DNA of 64,000 nt, taken from assembly GCA_003612405.1 (NCBI GenBank), contig RAYR01000001.1:1-64000 (forward strand). The letters run 5' to 3'. Below, piece after piece: positions 1 to 64,000 of the stretch (the stretch's first letter is position 1; each line of letters starts with the position of its first letter). Below the pieces are notes generated by a model. It was not told the origin of the DNA and did no database searches. It saw nothing but the letters and a program-made list of their open reading frames with translations. The position numbers and the translations under genes are program-made. The DNA is from a bacterium 0.1xD8-71 (GTDB lineage Bacteria > Bacillota > Clostridia > Lachnospirales > Lachnospiraceae).

Positions 1-240
1 ACCTCCTGTAAGTCCGGCTCAACCGGGCCTTTACCCTATTGGAATCAAGATTTTGAACTTGTTTCGCAATTACCTATTACAGTATACAACACCAAACATA
101 TGTTTGGCAAATACATTTTATGGGAGCGGATGGGTAACAATTCCGGTATTTTTTTGCTTTCTGGAAAGAAAAAGAGGACAAATTTTCCAAAAGATGATAT
201 TATAACTACATAGCGATAGCAATGAAGGGGATAAATACAA
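1..240. other. Left-edge intergenic region
   Basis: No gene is seen in these 240 bases. They hold a perfect 16-base palindrome at 92-107 (listed separately). On the minus strand bases 1-8 read CAGGAGGT, which would be a good ribosome site for a gene starting just left of the window, so the HD gene at 241 may be divergent from an unseen neighbour. That neighbour is inference only. A weak plus-strand promoter (AGGACA, 17 bases, TATTAT) may lie at 176-204. Confidence 0.4.
92..107. repeat. Perfect 16-bp palindrome, operator candidate
   Basis: The sequence CCAAACATATGTTTGG is its own reverse complement over all 16 bases. It sits about 130 bases upstream of the HD phosphohydrolase, in AT-rich intergenic DNA with no coding frame. 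A short perfect dyad in such a place is typical of a dimeric repressor or activator site; no regulator can be named from the sequence. Confidence 0.5.
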
Positions 241-1512
241 ATGAGTGTTATCAGCAGCAAAGATGTCAACGAGATTATTCGTAAGACGCTTGGTATCATC
301 AACAATAAAATAATGCATCATGGGGAGATTACAGGCTATATCTTATATAAGATGATGGAGTATGAAAATGCGTATACTGAGCAGCATTACACCGAACAGG
401 AACTGGTGGATTATACGATGCTTGGCATCCTGCATGATATTGGTCTCTACAAGGAAGACAATGTCAAGAATGTGTCGGACTTTGAAACCAAGAATCTATG
501 GCCTCATTCTATCTATGGCTTTCTTTTCCTGAAGTATCTGTCCCCTATGGGAGATAAGGCAGAGATTGTGTTGTATCATCATCTGGATTACAACAGGCAC
601 AGTATGATACAGAGCCGTTATATGCATATCATAGACATGCTCAGTCTGGCGGATAAGATGGATACCTTCCTGCATCTGAAGGATGAGAAGCTGGGGCAGG
701 ATTATTTCAGCAGATATCGTGATATCAAGTTTTCCGGTGCGGCCATGGATCTTTTCCAGAAGGCCGAAAAGAGGTATGGGATTACAGAGAATCTGGTGAA
801 CGGCAGATACAGGGAGGAACTGGATGTGCTGTTGGCTAAGAGGGCCTTTTCGGAACAGTATAAGAGAGGCTTTCTGGAGATGTTGGTCTATACCATTGAT
901 TTCAGAAGTGAGCATACGGTGATACATACACTGGCGACGGTGCATTTTGCAGAGCAGCTTGGCAGATTGTCCAGAGTTTCAGGTAAAGATCTGCGGGATC
1001 TGCACTACGGCGCATTACTGCATGATCTGGGTAAGATTGCAATCCCTTTGAATATCCTGGAGTCCACAGGAAGGCTGAGTGACGATGAGATGAAGGTCAT
1101 GAAAGCCCATGTGCGAATCACGGAGATGATTCTGGAGGGCGTTGTGGACGATGCGGTGTTGCAGATCGCAGTCAGACACCATGAGAAGCTGGACGGAACG
1201 GGGTATCATAAGGGATTGAGCGCGGCTGACCTGACCCTGCCACAGCAGATCATTGCGGTGGCGGATATCTTGAGTGCGCTCTACGGCAAGCGCAGTTACA
1301 AGGAAGCTTTCAGCAAGGAAAAGATACTGGATATCATGAATTCTGACGCAGACCGCGGCAAAATCAATAAGAATGTGGTCACCAGTCTTGAACGTAATTA
1401 TGATAACATTATCAAAGAGTTTGAAAAAGAAAAGGAGAATACCATCGGTCTGTATTTAAAGATCAAGGAACAGTATGCGATCATGATCGAGCGGTTCAAG
1501 CGGTTTGACTAA
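241..1512 (+). CDS. Tandem HD-domain phosphohydrolase (HD-GYP-like)
   Basis: Predicted cytoplasmic metal-dependent phosphohydrolase of 423 residues with two HD modules. The N-terminal module shows H65-D66 in LHDIGLY and a paired His at 113-114 (YHHLDY). The C-terminal module is HD-GYP-like: HDLGKIAIP begins at H261 and HHEKLDGTGY spans 313-322. The signature continues as GYH instead of GYP, so it deviates at the position that names the family. HD-GYP proteins usually hydrolyse cyclic di-GMP, but other HD proteins cleave nucleotides, and the substrate here is unknown. There is no receiver, PAS or membrane segment. The start is the ATG 10 bases after AAGGGG. It is followed 14 bases later by the DUF362 gene, probably as one transcript. 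Confidence 0.8.
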   Translation: MSVISSKDVNEIIRKTLGIINNKIMHHGEITGYILYKMMEYENAYTEQHYTEQELVDYTMLGILHDIGLYKEDNVKNVSDFETKNLWPHSIYGFLFLKYLSPMGDKAEIVLYHHLDYNRHSMIQSRYMHIIDMLSLADKMDTFLHLKDEKLGQDYFSRYRDIKFSGAAMDLFQKAEKRYGITENLVNGRYREELDVLLAKRAFSEQYKRGFLEMLVYTIDFRSEHTVIHTLATVHFAEQLGRLSRVSGKDLRDLHYGALLHDLGKIAIPLNILESTGRLSDDEMKVMKAHVRITEMILEGVVDDAVLQIAVRHHEKLDGTGYHKGLSAADLTLPQQIIAVADILSALYGKRSYKEAFSKEKILDIMNSDADRGKINKNVVTSLERNYDNIIKEFEKEKENTIGLYLKIKEQYAIMIERFKRFD

Positions 1513-1526
1513 ATAAGGAGGCGGAT

Positions 1527-2642
1527 ATGGAACAGGCAAAAGTATATTTTACATCATTTAAGGCCACGGAGCAGGAAAACTTATTACAGAAACTGCACAG
1601 GCTGATGAAAACGGCAGGATTTGAGACCATTGATTTTTCGGATAAATATGCGGCGATCAAGATTCATTTCGGGGAATATGGCAATCTGGCTTTCTTACGT
1701 CCCAATTATGCCAGAGTGGTGGCGGACTATGTGAAAGAATTGGGTGGGAAACCCTATCTGACGGACTGCAATACGCTTTATGTGGGAAGCCGGAAGAACG
1801 CTCTGGATCATCTGGAGACGGCCTATGTGAACGGATTTTCCCCGTATCAGACCGGATGTCATGTAATCATTGGCGACGGTCTTAAGGGGACAGACGAGAC
1901 GCTTGTGCCGCTTAACGGTGAATATGTGAAAGAAGCAAAGATTGGCCATGCCATTATGGATGCGGATGTGTTTATTTCCCTGACGCATTTTAAAGGGCAT
2001 GAGATGGCAGGCTTTGGCGGGACGCTTAAGAATATCGGTATGGGCTGCGGTTCCAGGGCCGGTAAGATGGAGCAGCATTGTGACGGAAAACCCAGTGTCG
2101 ATCAGAGCCTCTGCGTAGGCTGCGGCGCCTGTGACAGGATCTGTGCTCATGGAGCACCGCAGATTGCAGGCGGGAAAGCGAAGATTGACCATGATAAATG
2201 CGTAGGCTGCGGCAGATGTCTGGCCGTGTGTCCCAAAGATGCGATTGCGGCGGATTTTGTGGACTCTATTGCAGTTCTGAATTATAAGATGGCGGAATAT
2301 TCCCTGGCGGTGTGTAAGGACAGACCTTGTTTCCATGTTTCCCTGATCTGTGATGTGTCGCCTAACTGTGACTGCCATGCGGAGAATGACATTCCGATTA
2401 TTCCCAATATCGGTATGTTGGCATCTTTTGATCCGGTAGCTTTGGATCAGGCCTGTGCAGACTTATGTAATCAGGCGGCGCCCATAGAAGACAGTATTCT
2501 GGGAGAGAATATCAGAAAAAACGGCGGAGAATCGCACGATCACTTCCATATGACACATCCGGATACAGAGTGGGAATCCTGTATTGCCCATGCGGTAAAG
2601 ATTGGTCTGGGTACCGATCAGTATGAACTGATAAAGATTTGA
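1527..2642 (+). CDS. DUF362 domain protein with two 4Fe-4S clusters
   Basis: A 371-residue protein with an N-terminal DUF362 domain (motifs KIHFGEYGN, LTDCNTLYVGSR and LTHFKGHEMAGFGG) and an inserted bacterial ferredoxin module. The two CxxCxxCxxxC-type clusters start at C196 (CVGCGACDRIC) and C225 (CVGCGRCLAVC), so two [4Fe-4S] centres are expected. Proteins of this type are common in anaerobes and are thought to be electron-transfer or maturation proteins; the reaction is not known. The ribosome site AAGGAGG with a 6-base spacer fixes the ATG at 1527. The close spacing to the HD gene suggests co-transcription, although no functional link is obvious. Confidence 0.85.
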   Translation: MEQAKVYFTSFKATEQENLLQKLHRLMKTAGFETIDFSDKYAAIKIHFGEYGNLAFLRPNYARVVADYVKELGGKPYLTDCNTLYVGSRKNALDHLETAYVNGFSPYQTGCHVIIGDGLKGTDETLVPLNGEYVKEAKIGHAIMDADVFISLTHFKGHEMAGFGGTLKNIGMGCGSRAGKMEQHCDGKPSVDQSLCVGCGACDRICAHGAPQIAGGKAKIDHDKCVGCGRCLAVCPKDAIAADFVDSIAVLNYKMAEYSLAVCKDRPCFHVSLICDVSPNCDCHAENDIPIIPNIGMLASFDPVALDQACADLCNQAAPIEDSILGENIRKNGGESHDHFHMTHPDTEWESCIAHAVKIGLGTDQYELIKI

Positions 2643-2740
2643 TGACGGAAATTTTCCTGTTTATGTCAGAACGCTCAAGGCAGGCACTGCTTTTTCCGAA
2701 ATAAAAGACAGCAGAGGAAAACGGAAGGGTGGTTGTAGAG

Positions 2741-3337
2741 ATGAATATTTCATGGGACATGACAAGTGGATTGCTGCGGCGTATGGGAACCGCGGGAATG
2801 TTGAAAAGCACCCGGGACAGATTGGAGCGGCAGGAACAGACACAAAAACAGGTGGATTATTTTGAACAGAAGAAAGACAATCTGAAAAATGTCAAGTGCA
2901 AGAGTGTGGAGGAAATTGCCGAGAAGCTGAATATGCTGCACTCCTACGAAGACCAGATCGCTGCGGCCAAAGCCGCTTATAACAGTGAACAGATGTGGCA
3001 TATTCTGGACGAGTCCACAGAGCGTGGTGAGAAGATTGCGGAAGCGGCGGAGAAGTCGAAACCGAAGACACCGGAGGAAAGACAGGAAGATCTGGTGGAA
3101 GAAGCTCTGGGCATCGAAGGATCGGATGGTATGTTGGAAGAGATTCTGGATGAGGTTTCGGAACTGACTGAAGAACTGACAGAGAATCTGCCGGAAGAAA
3201 TACCTGCCGAGATGACGGAATCAGCGGAAGCGGCAGCCGGAGAAAATCCAGCTGTGTCTGAGGAAATGACGCAAGTGGAGGAGGAAACGCTTGCAATGTT
3301 GAAAAAGGGGTATGTACCCTTCGATGTAAGATTATGA
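2741..3337 (+). CDS. Acidic coiled-coil hypothetical protein
   Basis: A 198-residue protein that I do not assign to a function. Residues 1-100 are helical and charged, with Lys/Gln/Glu-rich stretches suggesting a coiled coil; the second half is very acidic, with a long run of Glu, Pro and Ala that is probably disordered. The tail returns to order as KGYVPFDVRL. No signal peptide, membrane segment or catalytic motif is seen. The ATG at 2741 was preferred over a GTG four codons earlier because GGAAGGG then lies 11 bases upstream. It follows the DUF362 gene by about 100 bases and ends at a strong terminator. Confidence 0.7.
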   Translation: MNISWDMTSGLLRRMGTAGMLKSTRDRLERQEQTQKQVDYFEQKKDNLKNVKCKSVEEIAEKLNMLHSYEDQIAAAKAAYNSEQMWHILDESTERGEKIAEAAEKSKPKTPEERQEDLVEEALGIEGSDGMLEEILDEVSELTEELTENLPEEIPAEMTESAEAAAGENPAVSEEMTQVEEETLAMLKKGYVPFDVRL

Positions 3338-3348
3338 TTTATTGGAAC

Positions 3349-3382
3349 AAAAGCTTTTCGGAGATTCCGGGAAGCTTTTTTC
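3349..3382 (+). terminator. Rho-independent terminator
   Basis: A 13-bp stem (AAAAGCTTTTCGG paired with CCGGGAAGCTTTT, including two G-T pairs), a short AGATT-type loop and a run of T. It ends the transcript of the coiled-coil protein gene, and probably of the HD/DUF362 unit, before the MATE promoter. Confidence 0.85.
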
Positions 3383-3404
3383 GTGCTTTTCCTGTGCTTG
3401 ATGA

Positions 3405-3433
3405 TTGAATTTTATGACGGTTTGACATATAAT
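3405..3433 (+). promoter_or_regulatory. Sigma-A-type promoter of the MATE gene
   Basis: TTGAAT at 3405-3410 and a perfect TATAAT at 3428-3433 are separated by 17 bases. It lies between the terminator at 3349 and the MATE start at 3474, so the MATE and radical SAM genes probably form a new transcription unit. Confidence 0.75.
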
Positions 3434-3473
3434 CTATTTAATGACAGGCTAGCAAGAGAAAGGAATGGCATCC

Positions 3474-4850
3474 ATGAAAATCCCTGCCCATAAAAGTTCT
3501 TCTGTGGATCTGCTTCATGGACCGATTTTGAGATCCATGCTCGTCTTTGCAATTCCATTATTTTTTTCCGGTGTTTTTCAGCAGTTGTATAATACGATGG
3601 ATACAGTTATTATTGGGCACACACTGGGAGATGAGGCCCTGGCGGCTATGGGCGCGGCGGGCGTGGTGTTTGATCTTTTGATGGGATTTGCGTTGGGAAT
3701 CGGTAATGGCCTGGCGATTGTGACGGCCCGCAGTTTTGGAAGCGGTGATATGGAACAGCTGAAAAAGTCTGTGGCGGCGTCTATCGTGATTGGCGCCTGT
3801 CTTACGATAGTGATGACAATTTTGATACAGTTTGTTCTATATCCGTTTCTGGAGGTGTTGAACACGCCGTCCCGGATTATAGAACAATCCTATGCTTATA
3901 TTTCTACAATTACGCTGTTTCTGGTTGTCATGTTCGCTTATAATCTGTGTGCGGGACTACTGCGTGCTATTGGCAATAGTGTGATGCCTCTGGTGTTTTT
4001 AATTTTGTCATCACTCCTAAATATTATACTGGATCTGTTCTTTATCACCTGCCTGCACATGGGAGTACAGGGGGCAGCGGCGGCAACGGTAATTTCCCAG
4101 GGGGTATCGGTGACGGCCTGTCTGATTTACATAGGCAGGAGGGCAGGGGTATTGATTCCCGGAAAAGGACATTTTGTCCGGGACAAGGATTTATACCAGG
4201 AAATGATAGCCCAGGGGCTTTCCATGGGCTTAATGAATTGTATTGTTAATGCAGGGTCAGCGGTTTTACAGTCAGGAATCAATGGGCTTGGATATCTGGT
4301 CATTGCAGGACATACGGCGGCCAGAAAGCTGTTCCAGTTCCTGATGATGCCGTATATAGCCATCAGTCAGACAATCAGTACCTTTGTTTCACAAAACCGT
4401 GGGGCGGGGAAGCCCGGACGGATCAGGAAGGCCATGATGTGCTCCTATCTATGTGGTATGGCGGTGGCGGCTGCTGCGACGGGTTTTATGTTGCTTTTCG
4501 CACCGGAGGTGGTCAGGCTGCTCACAGGGTCTTCTGAGAGCATTGTGATTGAAAACGGTGCCTTGTATATGCGGGTAGTGTCGCCGTGTCTGGCGCTTCT
4601 GGGTATATTGAATTCTACCAGAATGGGATTGCAGGCTGTGGGCAAGAAGATTCTTCCTCTGCTTTCCAGCGTGATTGAATTGGCGGGCAAGATTCTGTTT
4701 GTGGTGTTTTTCATACCCAGGTTTCAATATATGGCAGTCATCTTCTGCGAACCGGTTATCTGGTGTTTTATGGTGGCGGAACTTCTGATTGCGTTCTGGT
4801 CCGATTCTTTTGTCAGATCTAAGGAAGATGGGAAAGGGGCATGGCAATAA
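3474..4850 (+). CDS. MATE family multidrug/metabolite exporter
   Basis: A 458-residue polytopic inner-membrane protein of the multidrug and toxic compound extrusion family. It has about 12 hydrophobic segments in two related halves. The first half includes the characteristic FQQLYNTMDTVIIGHTLG stretch near residues 32-49. It is expected to export cationic compounds or drugs using a Na+ or H+ gradient; the substrate cannot be told. The ATG at 3474 has AAGGA nine bases upstream, whereas the ATG at 3465 lies almost on that site and is less likely. The last 10 bases overlap the radical SAM gene, which suggests translational coupling. Confidence 0.9.
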   Translation: MKIPAHKSSSVDLLHGPILRSMLVFAIPLFFSGVFQQLYNTMDTVIIGHTLGDEALAAMGAAGVVFDLLMGFALGIGNGLAIVTARSFGSGDMEQLKKSVAASIVIGACLTIVMTILIQFVLYPFLEVLNTPSRIIEQSYAYISTITLFLVVMFAYNLCAGLLRAIGNSVMPLVFLILSSLLNIILDLFFITCLHMGVQGAAAATVISQGVSVTACLIYIGRRAGVLIPGKGHFVRDKDLYQEMIAQGLSMGLMNCIVNAGSAVLQSGINGLGYLVIAGHTAARKLFQFLMMPYIAISQTISTFVSQNRGAGKPGRIRKAMMCSYLCGMAVAAAATGFMLLFAPEVVRLLTGSSESIVIENGALYMRVVSPCLALLGILNSTRMGLQAVGKKILPLLSSVIELAGKILFVVFFIPRFQYMAVIFCEPVIWCFMVAELLIAFWSDSFVRSKEDGKGAWQ

Positions 4851-5722
4851 CGATGCACTTTGTGGAAGCGAAAGGGATCTTATCGGCGCATAATGGCATG
4901 AACCTGTACAGAGGCTGCACACATGGCTGTATTTACTGTGACAGTCGAAGTAAATGTTACGGGTTTACCCATGACTTTGAAGATATCGAAGTGAAGCAGA
5001 ACGCACCGCAATTATTGGAAAAGGCACTACGTTCCAAACGGAAAAAATGTATGATCGGCACGGGAGCCATGTGTGATCCTTATATGCACTGTGAGGAGGA
5101 ACTTGGGCTTACCAGAGAGTGTATTGCGCTGATAGAGAGATATGGATACGGTCTTACGGTGCAGACAAAGTCAGACCGCATCCTGAAAGATCTGGACCTG
5201 CTTATAAAGATTCAGGAGAAGGCAAAGTGTGTGGTGCAGATGACCATGACCACTTATGACGAAGAACTGTGCCGTATTCTGGAACCTCATGTATGTACGA
5301 CGAAGCGCAGATTTGAAGTACTTGAGATCCTGCGGGAGAACGGGATCCCTACGGTGGTCTGGATGAGCCCGATCCTGCCCTTTATCAATGATACGAAAGA
5401 AAATATAGAAGGGGTGCTTCATTATTGTGTGCAGGCCGGAGTATATGGGATTATTACCTTCGGCATGGGTATGACCCTGCGGGAGGGAGACCGGGAGTAT
5501 TTTTATCAGAAACTGGATGAACATTTCCCGGGCATGAAAAGCAGATATCATCATAAATACGGTTATGCTTATGAAATTCCCAGCGATCATGAGAAAGAAC
5601 TGATGACTATACTGCATAGAACCTGTGCAGAATATGGAATAGAGTGTGACACAGAACAGGTCTTTCGGTATCTACAGGAATTTCCGGAGAATAAAGGGTA
5701 TGAACAGCTGAGTCTGTTTTAG
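4841..5722 (+). CDS. Radical SAM protein, spore photoproduct lyase-like family
   Basis: A 293-residue radical SAM enzyme. The cluster motif CTHGCIYC (CxxxCxxC) lies near residues 27-34 in the context MNLYRGCTHGCIYCDSRS, which resembles the SPL-like/Rv2578c group rather than classical spore photoproduct lyase. The later segments IGTGAMCDPYMHCE and VQTKSDRILKD also match that group. The substrate is not known. The start overlaps the end of the MATE gene; a second ATG four codons later is also possible. Co-transcription with an exporter might hint at a modified small molecule, but this is speculation. Confidence 0.85.
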   Translation: MAITMHFVEAKGILSAHNGMNLYRGCTHGCIYCDSRSKCYGFTHDFEDIEVKQNAPQLLEKALRSKRKKCMIGTGAMCDPYMHCEEELGLTRECIALIERYGYGLTVQTKSDRILKDLDLLIKIQEKAKCVVQMTMTTYDEELCRILEPHVCTTKRRFEVLEILRENGIPTVVWMSPILPFINDTKENIEGVLHYCVQAGVYGIITFGMGMTLREGDREYFYQKLDEHFPGMKSRYHHKYGYAYEIPSDHEKELMTILHRTCAEYGIECDTEQVFRYLQEFPENKGYEQLSLF

Positions 5723-5767
5723 AATACAGTAATGGATGTGTGAGGAAAGAAAGGATCGCAATATAAT

Positions 5768-6028
5768 ATGGAGATTGCAAGAAAGGTAAATATAGAGATG
5801 GAGAGACAGGGGACGTCTGGTATGGACGAACAGCAGAAAGAACAGGAAATCGCGGATATGGTGAGGCTTCTGGACGGGTTTGCCGATTCCGGGGACAGCC
5901 GGTTAAAAATAAACATGTCCGATGAACTGGAGGCAGGACAGACACAGAGAGTCTATCATCATGGCAGATGTGATGTGGGAAGTCCATGGGCCTGCGGCAA
6001 TGCTTTTGATGCGCAGACGGAGAAGTAA
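5768..6028 (+). CDS. Small conserved protein with a Cys/His C-terminal motif
   Basis: An 86-residue protein. Its N-terminal half is charged and helical, and its C-terminal part ends in a conserved-looking segment, YHHGRCDVGSPWACG, with two cysteines eight residues apart and two adjacent histidines. This could bind a metal or form a redox pair. I recall similar small proteins in Lachnospiraceae genomes, but no function is known to me. The start is uncertain: AAGGA lies about 12 bases before the ATG at 5768, and ATGs at 5798 and 5822 are alternatives. It sits between the radical SAM gene and the aminopeptidase gene. Confidence 0.6.
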   Translation: MEIARKVNIEMERQGTSGMDEQQKEQEIADMVRLLDGFADSGDSRLKINMSDELEAGQTQRVYHHGRCDVGSPWACGNAFDAQTEK

Positions 6029-6091
6029 CGTATTCTGTACAGGGAAGAGATAGACAGAGTATCAGGATTAGTTTTGAAATGGGAGAAAAGT

Positions 6092-7885
6092 ATGAGGGTA
6101 GAAGATAAATTGCAGATGCTCAGGGAGCAGATGGACAAACGTGATCTGGCGGCTTATATTGTTCCGACAGAGGATTATCATAATTCGGAGTATGTGGGGG
6201 ATTATTTCAAGACAAGGGAATATCTGTCAGGATTCACAGGTTCGGCGGGAACACTTCTGGTATGCGCAAAGAGCGCGGCGTTATGGACGGATGGCAGGTA
6301 TTTTTTGCAGGCACAGCAGCAGCTTCAGGGAACATCCATCCAGTTGATGAAGAGCGGTCAGCCCGGTGTGCCTGTACTGGCGGAATATCTGGCAGATAAT
6401 CTGGAAACGGGAGATAAGATCGGCTTTGACGGCAGGACGGTGACAAAGGCGTTTGTGGAGGAACTGCATAAGAAGCTTGCGGATAAACAGATTACTTATG
6501 ACAGTGGAGAGGATCTGGCAGATCTGGTATGGCCGGATAGGCCGGCATTGTCGGCAGAGCCGGTGTGGGAGCTCGGGGTAGAGTATGCCGGGCTTTCCAG
6601 GGAAGAGAAACTTAGCAGAGTGCGGCACAAAATGCAGGAGCAAAAGGCGGATGCACTGTTGATGACTGCTCTTGATGAGATTGCGTGGCTGCTTAACCTG
6701 CGGGGAAATGATGTGTGCAATACGCCGGTTTTTCTGGCATATATACTGTTGACTGCGGATAGGGCAGTGCTGTGCGTACAGGCAAAGATATTATCAAAGG
6801 AGATAGAGGAGAAGCTAAAGCGTGCAGGTATTTGTGTAAAGCCCTATGATGCGATTGAGGATCTGGTCTGCGGACTGAAGGCAGGAACGAGCGTATGGGC
6901 TGATGGACGGCGTGTCAATTACAGATTGTTAAAGGCGATTCCCGACGGTGTAAAACAGCTTGATCAGCCGAGCCCTGTAGAAATAATGAAGGCGGTGAAG
7001 ACGCCGGAAGAGATGGCACATCTTCGGATGGCACATGTGAAGGATGGCGTGGCAGTGACACGGTTCATCCGCTTCCTGAAAACCCATGTGGGAAAAGAGA
7101 AGATTACGGAAATGCGTGCGGCCAGGGTATTGGAGAGTTTCCGGGAAGAGATGGAAGGCTACCTGGGCCCCAGTTTTGATCCTATTATTGCGTATGGCCC
7201 TCATGGTGCCATAGTACATTATGCGGCTGTGCCGGATACAGATGCGCAGATACAACCCGAAGGTCTGTGTCTTGCGGATACAGGCGGTCATTATAAAGAG
7301 GGTACTACGGATATCACAAGAACCATTGCTTTGGGAGAACTTACGGCGGAGGAGAAGAGAGCCTATACGCTGGTTCTCAAGGGGCACCTGCGTCTGGGCG
7401 CTGCCAGGTTTATGCAGGGAGTCTGCGGTCAGAATCTGGACTGCCTGGCCAGAGAACCTTTATGGGAAAATGGATTGGATTATAATCACGGAACTGGACA
7501 TGGGGTAGGATATCTTCTGAGTGTTCATGAAGGTCCACAGAATTTCCGGTGGCGTATGAACAAAGAGACAGCCTGTGTACCTCTTGAGGAGGGAATGGTC
7601 ATTTCCAATGAGCCGGGGCTTTATGTGACAGGAAAGTTTGGAATCCGGCATGAAAATCTGGTGCTGTGCCGCAAGGGAGAGCAGAATGAATACGGCCAGT
7701 TTATGTATCTGGAACCGCTTACCATGGTGCCTTTTGACAGGGATGCCATAGAAGTGCCGCTGCTCAACAGGCAGGAATTGGGGTGGCTTAATGAGTATCA
7801 TGACAGGGTATATGAAACCCTGGCGCCATATCTGACGCAGGACGAGAGAGACTGGCTGCGGGCGGTTACGGCTGCCGTGGAATAG
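6092..7885 (+). CDS. Aminopeptidase P family protein (M24)
   Basis: A 597-residue cytoplasmic metallopeptidase that removes N-terminal residues next to proline. It has two creatinase-like N-terminal domains (about residues 1-310) and a C-terminal pita-bread M24 domain. The metal ligands are visible: the two Asp in ADTGGHYKEGTTDITRT, the His in NHGTGHGVGY, and the Glu in ISNEPGLY and GIRHENLVL. The length matches the long Xaa-Pro aminopeptidase type of Firmicutes. GGGAG six bases upstream supports ATG 6092; a TTG at 6074 would start before this site and is less likely. Confidence 0.92.
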   Translation: MRVEDKLQMLREQMDKRDLAAYIVPTEDYHNSEYVGDYFKTREYLSGFTGSAGTLLVCAKSAALWTDGRYFLQAQQQLQGTSIQLMKSGQPGVPVLAEYLADNLETGDKIGFDGRTVTKAFVEELHKKLADKQITYDSGEDLADLVWPDRPALSAEPVWELGVEYAGLSREEKLSRVRHKMQEQKADALLMTALDEIAWLLNLRGNDVCNTPVFLAYILLTADRAVLCVQAKILSKEIEEKLKRAGICVKPYDAIEDLVCGLKAGTSVWADGRRVNYRLLKAIPDGVKQLDQPSPVEIMKAVKTPEEMAHLRMAHVKDGVAVTRFIRFLKTHVGKEKITEMRAARVLESFREEMEGYLGPSFDPIIAYGPHGAIVHYAAVPDTDAQIQPEGLCLADTGGHYKEGTTDITRTIALGELTAEEKRAYTLVLKGHLRLGAARFMQGVCGQNLDCLAREPLWENGLDYNHGTGHGVGYLLSVHEGPQNFRWRMNKETACVPLEEGMVISNEPGLYVTGKFGIRHENLVLCRKGEQNEYGQFMYLEPLTMVPFDRDAIEVPLLNRQELGWLNEYHDRVYETLAPYLTQDERDWLRAVTAAVE

Positions 7886-7948
7886 AGGCAGAAGAACCAG
7901 ATATCAAAGATGTCTGAAAAGGTATAGAAAAGTATGAGGAGGATACAT

Positions 7949-9094
7949 ATGAGGTACAGAGTGTTGGGCAGGACCGGGTTACAAGTAAGCGAGATCGGTC
8001 TGGGCGGTGAGTGGTTGGAACGCCATAATACCCAGGAAGTCAAGGAAGTGATTGATACCTGTGAACAGGCTGGAATCAATATTTTAGATTGTTGGATGTC
8101 GGAGCCGAATGTGCGCTCGAACATCGGTAAGGCACTGGCGGGACGACGGGACAAGTGGTATATCCAGGGGCATATCGGATCCACCTGGCAGAATGGGCAG
8201 TATGTCCGCAGCAGGCAGATGGATCAGGTCAAAGAGGCATTTGAAGATCTGCTTACCAGGATGCAGACAGATTACATAGACCTTGGCATGATTCATTTTG
8301 TGGATGAAGCGGCAGAGTTTGAACGTGTGATAAAGGGAGAGTTCATGGATTATGTACGCAGTCTGAAAGAGGCTGGCAGGATACATCATATCGGACTGAG
8401 TACCCACAATCCTGATGTGGCCAGAATGGCTGCCGAACAGGGCGAGATTGAAATGATTCTCTTCAGTGTGAATCCGGCTTTCGATCTGCACCCGGCGACA
8501 GAGGATTTAGACGAATATTTTGCGGAAGAGTATGAAGCCGGACTGGCCGGTATCGCACCGGAAAGAGAGGCTTTATACAAGATTTGCGAGCAGCGGGGTG
8601 TGGGGATTACCGTCATGAAAGGATACGCGGGTGGCCGGCTGTTTGATGCGAAGACCTCTCCTTTTGGTGTGGCACTTACACCGGTGCAGTGTCTGCACTA
8701 TGCGCTGACCAGGCCGGCAGTGGCGAGCGTGATGGTAGGATATGATACCCCGGAACACGTTCATGCGGCAGCAGCCTACGAGACAGCCACAGAAGAAGAG
8801 AAAGATTATGCCAGTGTGCTGGCAAAGGCACCCCGGCATGCATATCCCACCGGACAGTGTACATATTGTGGCCACTGTGCACCCTGCCCTAAGGGAATTG
8901 ACATAGCCATGGTAAATAAGTTATACGATCTGGCAACGATGCAGGAAGAAGTACCGTCCACTATCCGGGCGCATTATGAGCAGCTGAAGGCGGCAGCAGC
9001 AGACTGTATTGGCTGTAAAGGATGCGAGAGCAGATGCCCGTTCCAGGTATCTGTGGTTGAGAGAATGGAGAAAGCAAAACGGCTTTTTCAATAA
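7949..9094 (+). CDS. Aldo/keto reductase-like protein with C-terminal ferredoxin domain
   Basis: A 381-residue protein with an aldo/keto reductase TIM barrel (about residues 1-290) followed by a two-cluster ferredoxin tail (CTYCGHCAPC and CIGCKGCESRC). The N-terminal RVLGRTGLQVSEIGLGG is typical of the family. By eye, D47 and H116 of the catalytic tetrad are present, but the tyrosine expected near 52 is absent (CWMSEPN) and the lysine position reads H75 (YIQGHIG). It may therefore not be a normal NADPH-dependent carbonyl reductase. AGGAGG with a 6-base spacer fixes ATG 7949. The hybrid kinase starts 30 bases after its stop. Confidence 0.85.
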   Translation: MRYRVLGRTGLQVSEIGLGGEWLERHNTQEVKEVIDTCEQAGINILDCWMSEPNVRSNIGKALAGRRDKWYIQGHIGSTWQNGQYVRSRQMDQVKEAFEDLLTRMQTDYIDLGMIHFVDEAAEFERVIKGEFMDYVRSLKEAGRIHHIGLSTHNPDVARMAAEQGEIEMILFSVNPAFDLHPATEDLDEYFAEEYEAGLAGIAPEREALYKICEQRGVGITVMKGYAGGRLFDAKTSPFGVALTPVQCLHYALTRPAVASVMVGYDTPEHVHAAAAYETATEEEKDYASVLAKAPRHAYPTGQCTYCGHCAPCPKGIDIAMVNKLYDLATMQEEVPSTIRAHYEQLKAAAADCIGCKGCESRCPFQVSVVERMEKAKRLFQ

Positions 9095-9124
9095 GGAATT
9101 TATTTGTCAGTGGAGGGATATTAT

Positions 9125-12100
9125 ATGAAACGCAGTAAGAGATCATTGTGGAATTTCACCTATCTTTTGTTCCTTTTGGCAGCCGTGATTATTCTGTTCT
9201 ACTGGTATGCAGCGCAAAATGACAAACGGATCGAGCGGCAGAACAGAACTTATGCGACAGATACGACGAAACAGACCAGCAATCGTATTGGTGATGAATT
9301 TGCGAACGCATTAAACAGGATAAGCACCTATGCATATTTTTGCGGAGAGGGACTGACACAGCCGGAAGTGACTTCGCAGATGCTGACAGATATGGCAGAG
9401 AATTCTCTGTTTGATGCCTTCCGTTTTGCTGCCGCAGACGGTACCTATCTGGTGGCGGATGGTACTACTACGGATGTGTCGGACCGGGAGTATTTTATAA
9501 ACGGGATGAAGGGCGAAACAGGTATATTTGCCACCATCAGTTCCAGGGTTACCAAGGAAGCGGTGGTCAGTTTCTATGCGCCGGTTTATTATCAGGGAGA
9601 AAATATCGGCGTGCTTCTTGGTGTATATTCGGCCAACAAGTATTTGCAGCATCTTCTTACGACCAGTTACTTTGGGGAAAGTGCAGATGTGTATCTGTGT
9701 ATAGAGGATGGGACTGTGATAGCAAGTTCCCGGGGAGAAGGATATAACGGGAATCTGTTGGAAGATATTATGTCTTCCGGTATATTGGAAGAGTCCGCGC
9801 ATCAACAGCTGCGGGATGTTTTTGCAAATCCCGGGGAGCAGACCTTTATTTGCAAAGAAAACGAAAAGACGGATAATATCTGTGTGATCAACCTTCCGGG
9901 GAACGAGTTTGTCCTTGTGCAGGCCTTTCCGAGGAGTGTTACGGAAAGGATGTTAGCTAATGCAAACCGCACGGGTATTTTCCTGGAAGTGATGTTGATT
10001 GGTTCCTTTGTCATTTATATCATTGCTCTGATGGTACGGACCAGAAAGGAGAAAAAGCTTCTGGCAGGAGAAAATCGGGAAATGAGTTATGTGATTGGGG
10101 GAATCAGTACTCTGTTTTCCCGATTTGTGATGATTGACCTGGAAACGAATCGGTATCAGTATCTGGCCGGAACCAGTCCGGAACGTGAAGGATTGGCGCG
10201 AAGCGGGGAATATGAAGCGTTTATCGATTATCTGTGTTCGTTCCTGCCGGAGGAAGAACATCAGAAAGAACTGGCGGAACATCTTGCGAGAAATGCGATC
10301 ATCTCGGAATTGGGCGAGGATGATATGGATGTTCGTTATGAATATCAGGTAGAGAGAAACGGCCAGAGTGAATGGGAACATATGAATGTGATCTGTCTGG
10401 AGAGAAAGGAAGGCCGTGCCAGCAAGATTCTGTTCATAAGACAGAATATTACAGAAGTGAAGGAGAAGGAACTGCGTATTCAGGCGGAGATGTCACTGGC
10501 CAACAGAAAGGAACGGCAGTACCGGATTGCAATTATCTCCAATTCTATCTGTACCTATGAGTTTAATCTGACCCAGGACTGGGTAGAACATGATATTATC
10601 CGGATCATGCCGGACGGAAGGAAGATTTCTCTGTTGGAGGCAGTGGGACTGGAACCTCCGTGCAGTGCAACCCAGTGGTTTGAACAGTGTAAGCATTATG
10701 TGGCGCATGAATCTCTGGAGGATTATAATAAGACATTAGATGTAGAATATCTGAAAGAATGTTTCCAGCATGGTAATGCAGAAGTGAATGTGGAATACTG
10801 GATAACAGATTCCAGTGAGGAAAGGCTTTGTGTCAGACAGTCATTTATCATGACCCCGGAGGATGAGACGGGTGATATTGTGGTTATGGTAGTGACCAAG
10901 GATATCACGGAGCAGGTAAGACAGCAGAAGGAACAGACTCTTGCGCTCAAGGAAGCGCTTATGCAGGCACAGCATGCCAACAATGCAAAGACCACGTTTC
11001 TTTCTAATATGTCCCATGATATCCGTACGCCGATGAACGCAATTATCGGGTTCACGACAATTGCAGTCAGTCATATTGATAATAAAGATCAGGTCAAAGA
11101 TTGTCTCCAGAAGGTACTTGCGTCCAGCAATCATCTGCTGAGTCTTATCAATGATATTCTTGACATGAGCAGGATTGAGAGCGGAAAGGTACAGATCAAG
11201 GAGCAGGAATGTAATATTTCCGAGATGATGCATAATCTGGTAAATATTGTGCAGCCGCAGGTCAAGGCAAAGCAGCTGGAGCTGTTTATTGACACCTTTG
11301 ATGTGACCAACGAGGATATTATTGCCGATTCTTTGAAGATGAATCAGGTGTTTGTCAATCTGATGAGTAATGCGGTGAAATATACGCCGGCAGGCGGTAT
11401 CATCAGCTTCCGGATCATGCAGAAGACAACGTTCCGCAGGGGATACGGCGATTACATATTTACGCTGAAAGACAATGGTATCGGCATGGAGCCGGAATTT
11501 GTGAAGCATATCTTTGAACCTTTTGAGCGGGAGGCCAGTGCGACCCAGAGTGGTATTCAGGGTACCGGACTTGGTATGGCCATCACGAAGAATATCATTG
11601 ACATGATGGGCGGTACGATTACGGTTCACAGTGAAAAGGGTAAGGGCAGTGAGTTTATCGTAGAACTGAGTCTGAAATTACAGGATATAGAGAAGAACAA
11701 TGAACAGATCAAAGAACTGGAAGGTCTGCGGTCTCTGGTAGTGGACGATGATTTTGATACCTGTGACAGTGTCAGCAGGATGCTCACACAGATCGGTATG
11801 CGGTCCGAGTGGACCACATCAGGAAGAGAAGCCGTCTATCGTGCTAAGAAAGCCCATGATGAAGGGGACTCCTACCATACCTATATCATTGACTGGCAGA
11901 TGCCGGAGACAAGTGGTATTGAGACGGCAAGGAGGATTCGCCATGCGGTCGGCAATGAGGCGCCGATTATCATTCTCACAGCTTATGACTGGACGGATAT
12001 CGAGGAGGAGGCAAAGGCTGCCGGTGTTACTGCATTTTGTGCGAAACCGATGTTTATGTCAGATCTGAAAGTAGCGTTGCTCGCCGCAAATAATCTGGTG

Positions 12101-12523
12101 GAGAGAGAAGATGAGATTGCAGAGTGGACGCTGGCAGATTTTGAAGGAAAACGCGTGCTGCTTGTGGAGGATAATGAACTGAACAGAGAAATCGCCCAGG
12201 CTATTCTGGAAGAGACAGGATTCCTGGTGGAGACAGCGCCGGACGGAACAGATGCGGTTGATATGATGAAGAGGGCAGAGGAGTATTATTATGATGTAAT
12301 TCTCATGGATGTACAGATGCCGGTTATGAACGGTTATGAGGCAACCAGAGAGATCCGTTCCCTGCGCAGAAAGGATGTTAAGGATCTGCCGATTATTGCC
12401 ATGACGGCAAACGCCATGGATGAGGATAAAGAAACCGCATTGAAAAGCGGTATGAACGCTCATCTGGCGAAACCGATCAGCGTGGATTTATTTATCGCTA
12501 CTCTGGGTAAGTTTTTGAACTGA
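9125..12523 (+). CDS. Membrane hybrid sensor histidine kinase with two receiver domains
   Basis: A 1132-residue hybrid kinase. Order of parts: membrane helix (about 7-27), extracytoplasmic Cache-like sensor (about 30-280), second helix (about 290-310), two PAS-like regions (about 320-600), a HisKA box NMSHDIRTPMNAIIG with H631, an ATPase domain with LMSNAVKYTP, DNGIGM and GTGLGMAI, and two receivers with phospho-acceptors D923 (IIDWQMP) and D1062 (LMDVQMP). No HPt domain or output domain is present, so a separate phosphotransfer partner is expected elsewhere. GGAGGG seven bases upstream supports ATG 9125. Its ligand and output are unknown; the lysozyme downstream has its own promoter. Confidence 0.92.
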   Translation: MKRSKRSLWNFTYLLFLLAAVIILFYWYAAQNDKRIERQNRTYATDTTKQTSNRIGDEFANALNRISTYAYFCGEGLTQPEVTSQMLTDMAENSLFDAFRFAAADGTYLVADGTTTDVSDREYFINGMKGETGIFATISSRVTKEAVVSFYAPVYYQGENIGVLLGVYSANKYLQHLLTTSYFGESADVYLCIEDGTVIASSRGEGYNGNLLEDIMSSGILEESAHQQLRDVFANPGEQTFICKENEKTDNICVINLPGNEFVLVQAFPRSVTERMLANANRTGIFLEVMLIGSFVIYIIALMVRTRKEKKLLAGENREMSYVIGGISTLFSRFVMIDLETNRYQYLAGTSPEREGLARSGEYEAFIDYLCSFLPEEEHQKELAEHLARNAIISELGEDDMDVRYEYQVERNGQSEWEHMNVICLERKEGRASKILFIRQNITEVKEKELRIQAEMSLANRKERQYRIAIISNSICTYEFNLTQDWVEHDIIRIMPDGRKISLLEAVGLEPPCSATQWFEQCKHYVAHESLEDYNKTLDVEYLKECFQHGNAEVNVEYWITDSSEERLCVRQSFIMTPEDETGDIVVMVVTKDITEQVRQQKEQTLALKEALMQAQHANNAKTTFLSNMSHDIRTPMNAIIGFTTIAVSHIDNKDQVKDCLQKVLASSNHLLSLINDILDMSRIESGKVQIKEQECNISEMMHNLVNIVQPQVKAKQLELFIDTFDVTNEDIIADSLKMNQVFVNLMSNAVKYTPAGGIISFRIMQKTTFRRGYGDYIFTLKDNGIGMEPEFVKHIFEPFEREASATQSGIQGTGLGMAITKNIIDMMGGTITVHSEKGKGSEFIVELSLKLQDIEKNNEQIKELEGLRSLVVDDDFDTCDSVSRMLTQIGMRSEWTTSGREAVYRAKKAHDEGDSYHTYIIDWQMPETSGIETARRIRHAVGNEAPIIILTAYDWTDIEEEAKAAGVTAFCAKPMFMSDLKVALLAANNLVEREDEIAEWTLADFEGKRVLLVEDNELNREIAQAILEETGFLVETAPDGTDAVDMMKRAEEYYYDVILMDVQMPVMNGYEATREIRSLRRKDVKDLPIIAMTANAMDEDKETALKSGMNAHLAKPISVDLFIATLGKFLN

Positions 12524-12561
12524 AATCCCTATTATTCCCAGAAAAACTTTCTAAAATACCC

Positions 12562-12590
12562 TATACAAGCCGCTTTCTATATGGTATAGT
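12562..12590 (+). promoter_or_regulatory. Promoter of the GH25 lysozyme gene
   Basis: TATACA at 12562-12567 and TATAGT at 12585-12590 are separated by 17 bases. The -35 box matches consensus at four of six positions. The leader that follows is about 100 bases long and contains an inverted repeat directly after the predicted start site. Confidence 0.6.
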
Positions 12591-12602
12591 TGTTAAGGAT
12601 TG

Positions 12603-12625
12603 TTACAAAATGTAATAATTTGTAA
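12603..12625. repeat. Inverted repeat in the GH25 leader
   Basis: Perfect 7-base arms, TTACAAA (12603-12609) and TTTGTAA (12619-12625), are separated by nine bases. It lies about 13 bases after the predicted -10 box, so a bound protein could block transcription. It could also act as an RNA hairpin, though it is AT-rich and weak. The regulator is unknown. Confidence 0.5.
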
Positions 12626-12694
12626 TATTTCGGCAAGGAATATGACAGAGGATACAGACAATCCTTACAAATGAAAAGGGAGTAAAAAATACAA

Positions 12695-13909
12695 ATGATA
12701 AAATTTTCTGAGGACAGGAAACAAAAGGTATATAGAATTGTCAGGAGAGCGGCGGCATTTTGTATGGCGGGCATGTTGCTTTTTATGTCTGCAATCAATG
12801 TGCAGGCTGTAGGAGCGGGCAGTTCGATTGCCAGAGGGATTGATGTGTCCAAGCACAATCTGGCAATTGACTGGAGCAAGGTACCTTCTTCAGGGGTATC
12901 CTTTGTATTCATAAAAGCAGGCAGCCTTAAGTCGGGGATGGATCCTTATTTTGACGCGAATATGCGCGGCGCCAATGCGGCGGGGCTTAAGACCGGCGTA
13001 TATCTGTATTCCTATGCGACCACGCCGGAGATGGCTTTGTCAGAGGCCATGTTCCTGCTTCAGTGGATGAGCAATTACACTGTCAATTATCCGGTAGTCT
13101 ATGATATCGAAGACGCCTGCCATAAGAATCTGTCAACGGCTCAGTTACAGGAAATCATCAATGTTTTCTGTACGGCGATAGAATCCCAGGGATATTATCC
13201 GGTAGTCTACTCGAATAAAAATATGTTCCAGAAGCAGATTGGCAATGTGGCTTATGATAAGTGGGTGGCACAGTATGCAGATGAGTTACAGTATGAGGGT
13301 GCAGCCTTCTGGCAGAATACATCTCATGGCAGTGTGGCCGGTGTTCCTACCCGGGTGGATATGAACTATCAGTTTAAGGATTATTCTTCCATTATTATTC
13401 CGGAAGGATTTGCACAGCGGGGAGATACGACAGTATTTTATTCCAATTACCGGATGCAGAGGGCCTGTTGGGTAAACTGGGAGGAGAAGAAGTATCATCT
13501 TGACGAGTTTGGGCGTGTACAGAAGGGATGCTGGTATGAGGATGAAACCGGCCGATATTTCCTGGCAACGAAGGATGGTCATGCGCTGCGTGACTGTGTG
13601 ACCATTGAGGGAGCAGATTATTACTTTGACGAGAACTCGGTGATGCAGAGAGGTCTGGTGACCATGCCTGACGGTGTTGTCTATTATTATGATGTGATGA
13701 CGGGTGCTCTGCAAAGAAATGTGGTTGTGACGGTGGATGGCGTCAATTACCAGGTGGACGGTAACGGCGTGGCAGTGCCGATTGTGGCAGAAGCGCTGCC
13801 GGCTGCGGAACAAGTGCCTGGGCAGGTGCCGGAACAGGCACCCGGACAGATACCTGCCGATGGGGCAGCCGTACAGCCCGTTGCAGCACAGCCGGCTGCG
13901 GTACAATAA
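12695..13909 (+). CDS. Secreted GH25 lysozyme with cell-wall-binding-like repeats
   Basis: A 404-residue muramidase that cleaves peptidoglycan between N-acetylmuramic acid and N-acetylglucosamine. Residues 1-38 form a signal sequence or anchor (hydrophobic AAFCMAGMLLFMSAINVQA). The GH25 domain (about 45-240) starts with the catalytic-site segment ARGIDVSKHN (D50) and has VVYDIED. Residues 250-360 contain short aromatic and Gly-rich repeats (CWVNWEEKKYHLDEFGRVQ, then similar units) like choline-binding or glucan-binding repeats. The tail from about 365 is Pro/Gln/Ala-rich, suiting a wall-spanning stretch. GGGAG lies 12 bases before the ATG. It is a single-gene unit with its own promoter and terminator. 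Confidence 0.9.
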   Translation: MIKFSEDRKQKVYRIVRRAAAFCMAGMLLFMSAINVQAVGAGSSIARGIDVSKHNLAIDWSKVPSSGVSFVFIKAGSLKSGMDPYFDANMRGANAAGLKTGVYLYSYATTPEMALSEAMFLLQWMSNYTVNYPVVYDIEDACHKNLSTAQLQEIINVFCTAIESQGYYPVVYSNKNMFQKQIGNVAYDKWVAQYADELQYEGAAFWQNTSHGSVAGVPTRVDMNYQFKDYSSIIIPEGFAQRGDTTVFYSNYRMQRACWVNWEEKKYHLDEFGRVQKGCWYEDETGRYFLATKDGHALRDCVTIEGADYYFDENSVMQRGLVTMPDGVVYYYDVMTGALQRNVVVTVDGVNYQVDGNGVAVPIVAEALPAAEQVPGQVPEQAPGQIPADGAAVQPVAAQPAAVQ

Positions 13910-13954
13910 GTTTTGCAGAAACGGCAATCAATCAAAGCACATGGAAATCTTTTT

Positions 13955-13994
13955 ACCGCTATGGGATGGCAGGCCATCCTGATAGCGGTTTTTT
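13955..13994 (+). terminator. Rho-independent terminator after the lysozyme gene
   Basis: The stem has outer arms ACCGCTAT/ATAGCGGT and an inner stem GGATGGC/GCCATCC, followed by TTTTTT. It closes the GH25 transcript 45 bases after the stop codon. Confidence 0.88.
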
Positions 13995-14005
13995 CTTTCA
14001 GAGTC

Positions 14006-14035
14006 TTTTCAAAGTCCCCTGCTATGGTATATAAT
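14006..14035 (+). promoter_or_regulatory. Possible promoter for the zinc-finger/polA unit
   Basis: TATAAT at 14030-14035 is preceded after 18 bases by TTTTCA (14006-14011), which matches the -35 consensus at four positions. It lies directly after the lysozyme terminator and before the next genes, so a promoter is expected here. Confidence 0.45.
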
Positions 14036-14087
14036 AATCTTTGTATGGGCGCATAAGGGTATGGTCTGTAGAAAGATGTGGTATGGT

Positions 14088-14411
14088 ATGAACTGTAAAG
14101 AAGCAGAGAAAAAAATATCCTCCTTCCTGCAAGACGATCTGGATGGAAGAAATCTGGCAGAGTTTGTAGAGCATATCGATGCATGTCCGGAATGTATGGA
14201 GGAACTGTCCATTCAGTTTCTGGTTGCGGAAGGTATGGAACAGCTTGAAAAGGGAAATAGCTTTAATTTACAGGAAGCGCTTCACTATAAATTGGCCGAT
14301 GCGGATTATAGGATCAGGCTGAACCGAACACTGCGGCATATTTTGATCTGGCTGGAGGCTGCGGTGGCGGTGGCGATTGTGATTGCGCTGTGTGTTGTGA
14401 TGCGTCTGTAG
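14088..14411 (+). CDS. Anti-sigma-factor-like zinc-finger membrane protein
   Basis: A 107-residue protein resembling the zf-HC2 group. The N-terminal segment MNCKEAEKKISSFLQDDLD and the HIDACPECMEEL motif (HxxxCxxC) form a likely zinc site near residues 30-40. One membrane helix lies at the C-terminus (about 83-105, ending VVMRL). This is the build of a small anti-sigma factor, with a cytoplasmic zinc finger and a single anchor, but no sigma factor gene is adjacent. The start is uncertain: ATG 14088 gives the usual family N-terminus, and in-frame ATGs at 14061 and 14076 also exist. It is 15 bases upstream of polA. Confidence 0.65.
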   Translation: MNCKEAEKKISSFLQDDLDGRNLAEFVEHIDACPECMEELSIQFLVAEGMEQLEKGNSFNLQEALHYKLADADYRIRLNRTLRHILIWLEAAVAVAIVIALCVVMRL

Positions 14412-14426
14412 CGGAGGAAAAGACAT

Positions 14427-17156
14427 ATGGCTGAAAAACTGGTATTGATAGATGGACACAGCATATTGAACAGAGCCTTTTATGGCGTGCCGGATCTGAC
14501 CAACAGTCAGGGCCTTCATACCAATGCGGTGTATGGTTTTCTGAATATCATGTTCAAGATTTTAGAGGAAGAGAAGCCGGACTATCTGACGGTTGCGTTT
14601 GATGTACATGCGCCTACGTTCCGGCATGAGATATATAAGGAATATAAGGGCACAAGGAAACCCATGCCGTCAGAACTGCACGAACAGGTGCCGGTGATGA
14701 AACAGCTGTTGCAGGCCATGGGAATCTGTGTGGTGGAGAAAGCCGGACTGGAGGCGGACGACATTCTGGGAACCATCGCAAAGCGCGGTGAGAGAGCCGG
14801 GATGGAAGTGTCCCTGGTGTCGGGGGACAGAGACCTTTTGCAGGTGGCCACAGAGCATATCCGGATTCGGATTCCCAAGACCAAGGGCGGCAGGACAGAG
14901 GTAGAAGATTATTATGCCAGGGATGTGGAAGAACGGTATCAGGTCAATCCGCTTCAGTTTATTGATTTAAAGGCCCTGATGGGAGACACGGCGGATAATA
15001 TTCCCGGTGTACCGAAGGTGGGAGAAAAGACAGCTACGGAGATGATGGTGACTTTTGGTTCTCTGGAGAATATCTATGAGCATATAGAGGAAGTTGCCAA
15101 AAAGTCTGTGCGGGAGTCTCTGGCGGCCAATAAAGATCTGGCGGATTTGAGTAAAACGCTGGCGACAATCAATGTGGATGCTGAGATTGCATATGACTTT
15201 GACAAGGCAAGGGTAGGTAATTTTTATACCGAGGAAGCTTATGTACTGTGCAAACAGCTGGAATTTAAAAATCTCCTGTCCAGATTCGAGAAAGAGGTGA
15301 CTGTCACCAACAGTCAGACAGAATATTTTCGGGAGATAACACAGTTGTCTGAGGTGGAAGCCCTGTTTGAGGAAATCCGGCAGACGGGGGAGAAGGACGG
15401 AGGCAGGCAGGAGATTGGTCTGGCGGTCTTTAAGGACAGCAAACAGGCGGACAGCCTTATGGGCATCGCCCTGGCTCTGGAACAGAAGAACGTTGTGTTT
15501 ATTCCCTGTCAGGGACTTGTGACAGCCAGATATCTGTGCGGCAAGCTGATTGATCTGAACAGACATGAGTTATGTAAACTAAATATATTTGACTGTAAGA
15601 ACTGTTATGATGTAATCGAGGAAGGTGTTCATCAGAGTATGTGGCGGGCAGATGACGGCTCACAGGATGTGTTGGCGCCCTACAGAAAAGAGCGATACTT
15701 TGACCTTCTGGTGGCGGCTTATCTGTTAAATCCCTTAAAGAATGATTATGCGCCGGAGGATATTGCCGGAGAGTATCTGGGGCTTACCATTCCGGACAGG
15801 GGACAGGTCTGCGGCAAGGCATCTTATGCGGATACCTATGCGGCCCATCCCCGGGAATTTATGGAATATGCCTGCTTTAATGCTTATGTGTGTCTGATGG
15901 CGGCGCCGTTTCTGCGCAAGAAGCTGGAAGAGCAGGGCATGAAGTCGTTGCTGTATGAGATTGAGATGCCGCTCACCCGGGTGCTGCATGACATGGAATG
16001 TTATGGCGTGCTGGTGAAGCCGGATGAACTGAAGGCATACGGGGAGGCGCTGACCGGCAGGATTGCAGAACTGGAACAGGCAGTCTACAGGCAGGCAGGC
16101 TGTGAATTTAATATCAATTCTCCCAAACAGTTGGGAGAAGTCCTGTTTGAGAAGATGGGAATCAAGGGCGGTAAAAAGACCAAGACCGGCTATTCCACGG
16201 CGGCGGATGTTCTGGAAAAGCTTTCGGCGGATTATCCGGTGGTTTCGGATATCCTGGAATATCGAGGGCTTGCGAAACTGAAATCCACTTATGCGGAAGG
16301 ACTTGCAGCCTATATTGATGAGGAGGGAAGGATCCATTCCACCTTCAATCAGACGATTACCGCCACCGGGCGCATCAGTTCCACGGAGCCTAATCTACAG
16401 AATATTCCCATGCGTATGGAACTGGGCAGACGGATCAGAAAGGTCTTTGTGCCCATGGAGGGATGCCTATTCATGGATGCGGATTATTCTCAGATAGAGC
16501 TGAGGATACTGGCCCATATGTCAGAGGATAAACAGCTGATTGAGGCATATCAGATGGAAGAAGATATTCATCGGATTACAGCTTCCAAGGTGTTCCATAC
16601 GCCTTTCGAGGAAGTTACTGACTTACAGAGGCGCAATGCCAAGGCTGTCAATTTTGGCATTGTCTATGGCATCAGCTCTTTCGGTTTAAGTCAGGATCTG
16701 AGTATCTCGAAGAAGGAAGCGGCGGCCTATATCGAGCAGTATTTCGAGACCTATCCGGGGGTAAAAAGATTCCTGGATAATATGGTGGAAAAGGCCAAGA
16801 GCCAGGGGTATGTGACGACCATGTACGGGCGCAGACGGCCGATTCCGGAACTGACCTCCAGTAATTTCATGCAGCGTTCTTTTGGGGAACGAGTGGCCAT
16901 GAATTCGCCCATTCAGGGCACGGCGGCGGATATCATGAAGATTGCCATGGTCCGGGTATGGGAGAGCCTGCACAGAGAAGGACTCAAGTCCAGGATGATC
17001 TTGCAGGTGCATGACGAGCTTTTGATTGAGACCTACGCCGGGGAAGAAGAACAGGTGCGCAGGATTCTTACACAGCAGATGCAGCAGGCGGCAGATCTTT
17101 CGGTGACTCTGGAGATTGATCTGCATACAGGGGATAATTGGTATCAAACAAAATAA
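14427..17156 (+). CDS. polA: DNA polymerase I
   Basis: A 909-residue family A DNA polymerase for Okazaki-fragment maturation and repair. The N-terminal 5'-nuclease domain (about 1-290) starts LVLIDGHSILNRAFYG. The middle domain (about 300-510) keeps the 3'-5' exonuclease fold, but I see no DxE motif in its first strand (GLAVFKDSK), so proofreading is probably lost, as in other Gram-positive Pol I enzymes. The polymerase domain has motif A DADYSQIELRILAH, motif B RRNAKAVNFGIVYGIS and motif C QVHDELLIET. GGAGG eight bases upstream supports the start. The coaE gene follows after 78 bases that hold the double-hairpin element. Confidence 0.97.
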   Translation: MAEKLVLIDGHSILNRAFYGVPDLTNSQGLHTNAVYGFLNIMFKILEEEKPDYLTVAFDVHAPTFRHEIYKEYKGTRKPMPSELHEQVPVMKQLLQAMGICVVEKAGLEADDILGTIAKRGERAGMEVSLVSGDRDLLQVATEHIRIRIPKTKGGRTEVEDYYARDVEERYQVNPLQFIDLKALMGDTADNIPGVPKVGEKTATEMMVTFGSLENIYEHIEEVAKKSVRESLAANKDLADLSKTLATINVDAEIAYDFDKARVGNFYTEEAYVLCKQLEFKNLLSRFEKEVTVTNSQTEYFREITQLSEVEALFEEIRQTGEKDGGRQEIGLAVFKDSKQADSLMGIALALEQKNVVFIPCQGLVTARYLCGKLIDLNRHELCKLNIFDCKNCYDVIEEGVHQSMWRADDGSQDVLAPYRKERYFDLLVAAYLLNPLKNDYAPEDIAGEYLGLTIPDRGQVCGKASYADTYAAHPREFMEYACFNAYVCLMAAPFLRKKLEEQGMKSLLYEIEMPLTRVLHDMECYGVLVKPDELKAYGEALTGRIAELEQAVYRQAGCEFNINSPKQLGEVLFEKMGIKGGKKTKTGYSTAADVLEKLSADYPVVSDILEYRGLAKLKSTYAEGLAAYIDEEGRIHSTFNQTITATGRISSTEPNLQNIPMRMELGRRIRKVFVPMEGCLFMDADYSQIELRILAHMSEDKQLIEAYQMEEDIHRITASKVFHTPFEEVTDLQRRNAKAVNFGIVYGISSFGLSQDLSISKKEAAAYIEQYFETYPGVKRFLDNMVEKAKSQGYVTTMYGRRRPIPELTSSNFMQRSFGERVAMNSPIQGTAADIMKIAMVRVWESLHREGLKSRMILQVHDELLIETYAGEEEQVRRILTQQMQQAADLSVTLEIDLHTGDNWYQTK

Positions 17157-17161
17157 CAAAG

Positions 17162-17210
17162 GTAAATTTGCTTCGCAAATTAACTTTGCGAGGACCGCTT
17201 CGCGGCCTCG
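17162..17210. repeat. Intergenic double-hairpin element, copy 1
   Basis: A 49-base element between polA and coaE. The first hairpin is AATTTGC-TTC-GCAAATT (17165-17181). The second is CGAGG, a bulged A, CCGC-TTC-GCGG, CCTCG (17189-17210). A third pairing, CGCAAA with TTTGCG, is possible and excludes the first hairpin. A second copy at 42270-42318 is identical at 43 of 49 positions by my count, and its changes keep the left stems paired. Neither copy ends in a T-run, so they do not look like plain terminators. Confidence 0.7.
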
Positions 17211-17234
17211 TGCGGGATAAAGGAAACGATAAAT

Positions 17235-17843
17235 ATGAAAGTCATAGGAATTACGGGGGGCGTGGGCGCCGGGAAATCGGAGGTGCTTGCCTACCTGTCC
17301 AGGCATTACAACTGCCGTGTCATTATGGCGGATAAGGTGGCGCATCAACTGGAGGAACCGGGGGAAAGATGTTTTGAGCCCCTGAAGGCCCTTCTGGGGA
17401 TACAGATTCTGAACCCGGAAGGCAGGATTGACAGACAGAAGATGGCGGCAAGGATTTTTGGGGATGTCGAACTGCTGGGAAAGGTTAACGCGATTGTGCA
17501 TCCGGCGGTAAAAGCGTATCTTCTGGAGCAGATAGCCCTGGAGAAGGAAGCAAATAAGTTTGATTTTCTCTTTATTGAGGCGGCGCTCCTGATAGAGGAC
17601 GGTTATACAGAAATCGTGGATGAATTGTGGTATATTCATGCGGATACGGATGTCAGACGGCAAAGACTGAGAAAGACCAGAGGATATTCCGACGAGAAGA
17701 TAGACAGTATCCTGCGAGGACAGCTTCCGGAAGAAGCGTTTTATGAACATTGCGGGGTAGTGATAGAGAACAGCGGAACGCTTGCGGGCGTTTATCAACA
17801 AATAGAGAAAGAATTGGGGGAATACCAGTGTCAGAAACAATGA
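17235..17843 (+). CDS. coaE: Dephospho-CoA kinase
   Basis: A 202-residue P-loop kinase that phosphorylates the 3'-hydroxyl of dephospho-CoA with ATP, the last step of coenzyme A synthesis. The Walker A motif GGVGAGKS is near residues 8-15. The segments MADKVAHQL and AIVHPAVKAYL (lid/CoA-binding region) are typical, and RLRKTRGYSDEKI matches the usual RxxxRGxS-type region. The length is normal. A weak AAGGAAA site precedes the ATG. The stop codon overlaps the start of the FtsA-like gene, so the two are probably translationally coupled. Confidence 0.95.
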   Translation: MKVIGITGGVGAGKSEVLAYLSRHYNCRVIMADKVAHQLEEPGERCFEPLKALLGIQILNPEGRIDRQKMAARIFGDVELLGKVNAIVHPAVKAYLLEQIALEKEANKFDFLFIEAALLIEDGYTEIVDELWYIHADTDVRRQRLRKTRGYSDEKIDSILRGQLPEEAFYEHCGVVIENSGTLAGVYQQIEKELGEYQCQKQ

Positions 17844-20170
17844 AATTTCCAGGACAGCTTGTGTTTGGTCTGGATATCGGGACAAGAAGTATTGTAGGTA
17901 CAGTAGGATATCGTGTAGGAGATAAATTCCATGTGGTGGCCCAGAGCATCAGGGAACATGGGACTCGTTCCATGCTGGATGGACAGATTCATGATATCTA
18001 TAAGGTTGGCGGCACCATCAGCGAAGTGAAGGCGGAGCTGGAAGATAAGATTGGCAGGCCGCTTAAGGACGTCTGTATTGCTGCTGCGGGGCGTGTGTTA
18101 CAGACGGTAACCCTGAGAGTGGATCAGGATCTGGAGACAGATCGTGAAGTCACTGGAGAAGACATTTATGCGTTGGACTCCATGGGTGTGGAACAGGCAT
18201 ATGAAGAATTTCTGGAGAACAATGAGCTGGATATGAAGTTCTATTGTGTAGGATATTCTATTGTCCGTTATTATATGAACGGTTACACAATTGGAAATTT
18301 GGAAGGTCACAAGGCGAAGACCATAGGAGCGGATATTATTGCTACCTTCCTGCCGGAAGATGTGGTGGACGGTCTGTATAAAGCAGTGGGCGTAGCGGGA
18401 CTGGAGGTAGTGAACCTGACGCTGGAGCCTATTGCGGCCATTCAGGTGGCAATTCCGGAAATGTACCGGATGCTGAATATTGCCCTGGTGGATGTGGGAG
18501 CAGGTACTTCTGATATCTCAGTGACCAGGGATGGCAGCATCATTGCCTATGGCATGATTCCCATTGCCGGTGACAGTCTGACAGAAGTGCTGGCGAAACA
18601 CTGCCTGGTGGATTTCAGGACAGCAGAGCAGATTAAGAGAGACACCGGCGTCAAGGATGTGATTGAGTATAAGGATATCATGGGTCTCACCCAGACGATC
18701 ACTACCGAGGAAGTGGAGCGGGTGACCGGAGAAGTAATCGAGAATATGACCACTCAGGTGGCTGATAAGATTAAGGAACTGAACGGGGATAAGTCTGTCA
18801 GCGCCGTGTTTGTAGTGGGCGGCGGCGGCAAGCTTCCGGGGTATACCCAGGCGCTTGCACAGAAACTGGATATTCAGAAAGAGAGAGTGGCTGTCCGCGG
18901 TGAGGAAGTCATGCAGAATATTGAATTTCTGGAGGAGGATGCCAGAAAAGATTCCCTTATGGTAACACCTATCGGTATCTGTTTAAGTTTTTATGAACAG
19001 AGCAACAACTTTATCTTTGTGTATTTTAATGAGCAGAGAGTGAAGATTTATGACAATAATAAGGTGGCCGTGGTGGATGCTGCCATGCAGGCTGAGTTTG
19101 CCAGTGAAGGGCTTTTCCCTAAGCGAGGAAAGGAACTTAATTTTACAGTCAACGGCAAACCGCGTATTGCCAGAGGAACCTTTGGTGAGGCGGCAGTCAT
19201 TACAGTCAATGGTAATGAGGCGGATATCTATACCCAGGTCAGAGCCAATGATCAGATTAAGGTGATAGAGTCTACGGCTGGCGAGGCGGCACAGATGGAA
19301 ATAGGACAGCTGCCGGAATTTGGTGCCAAGATGTGGGTTGAGGTTAATGGAAAGAAGATAGACCTGCCCAAGTTTGCCAGTGTAAACGGCGAGTTACAGT
19401 CCGGTTATTACAATATTCAGGAAAATGATGAGATTGAGATTCTGGGCTATTATACCGTGCGGCAGATCGCTGAGTTTATGGATGTGGTTATAGACTGGGC
19501 CATGAATATCTATGTCAACAATAAGATTGCGGATATGGATACCAAAGTATATGAGAACTTTTCTGTGATCTGGACCATGGAGGAATTGCAGCTATCTGAT
19601 GTGGAGATTTATGAGCCGGAGACGCCGGTGTCTGAGAAGAAGGACAGGACGGATACTTCTGTTGCCGGAACGGCGGCGTTTAGCGCGGTGGCCTCCAGGA
19701 CAAATGTGACGGCCAGAAATGGACAGGAGAATCGTGTACAGACAGATGCGTTGGCGGCGCAGGAGGCGGACAGACAGGATGACGGCGGAAACAAAGAAGC
19801 AGCTTCCGGGCCGGATTCCGGAAAACCCCGCGGGGCCAGAATTGTAATGGGACCCGGCATCCAGCGCGCAGAGGCGGAAGCCAGAGCCAGGGAAGAGGCG
19901 GCGGCCAGAGCTAAGGAAGAAGAAGCGAAACGAAAAGAGGCCCTGTTAAGTAAGGGGGCACCGGTGACGATTCAGGTGACGGTGAACAATGAACAGATCC
20001 GTCTGTCAGGGAAACGCAGCTATATTTTTGTGGATGTGTTTGAGTATATTGATTTCGATTTGTCCAAACCCCAGGGCAGCGGGATTGTGACTACCCTGAA
20101 TGGCAGGGAAGCACAATATATGGAAAAGATTAAAAGCGGTGATGTGATTGAGATATATTGGAAGGATTGA
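17828..20170 (+). CDS. FtsA-like actin-family ATPase with long C-terminal extension
   Basis: A 780-residue protein. Residues about 5-400 form an FtsA/PilM-type actin-like ATPase: LVFGLDIGTRSIVGTVGY (phosphate 1), LVDVGAGTSDISV (phosphate 2) and VVGGGGKLPGY (adenosine). It is much longer than normal FtsA (about 420 residues). The extension carries three segments of similar layout near 460-481, 519-541 and 756-779 (xNGxxA..., then a (D/N)D-I-I or GDVIEI end) that resemble ThiS/beta-grasp folds. Between the second and third lies an Ala/Glu/Arg-rich helical linker. No C-terminal amphipathic helix like that of FtsA is obvious. GTG 17828 has GGGGG seven bases upstream; ATG 17840 is an alternative. 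It may organise a membrane or cell-division structure, but this is inference. Confidence 0.85.
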   Translation: MSETMKFPGQLVFGLDIGTRSIVGTVGYRVGDKFHVVAQSIREHGTRSMLDGQIHDIYKVGGTISEVKAELEDKIGRPLKDVCIAAAGRVLQTVTLRVDQDLETDREVTGEDIYALDSMGVEQAYEEFLENNELDMKFYCVGYSIVRYYMNGYTIGNLEGHKAKTIGADIIATFLPEDVVDGLYKAVGVAGLEVVNLTLEPIAAIQVAIPEMYRMLNIALVDVGAGTSDISVTRDGSIIAYGMIPIAGDSLTEVLAKHCLVDFRTAEQIKRDTGVKDVIEYKDIMGLTQTITTEEVERVTGEVIENMTTQVADKIKELNGDKSVSAVFVVGGGGKLPGYTQALAQKLDIQKERVAVRGEEVMQNIEFLEEDARKDSLMVTPIGICLSFYEQSNNFIFVYFNEQRVKIYDNNKVAVVDAAMQAEFASEGLFPKRGKELNFTVNGKPRIARGTFGEAAVITVNGNEADIYTQVRANDQIKVIESTAGEAAQMEIGQLPEFGAKMWVEVNGKKIDLPKFASVNGELQSGYYNIQENDEIEILGYYTVRQIAEFMDVVIDWAMNIYVNNKIADMDTKVYENFSVIWTMEELQLSDVEIYEPETPVSEKKDRTDTSVAGTAAFSAVASRTNVTARNGQENRVQTDALAAQEADRQDDGGNKEAASGPDSGKPRGARIVMGPGIQRAEAEARAREEAAARAKEEEAKRKEALLSKGAPVTIQVTVNNEQIRLSGKRSYIFVDVFEYIDFDLSKPQGSGIVTTLNGREAQYMEKIKSGDVIEIYWKD

Positions 20171-20199
20171 TAAAAGGGAAAGAATAGGTTTATATCATT

Positions 20200-21000
20200 A
20201 TGAGATTGTGTAGTATTGCCAGTGGCAGCAGCGGCAATTGTGTGTATGTGGGAAGTGATACCACACATCTGTTGATGGATGTGGGAATCAGTGGTAAACG
20301 GACGGAGGCCGGTCTCGGGGAACTGGGGCTGAAGATGACGGACATTGATGCAATCTGTATTACCCATGAACACGCCGACCATATAAGCGGACTGGGTGTC
20401 CTTGCCAGAAAATACGGCGTGCCGATTTACGCCACCAAAGGGACGGTGGAGGCTATCAAGCAGAACACTTCTCTGGGAACGATAGATGATGCGCTGTTTC
20501 AGATTATCAGACCGGATGAGCGGTGCATCATCAAGGATTTATCGCTGTATCCCATGCGTACTTCCCATGATGCCGCCGACCCGGTAGCTTATCGGATCAG
20601 TCATGACGGACAGAAGGTGGGAATCATCACAGATCTTGGCTGTTATAATGACTATACGGTGGAATGTCTGCGGGATTTGGATCTCCTGTATCTGGAGGCC
20701 AATCATGATGTACATATGTTACAGGTGGGACCATATCCCTATTATCTGAAACAAAGGATACTGGGAGAGAGGGGACATCTGTCCAATGAGTCTGCAGGGA
20801 AACTGTTGAGCAGACTTTTGCATGATAAGATGCAGGCCATTGTGCTGGGGCATCTGAGCAAGGAAAATAATCTGCCGGAGCTTGCCTATGAGTCGGTGCG
20901 GGTGGAAGTGACGATGTCGGATACCAAGTATAATGGCAACGATTTTCCGGTGTATGTGGCGAAACGCAGTGAAGTGTCGGATATGATTGAGGTGCGATAG
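20200..21000 (+). CDS. Metallo-beta-lactamase fold hydrolase, WalJ/YycJ type
   Basis: A 266-residue cytoplasmic MBL-fold enzyme. The N-terminus MRLCSIASGSSGNCVYVG is the hallmark of the YycJ/WalJ group, and the metal motif THEHADHISG is present, with further ligands in TSHDAADP, ITDLG and VLGHLSKENN. Members of this group have been linked to a 5'-3' exonuclease activity in DNA mismatch repair and to cell-wall control by the WalKR system; no walRK genes are nearby. The ribosome site is weak. It follows the FtsA-like gene by 29 bases and is probably in the same transcript. Confidence 0.9.
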   Translation: MRLCSIASGSSGNCVYVGSDTTHLLMDVGISGKRTEAGLGELGLKMTDIDAICITHEHADHISGLGVLARKYGVPIYATKGTVEAIKQNTSLGTIDDALFQIIRPDERCIIKDLSLYPMRTSHDAADPVAYRISHDGQKVGIITDLGCYNDYTVECLRDLDLLYLEANHDVHMLQVGPYPYYLKQRILGERGHLSNESAGKLLSRLLHDKMQAIVLGHLSKENNLPELAYESVRVEVTMSDTKYNGNDFPVYVAKRSEVSDMIEVR

Positions 21001-21011
21001 AGGTATTTCCA

Positions 21012-21422
21012 GTGAAAAAACGTTTTGTAATTGTTTTTCTGGTATTCATTATTTTGACCTTTTTGGAAAGCGGTATCCTTATGGATGTGCTAAGTCTGAA
21101 CGGACTGAGTTGGGGAACTCAATTCATGGTATGCACGGAAGCAGGGAAAACCGGCCTTTATGTTCTGGTATATTTTATTCCGGTAAGTATACTTATCATG
21201 TTTTTGACCCGTATTACGCTATGTATAAAAAAGAGGAGCGGCTGGCAGGAATTTTGTTTGGATTGTATCTGCGCATTGTTTGGTATAGGTATAGGAATTT
21301 GTGCGACTTTTGATGCACCTTTTCAGGTGCGATATGCAGACCCGTTTTATATGTTGGGCATATGGATTGCAGATTTTCTGATTGATTTTTTTGATTGGAT
21401 GCGTGTTATGCCACCTGGATGA
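21012..21422 (+). CDS. Small membrane protein of unknown function
   Basis: A 136-residue hydrophobic protein that I do not recognise. It starts MKKRFVIVFLVFIILTFLESG, which is a signal-anchor-like helix, and has two or three more hydrophobic segments (LYVLVYFIPVSILIMFL, CICALFGIGIGICATF and FYMLGIWIADFLIDFF). Five cysteines are scattered without a clear motif. The base composition is more AT-rich than its neighbours, which may mean recent acquisition or simply hydrophobic codons. It lies 11 bases after the MBL gene with no clear promoter of its own, and AGGTATTTCCAGTG precedes the ATG. Confidence 0.6.
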   Translation: MKKRFVIVFLVFIILTFLESGILMDVLSLNGLSWGTQFMVCTEAGKTGLYVLVYFIPVSILIMFLTRITLCIKKRSGWQEFCLDCICALFGIGIGICATFDAPFQVRYADPFYMLGIWIADFLIDFFDWMRVMPPG

Positions 21423-21489
21423 AAGTGGAAACTTATAAGAGTTATTGATTTTGAAACCAAAAATAGAAACGGATGGAAAAGAGGAGAAC

Positions 21490-21762
21490 ATGAAAAAAAC
21501 AATTATCACAGTAGTGGGTAAAGACACAGTAGGCATTATCGCCAGGGTATGTACCTATCTGGCGGACAATCAGATCAACATTCTGGATATTTCCCAGACG
21601 ATCGTGCAGGGATTCTTTAATATGATGATGATTGTGGACACAAATCTGACAAAGAAGGATTTCGGCATGATTGTGGATGAACTGGAGAAGCTCGGTGAGG
21701 ACATTGGAGTGGTCATCAAATGCCAGAAGGAAGAAATATTTGACCAGATGCATCGAATTTAG
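21490..21762 (+). CDS. ACT domain protein (UPF0237 type)
   Basis: A 90-residue single ACT domain protein beginning [20 protein letters not shown], which is typical of UPF0237/GcvR-like regulators that bind amino acids or other small ligands. The beta-alpha-beta pattern continues through [26 protein letters not shown] lies just before the ATG at 21490. The next gene encodes a UPF0210 protein and starts 22 bases later. This pair is conserved in many Firmicutes, so the ACT domain probably senses a ligand tied to that partner. Confidence 0.88.
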
Positions 21763-21784
21763 AGAAAGCAGGATGGAGAGCAGA

Positions 21785-23149
21785 ATGATTAATTTATTTG
21801 AAGTGGCTGAGACAAATGAGATGATAGCCAAGGAGAATCTGGATGTGCGGACTATCACGCTGGGCATCAGCCTTTTAGATTGTATAGACGCGAATCTTGT
21901 GAAACTGAATGAGAAGGTCTATCAGAAGATTACCACAGTAGCCAAAGATCTGGTGAAAACGGGAGACGCGATTGAGAAAGAATTTGGGATTCCCATTGTC
22001 AATAAGAGAATTTCGGTTACGCCGATGGCATTGATCGGCGGTGCCGCCTGCAAAAGCAAAGAAGATTTTGTGACTCTGGCACAGACTATGGATAAAGCCG
22101 CGGAGGCAGTGGGTGTTAATCTGATCGGCGGGTATTCGGCCTTGGTATCCAAAGGGATGACCAGGGTGGATGAGATGTTGATCCGGTCTATTCCGGAGGC
22201 ATTGCACAGTACACAGAGAGTCTGTAGTTCCGTGAATCTGGGTTCCACCAAGACCGGAATTAATATGGATGCGGTGCGCCTGATGGGAGATATTATTAAA
22301 GAGACGGCGGTGATCAGTGCGGATAATGACAGTGCGGATTGCATGAAACTGGTGGTGTTCTGCAATGCACCGGATGACAACCCTTTCATGGCAGGAGCTT
22401 TTCATGGTGTGACAGAGGCTGATGCGGTGGTCAATGTGGGTGTTAGCGGCCCTGGCGTGGTAAAGACTGCCCTGACCAGAGTACGGGGAGAGAATTTTGA
22501 GGTACTTTGCGAGACCATCAAAAAGACGGCTTTTAAGGTGACAAGAGTAGGGCAGCTGGTGGCCCAGGAAGCTTCCCGTATGCTGGGAATTCCCTTTGGT
22601 ATCGTGGATCTGTCTTTGGCGCCCACGCCTGCCATCGGGGACAGCGTGGCCGATATATTGTGTGAGATAGGACTGGAATATGCAGGGGCGCCCGGAACTA
22701 CGGCGGCGTTAGCGCTCTTAAACGACCAGGTAAAGAAGGGCGGTGTGATGGCGTCTTCTTATGTGGGCGGACTGAGCGGTGCTTTTATTCCTGTCAGTGA
22801 GGATCAGGGAATGATTGACGCGGTGACGGCAGGGGCTCTTACGCTGGAGAAACTGGAGGCCATGACCTGTGTATGTTCTGTGGGTCTTGACATGATTGCC
22901 ATTCCCGGGGATACCAAGAATACTACGATTGCCGGAATTATTGCGGATGAGATGGCCATTGGCATGGTGAACCAGAAGACAACAGCGGTGCGTATTATAC
23001 CGGCTATTGGCAAAGGCGTTGGTGAGAAAGTGGAATTTGGCGGTCTGTTTGGCTATGCGCCGATCATGCCGGTGAATTCTTTTTCCTGTGAGGCTTTTGT
23101 GAACAGAAGAGGCCGGATTCCGGCACCAATCCATAGTTTTAAGAATTAA
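21785..23149 (+). CDS. UPF0210 (PFL-like) family protein
   Basis: A 454-residue protein of the UPF0210/DUF711 family, whose fold is related to glycyl-radical enzymes. It starts [20 protein letters not shown] and has long conserved blocks such as [19 protein letters not shown] and [18 protein letters not shown]. Several cysteines are conserved, but I see no RVxGY-type glycyl-radical loop, so a radical mechanism cannot be claimed. The reaction is unknown. GGAG with a 6-base spacer fixes ATG 21785. The preceding ACT gene is its likely regulator or subunit. Confidence 0.9.
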
Positions 23150-23168
23150 GACACGGAATGGAGAGCGT

Positions 23169-24080
23169 ATGAAACTATTGGTGATAGGCGGCAGTTATTT
23201 TTATGGAAGAGTGTTTGTCATGGAGGCGGCCAATGAGCATGAGATTACCGTGTGGAACCGAGGCACTTATTCCATGGCGGATTTTGGAGTCAGGCAGATT
23301 ATCGGTGACAGGCATGATACAAATAGCGCAGCAGTTTGTGGTGATTATGACGCAGTAATTGATTTCTGTGCTTATGAGGCCGGTGATGTGAGAACCATGA
23401 TAGAGTGCCTGCCGGGTAAAATCGGGCAGTATATTCTTATCAGTACGGTGGATGTCTATGAGAGAGGAACCGGTACGGTGAAGACAGAGGAGGCAGCCTT
23501 GGAGTACAGACCGATCCCGGGCGAGGCCGGTGCTTATATTGCAGGGAAGACTGCCCTGGAAGCAGAGATCAAAGAAGTGTGCGGGGCGCGGGAAATTCCC
23601 TATACGGTGCTGCGGCCGGCCATTCTGTACGGCCCCTATAATTATGCGCCCAGGGAGTCAGTATATATCCGGATGCTTCTCAAAAATCATGCGCTGCCTG
23701 AATTTACGGATGCGGATGGAGAATTTCAGTTTGTCTATGTGAAAGATGCGGCGCAGGCAATTTTACGGTGTCTGGGGAATGAAAAGGCTTATGGGCAGGC
23801 TTATAATCTATGCCAGGATCAAATCCTTACCTATGACAGATTTTTCAGGACCTTATGGGCAGTGGCGGATCCGGAGGTGACGAAGGATTCTGCCCAGGTT
23901 CCGCTTACGGCAGCGGCGGCAGCAGCGCAGGGAGTGCCGATGCCTTTTCCGGCCGTGAAGGCGGAGACAGAATTGTGTGATAATACAAAGAGTAAGACGC
24001 AGCTGGGTCTTGTTTATACGGATTTTGAAGAAGGTATGCATCGTACCTACAATGCTTTTAAGCATGTGTATGCAGACTAG
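23169..24080 (+). CDS. NAD-dependent epimerase/dehydratase-like protein
   Basis: A 303-residue atypical short-chain dehydrogenase. The nucleotide motif GGSYFYGR near residues 7-14 is a variant of GxxGxxG, and YIAGK (YxxxK) lies near residue 125. STVDVYERG precedes it and supplies the serine/threonine position, so the catalytic triad looks intact. The later segment FVYVKDAAQAILRCL matches the extended SDR family. It probably acts on a nucleotide sugar or a similar substrate, but no neighbouring sugar pathway tells which. GGAG lies six bases upstream of the ATG, and feoA follows after 29 bases. Confidence 0.85.
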   Translation: MKLLVIGGSYFYGRVFVMEAANEHEITVWNRGTYSMADFGVRQIIGDRHDTNSAAVCGDYDAVIDFCAYEAGDVRTMIECLPGKIGQYILISTVDVYERGTGTVKTEEAALEYRPIPGEAGAYIAGKTALEAEIKEVCGAREIPYTVLRPAILYGPYNYAPRESVYIRMLLKNHALPEFTDADGEFQFVYVKDAAQAILRCLGNEKAYGQAYNLCQDQILTYDRFFRTLWAVADPEVTKDSAQVPLTAAAAAAQGVPMPFPAVKAETELCDNTKSKTQLGLVYTDFEEGMHRTYNAFKHVYAD

Positions 24081-24109
24081 GACACAGATAATAGAATGGA
24101 AGTATGGAT

Positions 24110-24334
24110 ATGACATTGGATCAGATAGAGATTGGCAGAGAAGTGAAGATTATCAAAGTAGGCGGAGAGGGTGAACTTCGATGTCGCCTTCTGGATATGG
24201 GATTGATTCCCCGGACGGTGGTCAGGATACAGAAGGTAGCTCCGATGGGAGATCCTTTGGAGATTCATCTGCGGGGATATGAATTGACAATCCGCAAAGA
24301 AGATGCAGCGAAGATTGAAGTGATGGATATATGA
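24110..24334 (+). CDS. feoA: Ferrous iron transport protein A
   Basis: A 74-residue SH3-like cytoplasmic protein that assists FeoB. The segments LRCRLLDMGLIPRTVVRI and GDPLEIHLRGYELTIRKEDA are typical of the FeoA domain. GGAAG lies seven bases before ATG 24110, whereas ATG 24104 is only one base from it, so 24110 was chosen. FeoB begins 34 bases after the stop. No Fur-box-like sequence was recognised, and no FeoC gene follows. Confidence 0.95.
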   Translation: MTLDQIEIGREVKIIKVGGEGELRCRLLDMGLIPRTVVRIQKVAPMGDPLEIHLRGYELTIRKEDAAKIEVMDI

Positions 24335-24368
24335 GAAGAATACAGAGGGGAAGAAGGAACAGGAAGCC

Positions 24369-26375
24369 ATGATATATGCACTGGCAGGAAATCAGAACTG
24401 TGGCAAGACTACATTATTTAACCAACTCACCGGTTCTAATCAGCATGTGGGAAATTTCCCGGGAGTAACAGTGGATTCCAAGATGGGAGAGATCCGGGGA
24501 GAGAAAGGTAACGCGGTGGTAGATCTGCCCGGTATTTATTCCATCAGACCATATACCAATGAGGAGATTGTGACCCGCAGCTTTATCTTACAGGAGAAGC
24601 CGGACGGAATTATCAATATCGTTGATGCTACCAATATTGAACGAAACCTGTATCTTACCTTGCAGCTTCTGGAACTGCATATTCCCATGGTATTAGCCCT
24701 CAATATGATGGATGAGGTACGTGGAAACGGCGGCACCATTGATATTGCAAAGATGGAAGAGGCATTGGGGATTCCGGTGGTTGCCATCAGTGCGGTGAAA
24801 AATGAGGGTGTGGAAGATCTGATAACCGCCATCAAGGAAGTATCCTCTAAACGGATCTATCCCAAGGTGACGGATTTTTGCGAGAAGGGGCCTGTGCACC
24901 GCTGTATTCATGCGGTCAGCCATCAGGTGGAGGATCATGCCGAGCGAATCGGGATGTCTCCCCGGTTTGCTGCCACAAAGATTGTGGAGGGAGACCAGGA
25001 TATCATAGAGAGACTGGCGCTTTCTGACAACGAACTGGATTTGATGGAGCACAGTATTGTAGAGATGGAGCAGGACAGTCAGATGGATCGTAACGCGGCT
25101 TTGGCGGATATGCGTTATGAATTTATTGAACGGGTCTGCTCGCAGGCAGTCATCAAGTGTAAAGAGAGTAAAGAGCATATCAGAAGCCTTAAGATAGACA
25201 GCATCCTCACGCACAAATACATGGCGATACCGGTATTTGTGCTGATTATGGTGGTGGTGTTTTTTATGACCTTCGGCGTGATCGGCGCAGTGCTCAGTGA
25301 TCTGATGGGCATGGGCATCGATGCGCTTTCCCGGGTGGTGGAGAACGCCCTTGTCAATTATGGCATCAATCCGGTGGTAAAGAGTCTGGTGATTGACGGT
25401 ATCTTTACAGGTGTGGGCAGTGTACTCAGTTTCCTGCCGGTTATTGTGGTCTTGTTTTTCTTTTTGTCGATTCTGGAAGATTCGGGTTATATGGCGCGGA
25501 TCGCCTTTGTAATGGACAGACCTCTTAGGAAAATCGGCCTGTCCGGCAAGAGTTTTGTATCTATGCTGATCGGTTTTGGATGTAGTGTACCGGCAGTGAT
25601 GTCCACACGGACACTCTCTTCAGAGCGGGATAAGAAAATGACGATTCTGCTGGTACCGTTTATCAGCTGTTCGGCGAAGATTCCAATTTATGCGCTGTTT
25701 ACAGCGGCCTTCTTCAGAGAACATGCGGCGTTTGTGATGATGGGATTGTATGGACTGGGTATTCTGACAGGACTTATCTGTGCGCTGGTTTTGAAAAACA
25801 CAGTGTTCCACGGAAAACCCATGCCTTTTATGATGGAACTTCCCAATTACCGTTTTCCCTCGATCAAGAGTGTGTGTCTTTTGATGTGGGATAAGGCAAA
25901 AGATTTTGTACAGCGTGCATTTACAGTTATTTTTATTGCAACCCTTATCATCTGGTTCTTACAGACCTTTGACAGCAGACTCAATGTGGTGATGGATTCC
26001 GGCGAGAGTCTCTTAGCCATGGTGGGTAAGCTGATTGCGCCTCTCTTTGCCCCGCTTGGTTTTAATGACTGGCGGGCGGCCACAGCATTGATCAGCGGAT
26101 TTACGGCAAAGGAAGCTCTGGTCAGTACGCTGGGTGTACTGACAGGTTCTTCCATGAGTAACCTGGATGTGACGCTGGGGAGTATCTTTACGCCGCTTTC
26201 TGCAATGAGTTTCTTAGTCTTTACCCTGCTGTATACTCCCTGTGTGGCGGCGGTGGCTACCATCAGGCGGGAGATGGGATCTGTGTGGAAGACCATAGGC
26301 ATTGTGTGTATGCAGTGTATGGTGGCATGGTTTGTGGCCTGGATCTGTTATCATGTGGGCGGCCTGTTTTTTTAA
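24369..26375 (+). CDS. feoB: Ferrous iron transport protein B
   Basis: A 668-residue membrane Fe(II) transporter with an N-terminal G domain. The GTP-binding motifs are G1 GNQNCGKTT (near residues 8-16), G2-region FPGVTVD, G3 DLPG and G4 NMMD. After a helical spacer (about 160-280) come two Gate domains with roughly eight membrane helices, including GCSVPAVMSTRTL and SCSAKIPIYALF with the conserved cysteines of FeoB. A C-terminal cysteine cluster is not obvious. The length is normal. It forms an operon with feoA and probably also transcribes on to the dehydrogenase at 26457. Confidence 0.96.
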   Translation: MIYALAGNQNCGKTTLFNQLTGSNQHVGNFPGVTVDSKMGEIRGEKGNAVVDLPGIYSIRPYTNEEIVTRSFILQEKPDGIINIVDATNIERNLYLTLQLLELHIPMVLALNMMDEVRGNGGTIDIAKMEEALGIPVVAISAVKNEGVEDLITAIKEVSSKRIYPKVTDFCEKGPVHRCIHAVSHQVEDHAERIGMSPRFAATKIVEGDQDIIERLALSDNELDLMEHSIVEMEQDSQMDRNAALADMRYEFIERVCSQAVIKCKESKEHIRSLKIDSILTHKYMAIPVFVLIMVVVFFMTFGVIGAVLSDLMGMGIDALSRVVENALVNYGINPVVKSLVIDGIFTGVGSVLSFLPVIVVLFFFLSILEDSGYMARIAFVMDRPLRKIGLSGKSFVSMLIGFGCSVPAVMSTRTLSSERDKKMTILLVPFISCSAKIPIYALFTAAFFREHAAFVMMGLYGLGILTGLICALVLKNTVFHGKPMPFMMELPNYRFPSIKSVCLLMWDKAKDFVQRAFTVIFIATLIIWFLQTFDSRLNVVMDSGESLLAMVGKLIAPLFAPLGFNDWRAATALISGFTAKEALVSTLGVLTGSSMSNLDVTLGSIFTPLSAMSFLVFTLLYTPCVAAVATIRREMGSVWKTIGIVCMQCMVAWFVAWICYHVGGLFF

Positions 26376-26456
26376 GAAATCAACGGTATGGAAATAAACG
26401 GGGAAACGAAATGTGGATCCGTGGGATATATGATAGCGTACGGAGGAAAAATAAGA

Positions 26457-27530
26457 ATGAAAATGATGAACCATTTTAGTCTGCCATTCTGTCTGGTGAT
26501 AGAAGAGGGTGCCTGTGAGCGTCTCAATGAGATCCTGGCGGACTGTATGCCCGGAATCGAAGAGATGAAAGTCCTGATTGCCACCGAGCCGGCCCTTGTC
26601 CAGATCATGCAGGACTATTTGGAGGAGATGAAACGGGATCTGCCGCGCAGTGAGATCTATCTGATCGAAGAGAATACTTTTGACGAGGCCATGGAACTGG
26701 CAAAATATATTTGTATGAATGACTGTGAAGTAATCATAGGGGTAGGCGGCGGCAAAGTGCTGGATGTGGCAAAATATGCAGGATTTGTGGGGAAAATTCC
26801 TTATATCTGTGTACCCACAACTTTAAGCAATGACAGCCTGGCATCTCCGATATCGGTGCTAGGTACGGTGGGGGATGCCAGAAAGACATTGAAATGCAAG
26901 ATACCTACAGGAATTGTGGTGGATGTGAATGTGATCATGGGAGCACCCGTGATGCAGCTACAGTCAGGAATCGGGGATACGATCAGTAAGTATACGGCAC
27001 TGTATGACTGGAAACTGGATGCTGCCCACAGAAAAGACAGGGTGGATGATTTTTCCTATCTGCTTGCGGATATGGCACTGACTTCCTTATGTTACAATGA
27101 AGAAAAATCCTTAAAAAGCAAAGAGTTTATTAAAATACTGACACAGTCTTTGGTGCTTGGCGGGTTAGCCATGGAGATTGCCGGCAATTCCAGACCAAGC
27201 AGTGGATCGGAGCATCTTTTTTGTCATTCTTTAGAGGAAAATCATAAAGAAATACAGATATCCCATGGCATGGCGGTGGCATTGGGGAGCCTGGTAAGCA
27301 GCCGTCTCCAGGGACAGGATGTGGAACATCTGGAAAAGATTCTGAAAGCATATGATATGGATATAGATCCAATGAATTGGGGAATCACCAAAGAGATTTT
27401 TATTGACGCCTGGATGCGGGCAGCCGATACCAGAAAAGACCGGTATACGGTCCTTAATGAGGCGGAACTGGGTGAGGAGATGCTTGCGGGAATCTATGAG
27501 GAATTACGGAGCAGAGTACATGTTAAATAA
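26457..27530 (+). CDS. Glycerol-1-phosphate dehydrogenase-like protein (AraM/EgsA type)
   Basis: A 357-residue member of the iron-containing alcohol dehydrogenase fold closest, by eye, to glycerol-1-phosphate dehydrogenases. It has the nucleotide motif VGGGKVLDVAKYAG, then PTTLSNDSLASPISV, and the metal-site segments GIGDTISKYTA, GSEHLFCH and ISHGMAVALG. The expected reaction reduces dihydroxyacetone phosphate to sn-glycerol-1-phosphate with NAD(P)H. GGAGG lies 10 bases before ATG 26457; an upstream in-frame ATG at 26388 has no such site. Its end overlaps the DUF6056-like gene by 11 bases, linking the two. Confidence 0.85.
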   Translation: MKMMNHFSLPFCLVIEEGACERLNEILADCMPGIEEMKVLIATEPALVQIMQDYLEEMKRDLPRSEIYLIEENTFDEAMELAKYICMNDCEVIIGVGGGKVLDVAKYAGFVGKIPYICVPTTLSNDSLASPISVLGTVGDARKTLKCKIPTGIVVDVNVIMGAPVMQLQSGIGDTISKYTALYDWKLDAAHRKDRVDDFSYLLADMALTSLCYNEEKSLKSKEFIKILTQSLVLGGLAMEIAGNSRPSSGSEHLFCHSLEENHKEIQISHGMAVALGSLVSSRLQGQDVEHLEKILKAYDMDIDPMNWGITKEIFIDAWMRAADTRKDRYTVLNEAELGEEMLAGIYEELRSRVHVK

Positions 27531-29013
27531 TAAAGCATACAGAAAGTATCTCACATATATAATAACAATCGTTTTCTTACTGAGCCTGCTTCCGGTTCTG
27601 TATCTGGCGGGAATAGACCGGGCGTCAGGAGATGACTGGGGATACGGGCTTTTGACACATAGAGCCTGGATGGAGTCACACTCCCTTTTCCGGGTTATAC
27701 AGGCAGCCCTGCTGACGGTCAGAAACTATTACAGCAGCTGGCAGGGAACCTGGTTTTCTATTTTCTTATTCACCTTGCAGCCGGAGGCATTTTCCTACGA
27801 GATGTACTGGATTGTGCCTTATATCATGCTGAGTCTTCTGATTGGAAGTGTATCCTGTCTGTTGTATCAGATTATGGTGCGCTTCCTTCATATGTCTGTA
27901 AAAGAGTTCCTGCTGTTTGATATGAGTATCCTGTTTCTGCTGATTCAGTTTGCACCCCATAAGAAATCGGCAGTTTTCTGGTATAACGGGACGGCACACT
28001 ATACGGTGCCTTTTGCGATTGCCTTGTTTGGCATAGTATGTTTCCTGCGGTTTGTGCAGGCCTGGAAGATGCGGTATGTTGCCGGGGCGGCCGTGTGGAT
28101 GACGCTTTTGGGCGGCACCAATTATCTGGCGGCGATTTTCGGATGCCTGGGATTTCTGTTTCTGGGCATCTTCTTCTATAAAAGGAGCAGAAAAGTCCTG
28201 TGGATGGGGATTCCCCTTGTACTGGAAATGATTGGACTGTTGATCAGTGCGCTGGCACCGGGAAATGCCAGGCGCGGTGGGGAAACCTATGAAATTACAG
28301 CCGGCCGTATGCTGTGGGCGGTTCTGGAATCTTTCCGACAGGGGATAGAGGGTGTGATCAGGATGGGGAAGGAGCAGCCGGTGACCCTGGCGGCAATGAT
28401 TATACTGGCAGTACTTTTATGGGATATTTTCCAGGAAATCGCAGCGAGAGAGCATATGGAATTTCCGTTGCCGGGTATTGTGATATTTTATTTCTTTGGC
28501 ACCTATTGTGCCATGTATTGGCCGGGAATCTTTGCCGGTGTGGAAGTGTCGGGCGGGGTGCCGAACACGATTTACTGGGTTTTTGTGCTTATGTTTATGT
28601 GCAGTATGTTGTATGGATTCGGCTGGCTTGCGGCAAAGTATGCCCAGGGTGGGAATGTAAATAAAAATAACATGCGATATGTATATGCCGGGAGTGTTCT
28701 GGCAGCGATGGTAATATTAGTATTGGGCCGCAGCAATCTCAAGGATACGACGGACTATATGTGTCTGGAGTATATTATGACAGGACAGGCTGAGGATTAT
28801 AAAGAACAGATGGAGCAGTTTACGCAGTTGTTGACAGATGAGACTGTGGAAGAGGCGGTGCTTCCTTCCATCAATGACTGGCAGGGGCCGCTCATGCATA
28901 TGCCGGTGACAGAAGATCCGGAGGCATGGACCAATCAGACAGTGAAGGAATTTTTTGGGAAAAAGAGTGTGGTTTCGATACCGCGCAAAGAGTGGGAAGC
29001 GGGAAGTCCATAA
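27520..29013 (+). CDS. DUF6056-like polytopic membrane protein
   Basis: A 497-residue integral membrane protein with about 10-12 helices. The first extracytoplasmic loop contains GIDRASGDDWGYGLLTHRAW and YYSSWQGTWFSIFLF, and a later loop has SALAPGNARRGG. These features resemble DUF6056, which belongs with GT-C-type glycosyltransferases using lipid-linked sugars. It may therefore transfer a sugar to a surface polymer, but no acceptor is known. The start overlaps the glycerol-1-phosphate dehydrogenase-like gene, with GGAG eight bases before the ATG, suggesting coupled translation and a joint role in cell-surface polymer synthesis. Confidence 0.75.
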   Translation: MLNNKAYRKYLTYIITIVFLLSLLPVLYLAGIDRASGDDWGYGLLTHRAWMESHSLFRVIQAALLTVRNYYSSWQGTWFSIFLFTLQPEAFSYEMYWIVPYIMLSLLIGSVSCLLYQIMVRFLHMSVKEFLLFDMSILFLLIQFAPHKKSAVFWYNGTAHYTVPFAIALFGIVCFLRFVQAWKMRYVAGAAVWMTLLGGTNYLAAIFGCLGFLFLGIFFYKRSRKVLWMGIPLVLEMIGLLISALAPGNARRGGETYEITAGRMLWAVLESFRQGIEGVIRMGKEQPVTLAAMIILAVLLWDIFQEIAAREHMEFPLPGIVIFYFFGTYCAMYWPGIFAGVEVSGGVPNTIYWVFVLMFMCSMLYGFGWLAAKYAQGGNVNKNNMRYVYAGSVLAAMVILVLGRSNLKDTTDYMCLEYIMTGQAEDYKEQMEQFTQLLTDETVEEAVLPSINDWQGPLMHMPVTEDPEAWTNQTVKEFFGKKSVVSIPRKEWEAGSP

Positions 29014-29057
29014 AGGTTATCGAACGGAGTTTTCATATAAAATTAATAAAGCATTAA

Positions 29058-29086
29058 TTGTTTTGCATCTGTCAGTGGTATATAGT
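29058..29086 (+). promoter_or_regulatory. Promoter of the alarmone synthetase gene
   Basis: TTGTTT (29058-29063) and TATAGT (29081-29086) are separated by 17 bases, about 60 bases before the ATG at 29147. The leader contains no obvious hairpin. Confidence 0.65.
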
Positions 29087-29146
29087 AATAGAGAACTGAA
29101 AAGGAATACTAAAACAACTGTTATTTAATGGAGGACAGAGGATAAA

Positions 29147-29935
29147 ATGAGTGGAAATCCCTTTTTTCCCATAGATGAGATGAGCAGTGATTCCAATGAT
29201 GCGCAGGTAATGCTGATTCCGAAGGTGGACAAGGCCATCTATGATCATCGAAGGAAACTGGCCGGCACCATGGTGGATTATAAGGAAATGCGTATGCGTT
29301 ACAGCTGTGCGATCAAAGAGGTGCGGACGAAGTTTGATGTGTTAAATTCGGAGTTCAATGTGCGCTACCAGAGAAATCCGATTACCTCAATCAGTTCGCG
29401 TTTAAAGAGCAGCGCCAGTATCATGGAGAAGCTGAACCGGAAAGGGCTTGATTTTACAGTGGAGAATGTAGAGATTTATCTTCATGATGTAGCAGGTATC
29501 CGGGTGGTGTGTTCCTATGTGGATGATATTTACGGATTGGCACAGGCACTTGCCAAACAGGATGATATTACGGTGCTTAAGGAGAAAGATTATATTAAGA
29601 ATCCCAAGCCCAATGGGTATCGCAGTTATCATATGATTGTCAGCGTGCCGGTGTTTTTTTCGGATCAGACAAGAGATATGGCAGTGGAGGTGCAGATTCG
29701 CACCATTGCCATGGATTTCTGGGCCAGTCTGGAACATCAGCTGAAATATAAACAGGATGTGCCCAATCAACGGGAAATTGTGGAGCAGCTGACATCCTGT
29801 GCGGAACAGATTGCCTCGATTGATAAACAGATGTGGCAGGTGCGCCGGCAGATTGAAATGACCGAAGATCTGCCGACGGAAGAAGAGATTTTACTGGAGA
29901 AGCTCCGCAGGATTGATATTGCAATCAGCGAATAA
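29147..29935 (+). CDS. Small alarmone synthetase (RelQ-like GTP pyrophosphokinase)
   Basis: A 262-residue protein with a single RelA/SpoT synthetase domain and no hydrolase, TGS or ACT domain, so it is of the small-synthetase type. It should transfer pyrophosphate from ATP to GTP or GDP to make (p)ppGpp. Recognisable blocks are RYQRNPITSISSRLKS, DVAGIRVVCSYVDDIY, KPNGYRSYHMIV and EVQIRTIAMDFWASLEHQLKYK. The C-terminal helices (about 215-262) fit the tetramer-forming region of RelQ. GAGG precedes the ATG. It has its own promoter and ends 12 bases before the convergent regulator gene, with no clear terminator between them. Confidence 0.93.
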   Translation: MSGNPFFPIDEMSSDSNDAQVMLIPKVDKAIYDHRRKLAGTMVDYKEMRMRYSCAIKEVRTKFDVLNSEFNVRYQRNPITSISSRLKSSASIMEKLNRKGLDFTVENVEIYLHDVAGIRVVCSYVDDIYGLAQALAKQDDITVLKEKDYIKNPKPNGYRSYHMIVSVPVFFSDQTRDMAVEVQIRTIAMDFWASLEHQLKYKQDVPNQREIVEQLTSCAEQIASIDKQMWQVRRQIEMTEDLPTEEEILLEKLRRIDIAISE

Positions 29936-29947
29936 TAACACATGTAA

Positions 29948-30877
29948 TCAATGCTCAATATCCTCCATGGGTGCATAGTGGATATTGACTTTGATATCCT
30001 GCCCATAGTTGCCGAAAGTCTTGCCAAAGATAGTAAGACCGCCAATATGTTCGGCATCGTCGTCCACAGACATACGGAATCGGAGATTGCTGCGGTAGTC
30101 CAGGTTAAAGCTGTCGATGGTCACATCGGAGATTTTCAGGCCATCTATGAAGGTGCCTTTTTTATTGATCACCAGCAGTTTTAACAGTCCATACTGATTC
30201 CAGTTCGGGAACCACCAGTCCGGGGTGAACAGTCCGCGGGAGTCGCCAAAATCTCCCGGAGAAAGCCAGTTGCCCACACATACGTCGTTCAGATAAAAGG
30301 AGATGTCTGAGGGCCATACATTGTTGACACCCGGTGCCTCGGAACTCAATTCCGCAGAAATGGTAAGCTGTGTGATCTTCTGGAAGCTTGGAATAAAGTT
30401 GGGAATATTATATTCCACAAATCCTTTGGTAAACCATAGAATATCAGCATTGTAGCGGTCAGGATGATCAAAATACCGGGAATCATCTACTTCTCCGATC
30501 AACGCTTTGTCAGAAGCGAGACCGCAGGTAGGGCAGATGCGATAGACTGAGTAATGTCCTACCTTAATATCGGTACTATATACATTCAGAATATCTTCTT
30601 GTTTTTCCAAATCAATCAGAATCTTATCGAGATGAACAGAACAGATTTTCTGGTTGCCGTGGCCGGCAGACTCACTGGAAATGGAAATGAGGCCGCAGCT
30701 TTCCAGTTTTTTGATATGACTGGTTAGAGCACCATTGGTGATATTTAAATGGGAAGCCAGTTCGTTCATGCTCATATTATTGTTGTCCAGGAGAATGTTA
30801 AGAATTTCAACGCGGACATCAGAGCCGAGAGCTTTAAATATGTCCAGACCATCGCTTAATGAAGTAATGTGCAGCAA
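29948..30877 (-). CDS. ArsR-type winged-helix regulator with a large C-terminal domain
   Basis: A 309-residue regulator. Residues about 10-95 form an ArsR-like winged helix (ALGSDVRVEILNILL, MSMNELASHLNITNGALTSH, IKKLESCGLISI). The rest, about 210 residues, is an unusual aromatic-rich beta-type region (WPSDISFYLNDVCVGNW, LFTPDWWFPNWNQYG) that may bind a carbohydrate or similar ligand, with a small CPTCG motif. The TTG at 30877 was chosen because GGAGGA lies about eight bases upstream; the TTG at 30892 overlaps that site. It is transcribed away from putP, with its own promoter. Confidence 0.8.
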   Translation of the reverse strand: MLHITSLSDGLDIFKALGSDVRVEILNILLDNNNMSMNELASHLNITNGALTSHIKKLESCGLISISSESAGHGNQKICSVHLDKILIDLEKQEDILNVYSTDIKVGHYSVYRICPTCGLASDKALIGEVDDSRYFDHPDRYNADILWFTKGFVEYNIPNFIPSFQKITQLTISAELSSEAPGVNNVWPSDISFYLNDVCVGNWLSPGDFGDSRGLFTPDWWFPNWNQYGLLKLLVINKKGTFIDGLKISDVTIDSFNLDYRSNLRFRMSVDDDAEHIGGLTIFGKTFGNYGQDIKVNIHYAPMEDIEH

Positions 30878-30939
30878 TTTAAGTTCCTCCAATTATCAGT
30901 ATGGTTTATGATTATGTAAAATAATGAATGTCTATTAAA

Positions 30940-30968
30940 ATTATATACATAAAAAACTGATTCGTCAA
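30940..30968 (-). promoter_or_regulatory. Promoter of the winged-helix regulator gene
   Basis: Read on the minus strand, TTGACG and a perfect TATAAT are separated by 17 bases. The site is about 60 bases upstream of the TTG start and is the strongest promoter-like sequence in this gap. Confidence 0.8.
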
Positions 30969-31135
30969 TTAAATCTAATTAATTTAAAACAATCCACAGA
31001 ATAGCATAAATATAGCGTATAGAAGTTTGGAAGATAATGAGTCATTTAATTATATAAACTATTTTAGAAATAATTAAACACATAAAAATAGCAAGATTTG
31101 AGTAGTTTAAAAGCAAAAATTGTCCATATTATGAC

Positions 31136-31168
31136 AAAAAAACACAGCGCTTTGTGTAAACGCTGTGT
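31136..31168 (-). terminator. Terminator of putP
   Basis: On the minus strand a perfect 8-bp stem (ACACAGCG/CGCTGTGT, 11-base loop) is followed by a run of seven T. It lies about 40 bases after the putP stop codon. Confidence 0.8.
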
Positions 31169-31206
31169 CGAAAATCGTAAATTTATAATTATAAATTATT
31201 TAACAA

Positions 31207-32736
31207 TTAGTTTTGCTGATTCACCTCATCAAAAATCCTGACAATTTCATCGGAGGGCGCAGGTGTGAGCAGGGATACGATTACGTTGACGATTAAGGCA
31301 ATGATAAATGCCGGAAGCAGTTCATAGATGGCAAAGGCACCGCCCAGAGTCGCTATGCCGTATTTCCAGACAAATACCATGATGCCGCCTGCAATCATAC
31401 CTGCCAGGGCCCCCTGTTTGTTAGAACGTTTCCAGAACAGTGCCAGCAGAACGACAGGGCCGAAAGCAGCTCCAAATCCTGCCCAGGCGAAAGATACAAT
31501 GGTAAAGATGGAACTGTTCGGATCCTGTGCAATAAACACGGCAATCAGAGAGATTACGATTACCGTAATACGCGCAATGATCAGAGATGTTTTGGTATCC
31601 AGTTTTTTCCGGCCAAAGTCCTGCACTAGGTTCTGCGAGATACTGGATGCGGCGGCAAGTAACTGGGAATCCGCAGTGGACATGGTAGCGGCCAGAATAC
31701 CTGCAAGTATAACACCTGCTATTAATGCCGGAACAATACCCCGCATACTCAGTGTGGAGGCAATCTGAACGATAACGGTTTCTGAATTGCTGCCCTCCAA
31801 CATGGGAATGACATTTGCTTTGGACAGACTGTATCCGATTACACCGATGAATACGGCCACCGCCATGGAGATGACTACCCAGACACTGGCAATTCTGCGG
31901 GAGAGTTTCAGCTTGTTTTCATCCTCGATTGCCATAAAGCGCAGGAGAATGTGGGGCATACCAAAGTATCCAAGTCCCCATGCGAGCGTGGAGAAGATAG
32001 TCAGAGTGGTATAGGGTTTGGCTGACATGGTATCGGCTGCGTAGGTTTGTACCATGCTCAGGTAACCGGGCAATTCACTCACGTTTGCAATGACGGTATC
32101 CAGGCCGCCCACGGTGATGGCACCGAAACCGACTACAATAAGGAGTGCAACGGACATGGTAATGCCCTGAATCAGATCTGTGGTGCTTACGGCCAGAAAA
32201 CCGCCAAGGGTACAGTATAATACGATAATGGCGGCACTGAGAAGCATGGCCAGCATATAGTTCATACCGAATAAAGCGCTGAACAGCTTGCCGCAGGCAG
32301 CAAATCCTGAGGCCGTGTAAGGTACGAAGAAGACCACGATGACGACGGCGGCGATGCAGGTCAGGATATGTCTGTCATCCCCGTATCTTCTGGCAAAGAA
32401 ATCCGGGATTGTGAAGGAACCGATCTTACTGGAATACCGGCGGATCCGCTTTGAGACGAAGAGCCAGTTAAAGTAAGTGCCGAGCGCAAGGCCGATAGCA
32501 GTCCAGCCAACATCTGCAATGCCCGATATGTAGGCAAGACCCGGCAGGCCCATTAAAAGATAGCTGCTCATATCAGAGGCTTCTGCGCTCATGGCGGTGA
32601 CGAACGGGCCCAGCTTTCGGCCGCCCAGATAGAATTCGGCTGCCTGTGTATTCTGCTTGGAAAAGGTGACTCCGATATAGATCATGAAGCCCAGATATAT
32701 CATGATGGAAATAATGATACAGATTTGTGATGTCAT
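31207..32736 (-). CDS. putP: Sodium/proline symporter
   Basis: A 509-residue member of the sodium:solute symporter family (SSS), with about 13 membrane helices. The N-terminal FYLGGRKLGPFVTAMSAEAS and MSSYLLMGLPG are characteristic of PutP, and the Na+-site helix ATMSTADSQLLAAASS is present. It should take up proline with Na+, for nutrition or osmotic balance. GAGGGG precedes the ATG on the minus strand. The TetR gene lies 182 bases upstream on the same strand and may control it. It ends at a clear terminator. Confidence 0.92.
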   Translation of the reverse strand: MTSQICIIISIMIYLGFMIYIGVTFSKQNTQAAEFYLGGRKLGPFVTAMSAEASDMSSYLLMGLPGLAYISGIADVGWTAIGLALGTYFNWLFVSKRIRRYSSKIGSFTIPDFFARRYGDDRHILTCIAAVVIVVFFVPYTASGFAACGKLFSALFGMNYMLAMLLSAAIIVLYCTLGGFLAVSTTDLIQGITMSVALLIVVGFGAITVGGLDTVIANVSELPGYLSMVQTYAADTMSAKPYTTLTIFSTLAWGLGYFGMPHILLRFMAIEDENKLKLSRRIASVWVVISMAVAVFIGVIGYSLSKANVIPMLEGSNSETVIVQIASTLSMRGIVPALIAGVILAGILAATMSTADSQLLAAASSISQNLVQDFGRKKLDTKTSLIIARITVIVISLIAVFIAQDPNSSIFTIVSFAWAGFGAAFGPVVLLALFWKRSNKQGALAGMIAGGIMVFVWKYGIATLGGAFAIYELLPAFIIALIVNVIVSLLTPAPSDEIVRIFDEVNQQN

Positions 32737-32918
32737 AGTGTATTACCCCTCATTTCTGCGCACATTCTGTGTAAATTTTCTTCTTAAAATAGAATTAGTT
32801 TTCTTTTGATGCATGGATGAGCTTATGTCAGGTGCGCGATAACACAAACCTTTAGCCAGTCTATCACAGGCATAAACAGAATGAAATATGAACTATAGTA
32901 TAGAATATAATTTGTACT

Positions 32919-33512
32919 TTAAGGGGAGACAGTAATAAAACCGCGCAAAAATGTGCGAAGCAAGGTGCCGGCATACTGATAAAGGGAATATTCTCCGTTA
33001 CAGATACACCAGTCGTACATAATGGCACGTTCAAAGAGGGAATATGCCTTGACGATTTCATTGACAGACAGATCTTTTCGCAGTTCCCCGGTCTTTTGTC
33101 CGTCTATAATGATTTTACGGAGCAGTCTGTAATAGGTACGGCCATGATCCAGCAGATGCTTTTCTCCGGTAGTGATCAGCTGGGTGGAGAGCAGTCTGGC
33201 GAGAAGATCCAGGGGAACACGGTTCTCTATCATCAGAAACAGTTCATGGTTTAAGTAGACCAGACGGTCAAAGCTGGAGGGAAAAGCTTCCAGGGAAGGG
33301 GTGAGTTCCTCGTATTTTTTGTCAAAGAGATAAGAAAGGGAGGAAAGCAGGGAGTCCTTGCCGTCAAAGTAATGATAAAAGGATCCCTTTGAGGTCTCAG
33401 ACCGTTCTACAATATCGTCTATGGTAGTGTCTTCGTAACCCTGTTCATAGAAAAGCTCCCAGGCTGATTCTATGATTCTTCCCTTGGTGTTGCGGCTGTC
33501 TTTTCGCGGCAT
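32919..33512 (-). CDS. TetR family transcriptional regulator
   Basis: A 197-residue repressor-type protein. The N-terminal helix-turn-helix spans about residues 10-55 (RIIESAWELFYEQGYEDTT, then IVERSETSKGSFYHYF). The remainder is an all-helical ligand and dimer domain with no recognisable specificity. GGAGG seven bases upstream fixes the ATG. Upstream, AGTCTGT and a partly matching ACAGATTAGACT around 33540-33570 could form its operator. It is oriented with putP, 182 bases downstream, and divergent from the rRNA methyltransferase gene, so either may be a target. Confidence 0.88.
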   Translation of the reverse strand: MPRKDSRNTKGRIIESAWELFYEQGYEDTTIDDIVERSETSKGSFYHYFDGKDSLLSSLSYLFDKKYEELTPSLEAFPSSFDRLVYLNHELFLMIENRVPLDLLARLLSTQLITTGEKHLLDHGRTYYRLLRKIIIDGQKTGELRKDLSVNEIVKAYSLFERAIMYDWCICNGEYSLYQYAGTLLRTFLRGFITVSP

Positions 33513-33622
33513 GGCAGATCCTCCTTATGATAAAATATCAGTCTGTAAAATAGTTCAACAGATTAGACTTTTATATGTATTTTATCTAATAATACCAGAA
33601 GAAAACGATAGAGACAAACTGT

Positions 33623-33651
33623 TTGACAGGAATCTGCAAGAGACTTACTAT
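33623..33651 (+). promoter_or_regulatory. Promoter of the rRNA methyltransferase gene
   Basis: A consensus TTGACA (33623-33628) is followed after 17 bases by TACTAT (33646-33651), and TATAAT occurs five bases further on. It lies in the divergent gap between the TetR gene and the methyltransferase gene. Confidence 0.7.
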
Positions 33652-33754
33652 ATAATAACAGGCACACATATATTACAGAGTGTGGATAAATATAAGGCAT
33701 GAAAGAAGTAATAAAGTGATTGCTGACATGCATATAATGATATGGGAGACGATG

Positions 33755-35185
33755 ATGGATGGATTAAATGGGCTTCCACAGGCGTTCTGTGAGCGGATGA
33801 AGAAGTTTATGGGAGATGACTACAAGGCTTTTCTGTCATGTTATGACAAAGAGCGTCATTATGGTCTCAGGTACAATCCCTTAAAAGATTCGGCAGAAAC
33901 ATTTGTGGAGAAAATGCCTTTTGATCTGGAAAAGATTTCCTGGGCAGAAGAGGGATATTACTATCAGGCGGTACAACAGCCTGGACGACATGTGCTTCAT
34001 GAGGCAGGAGCCTATTATATTCAGGAACCTTCCGCCATGGCCGTGGCGGAAATCCTGGATCCACAGCCGGGGGAGCGGATTCTGGATCTGTGTGCGGCTC
34101 CGGGAGGTAAAAGTACGCAGATTGCCGGCAGGATGAGGGCAAGCGGCCTTTTGGTGTCAAATGAGATCATGCCGGAGCGGGCGAAAATACTTTCTCAGAA
34201 TGTGGAACGGATGGGAATATCCAACTGTGTCGTGTGCAGTGAGAGGCCGGAACGGATGGCGGCACTTTTTCCTGCTTTTTTTGACCGGATCTTGGTGGAT
34301 GCACCTTGTTCCGGAGAGGGAATGTTCCGCAAAGAAGAGGCGGCCAGGCAGGAGTGGTCACCCTCCCAGGTACAGATGTGTGCGGCCAGGCAGCAAGGGA
34401 TATTGGAGGAAGCGGCTAAAATGTTAAAGCCGGGCGGTGTCCTGGTCTATTCTACCTGTACCTTTGCACCAGAAGAGAACGAAGGAACAGTCAGTGTATT
34501 TGTACATGCCCATGATGATTTTACAATAGAAGAAATACTTTGTGACAGTGCTTTTTTATGCGGGCAGCCGGAGTGGATAACAGATCCGGCTGCGGGCATC
34601 AGGTATACCATGCGGCTCTGGCCCCACAGGCTGAAGGGAGAAGGGCACTATATTGCAAGACTTCGCAGAAAAGGAGAGCCGGTGGAGCTTGCAGGGCAGG
34701 AAGTTGGGAAGAAGCAGGCGAAGGAAAAGAAGAACGGTAAAGAATGGACCGACGACAGAAAGCGTCGTGAGGCAGTGGAGGAATTTCTGACAGGAGAACT
34801 GGGAATAACGGCGGCATGGACAGCCAGTCACAGAGGGACGATCCAGTCTTTTGGCGAACAGCTGTATCTGGTGCCGGAAGAGATGATACCTTTGAAAGGA
34901 GTTAAGATTCTGCGGCCGGGGCTTTGTCTTCTTGCGGATAAGAAGAATCGTTTTGAACCCGCACATGCGTTGGCGCTTTGCCTTAACAGGAAAGATACGG
35001 AAAGGGTCCGGAAACTGACTAAAGAGGAGGCAGAGCGGTATGTTCACGGAGAAAGTATTCCCTGCGGGGAAGAAAAAGGATGGACTCTTCTTACCTATGA
35101 GGGATATTCTCTTGGGTTTGGCAAGGCTTCCGGAGGACAGATGAAGAATCATTACCCTAAGGGCCTTCGCATTAACAGACAGTAA
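33755..35185 (+). CDS. RsmF/NOP2-Sun family rRNA cytosine-C5 methyltransferase
   Basis: A 476-residue SAM-dependent RNA m5C methyltransferase. The N-terminal region precedes a Rossmann domain with the SAM motif LDLCAAPGGKSTQIAG and both catalytic cysteines: DAPCSGEGMF (motif IV) and VYSTCTF (motif VI). The C-terminal part (about 320-476) resembles the RsmF PUA-like and RNA-binding tail (HGESIPC, YEGYSLGFGK). The likely target is 16S rRNA. GGGAG is six bases before ATG 33755; other in-frame ATGs upstream lack a better site. It has its own promoter. Confidence 0.92.
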   Translation: MDGLNGLPQAFCERMKKFMGDDYKAFLSCYDKERHYGLRYNPLKDSAETFVEKMPFDLEKISWAEEGYYYQAVQQPGRHVLHEAGAYYIQEPSAMAVAEILDPQPGERILDLCAAPGGKSTQIAGRMRASGLLVSNEIMPERAKILSQNVERMGISNCVVCSERPERMAALFPAFFDRILVDAPCSGEGMFRKEEAARQEWSPSQVQMCAARQQGILEEAAKMLKPGGVLVYSTCTFAPEENEGTVSVFVHAHDDFTIEEILCDSAFLCGQPEWITDPAAGIRYTMRLWPHRLKGEGHYIARLRRKGEPVELAGQEVGKKQAKEKKNGKEWTDDRKRREAVEEFLTGELGITAAWTASHRGTIQSFGEQLYLVPEEMIPLKGVKILRPGLCLLADKKNRFEPAHALALCLNRKDTERVRKLTKEEAERYVHGESIPCGEEKGWTLLTYEGYSLGFGKASGGQMKNHYPKGLRINRQ

Positions 35186-35223
35186 GTTATCCGGTAAAAA
35201 GAGCAGAAGATAATTTAGGAAAA

Positions 35224-35253
35224 GTAAATTTTGCCTTGTAAAATTATTTTGCC
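35224..35253. repeat. Possible degenerate copy of the double-hairpin element
   Basis: This stretch starts GTAAATTTTGCCTTG and continues as an inverted AAAATT, matching only the left half of the 17162 and 42270 elements. It has gaps and lacks the GC-rich right hairpin. It lies in the gap before the MBOAT gene and may overlap its promoter. The likeness may be chance in AT-rich DNA. Confidence 0.3.
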
Positions 35254-35324
35254 TGGAATATACTAGATATAGGGTCTGTACATAAGATAAAACGCCCTAA
35301 TTTGTGTGTGGGAGTTCTATAGTA

Positions 35325-36746
35325 ATGGTATTTTCCAGTGTTGGATTTTTATTTCGGTTTCTGCCGATTTTCATGATATTATATCTGATTATGCCCGCTA
35401 AGTATCGTAATATGATTCTTTTGGCGGGGAGTCTCGTATTTTATGGAGTGGGGGAACCGTATTTTGTTCTGTTGCTTGTTTTGTCTGTTCTGGTAAATTT
35501 TGCCCTGAGCAGATATATGTTCTGGGAGCCGAAGTCTCCCCAGAATAACCGTAAGAAAAAGGCGGCCAGGCGGCGCAAGAGGGCTTTGATTCTGGCGCTT
35601 CTGTTTGATTTTGGCGCTCTGTTTGTGTTTAAATACTGGGATTTTGTGGTGGAAAATGTAAATGGGCTGGCGGGGAACCAGATTCTGCCGTACCTTGCCC
35701 TTGCACTGCCATTGGGAATCAGCTTTTATACGTTTCAGATGGTATCCTATCAGTTGGACTGTTACTGGGAAAAGGTGCCGGAAAAGGCTGGTTTACTTGA
35801 GTTTGCCACATATATCTGTATGTTTCCGCAGTTGATTGCAGGACCGATCGTGCGCTATGGTGAGATAGCGGAGCGCATGAAGGAGCGCCGGATTCGGATC
35901 CGCGATTTGGAAAATGGTTTGAAGCTTTTTGCCGTGGGTCTGGGATTGAAGGTTCTTCTGGCTAATCAGATAGGCACACTCTGGAATACGATTATGACTG
36001 CCGGGCCGGGTAATTTGCATGTTATGGTAGCCTGGCTTGGTGCTTTGGCTTACTCCTTCCAGATTTATTTTGATTTCTGGGGATATTCCGTGATGGCCAT
36101 GGGGCTTGGCAAGATGTTGGGATTTCGTATCCCGCGCAATTTTGATAATCCCTATGCGTCCCGGTCGATTGCAGAGTTCTGGAGGAGATGGCATATTACG
36201 CTGGGAAGCTGGTTCCGGGAATATGTGTATATTCCCTTGGGCGGTAATCGAAAGGGAAGTGCGAGGACGGTCTTTAATCTTTTTGTTGTCTGGGCGCTGA
36301 CCGGATTCTGGCATGGTGCCGACTGGAACTTTTTATTGTGGGGAATCGGGTTTTTCCTGGTGATTTCCCTGGAAAAGAAAACCTATGGTAAATGGATGGA
36401 ACGTTCCCTGGTGCTGGGACATCTGTATACGCTTTTATTGATTCCGATAACCTGGGTCATATTTGCTATTACAGACATAAGACAGCTGGGGGCCTATCTT
36501 GCAAATATGGTGGGGATACATACTGGCGGAGTTCTGGTAGGGACAGGACAGTTTGCCAGATATTTGAAGGAATATGGATTTTTATTAATAGCATGTGTTT
36601 TTTTTGTAACAGTTTTCCCGAAAAAGTGGTATCATAAGTGGAAAGACAGATGGTTTATGGTAGTATTTTTGCTGTTGATTTTCTGGTGGTCGGTCTATGA
36701 AATAGTGGTCGGCAGCAATAATCCGTTTTTATATTTCAGATTTTAA
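35325..36746 (+). CDS. MBOAT family membrane O-acyltransferase
   Basis: A 473-residue polytopic membrane acyltransferase of the AlgI/DltB/PatA group. The segments MFPQLIAGPIVRYGEIAER, FWRRWHITLGSWFREYVYI and TGFWHGADWNFLLWG are diagnostic, with the catalytic His at H330 in the last. Such proteins move acyl groups, often acetyl, across the membrane for surface polymers. GGAG 10 bases upstream supports ATG 35325. The next gene, 31 bases on, encodes a membrane-anchored SGNH protein, which is the usual partner that passes the acyl group to the polymer. Confidence 0.92.
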   Translation: MVFSSVGFLFRFLPIFMILYLIMPAKYRNMILLAGSLVFYGVGEPYFVLLLVLSVLVNFALSRYMFWEPKSPQNNRKKKAARRRKRALILALLFDFGALFVFKYWDFVVENVNGLAGNQILPYLALALPLGISFYTFQMVSYQLDCYWEKVPEKAGLLEFATYICMFPQLIAGPIVRYGEIAERMKERRIRIRDLENGLKLFAVGLGLKVLLANQIGTLWNTIMTAGPGNLHVMVAWLGALAYSFQIYFDFWGYSVMAMGLGKMLGFRIPRNFDNPYASRSIAEFWRRWHITLGSWFREYVYIPLGGNRKGSARTVFNLFVVWALTGFWHGADWNFLLWGIGFFLVISLEKKTYGKWMERSLVLGHLYTLLLIPITWVIFAITDIRQLGAYLANMVGIHTGGVLVGTGQFARYLKEYGFLLIACVFFVTVFPKKWYHKWKDRWFMVVFLLLIFWWSVYEIVVGSNNPFLYFRF

Positions 36747-36777
36747 TGGTGCAGGTGTTTATGAATAGAGGTTTGAG

Positions 36778-37893
36778 ATGAGCAGACAAAAGATAAAAAA
36801 ATGGCTGGAAAACGTATATAATTGTCCTTATCTGATCATGGTCGTGGTGTCCTCCGTGATTGCCATGCTTTGCTTTGATGAGATAGGAATACGATTTTTT
36901 GATAATAATATATCAACAGAACGAACGGTTTCTGTGGTGGGCGATATTGTCAGGGCAGAGGAAAATCAGGCTCTGGGAGATCCCCCGGCGACTCTGGAAG
37001 AGACACCGGATAGCGGAGAAACAAATACGGAAATTCAGAACGTGATTTCGGAAACCATGGGTGGTGAATCCGAAAATGCAGGAGAACGCAAGAAAGAAGA
37101 AGCTGTTTTAGAGGATAATAATGAACTGAATATTGAATCGCAGGATGCACAAACACAGGAAATACAGGAAGATACGGAAAAAGGCGTTACCAAATTCCTT
37201 CCTTATACGCCTTTGGAGATTGAATCCAGATATTACTCGGATGCAGGAAAAATTGCATTGACTACAGAGTACCCTTATACAATAGCAAACGATAGTTATT
37301 TTAATGATGCAGCTTTTCTGGGAGACTCCCGCACTCTGGGCATATATGATTATGTAGGTCTGGAGGGGGCGGACTTTTTCTGTGACAATGGCATGACCAT
37401 CTTCAAACTGTTAAAAGATGATGGCGTGACCGAACAGGGGACAGGGCATAAGGTAGATCTGAAACAGGTGTTGCAGGAGAGACATTACGGTAAGATTTAT
37501 ATCATGCTGGGAATGAACGAACTCGGTTACGGCAACACGACGATGTATATGCAGGAGTACCTGTCGGTGGTACATCAGATCAGAGCATGGCAGCCGGATG
37601 CGATTATTTTCATCATGGCCAATCTTCATGTGAGCCGTGAGAAGAATAATATGGAGACAGAGTTCAATAATATTAATATCAACGATAAAAATGTTGCCTG
37701 TGCAAGACTGGCTAACGGTGTGGATATTTTCTATCTGGACAGCAATCCTATGTTTACAGATGCCGAAGGATTCCTACAGTCAGAGATGACCTTTGACGGG
37801 GTACATCTTTATGCCAAGCATTATGACAAGTGGCGGCAGTTCCTGACAGAGCATGGAGTGGAGAAAGCAACTCCCAATGAGGATACAGAGTGA
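36778..37893 (+). CDS. Membrane-anchored SGNH-type acyl hydrolase/transferase
   Basis: A 371-residue surface protein: a membrane helix at about residues 17-37, an acidic disordered linker (about 50-150), and an SGNH domain. Block I is FLGDSRTLG with S184, a GMNELG segment is block III, and DGVHLY holds D340 and H343. The arrangement matches partners of MBOAT proteins that acetylate polysaccharides (like AlgX/AlgJ or PatB). Together with the preceding gene it probably O-acetylates a cell-wall or capsule glycan; the substrate is unknown. Its stop overlaps the start of the pseudouridine synthase by one base. Confidence 0.85.
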   Translation: MSRQKIKKWLENVYNCPYLIMVVVSSVIAMLCFDEIGIRFFDNNISTERTVSVVGDIVRAEENQALGDPPATLEETPDSGETNTEIQNVISETMGGESENAGERKKEEAVLEDNNELNIESQDAQTQEIQEDTEKGVTKFLPYTPLEIESRYYSDAGKIALTTEYPYTIANDSYFNDAAFLGDSRTLGIYDYVGLEGADFFCDNGMTIFKLLKDDGVTEQGTGHKVDLKQVLQERHYGKIYIMLGMNELGYGNTTMYMQEYLSVVHQIRAWQPDAIIFIMANLHVSREKNNMETEFNNININDKNVACARLANGVDIFYLDSNPMFTDAEGFLQSEMTFDGVHLYAKHYDKWRQFLTEHGVEKATPNEDTE

Positions 37894-38615
37894 TGGAGCA
37901 GATGCGGCTGAACCGATACCTGGCTGCCTGCGGCGTGTGTTCCAGAAGAGATGCGGACAAGCTGATAGAGCAGGGTGTGGTGACGATTAATGGCAAAACT
38001 GCCGTTCCCGGGAGCAGGGTGACGGAGCGTGACCGGATAGCTGTGCGCGGCAAAGCCTTGCAGGATCCGAATAAGAAAGTTGTGCTCGCCTATTATAAAC
38101 CGGTCGGGGTTACCTGTACGGAGCGGGATGCCCATGCCAGAAAGATTGTGATCCAGGAACTGAAATATCCTGTCCGCGTAACTTATGCCGGGCGGCTTGA
38201 CCGGGATTCAGAGGGACTCCTTCTGATGACCAATGACGGCGGTCTTATCGATGCCATGATGCGCGGCAGCAACGGACATGAGAAAGAATATATTGTCAAA
38301 ACAGATCGGGCGTGGAGCGAAGATGCTTTGGAGAATATGAGACAGGGACTGTATCTGGAGGAGCTTAAAGTCACTACCAGACCCTGCCGGATAGAGCAGA
38401 TCGGCCCTAAGACGCTGCGGATGGTATTGACAGAGGGATTGAACAGACAGATCAGGCGTATGTGCCAGAGCCAGGGATATAAGGTGACCAGTCTCAAAAG
38501 GACAAGGGTCGTCAATGTGGAACTTGGGAAACTGAAACCCGGAGAGTACCGGGAATTGACTGAGGCAGAACAGGCCGCACTTTATGAGAAGTGCGGTCTG
38601 CGTATGGAGAGATAG
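37893..38615 (+). CDS. 23S rRNA pseudouridine synthase, RluF/RluB-like
   Basis: A 240-residue protein. An S4 RNA-binding domain lies at the start (MRLNRYLAACGVCSRRDADKLI). The catalytic domain has YYKPVGVTCT, where the CT is typical of the RluF type, and the active-site Asp in GRLDRDSEGLLLMTNDG. NRQIRRMCQSQGYKV matches the RsuA/RluB family. It should isomerise uridine in 23S rRNA; the exact position cannot be told. ATG 37893 overlaps the previous TGA, and GAGG lies about 10 bases upstream. Confidence 0.9.
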   Translation: MEQMRLNRYLAACGVCSRRDADKLIEQGVVTINGKTAVPGSRVTERDRIAVRGKALQDPNKKVVLAYYKPVGVTCTERDAHARKIVIQELKYPVRVTYAGRLDRDSEGLLLMTNDGGLIDAMMRGSNGHEKEYIVKTDRAWSEDALENMRQGLYLEELKVTTRPCRIEQIGPKTLRMVLTEGLNRQIRRMCQSQGYKVTSLKRTRVVNVELGKLKPGEYRELTEAEQAALYEKCGLRMER

Positions 38616-38675
38616 ATATTCTGCTTTGCAGAGATTTAAGAATGGCGGTAAGACAGCGGTATGGAAGAGAAATCT

Positions 38676-40622
38676 ATGGAACGTATGCGGGAACTGGTAT
38701 CCTTGTTGAATAAGGCGTCGCAAGCTTATTATGCACAGGATACGGAGATCATGTCCAATTACGAGTATGACAGGCTCTATGATGAGTTGATGTCATTAGA
38801 GAAAATAACAGGTGTAATATTAGCGGACAGCCCTACCGTGAAAGTGGGATATGAGGCGGTGGAGGAACTTCCCAAGGAACGGCATGAAAGTCCCATGCTC
38901 TCTCTGGCCAAGACCAAGAGCCGGGAAGAATTAAAGGATTGGTTAAACGGGAAGCAGGGATTATTATCCTGGAAACTGGATGGCCTTACGATTGTCCTGA
39001 CTTACTCGGCCGGCAGGCTTACAAAGGCAGTTACCAGAGGCAATGGTGAGGTGGGAGAAGTCATCACCAACAATGCCAGGGTATTCCGCAATCTGCCCGT
39101 ATCGATTCCCTTTCGGGGCGAATTGATTCTGCGGGGAGAGGCCGTGATCACCTACAGTGATTTTACAAAGATTAACAGTGAAATAGAAGAGGTTGACGCC
39201 AGATATAAGAACCCCAGGAATCTGTGCAGCGGAAGCGTCAGGCAGCTCAATAATGAGATCACGGCGGGCAGGAGTGTGAGGTTCTATGCCTTTTGTCTGG
39301 TAAAGGCTGACGGCGTGGACTTTCATGATTCCAGACAGGAGCAGTTTGCCTTTTTGAGCGGGCAGGGCTTTGATGTGGTGGAATACCGTCTGGTGGATCC
39401 GGATAGTATTCTGGATGCCATTACGTATTTTGAGCAGAGGATAGCAGATTACGACATTCCTTCAGACGGTCTTGTGCTGACTTATGAGGATATGGCTTAC
39501 GGGCAGTCTCTCGGCAGGACGGCAAAGTTTCCCAGGGATTCCATGGCCTTTAAGTGGGCGGATGAACTGAGGGAGACTACCTTGCAGGAGATTGAGTGGA
39601 GTGCCAGCCGTACCGGGTTGATTAACCCCGTGGCGATTTTTGAACCGGTAGAACTTGAGGGAACTACAGTAAGCCGTGCCTCCGTCCATAATATCAGTAT
39701 TTTGCGGGGGCTTAAGCTGGGGATCGGGGACAGGATCACAGTCTATAAGGCCAATATGATCATACCTCAGATCGCGGAGAATCTGACGGGCAGTGATAAT
39801 CTTACGATACCGGATAGATGTCCGGTCTGCGGACAGCCCACACAGATCAAAAAGGTCAATGAGGTACAGTCCCTCTATTGTCTGAATCCGGACTGTGACG
39901 CTAAGAAGATCAAGGCATTTACTCTTTTTGTGAGCCGGGACGCGCTGAATGTGGATGGGTTGTCGGAATCCACACTGGAGAAATTTCTGGCCAGAGGTTT
40001 TCTGCATGAATTTGCGGATTTATTTCAGCTTTCCCGTTATGAAGAGGAGATTGTGCAGATGGAGGGCTTTGGGGAAAAGTCGTACCGGAATTTGCAAGAG
40101 AGTCTGGAACAGGCAAGAAATACCACACTCCCAAGACTGATTTATGGATTGGGAATTGAAAATATCGGTGTGGCCAATGCCAAAATGCTGTGCAGACACT
40201 TTCAGTTTGATCTGTCCAGACTCCGTAGTGCGACACAGGAGGAGCTGGCAGAGATTGACGGTATCGGCGAGGTTATAGCGCTCAGTGTAAGAGCCTTTTT
40301 TGACAATCAGAAGAACGCAGAGCAGCTAGACCATCTTCTGGCGCAGTTAAATATCGCTGTGGAAGTGATAGAAGAGGGGGCACAGACACTTGCGGGCATG
40401 AATTTCGTGATCACGGGAAGCCTGGTACATTATGAGAACCGGAATCTGCTGAAAGAGGAGATTGAGAAGAAAGGCGGTAAGGTGACCGGCAGTGTGACCG
40501 GAAAGACCACCTGTCTGATCAACAATGACACCACATCCCAGTCCTCTAAAAACAAAAAAGCGAAGGAACTGGGGGTGCGGATTGTGTCGGAAGAAGATTT
40601 TATAGAAGAATATTTGCAGTAA
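38676..40622 (+). CDS. ligA: NAD-dependent DNA ligase
   Basis: A 648-residue replicative DNA ligase. The adenylation motif WKLDGL carries the catalytic lysine, and the N-terminal YEYDRLYDEL region binds NAD. The zinc finger shows CPVCG and YCLNPDC near residue 390. Helix-hairpin-helix repeats and a C-terminal BRCT domain (MNFVITGSL to about 648) follow. GGAAGAG six bases before ATG 38676 favours it over ATG 38661, which has no site. The stop codon faces the metA stop six bases away. Confidence 0.96.
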   Translation: MERMRELVSLLNKASQAYYAQDTEIMSNYEYDRLYDELMSLEKITGVILADSPTVKVGYEAVEELPKERHESPMLSLAKTKSREELKDWLNGKQGLLSWKLDGLTIVLTYSAGRLTKAVTRGNGEVGEVITNNARVFRNLPVSIPFRGELILRGEAVITYSDFTKINSEIEEVDARYKNPRNLCSGSVRQLNNEITAGRSVRFYAFCLVKADGVDFHDSRQEQFAFLSGQGFDVVEYRLVDPDSILDAITYFEQRIADYDIPSDGLVLTYEDMAYGQSLGRTAKFPRDSMAFKWADELRETTLQEIEWSASRTGLINPVAIFEPVELEGTTVSRASVHNISILRGLKLGIGDRITVYKANMIIPQIAENLTGSDNLTIPDRCPVCGQPTQIKKVNEVQSLYCLNPDCDAKKIKAFTLFVSRDALNVDGLSESTLEKFLARGFLHEFADLFQLSRYEEEIVQMEGFGEKSYRNLQESLEQARNTTLPRLIYGLGIENIGVANAKMLCRHFQFDLSRLRSATQEELAEIDGIGEVIALSVRAFFDNQKNAEQLDHLLAQLNIAVEVIEEGAQTLAGMNFVITGSLVHYENRNLLKEEIEKKGGKVTGSVTGKTTCLINNDTTSQSSKNKKAKELGVRIVSEEDFIEEYLQ

Positions 40623-40628
40623 CGGGAT

Positions 40629-41543
40629 TTAAATATTGCGCAGATCATACGGTGTCGTCTGGTACACGTAGTAATTGAGCCAGTTGGAGTACAGAAGCTG
40701 TCCGGTGGAGCGCCAGTTGACAATCGGTGCCTTTGAGGGGTCATCGTCCGGGAAATAATTGGCAGGGACTTTCGGGTTCATGCCTTTATTCATATCCCGG
40801 AAATATTCTTGCGCCAGGGTGTCGGAATCATATTCCGGATGGCAGGTGACAAAGAAATGACGGCTGTCGGTGGTCTTGACGATGGTAACGCCCGCCTCGT
40901 CGGAAACGGCCATCAGTTCCAGATCCGGTACGGAAGCAATCTGGGATGCCTCAATGCCCATGGCGCGGGACTGAGGTGCATAGAAAATATCGTCGAATCC
41001 CCGGAAGAGAGGAGAATTTCTTTTGACAATCTTGTGGGCATACACGCCGGAGAGTTTTTCCGGCAGATCATCCCGTTCTAAACCATAGAAATAGTACAGG
41101 GCGGCAAAAGCACCCCAGCAAAGATGTAGGGTACAGTGCACATGTTTCTTGCCCCATTCCATGATGGTGCAGATCTCATCCCAGTAATCCACCTTTTCAA
41201 AGCGGATATAATCAAGGGGGGCGCCGGTGATGATCATTCCGTCGAAATTCCGGTCTTTGATCTGGTCAAATGTGGTATAAAAAGCCTCCATATGGTTGGA
41301 GTCCGTGTGCTGCGGCGTATAGCTGGCCGTCTGTAGAAACTCCACATTTACCTGTAAAGGCGTGTTGGAGAGCTTACGTAAAAGCTGTGTCTCCGTGACC
41401 ACCTTGGTGGGCATCAGATTTAATATCAACACGTTAAGAGGACGGATATCCTGATGCATGGCACGATATTCTGTCATGACAAATATATTTTCATTCTCAA
41501 GGATGGTGGTTGCCGGTAAGGAATCTGCAATTTTAATAGGCAT
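40629..41543 (-). CDS. metA: Homoserine O-acyltransferase (MetA type)
   Basis: A 304-residue enzyme that acylates L-homoserine in methionine synthesis. It starts MPIKIADSLPA and shows the catalytic C142 (LHLCWGAFAAL) and the HPEYD segment. Position 111 sets acetyl-CoA (Glu) or succinyl-CoA (Gly) use in studied MetA proteins; here it is Asp (TGAPLD). An acidic side chain suggests acetyl-CoA, but this is not certain. The minus-strand GAGG supports ATG 41543. No SAM riboswitch or T-box was seen in the short leader. It is convergent with ligA. Confidence 0.93.
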   Translation of the reverse strand: MPIKIADSLPATTILENENIFVMTEYRAMHQDIRPLNVLILNLMPTKVVTETQLLRKLSNTPLQVNVEFLQTASYTPQHTDSNHMEAFYTTFDQIKDRNFDGMIITGAPLDYIRFEKVDYWDEICTIMEWGKKHVHCTLHLCWGAFAALYYFYGLERDDLPEKLSGVYAHKIVKRNSPLFRGFDDIFYAPQSRAMGIEASQIASVPDLELMAVSDEAGVTIVKTTDSRHFFVTCHPEYDSDTLAQEYFRDMNKGMNPKVPANYFPDDDPSKAPIVNWRSTGQLLYSNWLNYYVYQTTPYDLRNI

Positions 41544-41586
41544 AGGGAAAACCTCAACTTTCTGATCGTAAAGTAATATAGTATCA

Positions 41587-41615
41587 AATATAACACAAAC
41601 GGGAAGGGTGTGCAA
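41587..41615 (-). promoter_or_regulatory. Promoter of metA
   Basis: Read on the minus strand, TTGCAC and TATATT are separated by 17 bases. The distance to the metA start is about 45 bases, so the leader is too short for a large riboswitch. Confidence 0.7.
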
Positions 41616-41665
41616 GATGCGGTAATGTCAGCTGTTTACGAGCCTGTCTGATTGCAGAAAAGGAT

Positions 41666-41694
41666 TTGCATAATCCTTCAATTTGCTTTATAAT
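41666..41694 (+). promoter_or_regulatory. Promoter of the 41787 gene
   Basis: TTGCAT (41666-41671) and a perfect TATAAT (41689-41694) are separated by 17 bases. It is divergent from the metA promoter 50 bases away. Confidence 0.8.
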
Positions 41695-41786
41695 TTATAT
41701 GAGTTATGCAGTCTGCTTACTGTGTATGGCGGAACAGACTGCGGATACATAGTAGTAAGGTTTTCTTAGAGGGGATTGATTGTATT

Positions 41787-42077
41787 ATGGAGACAGCATA
41801 TCAGAAAGTGAAAGTGCACAATGAGCTGGAGTGGTGCCAGGTAACGGATATGGCCACCAAAGAGAAGATTGAGAAAGTGCTCTTAAAACACAGAGTATCC
41901 TATTTTGTCAAATGGGAGAAACCGAAGTTATTTTCCAATGATAAATTTGGTGCCTGTGTATTTTGTGTCAACCAGCTTCAAAAAGAGGCGGCGGACGACG
42001 CCCTTCAGGATCTGGAGGAGGAAGTAAAGGGCAAAATCCGGTTTGTGAACCGTAAAGTAGACAGAATGTTTTATTAA
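41787..42077 (+). CDS. Small hypothetical protein
   Basis: A 96-residue soluble protein that I do not recognise. It begins METAYQKVKVHNELEWCQV and is rich in Lys and Glu, with a middle segment SYFVKWEKPKLFSN that looks like a small beta-alpha domain, and one CVFC pair. The upstream GGGG is 13 bases from the ATG, which is rather long. A strong promoter lies about 100 bases upstream. The cysteine-rich mini-gene follows 22 bases later and probably shares the transcript. Confidence 0.65.
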   Translation: METAYQKVKVHNELEWCQVTDMATKEKIEKVLLKHRVSYFVKWEKPKLFSNDKFGACVFCVNQLQKEAADDALQDLEEEVKGKIRFVNRKVDRMFY

Positions 42078-42099
42078 GAGAGACGGGAGGAAATGTCAC

Positions 42100-42273
42100 G
42101 TGAGCATGTGTGATACATGCAGCAACTATCAGTATGATGAAGATTACGAGTGTTATGTATGCATGGTGGATCTGGATGAGGATGATATGAGCCGTTTCTT
42201 AAGCGGAGGTAATTTCCAATGTGCCTTCTATCAACTCGATAATGAATATCTGATTGTACGAAAACAAAAGTAA
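42100..42273 (+). CDS. Cys-rich mini-protein (DUF6472-like)
   Basis: A 57-residue protein of about the length of DUF6472 members. It reads VSMCDTCSNYQYDEDYEC, then YVCMVDLDEDDMSRFL and later FQCAFYQLDNEYLIV. The CxxC, CxxC and single C suit a metal site or disulfides. The GTG at 42100 has GGGAGG nine bases upstream; the ATG at 42106 is an alternative. It lies directly after the 41787 gene, and its stop codon lies within copy 2 of the double-hairpin element. No function is known to me. Confidence 0.7.
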   Translation: MSMCDTCSNYQYDEDYECYVCMVDLDEDDMSRFLSGGNFQCAFYQLDNEYLIVRKQK

Positions 42274-42318
42274 ATTTACTTTGTAAATTAACTTTACGAG
42301 CTCCGCTTCGCGGCCTCG
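42270..42318. repeat. Intergenic double-hairpin element, copy 2
   Basis: The second full copy of the element at 17162. The first hairpin is AATTTAC-TTT-GTAAATT (42273-42289), and the right part is CCGC-TTC-GCGG with flanking GAG/CTC-like pairing. The differences from copy 1 change G-C to A-T pairs in the first stem on both sides, and the alternative TTTAC pairing is kept as well. It sits at the end of the Cys-rich mini-gene, next to a terminator. Confidence 0.7.
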
Positions 42319-42325
42319 GATAAGC

Positions 42326-42364
42326 AAAAAATTTTGCCCCGGCATGGGATTAACATGCCGGGGC
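42326..42364 (-). terminator. Terminator of the activase fusion gene
   Basis: A perfect 11-bp GC-rich stem (GCCCCGGCATG with CATGCCGGGGC, 7-base loop) at 42336-42364. On the minus strand it is followed by AAAATTTTTT, so it ends transcripts from the 42378 gene. It may also stop plus-strand transcripts, but lacks a T-run on that side. Confidence 0.75.
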
Positions 42365-42377
42365 TTATTGGCGTCTT

Positions 42378-45300
42378 TCAGGCGTCTTTTTCTTTTTTCA
42401 GGTTTTTCTGGGCAGTGGACAGCATCAGTTTAATCCGGTTTAGCTGGTTTACTTCACTGGCACCGGGATCGTAGTCGATGGCTACGATATTGGACTGGGG
42501 GAAGCGGGATCGCAGTTCCTTGATCACGCCTTTCCCTACCACATGGTTGGGCAGACAGCCGAAAGGCTGTGTGCAGACGATGTTATTGACCCCGCTGTGA
42601 ATCAGTTCCACCATCTCTCCGGTTAGAAACCATCCCTCACCGGTCTGGTTGCCGATATTGACGATAGGGCTGGCATAGTCCACCAGCGTGTAGATGCTGA
42701 CAGGGGGTGTAAAATGTCTGCTTTTCCGGAATTCTTTAGCAGCACGGCCGCGCAGTCTTTCAAGAGCCCAGATACCGAGCCTGGAAAGTAAAGCGGCTTT
42801 TCTCGAAGTTCCCAGATATTCCGCCTTATAGATCTGGTTATAAAAGCAGTAGAGCATAAAGTCCAGCAGATCGGGGACAACTGCCTCTGCACCTTCGGAC
42901 TCCAATAGTTCCACCAGATGATTGTTGGCGGCAGGAGCAAATTTTACCAGGATTTCGCCCACAATGCCAACCCGGGGTTTGCGCAGGTTTTCGTCTATGG
43001 CAATGGCATCAAATTCCTGTATGATCTGCCGGCACATTTTCCGGAACGTAAAGTAGTTCATGTGCTTTCGAGATACGAACTGTCTGCATTTTTCCACCCA
43101 TTTGGCATGAAGGGCATCCACGGAACCAGGTTCCCGTTCATAGGGGCGCATACGGTAGACACAGCGCATGAAGATATCGCCGAAAAGTGCACCATAGGCG
43201 GCACGCATGAGAAGTTCTCCGTTTAAGTGAAAGCCGGGATTACTCTCAATGCCGGCAAGATTTAAGGATATTACGGGAATCTGCGGCATCCCTGCTTTCT
43301 CCAGGGCGCGTCTTATAAAGCCCACATAGTTGGTGGCGCGGCAGCCGCCGCCGGTCTGGCTCATGATAATGGCGACTTTGTTCAGGTCATATCTGCCGGA
43401 AAGCAGGGCATCCATAATCTGGCCTACCACCATCAAAGAAGGATAACAGGCGTCATTATTTACATATTTCAAACCCACATCCACGGCATGCCGGTTGTCA
43501 TTGGCAAGCACCTCGAAGCGGTAACCGCAGGCTTTGAAAGCGGCTTCAATGATCTCAAAGTGAATGGGTGACATCTGTGGACAGAGGATGGTATACTCCT
43601 TGCGCATTTCCTCCGTAAAGGGCACTTTGGTGATGGCACTGGAACGGATTGTGCGTTCTTTCTGTTTCTGTTCCCTGACTTTGATGGCGGAGAGCAGGGA
43701 ACGGATACGAATCCTTGCTGCGCCTAAATTGTTTACTTCGTCAATCTTTAAACAGGTATAAATTTTATCGGAGCCGGAGAGGATGTCGTTTACCTGGTCG
43801 GTGGTGACGGCATCCAGGCCGCAGCCGAAGGAATTAAGCTGTATTAAGTCCAGATCATCCCGGGTCTTGACGTAGCTTGCCGCCGCGTAGAGTCTGGAGT
43901 GGTACATCCATTGGTCGGAGACGATCAGGGGCCGTTCCGGCTGTGCCAGATGGGATATGGAATCTTCCGTCAGGACTGCGATATCATAAGAGTTGATCAG
44001 TTCCGGAATACCATGGTTGATTTCCGGATCAATATGATAGGGGCGTCCGGCCAGCACGATGCCGCGTATATGATTTTCCTCCATATAACGAAGGACTTCT
44101 TCTCCCTTGTTCTGTATATCCTGACGGGCCAAAGCCAGTTCTTTCCAGGCAGCTTCGGCTGCGTCCATCACTTCTGTGACAGGCAGGTCCTGAAACTCTT
44201 TGGTCAGCGCTGAGGTCACGGTATGAAGAGTCTTAAAGGACATAAAAGGATTGCGGAAAACGACTTCACCCCGTCCGATTTCCTCCACATTGTTTTTAAT
44301 ATTTTCCGAGTAGGAAGTGACAATGGGACAGTTATAGTGGTTGTTGGCCTCATGGAACTCATCCCGTTCATAGAAAAGCGCAGGATAGAAAATAAAGTTC
44401 ACATGCTGTTTGATCAGCCAGGAAATATGGCCGTGGGCCAGTTTGGCCGGATAACATTCCGACTCACTGGGGATGGATTCGATGCCCAGCTCATAAATCT
44501 TTCGGTTAGAGACAGGGGATAGTATCACCCGATAACCAAGCTTTGTAAAGAAGGTAAACCAGAAGGGATAATTCTCATACATATTTAAGACTCTGGGAAT
44601 ACCTACGGTGCCCCGTCTGGCTTCATCGGCAGGCAAAGGCTCATAGGAGAAGAGCCGCTTTAATTTATAGTCATAGAGGTTGGGAACGCCGTTTTCTTTT
44701 TTCGTTTTTCCCAGACCGCGTTCACAGCGGTTGCCGGAAATGTATTGCCGTCCTCCTGTGAATTTGTTAATTGTAAGGCGACAATTGTTAGTACAGCCTT
44801 TGCATTTTGCCATGCTGGTCTCAAATTGCAGGTTGGTGATCTGCTCCAGATTCAGCATGGAGGTAGCATAGCCTTCCTGATAGCGTTCCCTGGCAATCAG
44901 TGCGGCGCCAAAAGCACCCATGATGCCTGCGATATCCGGACGGATGGCTTCACATCCTGCGATTTTCTCAAAGCTCCTGAGAACCGCGTCATTATAAAAG
45001 GTGCCTCCCTGGACGACGATATGCTGTCCCAGTTCCGAAGCGTCGGAGACTTTGATTACCTTAAACAGTGCGTTCTTGATGACGGAGTAGGCAAGTCCGG
45101 CGGAAATGTCGGGGACGGAGGCTCCCTCTTTTTGGGCCTGCTTTACCTTGGAATTCATGAATACCGTACAACGGGTGCCCAGATCAATGGGATGCTCCGC
45201 AAAGAGGGCCGTCCGGGCAAATTCTTCCACACCATAGTTTAAGGATTTGGCAAAGGTTTCAATGAAGGAACCGCAGCCGGAAGAACAGGCTTCGTTAAGC

Positions 45301-46622
45301 TGTACGCTGTCCACGGTCTGGTTTTTGATCTTGATGCATTTCATGTCCTGGCCGCCAATATCCAGGATACAGTCCACATCAGGATTGAAGAAAGCGGCGG
45401 CATTGTAATGGGCCACAGTCTCCACTTCGCCGTCATCCAGCAAAAAGGCGGCTTTCATCAGGGCTTCTCCGTAACCGGTAGAGCAGGAGCGTACGATTCT
45501 GACACCGGAGGGAAGCAGGTTATAAATTTCCTTGAGAGATCGGATGGCGGTCTTTAAAGGACTGCCGTCGTTACTGCTGTAAAAAGAATAGAGCAAAGAG
45601 CCGTCATCCCCCACGAGCGCCACTTTGGTAGTGGTGGAGCCGGCATCAATGCCCAGGAAACAATTCCCCTGGTAGGAAGAAAGATTGGCTGTGGTCACAT
45701 GATGGGTGTTGTGTCTTTCGCAGAAAGCATCATAGTCTTTTGGGGAGGCAAACAACGGTTCCATGCGCTCCACCTCGAAATCCATTTTGATGTCGGCAGA
45801 AAGCTTCTCCTTCATCTGCTCCATGGTATAGCATGTCTCTTCCTTCGCATTTAAGGCAGAGCCGATTGCGGCGAAGAGATGGGAGTTCTCCATATCAATG
45901 ATATGATCATCGTCCAGTTTCAGGGTTCTGATAAAGGACTGTTTTAACTCTGACAGGAAGTGCAGGGGCCCGCCCAGAAACGCCACATGGCCCCGGATAG
46001 GCTTACCGCAGGCAAGACCGCTGATGGTCTGATTGACGACAGCCTGGAAAATGGAAGCGGATAAATCTTCCTTGGTGGCGCCTTCATTGATTAAAGGCTG
46101 AATATCGGATTTGGCGAATACGCCGCATCTGGCTGCAATGGTGTACAGGGAATGATAATTCCTGGCGTAAGTGTTTAAACCGGCGGCATCGGTCTGTAAG
46201 AGAGAAGCCATCTGATCGATAAAGGAACCTGTACCGCCGGCACAGATACCATTCATACGCTGTTCCACGTTGCCGCCCTCGAAATAAATAATCTTGGCGT
46301 CCTCACCGCCCAGCTCAATGGCCACATCCGTGACGGGGGCAAAGGTCTGTAAGGAGGTGGATACGGCAATCACTTCCTGCACAAAGGGCACTTTTAAGTG
46401 ATTGGCCAGGGTAAGGCCGCCGGAACCGGTAATCATGGGATGCACGGTCAGATTGCCCAGTTTATCGTAAGCTTTGGAAAGCAGGCTGGAGAGTGTCTCC
46501 TGTATGTTGGCAAAGTGTCTTTGATAGTCGGAAAAGAGTATCTGATGCCGGTTATCCAGAATGGCAATCTTGACGGTCGTAGAACCGATGTCAATGCCAA
46601 GCGTATATTGCATATCACTCAT
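42378..46622 (-). CDS. Two-activase/HgdB-like fusion protein
   Basis: A 1414-residue protein of the acyl-CoA dehydratase activase-related group. Two ASKHA ATPase domains come first (about 1-310 and 325-590): the first has [25 protein letters not shown] and RCGVFAKSD, the second [25 protein letters not shown] and RCTVFMNS. The cysteines match those that hold the [4Fe-4S] cluster of HgdC. A Cys-rich linker (CKGCTNNC) leads to HgdB/DUF2229-like regions with [12 protein letters not shown] and [14 protein letters not shown]. Radical dehydration of 2-hydroxyacyl-CoA is the known role of activase/HgdB pairs, but this fused type has no proven substrate. GGAG 11 bases upstream supports ATG 46622. Confidence 0.9.
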
Positions 46623-46684
46623 TTCTCGTTTCACTCCTTTAAGCATTTTGTACCTATTTATTATGTGATTCGGCACACCATGTC

Positions 46685-46713
46685 ATTATACGACACAGAC
46701 TGTCAAAAAGCAA
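46685..46713 (-). promoter_or_regulatory. Promoter of the activase fusion gene
   Basis: On the minus strand TTGCTT and a perfect TATAAT are separated by 17 bases, about 60 bases before the predicted start. A nearby AGTCAT/ATGACT inverted repeat at about 46750-46775 could be an operator. Confidence 0.75.
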
Positions 46714-46874
46714 TTGTCCAATTCTTAGAAAAAAATGAAGATTTCGGGAGTCATTTATTAAATTTTTATGACTTGCCGGATTTTATGAATCATGCCGTTT
46801 ACTTTTAAAAACAGGGATGATAAAATGTATTCAGTTTTAGCGGGGAAAATGAATCGATGGGAGAGCGTAATATC

Positions 46875-47744
46875 ATGAGTCCTTTTGAACGAAAATTTGG
46901 GAAATATGCCATTAAGAATCTGTCTTTTATCCTGGTGTTCTGCTATGGCGTGGGATATCTGCTTCAGCTGATGGACAGGAGTAATATACTGATCTCTTTT
47001 CTGACGCTGAACCCTTATGCGATTCTGCATGGGCAGGTCTGGCGTCTTGTCACATGGATCCTGATTCCGCCGCCAGGCAGCGGCGGGTTGTTTCTGACGT
47101 TGATCATGCTGGTGTTCTACTGTTCTATCGGTACGTCCCTGGAACGTACCTGGGGAACTTACCGGTATAATGTATATTTGTTCCAGGGCATGTTGTTTAC
47201 CATTCTGGGCAGTTTCCTGCTGATGGGATACTGTTATCTGTTTCAGGGGGAGATGATTGCCTATAATACGCCGGAAGTATTCTTTGCCTATATTTCTCCG
47301 GTCTTCAGCACGTATTATATCAATATGTCAATTTTCCTGGCATATGCGGCGACCTTCCCGGAAGCGCAGGTACTTTTGATGTTTTTTGTTCCGATCAAGG
47401 TTAAGTGGCTGGGAATCGTTTACGGTATCATGCTGGTCTTTGAGTTTCTGGGAAGTAGTGTGTTTTATAAGTTTGCCATTGCGGCGTCGCTTCTTAATTT
47501 CCTGGTGTTCTTCCTGACCTCCAGGAGCCTGATGCACTTAAATCCCAAACAGATCCACCGGCGGCAGGAGTTTAAGCGGGATGTGCGGAGAAATACCGGG
47601 ATTACCAAGCACAAGTGTGCGATCTGTGGACGGACCGAGGTAGACCACCCGAATCTTCAGTTCCGGTTCTGTTCCAAGTGCGACGGCAATTATGAGTATT
47701 GCGAAGAGCATCTTTATACCCATACGCATATTAAGAGAAGCTGA
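46875..47744 (+). CDS. Rhomboid-like membrane protein with C-terminal zinc ribbon
   Basis: A 289-residue membrane protein with about six helices followed by a soluble tail. The segment HGQVWRLVTWILIPP matches the WRLxTxxF-type region of rhomboids, but no GxSG serine motif or partner histidine is seen, so protease activity is unlikely. The tail has a zinc-ribbon pattern, CAICG then FCSKC and a later CEEH. Possible roles are membrane scaffolding or protein sorting, as in rhomboid pseudoproteases; this is inference. ATG 46875 has GGGAG 11 bases upstream; the ATG at 46857 is nearly as good. Confidence 0.75.
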   Translation: MSPFERKFGKYAIKNLSFILVFCYGVGYLLQLMDRSNILISFLTLNPYAILHGQVWRLVTWILIPPPGSGGLFLTLIMLVFYCSIGTSLERTWGTYRYNVYLFQGMLFTILGSFLLMGYCYLFQGEMIAYNTPEVFFAYISPVFSTYYINMSIFLAYAATFPEAQVLLMFFVPIKVKWLGIVYGIMLVFEFLGSSVFYKFAIAASLLNFLVFFLTSRSLMHLNPKQIHRRQEFKRDVRRNTGITKHKCAICGRTEVDHPNLQFRFCSKCDGNYEYCEEHLYTHTHIKRS

Positions 47745-47808
47745 AATAAGGAGACAGGATTGAAAATTAAAATCAGGCGTGGAAAGCAGCGTGGAAATGA
47801 GGTGAAAG

Positions 47809-48552
47809 ATGGATAGAGAAGTCCGGTTTGCCAGAACGTTAGAGGAAGTGAAACAGAAAGCGAAGGCACAGAACAGCTGTCTGTCCCAGGCAGAGGTTGA
47901 GGAGGCATTTGCGCCGCTGTCACTTTCTGCACAACAGATGGATATGGTGTATCAGTACTTAATGCAGAACAGGATAGGGATTGGGAAGCCGGTGGATTAT
48001 GAGGAGTATCTTGATGCGGAGGAGAAGGATTATCTGGCTGCTTATCTGGAATCCCTGGAAGCATTTGCAGAAGTTTCCGAGGGGGAACGGGAGGCTGTGA
48101 CCCTTTCTGCCATGGCTGGTGATCCGGATGCCGTCAGCAGGCTGACAGAGATTTTTCTGCCGGAAGTCGTGGAAATAGCCAAGCTGTATGCAGGGCAGGG
48201 AGTGTATCTGGAGGATTTGATCGGTGAGGGCAATGTGGCCCTTTCCCTGGGTGTGACCATGCTGGGCGCACTGGAACATGCTTCGGAGGCACAGGGGATG
48301 CTTGCCAGACTGATTATGGATGCCATGGAAGACTATATTGCAGAAAATGCCGAGGAGGCCAGGAAAGACCGTAAAATCGCAGATAAGGTTAATAAGGTTG
48401 CGGATGCGGCAAATGCATTGTATGAGGAACTGCGCAGGAAGGTGACGGTGGAAGAACTGATGGCGGAGTCCGGTTTTAGCAGAAAGACCATAGAGGATGC
48501 TGTCCGTATGAGCGGCGATAAGATTGAGGCGGTGGATACGTGGAAGGAATGA
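47809..48552 (+). CDS. Sigma-70-like protein without region 4
   Basis: A 247-residue protein. The segment LYAGQGVYLEDLIGEGNVALSLGV (about 125-148) resembles sigma-70 region 2.1-2.2, and the C-terminal region (about 190-240) with ADAANALYEELRRKVTVEEL and SGFSRKTIEDAV resembles region 3. The region 2.4 recognition helix is not evident and region 4 is missing, so the protein may bind core polymerase without reading a promoter. The first 90 residues are acidic and helical. GTGAAAG lies a few bases before the ATG. The following gene overlaps by a few bases and is probably coupled. Confidence 0.7.
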   Translation: MDREVRFARTLEEVKQKAKAQNSCLSQAEVEEAFAPLSLSAQQMDMVYQYLMQNRIGIGKPVDYEEYLDAEEKDYLAAYLESLEAFAEVSEGEREAVTLSAMAGDPDAVSRLTEIFLPEVVEIAKLYAGQGVYLEDLIGEGNVALSLGVTMLGALEHASEAQGMLARLIMDAMEDYIAENAEEARKDRKIADKVNKVADAANALYEELRRKVTVEELMAESGFSRKTIEDAVRMSGDKIEAVDTWKE

Positions 48553-48962
48553 ACAGAGATTTTAAATACTTTATGCAGGATGCGGGCTCCCTTTATCTGG
48601 GAGCTAAATTAAGTTATGCGGAAATCTTGCAGGACGAGATGGTGAACTTTAAATATAAAAGCATTGTGGAACACTATATTTTCAAGGACACCGATCCGGA
48701 TACCACATTGGAGAGCCAGCTGTATTATATGACCAAAGATCAGTTTTCTTACAGGACATATGGGCAGCTCAAGGCGAAAGTGAAAGTAAGTATGCTGGAG
48801 GAAAAGAAAAGTATATGGGGCAGGGCAAAGACCGGTTACCAGAGTAAGGTCATGAAGCTTGACGAGTTTGTATCCATGAATCTTGCCCAGAAGAAGGCAG
48901 CAGGAGCAGTGGTGGAAGAGCTGATTTTGTCCAAACTGGCGCTGATGTCTTTCAGTGTATAG
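48549..48962 (+). CDS. Small protein overlapping the sigma-like gene
   Basis: A 137-residue protein with no recognised domain. It begins MNRDFKYFMQDAGSLYLGAK and is mostly helical, with Lys/Glu-rich stretches and a hydrophobic C-terminal helix (AAGAVVEELILSKLALMSF). Its ATG overlaps the stop of the sigma-like gene (ATGA), with an alternative GTG at 48540. This overlap and the lack of another promoter suggest that the two proteins act together, for example as a sigma-like protein and its partner. It ends before a long leader with the terminator at 49073. Confidence 0.7.
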   Translation: MNRDFKYFMQDAGSLYLGAKLSYAEILQDEMVNFKYKSIVEHYIFKDTDPDTTLESQLYYMTKDQFSYRTYGQLKAKVKVSMLEEKKSIWGRAKTGYQSKVMKLDEFVSMNLAQKKAAGAVVEELILSKLALMSFSV

Positions 48963-49072
48963 ACCTAATTCGTCGAATTGCGCGATGCCTTACAACATAT
49001 TTTCTACAAAAGATACTTGTATATGACAAATTTTTCTGTTACACTTACAGCGTAAAATTCCCCTTTTACACT

Positions 49073-49115
49073 GGACAGGCGAAAAGCGCAAAAACGGTTT
49101 TTGCCTGTCCTTTTA
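49073..49115 (+). terminator. Rho-independent terminator after the sigma-like pair
   Basis: An 8-bp stem GGACAGGC/GCCTGTCC continues with AAAA paired to TTTT around a bulge, then TTTT. It lies about 110 bases after the stop of the small partner gene and before the promoter of the peptidase gene. Confidence 0.8.
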
Positions 49116-49148
49116 TGATAATCAGGAAAGTTCGTTGCTCGTTTTATC

Positions 49149-49178
49149 TTTACTAAATTTCAGCAGGAGTGGTATACT
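49149..49178 (+). promoter_or_regulatory. Promoter of the M16C peptidase gene
   Basis: TTTACT (49149-49154) and TATACT (49173-49178) are separated by 18 bases. The gene starts about 40 bases later, after AAGGAG. Confidence 0.6.
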
Positions 49179-49214
49179 AAGAAAAGTATGATGTGCTTGA
49201 AAGGAGTTACCAAA

Positions 49215-52136
49215 ATGCAGTTGGAACAGCTACAGGCTTACACAGTTCTTATGAAATGTAATATCAAAGAAGTCAATTCACAAGGATATCTGTTGAAACA
49301 TAATAAAACAGGAGCGCGGGTGGCTCTCCTGTCTAATGATGATGATAACAAGGTGTTTTATATCGGATTCCGCACGCCGCCCAAGGACAGTACCGGTGTG
49401 GCGCATATCATTGAGCATACGGTGCTGTGCGGTTCGGATAAGTTCCCGGTGAAAGATCCTTTTATTGAACTGGCAAAGGGATCTCTTAACACCTTTTTAA
49501 ATGCCATGACCTATCCGGATAAGACGGTATATCCGGTGGCCAGCTGTAATGATAAGGATTTTCAGAATCTGATGGATGTGTATCTGGATGCGGTGTTCCA
49601 TCCTAATATCTATCATGAGGAAAAAATCTTCAGGCAGGAGGGATGGCATTACGAACTGGAATCCGCTGAGGATGATCTGACCATCAACGGGGTGGTCTAC
49701 AATGAGATGAAGGGTGCCTTTTCTTCACCGGATGATGTGCTCTACAGGGAGATTATGAACTCTCTGTATCCTGATACGTCTTATGGTGTGGAGTCGGGCG
49801 GCGATCCCGATGTGATCCCGGAACTGACTTATGAAGAGTTTCTGGCCTTCCATCAGAAATATTATCACCCCTCCAACAGTTATATTTATCTGTATGGAAA
49901 TATGGATATGGCAGAAAAATTACAATATATAGATGAGGCCTATCTGTCTGCTTATGAAGCCCTTGCGGTGGATTCCGAACCGGCAGTGGAGGTACCCTTT
50001 ACACAGACTGCCATGGTTGAGAAGTCTTATCCGATTATGGAGAGTGAATCGGAAGCAGCCAACACTTATCTGTCCTATAATGTTTCCTTGGGAGAGAATC
50101 TGGACCGGAAGGACAGCATAGGCTTTCAGGCGTTGGTCAGTGCCGTTGTCTCAGCACCTGGTGCACCGGTCAAGCAGGCGCTTCTGGATGCCGGAATCGG
50201 TACGGATATCAGCTGTATTTTTGAGGTGGATGTGAGACAGCCGTTTTTCTCGATTGTGGCGAAAAACGCGGAAGCGTCGCAGAAGGAAGAGTTTATCCGT
50301 ATCATCGAGGAGACATTGCACGGGCTTGTGGTAAGCGGTGTGGATAAGAAAACTCTTGCGGCGGAACTGAATCATGATGAGTTTAAGTTTATGGAGGCAG
50401 ATTACGGCTCTTATCCCAAGGGATTGATGTATGGTTTACAGATGTTTGAAACCTGGCTTTATGATGACGGGAAGCCTTTTGATTATCTGGAGCTTGCGGA
50501 TACTTATAAGGCATTGAAGAAAGAACTGGATACTCCTTTTTATGAAACCATGATTACCAGATGTCTGCTTGGGAATATGCATAAGAGCGTGGTGGTTGTG
50601 AAACCTGTGAAGGGCCTTACGGGCAGGAAGGAGAAGGCCCTTGCGGAGGAACTGGCTGCCAGGAAGGCGGCCATGACAAAGGAGGAAATAGCCAGGATTG
50701 TTGCGGATACAGAGGCATTGAAACGCTATCAGGAAGAGCCCAGTGCCAGAGAGGATCTTCAGAAGATTCCGCTGCTGACCAGGGACGATATCAGAAAAGA
50801 AGCCCGCCCCTACCACAATGAGGAGAAACGGGTAGGAGATACTGTCTTCCTCTATCATGATATTTTCACCAACGGCATCGGTTACCTGCGGTTTCTCTTT
50901 GATCTTGGACAGGTGCCTGAGGAGCTGTTTCCCTATGTGGGCCTTTTGCGGGCCATGATCGGGCTGGTGGATACGAAGAAACGTTCTTACAGTGATCTGT
51001 ACAGTGAGATTCATTTGCAGACGGGAGGCATCAGCCCGGCAGTGAATACTTATACGGATGCCAGGGACCTGTCGCGCTATAAGGTCACTTTTGATCTGAA
51101 GGTAAAAACGTTCTATGAGAATCTTCCTCAGGCATTTGCCCTGGCAGAGGAAATATTGACTGAATCAGTCTATACTGATACGAAGCGTCTCTTTGAACTG
51201 GTGGCGGAGAGCCGTTCCGATAAACAGGCGCAGATGATGTCTGCGGGTCATTCTCTGGCGGCAGGTCAGGCATTGTCCTATTTGTCGAAACCCGCGATGG
51301 TCATGGACCATATCAACGGGATTGCTTTCTATCGTTTATTGGAAGAGCTGGAGAAAGATTTCGAGCATAAGAAAGAGGAACTGGCGGCCAATATGCATAA
51401 GGTGGTGCGTTGTATTTTCCGCCCGGAGAATCTGATGGTGGACTATACGGCACAGCAGGAAGGACTGGCGGGAATCGAGGAACTGATTGCGTCTTTCAAA
51501 GCGAAACTTTACACGGATCCCATTGACACCAAAGGATATGAGCCCAGTCCGGTCAAAAAGAATGAGGGTCTTATGTCTTCGGCACAGATTCAATATGTGT
51601 GCCGGGCAGGAAATTTTGCGAAAAAGGGACTGCCTTATACGGGAGCGCTCAAGGTGCTTCGGGTCATGATGGGCTATGATTATCTCTGGACACAGGTGCG
51701 TGTCAAGGGCGGTGCCTATGGCTGTATGTGCCAGTTTGGCAAGAGCGGGGAGAGTTATTTTGTCTCTTACCGGGATCCCAATCTGGAAAAGACCATTGAA
51801 ACTTATGAGAAAGCGGCAGATTATATCGAAAGCTATGAGGCGGATGAACGTACCATGACCCAGTATATTATCGGCGCCATCAGCGAGATGGATATGCCGC
51901 TCACCCCATCGGCCCAGGGGAATTATTCTCTGGCAGGGTATCTGACCCATTATGATTTTGAACGGGTGCAGGCAGAGCGGGATGAACTGCTTTCCACAGA
52001 TGCGGATACGATACGGGGGCTTGCCGGATATATCCGTGCTTTTATGGAGGATGAATGTCTTTGTGTGGTAGGAAATGAGAAAAAGATCAAGGAACAGGAG
52101 AACTTGTTTGCGAAGATAGAATATTTGCTTCATTAG
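49215..52136 (+). CDS. M16C (presequence protease-like) zinc metallopeptidase
   Basis: A 973-residue clamshell peptidase of the insulinase family, subfamily M16C. The inverted zinc motif HIIEH spans H64-H68, and the downstream Glu region EMKGAFSSP is present. It has four domain repeats, the later ones without a zinc motif. Family members degrade unfolded peptides in a closed chamber; no signal peptide is seen, so it is probably cytoplasmic. AAGGAG eight bases upstream supports ATG 49215, rather than the ATG at 49188. It is transcribed from its own promoter. Confidence 0.93.
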   Translation: MQLEQLQAYTVLMKCNIKEVNSQGYLLKHNKTGARVALLSNDDDNKVFYIGFRTPPKDSTGVAHIIEHTVLCGSDKFPVKDPFIELAKGSLNTFLNAMTYPDKTVYPVASCNDKDFQNLMDVYLDAVFHPNIYHEEKIFRQEGWHYELESAEDDLTINGVVYNEMKGAFSSPDDVLYREIMNSLYPDTSYGVESGGDPDVIPELTYEEFLAFHQKYYHPSNSYIYLYGNMDMAEKLQYIDEAYLSAYEALAVDSEPAVEVPFTQTAMVEKSYPIMESESEAANTYLSYNVSLGENLDRKDSIGFQALVSAVVSAPGAPVKQALLDAGIGTDISCIFEVDVRQPFFSIVAKNAEASQKEEFIRIIEETLHGLVVSGVDKKTLAAELNHDEFKFMEADYGSYPKGLMYGLQMFETWLYDDGKPFDYLELADTYKALKKELDTPFYETMITRCLLGNMHKSVVVVKPVKGLTGRKEKALAEELAARKAAMTKEEIARIVADTEALKRYQEEPSAREDLQKIPLLTRDDIRKEARPYHNEEKRVGDTVFLYHDIFTNGIGYLRFLFDLGQVPEELFPYVGLLRAMIGLVDTKKRSYSDLYSEIHLQTGGISPAVNTYTDARDLSRYKVTFDLKVKTFYENLPQAFALAEEILTESVYTDTKRLFELVAESRSDKQAQMMSAGHSLAAGQALSYLSKPAMVMDHINGIAFYRLLEELEKDFEHKKEELAANMHKVVRCIFRPENLMVDYTAQQEGLAGIEELIASFKAKLYTDPIDTKGYEPSPVKKNEGLMSSAQIQYVCRAGNFAKKGLPYTGALKVLRVMMGYDYLWTQVRVKGGAYGCMCQFGKSGESYFVSYRDPNLEKTIETYEKAADYIESYEADERTMTQYIIGAISEMDMPLTPSAQGNYSLAGYLTHYDFERVQAERDELLSTDADTIRGLAGYIRAFMEDECLCVVGNEKKIKEQENLFAKIEYLLH

Positions 52137-52203
52137 GGCAGCCGGACAGGATTCATTGTGAAAAGGGAGCCGGAAGGCATAATCGTCACAGGAGGGAAGG
52201 AAC

Positions 52204-53316
52204 ATGCTTGGAAAGATGACAGATCGGAATGGAAGAAAAAAGGGATGTGTGCTGCTTACTGCGGCACTGCTTGCGGCGTCTCTTGCGGCCTGCGGCGGCA
52301 CGCCCATGAGCTATTCGGCCGGCGATACCAAAAATATGGCGGCTGCTGCGCCGATAGAGGAGGCGGCCGCTGCGGATGAATATATATCGAATGACAGCGG
52401 GGCCGGCATGGCTTATGAAATAACTTACGAGCAGGAAGCAGGCATGGTGGAGGAGCCGGAAGCGGAGCCTTCACAGGTAGACGGGGCCGTTACGGAGCGG
52501 AAGTTAATCAAGACCGTCAACATCGATACGGAGACAGAAGAGTTTGATATACTGGTGCCGGCTTTGCAGGCTCAGGTGGACCGGCTGGGCGGTTACATAG
52601 AACAGATATCTATTTATAAAAACGGCAGCTATCGTCATGAGGGCATGGCGGAACCCCTTCGCGGTGCCAGCATGACAGCGCGCGTACCTAAAGAAAGTCT
52701 GGACAGCTTTCTGGACCAGGTAGGGGAGCAGTCCAATGTGGTGAGCCAGTCGGAGCGTGTGGAGGATGTGACCCTGCAATATGTGGACTTAGACAGCCAT
52801 AAGCGGGTGCTGGTCTCGGAGCAGGAGAGACTGATTGAGCTGCTTGCCCAGGCGGAGACGGTGGAAGATCTGATTGCCATCGAGGGAAGACTTTCGGAAG
52901 TGCGTTATCAGATTGAGAGTATGGAATCCCAGCTCCGCACCTATGACAATAAGATTGATTACAGTACCGTATATTTGTCCATCGAAGAGGTGAAGAAATA
53001 TACACCGCCCCAGGATATTACTGTCTGGGCAAAGATCAGCAACGGCTTTGTGAACAGCCTGGAGGACATTGGTAACGGTATCTGTAATTTCTTTATCGGA
53101 TTATTGATCAATATTCCCTATCTTGTATTGTGGGCGGTCATCATTATTATGGCTGTGTTGATTATCCGGCAGATACGCCGTATGATGCGGGAAAAGAGGA
53201 AAAAGTCCGGGAAAGTAAAACAGAGCCGGTTCAAGAGCAAGGCTCAAAAACTTTTGGCCGGGGAGAGTGAAGAGCCGGAGTCGGAGAAAGAAGAGAAGGA
53301 AGAGAATGGAGAATAA
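52204..53316 (+). CDS. DUF4349 domain lipoprotein
   Basis: A 370-residue surface protein. It has a lipobox LAAC with C30 after a hydrophobic signal helix, an acidic low-complexity linker (about 40-95), and a DUF4349 domain (about 95-265) with a helical coiled-coil middle (DSHKRVLVSEQERLIELL). A membrane helix follows near 300-325 and the C-terminal tail is highly charged, so it is a lipid-linked protein also anchored by a second helix. The function is not known. GGAGG precedes the ATG. Its last 11 bases overlap era, which suggests one transcript. Confidence 0.85.
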   Translation: MLGKMTDRNGRKKGCVLLTAALLAASLAACGGTPMSYSAGDTKNMAAAAPIEEAAAADEYISNDSGAGMAYEITYEQEAGMVEEPEAEPSQVDGAVTERKLIKTVNIDTETEEFDILVPALQAQVDRLGGYIEQISIYKNGSYRHEGMAEPLRGASMTARVPKESLDSFLDQVGEQSNVVSQSERVEDVTLQYVDLDSHKRVLVSEQERLIELLAQAETVEDLIAIEGRLSEVRYQIESMESQLRTYDNKIDYSTVYLSIEEVKKYTPPQDITVWAKISNGFVNSLEDIGNGICNFFIGLLINIPYLVLWAVIIIMAVLIIRQIRRMMREKRKKSGKVKQSRFKSKAQKLLAGESEEPESEKEEKEENGE

Positions 53317-54211
53317 GCAGTTTAAATCGGGTTTTGCAACGTTGATCGGCAGACCCAATGTGGGGAAATCCACACTGATGAATACGCTGATCGGGCAAAA
53401 GATTGCCATCACCAGCAACAAACCGCAGACCACCAGGAATCGCATCCAGACCGTGTATACCTGTGAGGAGGGGCAGATTGTGTTTTTAGATACTCCGGGT
53501 ATCCATAAGGCGAAGAATAAGCTTGGGGACTACATGGTGAATGTGGCCCAGCGGACGCTTTCGGAGGTGGATGTGATTCTGTGGCTGGTGGAGCCCAGTG
53601 ACTATATCGGCGCAGGAGAGAGGCATATCATTGAACAGCTGAAAAAGACGAAAACGCCGGTGATTCTGGTGATCAATAAGATTGACACGGTGAAGAAGGA
53701 ACTGATACTGACCTATATTGACGCTTACCGGAAGGAACTGGAGTTTGCAGAGATTGTACCGGTGTCGGCTTTAAAAAAAGACGGCATGGATGTATTGATT
53801 GCGTGTATCATGAAATACCTTCCGTATGGGGAGCCCTTCTATGACGAGGATACGGTGACCGATCAGCCCATGCGGCAGATTGTGGCGGAACTGATCAGGG
53901 AGAAGGCACTGAAATGTCTGGAGGAGGAGATTCCCCATGGGATTGCGGTCACCATCGAGCAGATGAAATACAGGAAGCGGATTGTGGATATTGAGGCGAC
54001 CATTATCTGTGAGCGGGAGTCCCACAAGGGTATTATCATTGGCAGACAGGGCAGTATGCTCAAAAAGATCGGTTCCATGGCACGGCCGGACATCGAGGAA
54101 CTGGTGGAGAGCCAGGTGAATTTAAAACTCTGGGTGAAGGTGAAGAAGGACTGGAGGGACAGTGATTTCCTGCTCAAAAACTTTGGGTATGATCCAAAAG
54201 TAACAGAATAG
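53306..54211 (+). CDS. era: GTPase Era
   Basis: A 301-residue GTPase for 30S ribosome maturation. The G1 motif GRPNVGKST, G2-region TTRNRIQ, G3 DTPG and G4 NKID are all present. The C-terminal KH domain is recognised by ICERESHKGIIIGRQGSM, the GxxG loop that binds the 3' end of 16S rRNA. The start at 53306 follows AGGAA and gives the normal length; a longer version from 53267 would run through the previous gene's end. The mini-protein at 54272 and recO follow. Confidence 0.96.
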   Translation: MENKQFKSGFATLIGRPNVGKSTLMNTLIGQKIAITSNKPQTTRNRIQTVYTCEEGQIVFLDTPGIHKAKNKLGDYMVNVAQRTLSEVDVILWLVEPSDYIGAGERHIIEQLKKTKTPVILVINKIDTVKKELILTYIDAYRKELEFAEIVPVSALKKDGMDVLIACIMKYLPYGEPFYDEDTVTDQPMRQIVAELIREKALKCLEEEIPHGIAVTIEQMKYRKRIVDIEATIICERESHKGIIIGRQGSMLKKIGSMARPDIEELVESQVNLKLWVKVKKDWRDSDFLLKNFGYDPKVTE

Positions 54212-54271
54212 AAAAAGGCAAATCTGCGAACCCTAATCTGGAATGGGAAATAAAGAATCAGGGGGCGTAAG

Positions 54272-54436
54272 ATGAAACAGATAAATTACTGGGAGCAGTT
54301 TATGGCCACGGGAAAGATTGATGATTTTCTGGCCTATAAGAACGCGGTAAGGGACGAAGGACAGGACGAGGAGGAATCAGAGGAACATTCTCATGCAGGA
54401 GATTACAGAAATTACGGGAATGATTATAAAGGCTGA
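54272..54436 (+). CDS. Small protein overlapping the start of recO
   Basis: A 54-residue protein, too short for ordinary gene calling. It reads MKQINYWEQFMATGKIDDFL, then AYKNAVRDEG and an acidic tail DEEESEEHSHAG. GGGGGCG lies about six bases before the ATG. The last 44 bases overlap recO in another frame, so its translation may be coupled to recO. I recall small proteins of this kind upstream of recO in related genomes, but its function is unknown. Confidence 0.65.
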   Translation: MKQINYWEQFMATGKIDDFLAYKNAVRDEGQDEEESEEHSHAGDYRNYGNDYKG

Positions 54437-55040
54437 ACCGATTAGCGAGTATGACAGAAGGGTTGTCCTTTTGACGAGGGAGAGGGGAAAGATATCGGCG
54501 TTTGCCAGAGGGGCCAGGAAGCCTAACAGCAGGCTCCTTGCAGCGACGAATCCTTTCTCCTTCGGTGTGTTTAAGGTTTATGTGGGCAAAAGTTCTTACA
54601 ATATCGTGGATGCTTCCATCAGCAATTATTTTGAAGGGTTGCGGGAAGATTATGAGAGCGCCTATTATGGCATGTATTTTCTGGAAGTCATGGATTATTA
54701 TACGAGAGAGAACAACGATGAGAAAGAGATGTTGAAGCTTCTCTACCAGTCTCTTCGCGCATTGATGCACGAAGGTCTGCCGAATGTTCTGGTGCGCTAC
54801 ATATTTGAGATGAAGGCGATGGTGATAAACGGAGAGTTTCCCGGAGTGCCTTCGGAGGGAGAATGGGAGGAATCCACACGTTACGCGGTCTCTTACATTA
54901 TGAATTCCGGTATTGAGAAGTTGTATACTTTTACGGTAACAATACCGGTTTTAGAGGAGTTAAAACAGATTGCGGACATGTACCGGAAACGATTCGTGGA
55001 CCGGTCGTTTAAAAGTCTTGAAATTGTGGATAATCTTTAA
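54393..55040 (+). CDS. recO: DNA repair protein RecO
   Basis: A 215-residue OB-fold recombination mediator that loads RecA with RecR. The N-terminal ITEITGMIIKAEPISEYDRRVVLLTRERGK and FARGARKPNSRL are typical. It is shorter than many RecO proteins (about 240-250), and the four-Cys zinc finger near the C-terminus is missing, with YIMNSGIEKLYTF in place; RecO in clostridia often lacks it. The start is ATG 54393, inside the mini-gene's frame; a later ATG (54420) would remove the first OB strand. Confidence 0.9.
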   Translation: MQEITEITGMIIKAEPISEYDRRVVLLTRERGKISAFARGARKPNSRLLAATNPFSFGVFKVYVGKSSYNIVDASISNYFEGLREDYESAYYGMYFLEVMDYYTRENNDEKEMLKLLYQSLRALMHEGLPNVLVRYIFEMKAMVINGEFPGVPSEGEWEESTRYAVSYIMNSGIEKLYTFTVTIPVLEELKQIADMYRKRFVDRSFKSLEIVDNL

Positions 55041-55091
55041 TATAATGTAAGGCAGTATGTGATGAAAAGGATTGGTCAGAGAGGATAATCT

Positions 55092-55727
55092 ATGAAAAAA
55101 GCAAGAGTGGCTGTGTTCCTGGCGGCAGCGGTTCTGGCGCTTGCCGGCTGCGGCAGTCAGGAAAAAGAGACAGAAGTAAGTTCTGTGTCTTTTGGTAAAA
55201 ACGGAGAGGTAGCGCACAAGATTGTAGGAAGCTTTGAACAGGAGTATTATGATCTGAAAGAACTGGAGAGCCTTGCTTCACAGCGGGTGGAAGAGTACTG
55301 TGCAGAGCATGACAAAGAGGCCGTCTATTTGGAGTCCGTGAAGGAAAAGGGAGGAACGGTTTCTATCCTGTTTCAGTATGCGACAGCCGAGGATTACAGC
55401 GGGTTTAATCACAGGCAGTTATATATGGGCACCGTCAAAGAGGCTAATGAAGGCGGTTATGATCTCGACAGCATTGCTTTTATCTCCCCGGAGGGTGAGC
55501 CCATAGAACTGGGATTTACAGAAGAGGCAGATGCCAAGAAGATACTGATTATAGAGACAAAGTCAGGGGAAGAGCTTTCCGTGAATCTGGAAAGCAGGAT
55601 TCTTTATATTAACCAGAGTGCCGACAGTGGACAGGAGGTGTCCTTTGCAGGCAAAAAGAGTGTGCTGATCCGTGATCATGCACCGGAGGAGAAGGCTTCG
55701 GCGCTCACTTATATTGTCTATGAATAG
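55092..55727 (+). CDS. Lipoprotein of unknown function
   Basis: A 211-residue secreted lipoprotein with the lipobox LAGC at C20 after a short signal peptide. The mature part is a mixed alpha-beta domain (about 50-210) with no catalytic motif that I recognise. The middle resembles a beta-rich domain (GGTVSILFQYATAEDY), and the end is YIVYE. It could be a surface-binding protein. GAGAGGA precedes the ATG. Three hairpins fill the gap to glyS after its stop. Confidence 0.75.
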   Translation: MKKARVAVFLAAAVLALAGCGSQEKETEVSSVSFGKNGEVAHKIVGSFEQEYYDLKELESLASQRVEEYCAEHDKEAVYLESVKEKGGTVSILFQYATAEDYSGFNHRQLYMGTVKEANEGGYDLDSIAFISPEGEPIELGFTEEADAKKILIIETKSGEELSVNLESRILYINQSADSGQEVSFAGKKSVLIRDHAPEEKASALTYIVYE

Positions 55728-55729
55728 AT

Positions 55730-55809
55730 GTACCAGACGAAGCGGCTTCGTCTGGTACCAGAGAATTCCCTGAAGAACAGGAATTCTCCGCATAAATTGT
55801 ATAATTTAT
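55730..55809. repeat. Three tandem hairpins upstream of glyS
   Basis: Hairpin 1 at 55730-55758 has perfect 13-base arms (GTACCAGACGAAG and CTTCGTCTGGTAC) around CGG. Hairpin 2 at 55761-55788 pairs GAGAATTCC with GGAATTCTC. Hairpin 3 at 55792-55809 pairs ATAAATT with AATTTAT around GTAT. None has a terminator T-run, and no T-box motif (TGGNACC with specifier stem) is present beyond the palindromic TGGTACC. They could stabilise or process the upstream mRNA, or control glyS. Confidence 0.7.
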
Positions 55810-55831
55810 ATTGAGATGAGGAGGAGTACAT

Positions 55832-57220
55832 ATGGAAAAGACAATGGAGAAGATTGTAGCATTATCCAAGGCGAGGGGCTTTGTTTATCCCGGTTCTGAG
55901 ATTTATGGGGGCTTAGCCAATACCTGGGATTTTGGTAATCTGGGTGTGGAACTGAAGAATAACATCAAGAAGGCATGGTGGCAGAAGTTTGTCATGGAGA
56001 GTCCTTATAATGTGGGGGTTGACTGTGCAATTCTGATGAATCCCCAGACCTGGGTGGCGTCCGGCCATCTTGGCAGTTTTTCCGATCCGCTGATGGATTG
56101 CAGGGAGTGCCATGAGAGATTCCGTGCCGATAAGATCATTGAGGATTATGTTGCTGAACAGGGTATGACGCTTGACAGTTCCGTGGACGGCTGGAGTCAG
56201 CAGCAGATGAAAGAGTTTATTGAGGAGCATAATATTCCCTGTCCGACCTGCGGCAAACACAATTTTACAGATATCAGACAGTTTAACCTGATGTTCAAGA
56301 CCTTCCAGGGGGTTACCGAAGATGCCAAGAATACGGTATATCTTCGTCCTGAGACGGCCCAGGGTATTTTCGTGAACTTTAAGAATGTACAGAGAACTTC
56401 CCGCAAGAAGATTCCTTTCGGTATCTGCCAGGTGGGTAAGTCTTTCAGAAACGAGATTACACCGGGTAATTTTATCTTCCGTGTGCGGGAATTTGAGCAG
56501 ATGGAGATGGAATTTTTCTGCGAGCCGGATACGGATCTGGAATGGTTCGCTTATTGGAAGAAATACTGTATTGATTTCTTAAAGAGTCTGGGGATGAAGG
56601 AAGAGGAGATGCGGGTGCGTGACCACGATCCGGAAGAGCTGTCCTTCTATTCCAAAGCCACTACGGACATTGAGTTCTTATTTCCCTTTGGCTGGGGTGA
56701 ATTGTGGGGCATTGCGGACAGGACCAATTATGATCTGACCCAGCACCAGAATGTGTCCGGAGAGGACATGTCCTACTTTGATGACAGCAAGAACGAGAAA
56801 TATATTCCTTATGTCATTGAGCCTTCCCTGGGTGTGGAAAGACTGTTCTTAGCAGTGCTCTGCGGCGCCTATGACGAGGAAGAGATCGGTGAGGGGGATG
56901 TGCGTACCGTACTGCATTTCCATCCGGCACTGGCACCTGTGAAGATAGGTGTCCTGCCCCTTTCCAAGAAGTTAAATGAGGGAGCGGAAAAGATTTTTGC
57001 ACAGTTGTCCAAAAAGTATAATTGTGAGTTTGATGACAGAGGCAACATCGGTAAGAGATACCGCAGACAGGACGAGATTGGTACGCCTTTCTGTATCACT
57101 TATGATTTTGATTCCGAGACGGATCACTGTGTGACGGTCAGGTTCCGTGATTCCATGGAGCAGGAGAGAGTGGCAATTGCAGAACTGGAAGCCTATTTTG
57201 CGGACAAATTTGTACTGTAA
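55832..57220 (+). CDS. glyS: Glycyl-tRNA synthetase, single-chain type
   Basis: A 462-residue class II synthetase of the dimeric alpha2 type (GlyQS), which charges tRNA-Gly. The N-terminal [26 protein letters not shown] and the class II motif 2 ([22 protein letters not shown]) and motif 3 (SLGVERL) regions are present. A zinc-like pattern CRECH and CPTCGK is seen near residues 90-145. The C-terminal anticodon-binding domain starts near 370. GGAGGAG precedes the ATG. alaS follows after about 60 bases that hold a small TCCGC-TTT-GCGGA hairpin. Confidence 0.96.
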
Positions 57221-57280
57221 GAGAAAGAAAATTTCCGCTTTGCGGATTAGGATGCAGCTTAGGGAGGATGAATAGATACA

Positions 57281-59917
57281 ATGAAACAGTATGGTGTAAA
57301 TGAACTGCGCAGGATGTTTCTTGAGTTCTTTGAGAGCAAGGAACACCTGAAGATGAAGAGTTTTTCGCTGGTGCCTCACAATGACAACAGTCTGCTTTTG
57401 ATCAATTCCGGTATGGCGCCCTTAAAACCTTACTTTACGGGGCAGGAGATTCCCCCCAGAAGGCGGGTGACCACCTGTCAGAAATGTATTCGTACAGGGG
57501 ATCTGGAAAATGTGGGTAAGACCGCAAGGCATGGCACGTTCTTTGAGATGCTTGGAAACTTTTCTTTCGGCGATTATTTTAAGAAAGAAGCGATTGCCTG
57601 GAGCTGGGAATTCCTGACCCAGGTGGTAGGACTGGATGCGGACAGACTCTATCCTTCCATTTATGAGAATGATGAGGAAGCTTTTGAAATCTGGAATAAG
57701 GATATCGGCATTGCACCAGAACGGATCTTCCGGTTTGGCAAGGAGGATAATTTCTGGGAACACGGTTCGGGTCCCTGCGGACCTTGTTCCGAGATTTATT
57801 ATGACCGGGGCGAGAAATACGGCTGTGGCAAGCCGGGATGTACGGTAGGCTGTGACTGCGACCGATATATGGAAATCTGGAATAACGTGTTTACCCAGTT
57901 TGATAATGACGGCAAGGGCAATTATACGGAATTACAGCAGAAAAATATTGATACGGGCATGGGACTGGAGCGTCTGGCTTCCGCAGTACAGGATGTTGAT
58001 TCCATCTTTGATGTGGATACGGTTCTGGCACTGCGCACCAAGGTATGTGAGATTGCCGGTGTGGAGTATAAGAAAGCGTATGAGACGGATGTTTCCATCC
58101 GTATTATCACGGATCATATCCGTTCGGCTACTTTTATGATTTCCGATGGGATTATGCCTTCCAATGAGGGCAGGGGCTATGTGCTTCGCCGGATCATCCG
58201 CAGGGCGGCCCGCCAGGGAAGAAAGCTGGGCGTGCAGAGAATGTTCCTGGCAGAGCTTTCCGGCACGGTGATCGAGGGCTCTAAGGACGGCTATCCGGAA
58301 CTGGATGAGAAGAAGGAATTTATCTTTAACACCCTGACCCAGGAGGAAGAAAAGTTTAATAAGACCATTGACCAGGGTCTCACCATCTTAAGCGAGATGG
58401 AGGAGCAGATTACCAAGGCAGGTATGAAAGAACTGGCCGGGGCGGATGCGTTTAAACTCTATGACACTTATGGATTCCCATTGGATCTGACCAGGGAGAT
58501 TCTGGAAGAAAAGGGTTTTTCGGTGGATGAAGAAGGCTTTAAGAGCTGTATGCAGGAGCAGAAGGAGAAGGCTCGTAAGGCCAGGAAAGTGACCAACTAT
58601 ATGGGAGCGGATGTGACTGTATATGAGGCCATCGATCCTGCCATTACCACAGATTTTGTGGGTTACGATCAACTTACCTGTGAATCGGAAATCACAGTAC
58701 TCACCACGGAGACAGAGATTGTAGATGCCCTGACAGACGGCCAGGTGGGAACAATCATTGTGGAGCAGACACCCTTTTATGCCACCATGGGCGGCCAGGA
58801 AGGCGATATCGGTATCATAACCGCTGCGGACGGTGAGTTTCAGGTGGAAAATACGATCAAGCTTCTGGGCGGCAAGGTAGGACATATCGGCAAAGTTGTC
58901 CGGGGTATGATCAAAAAAGGAGATCAGGTAACGCTGTCTGTAGATACGGCCAGACGGACAAGTACCTGTAAGAACCACAGTGCCACTCACTTATTGCAGA
59001 AGGCTCTGCGGGATGTCCTGGGCGGACATGTGGAGCAGGCAGGTTCCTACCAGGACGGAGAGAGAACCCGTTTTGACTTCTCTCACCCAACTGCTATGAC
59101 GGCAGAGGAAATCCGTCAGGTAGAACAGATTGTCAATGAGAAGATTGCAGAGAATCTGGCGGTGGAGACCAAGATCATGTCCATCGAGGAAGCCAAGAAA
59201 TCAGGAGCCATGGCTCTGTTTGGCGAGAAATACGGGGATACCGTAAGAGTGGTGCAGATGGGAGAGTTCTCCAGTGAACTGTGCGGCGGTACGCATGTGA
59301 AGCACACCGGGAATATTGGTTCCTTTAAGATATTGTCGGAGTCCGGCGTGGCGGCGGGCGTGCGCCGTATCGAGGCTGTGACCGGCAATAACGTGACTGC
59401 TTATTATCAGAATCTGGAGGCCCAGTTGCAGGAGGCGGCCAGAACCTTAAAGACCAATCCGGCCAGTCTTGTGGAGCGCTGTGAACATCTGATGGCGGAG
59501 ATGAAGGCTCTGCAAAGCGAGAATGAGGCCTTAAAGAGCAAGGCGGCCAAGGATGCCCTGGGAGATGTGATGGACCAGGTGCAGGAGGTAAAGGGCGTAA
59601 AGCTTCTTGCTTCCAAGGTGGCCGGTGTGGATATGAACGGCTTGCGTGAATTGGGCGACCAGTTAAAGGAAAAGCTGGGTGAAGGCGTGGTGGTGCTGCT
59701 CTCCGAGAAGGAGGGTAAGGTGAACCTGATCGCTATGGCGACAGAAGGCGCGATGCAAAAAGGCGCTCATGCGGGCAATCTGATTAAAGGCATTGCAGCC
59801 CTTGTGGGCGGCGGCGGCGGCGGACGTCCTAATATGGCTCAGGCAGGCGGCAAGAATCCGGCAGGTATGGACGATGCGATTGCAGAATGTGCGAAAGTAC
59901 TTGAGGGACAGCTCTAG
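57281..59917 (+). CDS. alaS: Alanyl-tRNA synthetase
   Basis: An 878-residue class II synthetase for tRNA-Ala. The catalytic core is at about 1-460, the editing domain has the zinc motif HSATH and CGGTHV near residues 560-670, and the DHHA1/C-Ala part with a glycine-rich end (GGGGGGRPNMAQAGG) closes the protein. The length is normal. GGGAGG lies about 13 bases before the ATG. It is probably co-transcribed with glyS, and rpsU follows from its own promoter. Confidence 0.97.
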   Translation: MKQYGVNELRRMFLEFFESKEHLKMKSFSLVPHNDNSLLLINSGMAPLKPYFTGQEIPPRRRVTTCQKCIRTGDLENVGKTARHGTFFEMLGNFSFGDYFKKEAIAWSWEFLTQVVGLDADRLYPSIYENDEEAFEIWNKDIGIAPERIFRFGKEDNFWEHGSGPCGPCSEIYYDRGEKYGCGKPGCTVGCDCDRYMEIWNNVFTQFDNDGKGNYTELQQKNIDTGMGLERLASAVQDVDSIFDVDTVLALRTKVCEIAGVEYKKAYETDVSIRIITDHIRSATFMISDGIMPSNEGRGYVLRRIIRRAARQGRKLGVQRMFLAELSGTVIEGSKDGYPELDEKKEFIFNTLTQEEEKFNKTIDQGLTILSEMEEQITKAGMKELAGADAFKLYDTYGFPLDLTREILEEKGFSVDEEGFKSCMQEQKEKARKARKVTNYMGADVTVYEAIDPAITTDFVGYDQLTCESEITVLTTETEIVDALTDGQVGTIIVEQTPFYATMGGQEGDIGIITAADGEFQVENTIKLLGGKVGHIGKVVRGMIKKGDQVTLSVDTARRTSTCKNHSATHLLQKALRDVLGGHVEQAGSYQDGERTRFDFSHPTAMTAEEIRQVEQIVNEKIAENLAVETKIMSIEEAKKSGAMALFGEKYGDTVRVVQMGEFSSELCGGTHVKHTGNIGSFKILSESGVAAGVRRIEAVTGNNVTAYYQNLEAQLQEAARTLKTNPASLVERCEHLMAEMKALQSENEALKSKAAKDALGDVMDQVQEVKGVKLLASKVAGVDMNGLRELGDQLKEKLGEGVVVLLSEKEGKVNLIAMATEGAMQKGAHAGNLIKGIAALVGGGGGGRPNMAQAGGKNPAGMDDAIAECAKVLEGQL

Positions 59918-59947
59918 GGGGTGTACGAGGCCTTAAGAAAATAATGG

Positions 59948-59975
59948 TTGACTGATACCCAAAATGTGGTATAAT
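59948..59975 (+). promoter_or_regulatory. Promoter of rpsU
   Basis: TTGACT (59948-59953) and a perfect TATAAT (59970-59975) are separated by 16 bases. The 90-base leader to the rpsU start contains GC-rich segments that may form a regulatory structure. Confidence 0.8.
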
Positions 59976-60067
59976 TTATGTTGTGTGTGAGAACACAGCG
60001 CGTTAGCGTATGAATAACCCGGTCAGTCGAGATACTTGTGGGGACTGAAGGGAGGTCAGGTGCGGGA

Positions 60068-60244
60068 ATGTCAAACGTAATCGTAAAAGAAAACGAGACT
60101 TTGGATAGTGCATTACGTCGTTTTAAGAGAAGCTGTGCGAAAGCCGGTATTCAGCAGGAGATTCGTAAGAGAGAACATTACGAGAAACCCAGCGTAAGAC
60201 GCAAGAAGAAATCCGAAGCGGCAAGAAAACGTAAATACAACTAA
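60068..60244 (+). CDS. rpsU: 30S ribosomal protein S21
   Basis: A 58-residue basic protein, [19 protein letters not shown] to the Lys/Arg-rich end, matching S21 in full. It binds 16S rRNA near the anti-Shine-Dalgarno region. GGGAGG is 12 bases before ATG 60068 and a GCGGGA lies closer. It forms its own short transcript with a promoter and terminator. Confidence 0.97.
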
Positions 60245-60255
60245 GAAATGGAAAA

Positions 60256-60290
60256 CAGACTGGCAGTGCGAAGCGCTGCCAGTCTTCTTA
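60256..60290 (+). terminator. Rho-independent terminator of rpsU
   Basis: A 9-bp stem GACTGGCAG/CTGCCAGTC with a smaller inner GC pairing is followed by TTCTTATG, a T-rich but interrupted tail. It lies 11 bases after the stop codon. Confidence 0.8.
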
Positions 60291-60390
60291 TGTAAAAACA
60301 TGTCCTCTTAAGTACTTCCCGTATCCGGGTCATATCTTGAGACAACAGGTAATAAATATAGTAAATAAGAAACTGTAGGAGTGACATAGT

Positions 60391-61575
60391 TTGCGCAGAA
60401 AAAGTAAGAGGATTCTTGTATGGCTTTTACTTGTATGTATTTTATCAAATACCATGTTTTGCAAAATGACCGTTATGGTCAATGCAGCACCGGAGGTATC
60501 CACGCCTTCTTATATTGTCATGGAAGCTTCCACAGGACAGGTAATCTGCGAACAGGATGCAGATGCAAGAAGGAGTCCGGCAAGTATTACGAAGATCATG
60601 ACTTTGCTAATCATCTTTGAGCATTTAAAGAACGGCCGGATTCATCTGGAAGATCAGGTGACCACCAGTGCCTATGCCAAGTCCATGGGAGGTTCACAGG
60701 TCTTTTTGGAGGAGGGGGAGACACAGACCCTGGAGACCATGATCAAGTGTATTGCGGTTGCCAGCGGTAATGATGCCAGTGTGGCAGTGGCTGAGTACAT
60801 AGCAGGGAGCGAAGCGGAGTTTGTCAAACTGATGAACAATAAGGCGGAAAGTCTGGGGATGCAGAACACCCATTTTGAGGACTGCTGTGGTCTTACGGAT
60901 TCGGATAATCATTATTCATCCGCCAAAGATGTGGCCATTATGTCCAGGGAGCTGATCACGAAATATCCGGAGGTGTTTGAGTATACGAAGATCTGGATGG
61001 AGGACATTGAGCATAAGACAGCCCAGGGTACCAGCACCTTTACGCTTTCCAGCACCAACAAACTGCTCAAGCAGTATGAGTGGACCACAGGTTTAAAGAC
61101 CGGTTCCACATCCAAGGCGCTCTACTGTCTGTCGGCTACAGCGGACAAAGAGGGCATGGAACTGATCGCGGTGGTGATGGCGGCACCGGATAATAAGACC
61201 CGGTTCCAGGATGCGATGACGCTGCTTAGTTATGGGTACAGTGTGAGCCAGATGTATACGGATGAAAACAAAGATGCCCTGCCGGCCCAGAGGGTGGAGG
61301 GAGGCATTGAGGATACTGTGAACCTTGCTTATGCAGGGCCTTTCGAGTATCTGGATACGACAGGAAGTAATTTAAATGAGATTCAGAAAGAAATCAGCCT
61401 GCCGGGTGTTGTGACAGCGCCGGTTGCGGAGGGGGATGCCATTGGCGAGGCGGTTTATAAATTAAACGGAACGCGCATCGACAGTGTATCGATTCTGGCG
61501 GCCAAAGGGGTAGATAAGGCTGAATATAAGGATTATTATAAGAAAGTATGGGGATTATATCTGATGAAGCGGTAG
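60391..61575 (+). CDS. Serine D-Ala-D-Ala carboxypeptidase (DacF-like)
   Basis: A 394-residue penicillin-binding protein (class C, S11 family) that trims the terminal D-Ala of peptidoglycan stem peptides. A signal peptide spans about 1-33. The catalytic motifs are S65-I-T-K68 in SPASITKIM, the SGN motif (SGNDASVAVAEY) and KTG (GLKTGST). The C-terminal part (about 285-394) is a PBP5-C-type beta domain. It starts with TTG at 60391, with AGGAG nine bases upstream. The length fits DacF/DacB-type sporulation or vegetative enzymes. Confidence 0.93.
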   Translation: MRRKSKRILVWLLLVCILSNTMFCKMTVMVNAAPEVSTPSYIVMEASTGQVICEQDADARRSPASITKIMTLLIIFEHLKNGRIHLEDQVTTSAYAKSMGGSQVFLEEGETQTLETMIKCIAVASGNDASVAVAEYIAGSEAEFVKLMNNKAESLGMQNTHFEDCCGLTDSDNHYSSAKDVAIMSRELITKYPEVFEYTKIWMEDIEHKTAQGTSTFTLSSTNKLLKQYEWTTGLKTGSTSKALYCLSATADKEGMELIAVVMAAPDNKTRFQDAMTLLSYGYSVSQMYTDENKDALPAQRVEGGIEDTVNLAYAGPFEYLDTTGSNLNEIQKEISLPGVVTAPVAEGDAIGEAVYKLNGTRIDSVSILAAKGVDKAEYKDYYKKVWGLYLMKR

Positions 61576-61610
61576 AAGCCCCAGCGAATAGACGGAGGAT
61601 GACAGGCAGG

Positions 61611-61654
61611 CCCCGGATAAGAACACAAGTTTGCCGATTGCGGTAAGTCCGGGG
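61611..61654. repeat. Long-range inverted repeat upstream of the phosphoesterase gene
   Basis: CCCCGGA (61611-61617) and TCCGGGG (61648-61654) form perfect 7-base GC-rich arms around a 30-base loop. The stem lies directly after the carboxypeptidase gene and overlaps the start of the possible promoter at 61638. It could be a weak terminator or a leader structure. Confidence 0.45.
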
Positions 61655-61667
61655 TCTGTGATATACT
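61638..61667 (+). promoter_or_regulatory. Possible promoter of the phosphoesterase/scpAB unit
   Basis: TTGCGG (61638-61643) and TATACT (61662-61667) are separated by 18 bases. It lies about 50 bases before the phosphoesterase start. Confidence 0.4.
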
Positions 61668-61714
61668 TTATAAGTTATCATGTCATGAACAGGCAGGGCG
61701 GATGGAGATAGGGT

Positions 61715-62572
61715 ATGTTGGAAGGCATTTTGATTTGTATGATAGTGATGGGGATTATCTGTCTGTCAGTGACTGTCCTGGACTGTAACCGCTTTGTGAC
61801 GGTTACCTATGAGATCAAGTCAGATAAGATTATAAAGCCGTGCAGGATGGTACTCCTGTCGGACTTACACAATAAATCCTTCGGTAAGGGCAACAGCAGG
61901 CTGATCCGCAGGATTGATGAACTTGCGCCGGACGAAATCCTGGCGGCGGGAGATATGCTGACGGCCACGGCGGGGCATGACTATGCACCTGCACTTAGGC
62001 TGATGGAGAATCTTGCCGGCAGATATCCTGTCCATTACGGCATGGGAAACCATGAGTATCGTCTGGGGCTGTACCCGGAGCAGTATCCGGGCATGTATGA
62101 GGGATATTGCAAAGGGCTTAGGAAAGCAGGCATAGAACCCTTAATTAACCAGAGGACATATCTGCCAAAGTGGAATGTGGATGTCTGCGGCGTGGAGATT
62201 GACAGGCGCTATTACAGGCATTTTGCAAAGACACCCATGGGGGCGGAATATCTCGAGAAACTTTTGGGAAAGGCAGGAGAGGATGTCTTTCAGGTATTGA
62301 TTGCCCATAATCCGGCTTACTTTGAAGATTATGCCGAATGGGGAGCGGATCTTGTGGTTTCGGGGCATGTGCATGGAGGAATCATGAGGCTGCCGCTGTT
62401 TGGCGGTGTGCTGTCGCCCAGCCTGACGTTGTTTCCAAAGTATGACGGCGGCAGATTTCACAAAGGAAAGAGCACAATGATTTTAAGCCGGGGGCTGGGG
62501 AGCCATACCCTTCCGATTCGGATTTTTAATCCGGGGGAACTGGTGGTGATCGATCTTGTGCCGGACAAGTAG
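61715..62572 (+). CDS. Calcineurin-like metallophosphoesterase with N-terminal membrane anchor
   Basis: A 285-residue protein. A membrane helix at residues 1-24 is followed by a calcineurin-like phosphoesterase domain: LLSDLHN, AAGDM, YGMGNHEYR, LIAHNP and VSGHVHGG. These give the Asp/His/Asn metal site in full. It probably acts outside or at the membrane, perhaps on a lipid or nucleotide; the substrate is unknown. GGAG precedes the ATG. The scpA gene follows after 23 bases. Confidence 0.9.
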   Translation: MLEGILICMIVMGIICLSVTVLDCNRFVTVTYEIKSDKIIKPCRMVLLSDLHNKSFGKGNSRLIRRIDELAPDEILAAGDMLTATAGHDYAPALRLMENLAGRYPVHYGMGNHEYRLGLYPEQYPGMYEGYCKGLRKAGIEPLINQRTYLPKWNVDVCGVEIDRRYYRHFAKTPMGAEYLEKLLGKAGEDVFQVLIAHNPAYFEDYAEWGADLVVSGHVHGGIMRLPLFGGVLSPSLTLFPKYDGGRFHKGKSTMILSRGLGSHTLPIRIFNPGELVVIDLVPDK

Positions 62573-62595
62573 TATTTAGGAGGGGACAGGCTATT

Positions 62596-63378
62596 ATGGC
62601 GATTCCTGTAAAGCTGGAGGTGTTTGAAGGCCCTTTGGATCTTCTGTTGCACCTGATTGACAAGAATAAAGTGGACATCTATGATATTCCCATTGTGGAG
62701 ATTACAGAGCAGTATTTAGAGTATATCAGGCAGATGGAGACGGAAGATATGAACGTCATGAGTGAATTTCTGGTCATGGCGGCCACACTGATTGATATCA
62801 AATGTAAGATGCTTCTGCCCAAGGAAGTGAATGAAGAGGGAGAGGAGCAGGATCCCCGGGCGGAACTGGTGGAGAAGCTGTTGGAATACAAGATGTGTAA
62901 ATATATGTCCTATGAACTGCGGGACCGGATGGTGGATGCGGAGCGTAACCTGTACAAGCGTCCGACGCTTCCGCCGGAGGTGGCACAGTACAGACAGCCG
63001 GTGGACTATGAGGAACTGATTGGCGATATGACTTTGCAGAGGCTTCATGAGATTTTCAAGCAGATGATGAAGAGGCAGGAGGATAAGATTGATCCGGTCA
63101 GAAGTACCTTTGGCAGGATTGAGAAGGATGAAATTGATCTGGACTTAAAGACTACTTATGTGGAAGCCTATGTACGCAGCCATAAGACTTTCAGTTTCCG
63201 TAAATTATTGGAGAAACAGCATAGCCGGATGGAGGTCATCGTCACCTTTCTGGTGGTTCTGGAAATGATCAAGACAGGCCGGATCGGGATTTCTCAGGAT
63301 GATATCTTTGCGGATATTATCATTACGGCCAACGAAACAGCAGATAACGGGCCGGTGCAGCTTACATCACTTGGCTGA
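62596..63378 (+). CDS. scpA: Segregation and condensation protein A
   Basis: A 260-residue kleisin that joins Smc and ScpB into the condensin ring. The N-terminal VKLEVFEGPLDLLLHLIDKN is diagnostic, and the acidic linker plus C-terminal winged-helix part (HSRMEVIVTFLVVLEMIKTGRI) follow. The strong GGAGGGG site supports the start. scpB follows after 26 bases, the usual arrangement. Confidence 0.97.
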   Translation: MAIPVKLEVFEGPLDLLLHLIDKNKVDIYDIPIVEITEQYLEYIRQMETEDMNVMSEFLVMAATLIDIKCKMLLPKEVNEEGEEQDPRAELVEKLLEYKMCKYMSYELRDRMVDAERNLYKRPTLPPEVAQYRQPVDYEELIGDMTLQRLHEIFKQMMKRQEDKIDPVRSTFGRIEKDEIDLDLKTTYVEAYVRSHKTFSFRKLLEKQHSRMEVIVTFLVVLEMIKTGRIGISQDDIFADIIITANETADNGPVQLTSLG

Positions 63379-63404
63379 CGGATAGGGAGTAAGAGGGAAG
63401 AAAG

Positions 63405-63974
63405 ATGGAAAAAGACAAGGCAAAGGCAGTGCTCGAGGCGATTTTATTCACTATGGGGGATTCGGTGGAGATTGACAGACTGGCTGCCGTGATAGAAGAA
63501 GATAAGAATACCACACGGCAACTGCTGGAGGAGATGGCGGCAGATTACCAGAAAGAGGACAGGGGAATCGGTCTTACCACACTGGAGGATGCCGTGCAGA
63601 TGTGTACCAAGAGTGAGTTGTATGAGTATCTGATCAAAATAGCCAAGACACCGAAGAAGTTTGTACTTACGGATACGCTTCTTGAGACATTGTCCATCAT
63701 TGCCTATAAGCAGCCGATTACCAGACTGGAGATTGAGAAAGTAAGAGGCGTAAGCTGTGATCATGCGGTCAACAGGCTGTTGGAATTTGATCTGATCACG
63801 GAGGTGGGCAGAATGGATGCGCCGGGCCGACCGCTTCTGTTTGGTACAACAGAACAGTTCCTCCGCAGTTTCGGGGTGAAGTCCATTGATGAACTGCCGG
63901 AACTGAGTGCCGTACAGATTGAGGAATTTAAGCAGCAGGCGGAGTCTGAGGTGCAGATGCAGCTAGATATCTGA
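63405..63974 (+). CDS. scpB: Segregation and condensation protein B
   Basis: A 189-residue partner of ScpA in the Smc complex. It has two winged-helix domains; AVLEAILFTMGDSVEIDRLA, LIKIAKTPKKFVLTDTLLETL and IIAYKQPITRLEIEKVRGV are typical. GGGAAGAAAG precedes the ATG. The reading frame closes at 63974, just before the window ends, so it is complete. Confidence 0.97.
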   Translation: MEKDKAKAVLEAILFTMGDSVEIDRLAAVIEEDKNTTRQLLEEMAADYQKEDRGIGLTTLEDAVQMCTKSELYEYLIKIAKTPKKFVLTDTLLETLSIIAYKQPITRLEIEKVRGVSCDHAVNRLLEFDLITEVGRMDAPGRPLLFGTTEQFLRSFGVKSIDELPELSAVQIEEFKQQAESEVQMQLDI

Positions 63975-64000
63975 GGATGGCCGATTGTTGTGATATGGAG

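Follow-up and report, generated by a model that had tools for sequence, protein, structure and literature searches.

The locus considered here raises the question of why a short, apparently folded piece of DNA occurs both directly behind polA and at the end of a small gene. The window, that is, the whole stretch of DNA analyzed, comprises the first 64,000 nucleotides (C11:1-64000) of contig C11 in the 4.1 Mb, 72-contig genome of an uncultured Lachnospiraceae (G000). A first-pass annotation had reported two look-alike 49-base copies, at 17162-17210 and 42270-42318, and had suggested that their fold is selected and that they might belong to a dispersed family. The two copies do match at 43 of 49 positions, and no third copy was found in the window. 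With a probability of roughly 0.7, we read them as members of a lineage-specific family of small, non-autonomous, structured interspersed repeats of the REP/BOX type, co-transcribed at gene ends.

The Two Window Copies and the Repeat Unit

Copy 1 lies between polA and coaE at 17158-17210 on the forward strand (covariance model R1, E = 8.2e-17), 1 nt past the TAA stop codon of polA (17154-17156, +; ORF 14427-17156, DNA_pol_A). Its hairpin 1 (17159-17187, +), AAGGT-A-AATTTGC(TTC)GCAAATT-A-ACTTT, in which unpaired A17164 faces A17182, is supported by the MFE fold (z = -5.0) and by pair counts, as is its hairpin 2 (17189-17210, +; MFE fold and pair counts), CGAGG-(A bulge 17194)-CCGC(TTC)GCGG-CCTCG. 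Copy 2 occupies 42266-42318 (+; E = 1.7e-16) at the end of a DUF6472 mini-gene (42100-42273; DUF6472, E = 2.1e-25). It consists of hairpin 1 (42267-42295, +; MFE fold, z = -3.25), AAAGT-A-AATTTAC(TTT)GTAAATT-A-ACTTT, and hairpin 2 (42297-42318, +; MFE fold), CGAG-CT-CCGC(TTC)GCGG-C-CTCG, after which a 3' tail begins with GATAAGC at 42319-42325 (+). The TAA stop codon of the mini-gene (42271-42273, +) falls inside hairpin 1 and is supplied by the element, as the sequence and the orthologous sites indicate: the protein ends in RKQK* with the element, and in RKQM* (ATG TGA or ATG TAA) in relatives without an element here. The earlier statement that neither copy is fully coding therefore needs qualifying, since copy 2 does overlap coding sequence, while copy 1 starts just past the polA stop. 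The 49-base extent was also too short, the full element in the first case spanning approximately 17158-17210 plus the tail.

In general, the repeat consists of a two-hairpin part of approximately 53 nt and a tail (GGATAAGCGGAAG) that opens with GATAAGCGGAA (consensus over 50 copies), giving a unit of hairpin 1, hairpin 2, and tail of about 75-85 nt. The main form of hairpin 1 is AAAGT-A-AATTTGC(TTC)GCAAATT-A-ACTTT, with the A·A mismatch kept; the stem AATTTGC/GCAAATT that was first recognized is thus present, as the inner part of a longer one. Hairpin 2 has the general form CGAG-(bulge)-TCCGC(TTC)GCGGA-CTCG, with a one-base bulge kept. Several types of hairpin 1 occur, including AATTTGC/GCAAATT, a shorter ATTTGC/GCAAAT, AATTCC/GGAATT, and an unrelated AATCGAGC/GCTCGATT. 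Units of hairpin 2 and tail are tandemly multiplied at C11:231182, C2:41906, and C4:32837, among others. At the position corresponding to C11:225391, two hairpins of the GGAGA-A-AATTCC type stand head-to-tail without hairpin 2 in two related genomes (G040:C10:52155 and G037:C5:19229); their order is swapped between these two genomes, and they are absent from G000.

Copy Number and Distribution

A genome-wide blastn search of G000 with one copy as the query returned 46 matches. The covariance model, trained on 14 copies, returned 102 matches at E ≤ 1, including approximately 50 full-length copies at E < 1e-7. This list contains surplus reverse-strand rows because hairpin 1 matches its own complement; with such self matches removed, approximately 75 independent copies remain at E < 1e-3 (~50 full-length and ~25 weaker). 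Copy number and E-values together exclude chance similarity.

In the survey of the genus, 53 of 60 genomes have matches, with 0-98 per genome and at least 1,045 in total, and these counts are lower bounds as stricter filters and a ceiling of 99 scored candidates were applied per genome. Outside the genus, just two of approximately 198 genomes of the family have a match, weak and single in each, and when GTDB genomes were scanned for the core pattern, matches were confined to uncultured Lachnospiraceae or relatives. The family is therefore essentially restricted to one genus. A scan of Rfam at the gathering score matched no family, and at a lax threshold gave just a chance match to Spot 42 (E = 2.5). 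Nothing relevant on such repeats in Lachnospiraceae was found in the literature searched, mostly without subscription papers, so that absence there is not proof; within that literature, the family is REP/BOX-like and nowhere described.

A Conserved Two-Hairpin Fold

For the structure test, 107 copies (87 distinct) were aligned. Because this alignment had been made to fit the fold, it leans toward it, but the gap over the controls is very large despite this bias: 98.3% of pair cells are paired, compared with 93.7% in shuffled alignments and 21-48% with slid structures. Both sides have changed at 13 of 20 pairs, with 83 compensatory cells versus 16.3 in shuffles, and the outer pairs of hairpin 1 covary as well (AGGT/ACCT, GAAGT/ACTTC, TATAGT/ACTATA). 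The paired change between AATTTGC/GCAAATT and AATTTAC/GTAAATT, from which the first-pass annotation had argued for a selected fold, is thus real and general. That claim survived: further copies are numerous, and the stems are kept far more often than they are broken. A second proposal did not fare as well, namely that a competing pairing, GCAAA/TTTGC, is mutually exclusive with the first stem. This pairing is complete in just 44 of the 87 distinct copies and largely missing from the GGAATT subfamily, and therefore it is not a conserved switch.

Paired changes could also arise by mutation, through template switching that perfects quasi-palindromes, rather than by selection on the fold. The elements are indeed near-perfect palindromes, and hairpin-1 units have been duplicated or reordered at one site (site N). 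Template switching would, however, be expected to repair the mismatch and the bulge of hairpin 2. Yet 78 of the 87 distinct copies have A·A in the mismatch column, which speaks against such repair having produced the paired changes, and hairpin 2 has a bulge or internal loop in nearly all copies, where the bulge can shift register while staying a bulge (CGAGGAcTGC..GCATCCTCG). We regard a purely mutational origin as improbable.

The copies themselves give no clear preference for a fold in RNA or in DNA. RNA folds of the copies have z-scores of about -3.3 to -5.0, and both DNA strands fold about equally well. Counting G·T wobbles against A·C as a guide to the folding strand gave 24 versus 17, no clear excess (binomial p = 0.35). 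Most triloops read TNC on the top strand (73 of about 86 copies in one hairpin and 70 in the other), which corresponds to C-GNA-G on the bottom strand, a loop type that is very stable in DNA. These bottom-strand loops might point to a DNA fold, but this is suggestive only, as other types of hairpin 1 have other loops.

Placement at Gene Ends and Stop Codons

Placement was assessed for 66 copies with a simple codon-score gene caller; its calls are rough, tandem or shared copies count only partly as independent observations, and some of those at contig edges were excluded. In sense orientation (n = 47), the 5' edge of the element is strongly anchored at the upstream stop codon, lying within 10 nt of it in 37 of 47 copies, against 8.4 expected under uniform placement in the same gaps (20,000 simulations, maximum 17). 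By contrast, the 3' side has a facing stop codon no more than 10 nt away in none of 34 cases, and tolerance of random insertions does not by itself account for stop codons being found at the 5' edge rather than at the 3' edge. The copies are enriched between convergent genes (17 of 66 classified copies versus 19 of the 293 junctions on C11) and avoid the gaps between divergent ones (2 of 66), and 17 of 66 are antisense. At some copies, as in the mini-gene above, the element supplies the stop codon of the upstream gene. This placement, together with the many copies found by the covariance model, supports the initial suspicion of a many-copy, REP/MITE-like family at gene 3' ends.

At the mutS-mutL junction of G000 (C11:213953, locus L246), the hairpins are gone and the tail GGATAAGCGGAAG is left, now giving the stop codon of mutS; other parts of the element are present at this junction in G040 and G037.

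A GC-rich hairpin 2 at gene ends might recall an ordinary intrinsic terminator, in which a GC hairpin is followed by a T-run. No T-run follows hairpin 2, and separate, real terminators are located behind several copies, for example at 42336-42364 in the window, while no terminator-like site was found at the polA-coaE junction. The view that the copies are not terminators themselves thus holds, and an explanation by ordinary terminators or chance similarity has next to no probability.

Turnover between Close Relatives

C11 was set against syntenic contigs of three relatives, G028, G037, and G040, at about 80-87% identity. A triple array at C11:231182 in G000 has no counterpart in G040 and G037, where two genes overlap at the empty site. 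The site of window copy 2 (C11:42266) is likewise filled in G000 and empty in G040, in G037, and, at the exact place, in G028, which carries a partial copy nearby, differently placed. Lineage-specific copies also occur at C11:70886, 218257, 78122, and 26374. Overall, presence differs between close relatives at most sites examined, with insertion and deletion not always separable. Neither terminal inverted repeats nor target duplications recurred consistently at a handful of filled and empty sites (K, M, F, C, and G).

The copies also change in type. Between polA and coaE, element types or arrays differ among G000, G040, and G037, and no element is found in G028 and more distant relatives. Hairpin 1 has been swapped for an unrelated palindrome at three orthologous sites (polA, C11:29938, and C11:168177), and at the latter two (sites C and I) hairpin 2 and the tail are recognizably the same.

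Three sites are identical in G000 and G040. Each lies in a tract with 100% identity over about 400 bp or more, in surroundings of 80-90% identity, which suggests that recent recombination between species carried these copies. Tracts 100% or nearly identical to G040, all with element copies, are located at C11:168450-168850, 243800-244500, and 226250-227250 of G000; one of these covers the leader of a probable rpmB.

These patterns bear on another possible explanation, in which the element is not a selfish repeat but a host regulatory RNA, a pair of 3'-UTR hairpins selected at the stop codon to tune termination or mRNA decay. The anchoring of the 5' edge at stop codons on the sense strand, copies within operons such as polA-coaE, and the wholesale swaps of hairpin 1, which imply that the fold rather than the sequence is kept, are all consistent with such a role. 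Against it stand the variation in presence between close relatives at most sites examined, the range from 0 to 98 copies per genome within the genus, the antisense copies, and the lack of a clear excess of G·T over A·C. We therefore consider this explanation possible but doubtful as the main account.

The Search for a Mover

Classical REP sequences are moved by a RAYT (TnpA-REP), a Y1 transposase that binds the hairpin in single-stranded form. Such a mover would fit several features of the element: its two palindromes are imperfect, interrupted by a mismatch or bulge, its tandem arrays resemble BIMEs, and its bottom-strand loops are mostly d(C-GNA-G). On the other hand, the stem lacks the 5' GTAG/GTGG tag, the sole Y1 transposase of G000 has the motif YIQNQ and is IS200-like, and no element was found near this gene or near 30 Y1 loci. 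Over 60 genomes, the number of Y1 genes shows no significant correlation with the number of copies (rho = 0.14, p = 0.29), and no Y1 gene was detected in G040 (98 copies), G032 (43), or G013 (40). We rejected Y1_Tnp as the mover on these grounds, and a RAYT-driven family, largely refuted, is quite unlikely. A second, unrelated repeat (..CCTTGTAAGAACGA(G/A)TCCTACAAGGTCCTGAATTTTACTG..) flanks the lone IS200-type tnpA on both sides (L044:1165-1300 and 2700-2820).

A reverse transcriptase was also rejected, since RVT_1 has no match in G028 (90 copies) and other genomes, including one with 41 copies, although the genomes with 90 and 41 copies are drafts; a reverse transcriptase is therefore not required. 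As to vectors, no copy of the element was found in the viral contigs searched, and no similar DNA in the phage and plasmid records searched, so that phage, viral, and plasmid vectors are without a match in these collections. The mover of the element was found neither among Y1 transposases nor among reverse transcriptases.

A Probable REP/BOX-Type Family and Its Relation to Known Repeats

The observations are those expected of small structured interspersed repeats in general: dispersed copies, a conserved fold, presence or absence between relatives, and no coding capacity. Many copies, the two-hairpin fold, presence/absence, tandem growth of hairpin 2 and tail, and stop-codon placement are observed directly. 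We propose that copies may spread in trans by an enzyme that recognizes the folded single strand, and in part between species by ordinary recombination, as at the three sites above. Copies landing at gene ends would be retained, being harmless or slightly useful in that position. Judging from position and the literature (PMC12306157, PMC3049150, PMC3733652), a co-transcribed copy would form a stable hairpin directly past the stop codon, in a position to hold up the ribosome during termination or to shield the message upstream. Such effects have been reported for REPs of E. coli located no farther than 15 nt from a stop codon. A more specific version is tentative and rather unlikely: a mobile pair of hairpins, either specifically targeted to stop codons in sense orientation or selected there, that brings its own stop codons, exchanges hairpin 1 wholesale, and has a mover that is neither Y1 nor reverse transcriptase.

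Among known repeats, the family resembles pneumococcal BOX (PMC3049150), a modular, RNA-folding interspersed repeat of a Firmicute with a variable number of inner modules, enrichment between convergent genes, and no proven mover, which supplies stop codons to 36 upstream genes in pneumococcus. Compared with BOX by description, the Lachnospiraceae family differs in having two hairpins plus a tail and a 5' edge tightly anchored to stop codons. Its empty sites are readable, whereas empty sites could not be found for at least one repeat family in that study (PMC3049150).

REP/BIME sequences with a RAYT (PMC6006769, PMC2817692) are likewise short, imperfect, intergenic palindromes with a mismatch or bulge that form tandem mosaics, and REPs also occur near stop codons and supply them (PMC12306157, PMC3733652). 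The present element shares the imperfect palindrome, high copy number, and extragenic location. REPs are, however, defined by a GTAG/GTGG tetranucleotide 0-2 nt 5' of the stem (PMC6006769), and the upstream flanks of about 80 copies read AAAAG, TGAAG, (TA)AC, etc.; a cognate REP-class Y1 transposase is also missing from several high-copy genomes. Moreover, the element combines two distinct hairpins whose order and orientation are fixed. CGTC-tagged REPs (PMC3733652) share with it a palindromic form, a location downstream of genes, and the lack of a transposase of their own, but the element has no CGTC tag and a different architecture. With MITEs it shares being short, non-autonomous, high-copy, and folded, and it differs in the lack of terminal inverted repeats or consistent target duplications at the handful of sites compared.

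The family adds a large and structurally clear set of repeats for a major gut lineage. Several high-copy genomes have no detectable Y1 gene, which prompts the question by what means repeats of this kind spread when no RAYT is present. The syntenic filled and empty sites of the family allow asking what hairpins directly past stop codons do.
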